Below are positions 1 to 6,792 of a DNA stretch of 6,792 bases, one piece after another. The stretch covers positions 1-6,792 of the forward strand of contig JAGWMT010000177.1 in NCBI GenBank assembly GCA_028871595.1. The letters run 5' to 3'. This DNA is from Elusimicrobiota bacterium. GTDB lineage: Bacteria; Elusimicrobiota; Elusimicrobia; UBA1565; UBA9628. A program made the position numbers and the translations under genes. Within the stretch, counting starts at the first letter, position 1. Each line of letters opens with the position of its first letter. The notes under the pieces were generated by a model. The model searched no databases. It was not told the origin of the DNA and worked only from the letters and a program-made list of their open reading frames with translations.

Positions 1-2
1 CG

Positions 3-1532
3 AACCTGGCCGACGCGTCGCCCGAGGCGATGAGCGACCGCGTCGTGACCGACCTGCTGGAGGCGGCGGGCCCGGACAACATCGCGCTGACGCGCACCAT
101 CGCCAAATTCTTTCCGGTGGCCGTCAACGACCGCGGCTTCGTCGTACGCCTGCGCAGCGAGCCGCTCAAGCCCATCGTGGCCAGCTTCGTCCTGAAGAAC
201 AAGGGCGCGCTGCAGAAACCGGGCGCCTTGGCGGAGCTGGTGACCTTGCTGGCGCGCGCGGCCAGCATCCCGCTGGACGCGCCCACGTCCACGCCGGATC
301 CGACGGGCGCCGGCGTGCAGGGCGTGGACTCCGCGCTGGGGCCCGTGGACCTGATCATCGTCCCGCCCTCGGGCGCACCGACCGCGTTCGCCGCCGAAAA
401 CGACGGCGCGGCGCTGGCCCGCGCCTTCGCCGCGGCGGGCCTGGACGCGGGGCTGCTGTCCCGCTACGAATCCACCCCGCGCGCGGCGCTGCCCGCGGCC
501 GGCGCCCTCTGGCTGTCGGCTCCGGAGCATAAGCTGTACGCGCTGACCTTGGCCCTGCAGAACCGGGGCTTCGCCGTTCGCGCCGCCTTGCCCGAATATC
601 CGTTGGCGCGGGGAACGCCGGGCGCCGGCGGGACGGTGCTGGACCTGGGCGACGGCCAGACGCCGCCGGTCCTGCCCGCGGGCGCAAACGTCTCTTTGGT
701 CCGCGTCCGCGCGGGTTCCGGCGTCTCCGAGGCCCGCGTCATGGCGGCCTTGGAGTCGGTCGCCGCCCGGGCGCGGGAGAACGGCGGGCCGGCGACGATC
801 TCCTTGGCGTTGGGCGCGCCGACCGGACGGCGCACGCCGCTGTCGGCGCAGATCGACCGGCTGGTCGCCTCGGGCGTGGGCGTGGTGGTGGGCGCGGGCA
901 ACGCGGGACCCGCCTTGGGCACGGTCGCGTCGCCCGGAGACGCGAAACTGGCGGTGGTCGTCGCGGCGGCGTCCCGCGAGGCCGGACTCCAGTTCTACTC
1001 ATCCCGCGGCACTCCTGAGGCGCCGCGCGTGACGTGGACCGACCTCGTCGACGATCTGGACGTCGGGGCGCCGCTGGCGGATGCGGCGGCCGCCGCCGCG
1101 CGCGGAACCGCCGCCGCGGCCGAGCGCACCGCGGAAAAGCTGTCCCGCTTGGCGAAGCTTCTGGCCGACGCTTACGCGGCGAAGGGCCGGACGCTTCCCG
1201 CGGGCTGGTTCCCGTTCCTGGCCTCCGTCGTGGCCGCGACGTTGACGCCGATGCCGGCGCACTCGTCCCATGAGGTCGGCGCGGGCCTCTTCAACGACGA
1301 AGACGGCGCGCGCGCCGCGCTGAGCGCCCGCTTGACCGACCTGGACGCGGTCGAGCGGGAGGCCGCCGAGCTTTCCGCGCGCGCGCAGACCGAGATCGCC
1401 CCGCCGCCGCCCGCTGCTCCGCCCCAGAGTTTGACCCGCCGGGTCCTGCGCGCGGTCGCGACGGCCGCTCTGGCGGTCTTGCCGTCCCGCGCGGCGGTGG
1501 AATCCATCACGTCCCGCCTGGTCGAGAAATGA
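3..1532 (+). CDS. Subtilase-fold (S8-like) protein with degenerate active site, C-terminal part; 5' end outside the window
   Basis: The frame is open to the left edge. The ATG at 30 has no properly spaced ribosome binding site, so the real start is probably upstream; numbering below counts from it. About 100 unrecognised residues come first. A subtilisin-like core follows: strand SLVRVRAGSG, then ISLALG, then VVVGAGNAGP with the oxyanion Asn at 291, then YSSRG near 323 (family FSSRGP), and near the end EVGAGLFN, which fits the usual subtilase ending. The catalytic Ser motif GTSMA reads GTAAA, putting Ala at 361. The best match to HGTHVAG is RGTPGAG at 194-200, with Arg for His. I find no convincing DTG Asp motif. 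It is therefore probably a proteolytically dead pseudo-subtilase, perhaps binding or structural. The end has a Pro-rich stretch (APPPPAAPP) and a basic, hydrophobic helix. Its TGA overlaps the next ATG by four bases, implying coupled translation. The fold is fairly sure; the role is unknown. Confidence 0.72.
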   Translation, partial: NLADASPEAMSDRVVTDLLEAAGPDNIALTRTIAKFFPVAVNDRGFVVRLRSEPLKPIVASFVLKNKGALQKPGALAELVTLLARAASIPLDAPTSTPDPTGAGVQGVDSALGPVDLIIVPPSGAPTAFAAENDGAALARAFAAAGLDAGLLSRYESTPRAALPAAGALWLSAPEHKLYALTLALQNRGFAVRAALPEYPLARGTPGAGGTVLDLGDGQTPPVLPAGANVSLVRVRAGSGVSEARVMAALESVAARARENGGPATISLALGAPTGRRTPLSAQIDRLVASGVGVVVGAGNAGPALGTVASPGDAKLAVVVAAASREAGLQFYSSRGTPEAPRVTWTDLVDDLDVGAPLADAAAAAARGTAAAAERTAEKLSRLAKLLADAYAAKGRTLPAGWFPFLASVVAATLTPMPAHSSHEVGAGLFNDEDGARAALSARLTDLDAVEREAAELSARAQTEIAPPPPAAPPQSLTRRVLRAVATAALAVLPSRAAVESITSRLVEK

Positions 1533-4500
1533 CCGTTTCGCGGTCTTTCCGCGCGCTGCTCGCGCTCCTGATCGCGGCGTCGTCGTCTCTGCCGGCGGCG
1601 GCGCAAGTCGTGGGCGTCGTCGAGTCCGCGGCGCGCCCTTTGGGGATCCCTTCGGCTCCGTTGGCGGTGTCCGCGACGCCGTCATTTGCCGCGCCTCTGA
1701 CCGCCGTCGTTCCGTCCGCGGCACCGTTCGCCCCGGCGCCCTCTCTTGCGGAAACCCCGGTCGCCCCTGCCGCGGCGGCGCCGGCTTCGGCCGTGGCGGC
1801 CGCGGTTTCTTCGGCCCCGCGCGCCGCGCCGGCTCATGCGGCGCTCCGTCATGAGTCCGCGGCCGCCGCGGGAGAGGCCCCGCGCGCCTTCCTGGGCGCG
1901 ATGTTCGACGGCGCATCGCCCAGGCCCGCGGCCGCCCTGCCGGTGTTCGCCGCGCCGTCCGCGGGGGAAGGCGCGTCGCTTCGGCCTGACGTCTCCTCCT
2001 GGTGGAAGGATCCCTCCGCCACGCGGGCCGCGGTCAGCGTCCCGTTGTACTCCCTGCGGCGCGAGGAGCACGACCCCGGCATCGGCAAATACACGGACCT
2101 GGGCCGGTACTACAAGAACGTCCTGGCCCCGCAGGGCGTGGACGCCGTTCTTCTCCTGCCGCATTTCGCGGTGCTCGACGACAGCCCCTACGCGCCGGTG
2201 AGCCTCCAGGCCTTGAACGAGGACAACGTGGATTGGTCCGCGGTGGACGAGGTCCGGGCGCGGCCGGAGCTGTTGGCGCGCTTGGACGCGCCCGGCCAGT
2301 CCGCGCGCGAGAGCGTGGACTACGCGGGGCTTCGTTCGCGCGAGGGCGCCGTGGCGCGCGAGGCCCTGGCGGCGTTCACCCGGGAGCAGATCGCGAGGAA
2401 CACGCCGCGCGCCGCCGAGTACCGGAATTTCCTGGACCGGAACGCGGGCTGGCTGGACGAGTACGGCGAATTCATGGCGTTGTCGGCCCTCATCGGCAAG
2501 CCCGCGCTCGACTGGACGCCGGAGGCGGTCGCCGCGGCGCGCCGCGACCCGTCGTTCTCCGGCCGCGTCGAGGCGCACCGCTTCGCGCAGTGGCACGCCG
2601 AGCGCCAACTCAAGGGTGCCTTGAACGAGATCCACGCCGCCGGCGGCAAGGCCCTCTTCGACGTGCCCATGTTCCGGGCGAAGAATTCCGTGGATGCCTG
2701 GAAGCGTCCGGAGCTGTTCGCGGACCTGCGCACGCGCAACCCCGGCATCGTGAACGCCTGGGTCCATGAGGATTGGAAGGATCTGGCGTTGTGGCGCTGG
2801 TCGAAGCTCAAGGAAAACGGATATCGGGCCGCGCTGGAGCCGTTCGACCGCTGGCTGTCGTTCGGCTTCGACGGGGCTCGGGTGGACGCTCTTCATTTCG
2901 CCTACTCGTTCGGCAACGGGCAGATGGCCAGCGGCGACGAGCCGGGGGAGGATTACGTGCGCGCGCTGGCGGCCGTCTTCGCCAAGCATGGGGCGCTCCC
3001 TCTGGCCGAGGCGTTCGAGGGCAAGGACGCCGACGCGCGCCGCCTGGGCTTCGTCACCGTGGGGGGGGACTGGAAGAAGGTCAGCTCCCACGACGATCCG
3101 CGCAGCCCCGACTTTCTGGGGCGATACTTCGGCGCGCTCAACGACGGCTCCTCGGGCGCGAACGCGAAGTTCGTGGCCTACACCTTGGGGGACGAGTGGC
3201 GCGACCCGTTTCCGGTCAAGGAGATGCGCAACGGCCGCTCGTACTGGAACTACCGCATTCCGCTCCCGTCGGACCCGGACTACGCCGACCGGGCGCGCTT
3301 CGACGCCCGGCCCCAATTGAAAGTCATGAAAGCCCTCAAGGACGGAGACGAGTGGAAGGACCGGCAGGCCGTCAGGACGCTCTTGGGAGAAGCCGCCGAC
3401 GCCTTCGTGAAGCATGAGAACGGCTCGGTGCAGATCTGGGCCGCCAGCATGGACTGGTTCCTCGAGGAGTGGGGGAGAGACACCTTCGTGTCCTTGCCCG
3501 GGCTTCTCCTCTCCACCGGACGCCACGAGGAGGCCAAGGAGAATATCCGCCGCTTCGCGAAGTTCGAGCACGAGGGCCTGATCCCCAACAAGATATGGGA
3601 CGCCGCGCGCTGGACGCCGGAAAAAGCGGACGGCGCGGACTACAACACCGCCGACGCGCCGATGTGGTTCATCGCCGCGATCAAGAAGACCGTCGAGGCG
3701 ACGGGCGACTGGAAGTTCGCCGCGGAAATGGCGCCGGTCGTGCGCCGCATCCTCGCGCGCTATCAATCCGGCACCGGCTATCAGCGCTACGGCCGCTTGA
3801 ACCGCATTGAGATGGACTCCGACGGGTTGATCGTGACGCCCGCGCAGGCCACCTGGATGGACGCCGACCCGGACGGCAAGGACAAGCCCGTCACGCCGCG
3901 CAACGGCAAGGCCGTGGAGATCAACGCGCTGTGGTACGCCAACCTGCGATTCGCCGCCGACTTGGAGCGACGCCTCGGCCTGCCCGCCGACGCGAACGCC
4001 CACGAGGCGCTGGCGGCGAAGGTGAAGGCCAGCTTCAACGCGAAGTTCTGGTTCGTCAATGAGGAGAACCGGAAGGCGTGGGGCGGGGACGGCGGCGCCC
4101 TGCGCGATGTGGTGGACGGCGACCCCCACGGCGGGGCGGTTCGTCCGAACATGATCTTCGCCGTCAGCCACGGCGGCGACCTCCTGTCGCCGGAGCGGCG
4201 CGCCGCGGTGGTGCTGGCCGTGACCAAGGACCTGCTCACGCGCTACGGCCTGCGCACCCTGTCGCCGCGAGACAGTGATTATCGCGCCCGCTACGAGACC
4301 TGGAAGCCGGCGGCGGAGAAGGACTTGGCCTATCATCAGGGCACGGTTTGGCCGTGGCTGATGGGCGCCTACTCCGAGGCGCTGGCCGGGGTGCGCCGCT
4401 CCCAAGGCTGGGACGAGGCGCGCATTCAAGCCGAGCAGCGCGCGTTGATGACGCCGTTGGTGGCGGCCCTGGCGGCGCGCCCCGAGGGCTCTTTGCCCGA

Positions 4501-4696
4501 GGTCTTCGACGGCGGGAACCCCGACGCGGCGCTGGCCAATTGGTCCTTGGACGATCCGAGGGGCCTCGACGGCGTCTTCACGGGTCCCGGCGACCAGAAC
4601 CGCGGGGGCACGCGCTCCCAGGCCTGGAGCGTGGCCGAAGTCCTTCGCGTCCTGATCGAGCGCGGGCTGGTGCCGGCCGGCTACGACGGACGGTAG
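1529..4696 (+). CDS. Secreted bifunctional glycogen-debranching-type enzyme: GH77 4-alpha-glucanotransferase fused to GH133 amylo-alpha-1,6-glucosidase
   Basis: Predicted to move maltooligosyl branches (GH77) and hydrolyse the exposed alpha-1,6 glucose (GH133). Residues 1-25 form a signal peptide cleaved after PAAA; 26 to about 160 are Ala/Pro-rich linker. GH77 spans about 165-610: VPLYSL, GIGKYTDL, DSPY (218-221), FDVPMF, DAWKRPELF. The three GH77 acidic residues appear present: D453 in ARVDALHF (nucleophile), E494 in LAEAFEG (acid/base), D522 after H521 in SSHDD. The conserved PPDxFSxxGQxWGNP loop is missing and shortened (about 398-422). GH133 spans about 612-1055: EWGRDTFVSLPGLLL (647-661), TWMDAD (775-780), VTPRNGK then VEINALWY (788-803), RPNMIFAVS (872-880), YGLRTLSP (906-913), AYHQGTVWPW (934-943), PEVFDGG (990-996, E991 a likely catalytic base), SQAWSVAEVLR. 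The usual bacterial GH133 N-terminal domain is absent, with GH77 in its place. Translation is coupled to the upstream pseudo-subtilase. Domain calls are strong; substrate and export site are inferred. Confidence 0.9.
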   Translation: MTVSRSFRALLALLIAASSSLPAAAQVVGVVESAARPLGIPSAPLAVSATPSFAAPLTAVVPSAAPFAPAPSLAETPVAPAAAAPASAVAAAVSSAPRAAPAHAALRHESAAAAGEAPRAFLGAMFDGASPRPAAALPVFAAPSAGEGASLRPDVSSWWKDPSATRAAVSVPLYSLRREEHDPGIGKYTDLGRYYKNVLAPQGVDAVLLLPHFAVLDDSPYAPVSLQALNEDNVDWSAVDEVRARPELLARLDAPGQSARESVDYAGLRSREGAVAREALAAFTREQIARNTPRAAEYRNFLDRNAGWLDEYGEFMALSALIGKPALDWTPEAVAAARRDPSFSGRVEAHRFAQWHAERQLKGALNEIHAAGGKALFDVPMFRAKNSVDAWKRPELFADLRTRNPGIVNAWVHEDWKDLALWRWSKLKENGYRAALEPFDRWLSFGFDGARVDALHFAYSFGNGQMASGDEPGEDYVRALAAVFAKHGALPLAEAFEGKDADARRLGFVTVGGDWKKVSSHDDPRSPDFLGRYFGALNDGSSGANAKFVAYTLGDEWRDPFPVKEMRNGRSYWNYRIPLPSDPDYADRARFDARPQLKVMKALKDGDEWKDRQAVRTLLGEAADAFVKHENGSVQIWAASMDWFLEEWGRDTFVSLPGLLLSTGRHEEAKENIRRFAKFEHEGLIPNKIWDAARWTPEKADGADYNTADAPMWFIAAIKKTVEATGDWKFAAEMAPVVRRILARYQSGTGYQRYGRLNRIEMDSDGLIVTPAQATWMDADPDGKDKPVTPRNGKAVEINALWYANLRFAADLERRLGLPADANAHEALAAKVKASFNAKFWFVNEENRKAWGGDGGALRDVVDGDPHGGAVRPNMIFAVSHGGDLLSPERRAAVVLAVTKDLLTRYGLRTLSPRDSDYRARYETWKPAAEKDLAYHQGTVWPWLMGAYSEALAGVRRSQGWDEARIQAEQRALMTPLVAALAARPEGSLPEVFDGGNPDAALANWSLDDPRGLDGVFTGPGDQNRGGTRSQAWSVAEVLRVLIERGLVPAGYDGR

Positions 4697-4718
4697 TTGG
4701 CGCGCGGTCCGTTTTCTT
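4686..4718 (+). terminator. Possible Rho-independent terminator on the stop codon of the debranching gene
   Basis: ACGGAC (4686-4691) can pair with GTCCGT (4707-4712) around a 15-base loop, and TTTTCTT follows at 4712-4718. The T-run stands out in this GC-rich sequence. The stem is only 6 bp, plus one possible G-T pair, and it overlaps the end of the debranching gene, so termination may be weak. If real, it separates the debranching gene from the cytochrome gene and makes the TTG at 4697, which lies in the loop, less likely as the cytochrome start. Confidence 0.4.
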
Positions 4719-5392
4719 GCTTTCATTGGGTGTTGACTCAATATTGGCGTTGTCTGGCGGCGGGCATCCTGGTCGTCTTCGTGTCCCCAGCGCGGGCCGG
4801 CGACGGTCTAGCGCGTTTCGACGCCGCCGGCTGCCGGGCGTGTCACCGCATCGGCTTGCGCGGCGGCGACGCGGGCCCGGATCTGACGCTCGTCGGCGTG
4901 CGTCGGCCGCGCGCGTGGATCGCGCTGTGGCTGAAGAGCCCGCACGCGTGGAAGCCGGATACCAAGATGCCGGAGCAGGGGTTGTCCGACGCGGACCGCG
5001 GCGCGCTGGCCGATTTCCTAGCGGCGCAGAAAGGCCAGGCCTGGGGCGAGGAGCGTCCTTGGCGCGGCGCCGAGCCCGGCGAGATCTCCGGCCGCGCCGT
5101 CTACCTGCGCGCGGGCTGCGTGGCCTGCCACGGTCCGGCCGGGCGCGGCGGACATCCGAATCCGGGCGCCCACGGAGACGTGATTCCGGCGCTGGCGCCT
5201 TTGATGTCGACTTATAACAAGGAAGAACTGAAGGCGAAGATTCGGAGCGGCGTCGTCCCCGAGACCAACGACGGGAGGACCGCCGCCGTGGTCATGCCGT
5301 CCTGGAAAGGCGTATTGGACGACGACGAATTGGACGCCCTGACGACGTACCTGCTCTCGCTCGGCGAGGGACAACCGAAGTCCGACTGGTGA
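4697..5392 (+). CDS. Exported dihaem c-type cytochrome, probable electron acceptor of the downstream PuuD-like membrane protein
   Basis: Two class I cytochrome c domains follow a signal peptide. Haem 1 binds at C46-H50 (CRACH), with M91 in TKMPEQG as the likely sixth ligand. Haem 2 binds at C141-H145 (CVACH), with M200 in VVMPSW as likely ligand. The export signal is the hydrophobic run LAAGILVVFVS ending PARA, with cleavage near residue 34. There is no lipobox, so it should be periplasmic or held by an uncleaved leader. The longest frame starts at TTG 4697, directly after the previous stop. GTG 4730 or TTG 4733 also leave a complete signal peptide, and none of the three has a clear ribosome binding site; GTG 4730 fits better if the 4686-4718 hairpin terminates transcription. 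Only four bases separate its stop from the PuuD-like gene, so the two are surely co-transcribed. The cytochrome call is firm; the partner is inferred. Confidence 0.87.
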   Translation: MARGPFSCFHWVLTQYWRCLAAGILVVFVSPARAGDGLARFDAAGCRACHRIGLRGGDAGPDLTLVGVRRPRAWIALWLKSPHAWKPDTKMPEQGLSDADRGALADFLAAQKGQAWGEERPWRGAEPGEISGRAVYLRAGCVACHGPAGRGGHPNPGAHGDVIPALAPLMSTYNKEELKAKIRSGVVPETNDGRTAAVVMPSWKGVLDDDELDALTTYLLSLGEGQPKSDW

Positions 5393-5396
5393 CCAG

Positions 5397-6212
5397 ATGA
5401 ATGATCTGAAGGAATGGCTGAGCTTGCTGCTGCGCTGGATGCACGTGATCACGGGCATCATGTGGATCGGCCAGACCTACTTGTTCAATTGGATGGAGAA
5501 GGCGTTCGAGCCGCCGCAGGACGCCGCGGCGAAGCCGAACATCTCGGGCGAGCTCTGGATGGTGCACGGCGGCGGATTTTATCTGGTCGAAAAACAAAAA
5601 TGGCCGGAGATCATGCCGCGCACCTTGCATTGGTTTAAATGGGAGTCGTTTTTTACATGGCTGTCGGGATTTTTTCTGTTGGCCGTCGTTTACTGGACCG
5701 GAGCGCCGCTGCAGGAGTACGGCGCGGAGTTGAGCCGCGCCGCCGCCGTGGGCATCTCCGTCGGGTCGCTCATTGGCGCCGTCGTCGTTTACCGTTTGAT
5801 TTGGAAAACGCCGCTGGGCCGTTCCGAGGCCGTGGGCGGTGTCGTGTGGGGCGTGTTCCTGATCGCCATGGGGTCGTTCCTGACGCGCTTCTTCAGCGCG
5901 CGCGCGGCGTATCTGCACGTCGGCGCCATGATGGGGACCGTCATGACCACCAACGTCTGGATGACCATCATTCCCAACCAGAAGAAAATCATGGCCATCA
6001 CCGACGCCGGCGGCCCGCCCCGGCCGGAGCTGTCCGCGCAGGCCAAGCGCTGTTCCAAGCACAACACGTTCATGTCGATGCCGCTCTTGTTCTTGATGCT
6101 GTCGAACCACTATCCGGCCATCACGTTCGGCGGAGCGCATCCGGCGCTGGTGCTGGCGGTTCTGCTCCCGGCGGGGGCCTTCGCGGCGTACTTGATCCGC
6201 GAGCACTCCTAG
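5397..6212 (+). CDS. PuuD-like integral membrane protein (Urate_ox_N family) without the fused cytochrome c domain
   Basis: The protein has 271 residues and about seven membrane helices, near 6-28, 83-100, 116-136, 146-164, 170-191, 224-240 and 246-267. The pattern matches the membrane part of PuuD, the cytochrome c-linked urate oxidase (PF06181). Matching motifs are LLRWMHVITGIMWIG (11-25, H16), GELWMVHGGGFY (51-62, H57), LHWFKWESFFTWLSGF (77-92, H78), YLHVGAMMGT then NVWMTIIPNQKK (172-197, H174), and AKRCSKHN then FLMLSNHYP (216-240, H222 and H238). The His residues in or near helices are plausible haem or active-site ligands. Characterised PuuD proteins are longer, with a C-terminal cytochrome c domain; this one ends right after the last helix, and a dihaem cytochrome is encoded four bases upstream. 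No other purine-degradation gene is visible, so urate as substrate is inferred from family only. The gene has several clusters of TTT Phe codons, unlike its neighbours. Confidence 0.85.
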   Translation: MNDLKEWLSLLLRWMHVITGIMWIGQTYLFNWMEKAFEPPQDAAAKPNISGELWMVHGGGFYLVEKQKWPEIMPRTLHWFKWESFFTWLSGFFLLAVVYWTGAPLQEYGAELSRAAAVGISVGSLIGAVVVYRLIWKTPLGRSEAVGGVVWGVFLIAMGSFLTRFFSARAAYLHVGAMMGTVMTTNVWMTIIPNQKKIMAITDAGGPPRPELSAQAKRCSKHNTFMSMPLLFLMLSNHYPAITFGGAHPALVLAVLLPAGAFAAYLIREHS

Positions 6213-6239
6213 CCGCCCGCCCCCCTTGACGGCGGGCGG
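6213..6239 (+). terminator. 9-bp GC hairpin just after the PuuD-like stop codon, possible terminator
   Basis: CCGCCCGCC (6213-6221) is perfectly complementary to GGCGGGCGG (6231-6239) around a 9-base loop, beginning on the first base after the TAG. No T-run follows, so it is not a classical intrinsic terminator. It could act with Rho, protect the 3' end of the mRNA, or slow polymerase. Its loop and right arm overlap the -35 box of the next gene's promoter. Confidence 0.45.
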
Positions 6240-6254
6240 GACGGACCCTATCCT
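6226..6254 (+). promoter_or_regulatory. Sigma70-type promoter for the coiled-coil secreted protein gene
   Basis: TTGACG (6226-6231) matches the -35 consensus at five of six bases. After exactly 17 bases comes TATCCT (6249-6254), matching the -10 consensus at four of six, including the first two and the last. Transcription would start near 6261, giving a leader of about 23 bases that just holds the ribosome binding site. It lies in the only real intergenic gap in the window, which supports it. Confidence 0.6.
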
Positions 6255-6272
6255 TCCGGAGGCGTCCGCCCC

Positions 6273-6283
6273 GAGGTGAAGGA
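6273..6283 (+). promoter_or_regulatory. Strong ribosome binding site fixing the start at 6284
   Basis: GAGGTGAAGGA lies directly upstream of ATG 6284. GAGGTG is spaced five bases from the start. It is the clearest Shine-Dalgarno sequence in the window; the other starts appear to depend on coupling to the preceding stop codon. Confidence 0.8.
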
Positions 6284-6792
6284 ATGAAAATTCTCCGCGT
6301 CCTTTCGGCCGTCTTGATGCTCGTGCCGTCGGCCGGGTCCGCGCAAATAATCGACTTAAAAGCCGCACTCGCGGCGAAGAACGCGAAAGCTTTGTCCGCG
6401 TCCACGTCGAACGACGCGTCGTCCGCCTCCGGTGCGTCCTCGGGCTCCGGGATCTCGCCGCTGTCCCCCTACCCCTCGCCGGTCTCCCTCCCTTCTTACG
6501 GCGGACCCTCCTCGGCCGTCTGGAGCAGCTCGGCCGCGGGGCCGATGTGCGGCGCCCCGGAGAAGCAGGAGCTGGACAAGATCACCGCGCTGAACATGAT
6601 CGAGACCCAGAAGACGGCGCAGAAGCTGCGCTCGGTCAACGACGAGCGCGAGGACTCGGCCGCGCGCTACAACGCCCTGTTCGAGAAGCAGAAGCTGGAA
6701 CTGTCCCCGTTGGAATTCACGCTCAAGCGGATGCAGATCGAGTCGAATATCCAGGAGGAGAAGTTCAAGATGGAACTGGCCGACATGCGCCA
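6284..6792 (+). CDS. Secreted Ser-rich coiled-coil protein, N-terminal part; 3' end outside the window
   Basis: The visible part has 169 complete codons and no stop. Residues 1-20 are a textbook signal peptide: MK, hydrophobic ILRVLSAVLMLVPSAG, then GSA with cleavage before QII. Residues 38-85 are Ser/Gly/Pro-rich and probably disordered. A lone Cys (C89) sits in GPMCGAPEKQ. From about 92 to the edge the sequence is charged and helical (EKQELDKI, NDEREDSAARY, LFEKQKLEL, ESNIQEEKFKMEL), reading as a coiled coil. It has its own promoter and strong ribosome binding site, so it is a separate transcription unit from the cytochrome/PuuD pair. The function cannot be read from this part. A domain after the coil is likely; I have an unverified impression that such leaders can precede a ClpP/SppA-type serine protease domain, but nothing here shows it. 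The gene itself is near certain. Confidence 0.85.
   Translation, partial: MKILRVLSAVLMLVPSAGSAQIIDLKAALAAKNAKALSASTSNDASSASGASSGSGISPLSPYPSPVSLPSYGGPSSAVWSSSAAGPMCGAPEKQELDKITALNMIETQKTAQKLRSVNDEREDSAARYNALFEKQKLELSPLEFTLKRMQIESNIQEEKFKMELADMR

Follow-up and report, generated by a model that had tools for sequence, protein, structure and literature searches.

A predicted bifunctional glycogen debrancher of Elusimicrobiota, apparently built anew from GH77 and GH133 and fitted with an export-type N-terminus

Introduction

Animals and fungi debranch glycogen inside their cells, with a transferase and a glucosidase joined in one debranching enzyme. In this eukaryotic enzyme (GDE or AGL; Candida glabrata, 5d06) a 4-alpha-glucanotransferase precedes an amylo-1,6-glucosidase in a single chain. 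The protein described here shares that composition and order, and equivalents of the eukaryotic D1241 and D1078 are present. It differs in having GH77 in place of the GH13-type transferase, in its export-type N-terminus and in size, its two domains spanning about 900 residues against about 1,530 in eukaryotic GDE; judging from a structure prediction, the domains are also apparently packed differently.

Each half also has relatives elsewhere. The GH133 barrel is common to the fusion and the archaeal and bacterial debranchers (TIGR01561; 7vma), whose chains are without GH77 and among whose matches the GDE_N domain (PF12439), not found in the fusion by Pfam to E 0.001, is common. Free-standing MalQ or amylomaltase (GH77; 1cwy) shares its fold over 410 residues and its nucleophile position with the fusion, but has no GH133, no export signal (by eye, in three proteins) and other motifs around all three catalytic acids. 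Bacterial proteins in which GH77 is joined to another alpha-glucan enzyme are represented by GlgX-MalQ and TreY-MalQ (NCBIfam PRK14510 and PRK14507, by model name). The GlgX and TreY partners belong to GH13, not GH133, and our fusion scores far below both cut-offs.

Here we analyse a window of 6,792 nucleotides from an Elusimicrobiota bacterium (contig JAGWMT010000177.1) that encodes what appears to be a bifunctional debrancher put together from a GH77 and a GH133 enzyme, with an export-type N-terminus and a predicted activity. The initial annotation suggested that the two-step debranching chemistry had been built independently, and our results agree: evolution seems to have arrived at it twice, here with a transferase of a different family. 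The portions of published articles covered by our search, from PMC11046441, PMC4837477 and PMC4236520 among others, contain no description of GH77 with GH133 in one chain, nor of a link between a peptidase and a glycogen enzyme.

Results

Architecture of the fusion protein

The fusion ORF comprises the following features:

1529..4696, + strand: GH77-GH133 fusion protein of 1055 aa, its N-terminus of the export type (ORF; Pfam PF02446 and PF06202)
1529..1603, + strand: signal-peptide-like segment, aa 1-25, predicted cut between AAA and Q (own heuristic)
1604..1999, + strand: Ala/Pro-rich linker, aa 26-157, 132 residues (composition)
2000..3343, + strand: GH77 (4-alpha-glucanotransferase) domain, about aa 158-605
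3356..4678, + strand: GH133 (amylo-alpha-1,6-glucosidase) (alpha/alpha)6 barrel, about aa 610-1050

The initial annotation had placed GH77 and GH133 in one chain behind a linker of about 135 residues, and had set a domain search as the test of the N-terminal half. Both domains are borne out, as Pfam Glyco_hydro_77 (PF02446) scores 100.8 bits against a cut-off of 25 (profile positions 1-279 of 465) and GDE_C (PF06202) scores 303.3 bits, far above its cut-off; the linker measures 132 residues. A GH13-type transferase (PF00128) was not found in the protein by Pfam to E 0.001. Ten models were matched in an NCBIfam scan and none reached its cut-off, with 102.6 bits against 1399.55 for the eukaryotic debrancher (TIGR01531), 220.3 against 364.15 for the archaeal-type debrancher (TIGR01561) and 23.7 against 1322 for GlgX-MalQ (PRK14510); the MalQ model was likewise matched below cut-off.

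The predicted structure is confident (pLDDT 92.2, pTM 0.89). Its domains match amylomaltase (1cwy, over 410 residues) and amylo-1,6-glucosidase (7vma), and in the model the amylomaltase fold extends over the whole GH77 domain, in keeping with the GH77 assignment. Whole-chain packing as in the yeast debranching enzyme was rejected for the model, with an rmsd of 20 A.

Catalytic positions

The GH77 clan layout has an Asp/Glu/Asp triad at the ends of beta-4, beta-5 and beta-7. The corresponding positions of the fusion, with those of its GH133 half, are:

2885..2887, + strand: D453, GH77 catalytic nucleophile position, end of beta-4 (53/53; aligned with RLD of canonical MalQ)
3008..3010, + strand: E494, GH77 acid/base position, end of beta-5, LAEAFEG (53/53; strand place from model)
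3092..3094, + strand: D522, GH77 transition-state stabiliser position, SHDD, after beta-7 (53/53; strand place from model)
3479..3481, + strand: D651, equivalent of yeast GDE D1078, WGRD (alignment to 5d06; 53/53)
3860..3862, + strand: D778, equivalent of yeast GDE catalytic D1241, TWMD (alignment to 5d06; 52/53, N in P0056)
4499..4501, + strand: E991, candidate equivalent of yeast GDE catalytic E1492, PEVFD (53/53)

The triad had been reported as in place, and the layout is indeed found, with all three residues invariant. Only D453 is confirmed by alignment to canonical MalQ, which fails beyond the nucleophile, and E494 and D522 are therefore assigned by motif, position on the modelled strands and invariance. 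Canonical RxDH is RVDA in the fusion (A454 in 53/53), AEDLG is AEAFEG and THDND is SSHDD. None of the three MalQ-type motifs is thus retained, as compared with four MalQ from related genomes, the sequences from which these motifs were chosen rather than from a published GH77 rule. On sequence grounds the GH77 half is a divergent branch of GH77, and since the motifs around all three catalytic acids differ from the four MalQ, its specificity may differ as well. When the GH77 half alone was used as query, all 13 matches were members or pieces of the fusion family; one member (P0123) apparently has no GH133 in its chain.

The GH133 half combines a GDE_C match and an (alpha/alpha)6 barrel with equivalents of D1241 and D1078 (D778 and D651). 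The pairing of E991 with E1492 is a candidate one, drawn from position and motif, as the alignments to 5d06 end before E991. For yeast GDE, PMC4837477 gives D1078 a leaving-group role.

Export-type N-terminus

GH77 and GH133 enzymes are usually cytoplasmic. We scored N-termini with a heuristic of our own (positive n-region, hydrophobic stretch, A-x-A-like site), dropping 13 partial-looking records of P0001-P0066 to leave 53. This signal test was passed by 41/53 family members and by 0/50 lone-GH133 controls, which came from other groups; several of the 12 family records that failed start inside the gene. An Ala-x-Ala-like site followed by Q recurs among family N-termini. The signal peptide that had been read at the start of the fusion is thus upheld as a prediction for aa 1-25.

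Distribution of the fusion

Both domains are present in at least 63 proteins among the 120 matches listed, which rules out a one-off or chimera. An organism is named for 22 of these 63 (18 Elusimicrobiota, 2 Omnitrophota and 2 'bacterium', among the matches listed). Close relatives were sought across the genome collection, and 35 loci were recovered. Twelve of them (L001-L012) carry both halves, a few truncated where a contig stops, and the other 23 have a GH133 match only. Among 198 genomes from the phylum of G001 (the Elusimicrobiota genome that holds L011), 18 match at E 1e-30: nine with both halves in one match, seven with GH133 only, and two (G052 and G098) with both halves as two matches in one open frame of more than 3,200 residues. 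The fusion delimits an Elusimicrobiota family that has Omnitrophota relatives. It is not common on plasmids, as the 17 plasmid records that match do so over the GH133 part only and none covers 80%. Individual members show further features. In L011 (CP096137.1, a complete chromosome) there are in-frame stops and a frame change, from sequencing error or decay; the Omnitrophota chain P0055 runs on past GH77-GH133 into the start of a GH13 domain; and the C-terminal part of P0048 has no PDB sequence match.

Genomic context

Twelve genomes chosen for holding the fusion, mostly drafts in which absences are weak evidence, were searched for other glucan enzymes. A separate MalQ is present in all twelve (as two pieces in G008), ruling out the fusion as a replacement of cellular MalQ, and, by eye, the three separate MalQ with a readable N-terminus do not start with a signal peptide. 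GT5 and PF00128 matches also occur in 12/12, and a phosphorylase-family match in 11/12, at full length in G093 and G171 only. GlgX is above cut-off in just 5/12 (G003 holds two pieces), so a cytosolic debrancher was found in those five only, and in ten of the twelve the fusion is the sole GDE_C protein found. From these findings, the exported enzyme is an addition to the ordinary set, though several genomes are without a cytosolic debrancher that we could find. For the remaining ORFs of the window, Pfam matched no transporter or binding-module family.

A peptidase-linked unit

The region upstream of the fusion contains two features:

3..1532, + strand: upstream ORF, running off the window's 5' end and sharing 4 bases with the fusion gene (ATGA, 1529-1532)
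339..1328, + strand: pseudo-subtilase domain, a subtilisin fold with pro-domain and without Asp/His/Ser motifs

In the relatives of 2,700 residues, this ORF has its homologous counterpart in the segment that separates the HEAT repeats from GH77. It has the subtilisin fold of peptidase S8, and its 509 residues inside the window contain no DTG/DSG, HGT or GTS motif; a further S8 domain may lie beyond the window edge, as in relatives. Pfam gave no match for the window's upstream ORF, and Peptidase_S8 was matched by 2 of 11 homologous stretches, with a best E of 1.5e-4. Among the Csp proteins, one member is inactive. The Clostridioides difficile subtilase pair CspC-CspA (9pr8) resembles the upstream domain, which is subtilisin-like without catalytic motifs; unlike that pair, the window's pseudo-subtilase adjoins, and in relatives is fused to, glycoside hydrolases.

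A pseudo-S8 lies upstream of GH77-GH133 in 13/13 readable loci, in the same chain in eight of them, and S8 plus HEAT repeats are present in all ten loci that extend further upstream; this count leaves out L008, L009, L012 and L065, where the contig breaks off within the GH part or a short way upstream of it, and L070, a duplicate of L006. The Asp, His and Ser motifs of the S8 domain occur in 8/8 proteins that cover them (10 given). Fused and split labels do not cluster on the tree (shuffles were as low in 263/500 and 137/500), and strongly supported branches force at least three fused/split changes; the tree and alignment A1 leave out P0001 (a near-copy), partial records and L011. The S8 part is absent from the more distant giant proteins L061-L063. 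Two of these, L061:6790-17295 (3501 residues) and L062:7634-17341 (3235 residues), have a hydrophobic N-terminus by eye and join phosphorylase-like, GH77 and GH133 parts in one chain, as judged by motif and BLAST in both and also by Pfam in L061.

Discussion

We propose that the fusion is probably an exported debrancher of branched alpha-1,4/1,6-glucan with two active sites, which would act in the periplasm or outside the cell. The GH77 half would shift short maltooligosaccharyl stubs off branch points, and the GH133 half would then hydrolyse the single alpha-1,6-linked glucose that remains. The enzyme would be one module of a larger exported unit made up of an S8 peptidase, HEAT repeats, a pseudo-S8 and GH77-GH133, encoded as one chain in some relatives and as two adjacent genes in others, the window included. 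The original observation is confirmed, and its reading as an exported bacterial counterpart to the bifunctional debrancher is supported in part; it had missed the Elusimicrobiota family with its Omnitrophota relatives, and the peptidase linkage. Computation supplies the domains, the conserved catalytic positions, the confident fold, the export-type N-terminus in most relatives and the S8/HEAT/pseudo-S8 linkage. What the two halves catalyse and in which order, on what substrate and in which compartment they do so, and whether the peptidase plays any part are what we infer.

That the GH77 half takes no part in debranching transfer, having changed its specificity (to cyclisation, maltooligosaccharide disproportionation or plain hydrolysis) or mainly binding glucan for the GH133 half, would fit its non-canonical motifs, the partial Pfam coverage, the 13 same-family matches and P0123. 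The invariant triad and the GH77 fold over 410 residues argue for a working active site, however, and we consider such a loss rather unlikely. A cytoplasmic protein, with a membrane anchor or a misassigned start at its N-terminus, would accord with the usual location of these enzymes and with a signal call from our own heuristic, but it is very unlikely given the contrast between relatives and controls in the same test and the recurrent Ala-x-Ala-like site and Q. It is more improbable still that the separate fusion ORF is a frameshift artefact, the true product being one fused chain as in L002-L007. The 4-base overlap and the variable state among close relatives could be taken that way, yet P0001-P0014 start with a hydrophobic leader like that of the window ORF, 13 of these 14 pass the signal test, and L010 is likewise split, with its own leader.

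The source of the glucan is a separate matter. The GT5 and phosphorylase-family matches mean that these genomes probably make glucan, and the fusion could conceivably act on alpha-glucan that the bacterium itself has made, a glucan of the periplasm or surface, following export or lysis, rather than on outside food. By analogy, though, the glucan-making machinery would be cytosolic, and an enzyme with a signal peptide would end up apart from it; we regard this as a possible but unlikely source. The exported debrancher proposed here suggests that uncultured bacteria, some of groundwater origin, may feed on branched glucan or turn it over by this route, and that peptidases and glycogen enzymes are linked in these organisms. 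As a natural second solution, apparently packed differently and comparable with AGL, it also makes channelling by joined sites testable.

A more tentative idea, which we doubt at present, is that Elusimicrobiota export a self-processing polyprotein of about 2,700 residues. Maturation and delivery of the debrancher would then fall to the active subtilase, the HEAT repeats and the pseudo-subtilase of that chain. Fused and split gene forms would be interchangeable because proteolysis would give the same products, and a phosphorylase-like domain would join the chain in L061 and L062. If true, each of these two would be a single exported protein that unites the steps of glycogen breakdown, from phosphorylase through transferase to glucosidase.

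Other features of the loci

The end of the upstream ORF (window 1440-1529, RRVLRAVATAALAV) resembles the junction in fused relatives (RRALRSVLSGLLAF in L002), with a hydrophobic stretch just before GH77. Directly after the fusion (window 4697-6212) come a cytochrome c with two CxxCH and a membrane protein with a urate-oxidase N-terminal domain (PF06181). By eye, from ORF N-termini, a similar pair lies downstream of the fusion in L004, a cytochrome c in L007, L009 and L011, and a PF06181-like start in L006. A conserved gene of ~370 residues lies just upstream of the S8 gene in L010 (L010:1168-2286), L002, L003, L004, L006, L007 and L011; the L010 copy has DUF6588 and autotransporter beta-domain matches, both below cut-off, and is a possible outer-membrane partner. 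In L067:1708-8691, the S8-HEAT protein runs ~470 residues past the pseudo-S8, with a tail that by eye resembles the end of a GH13 enzyme.
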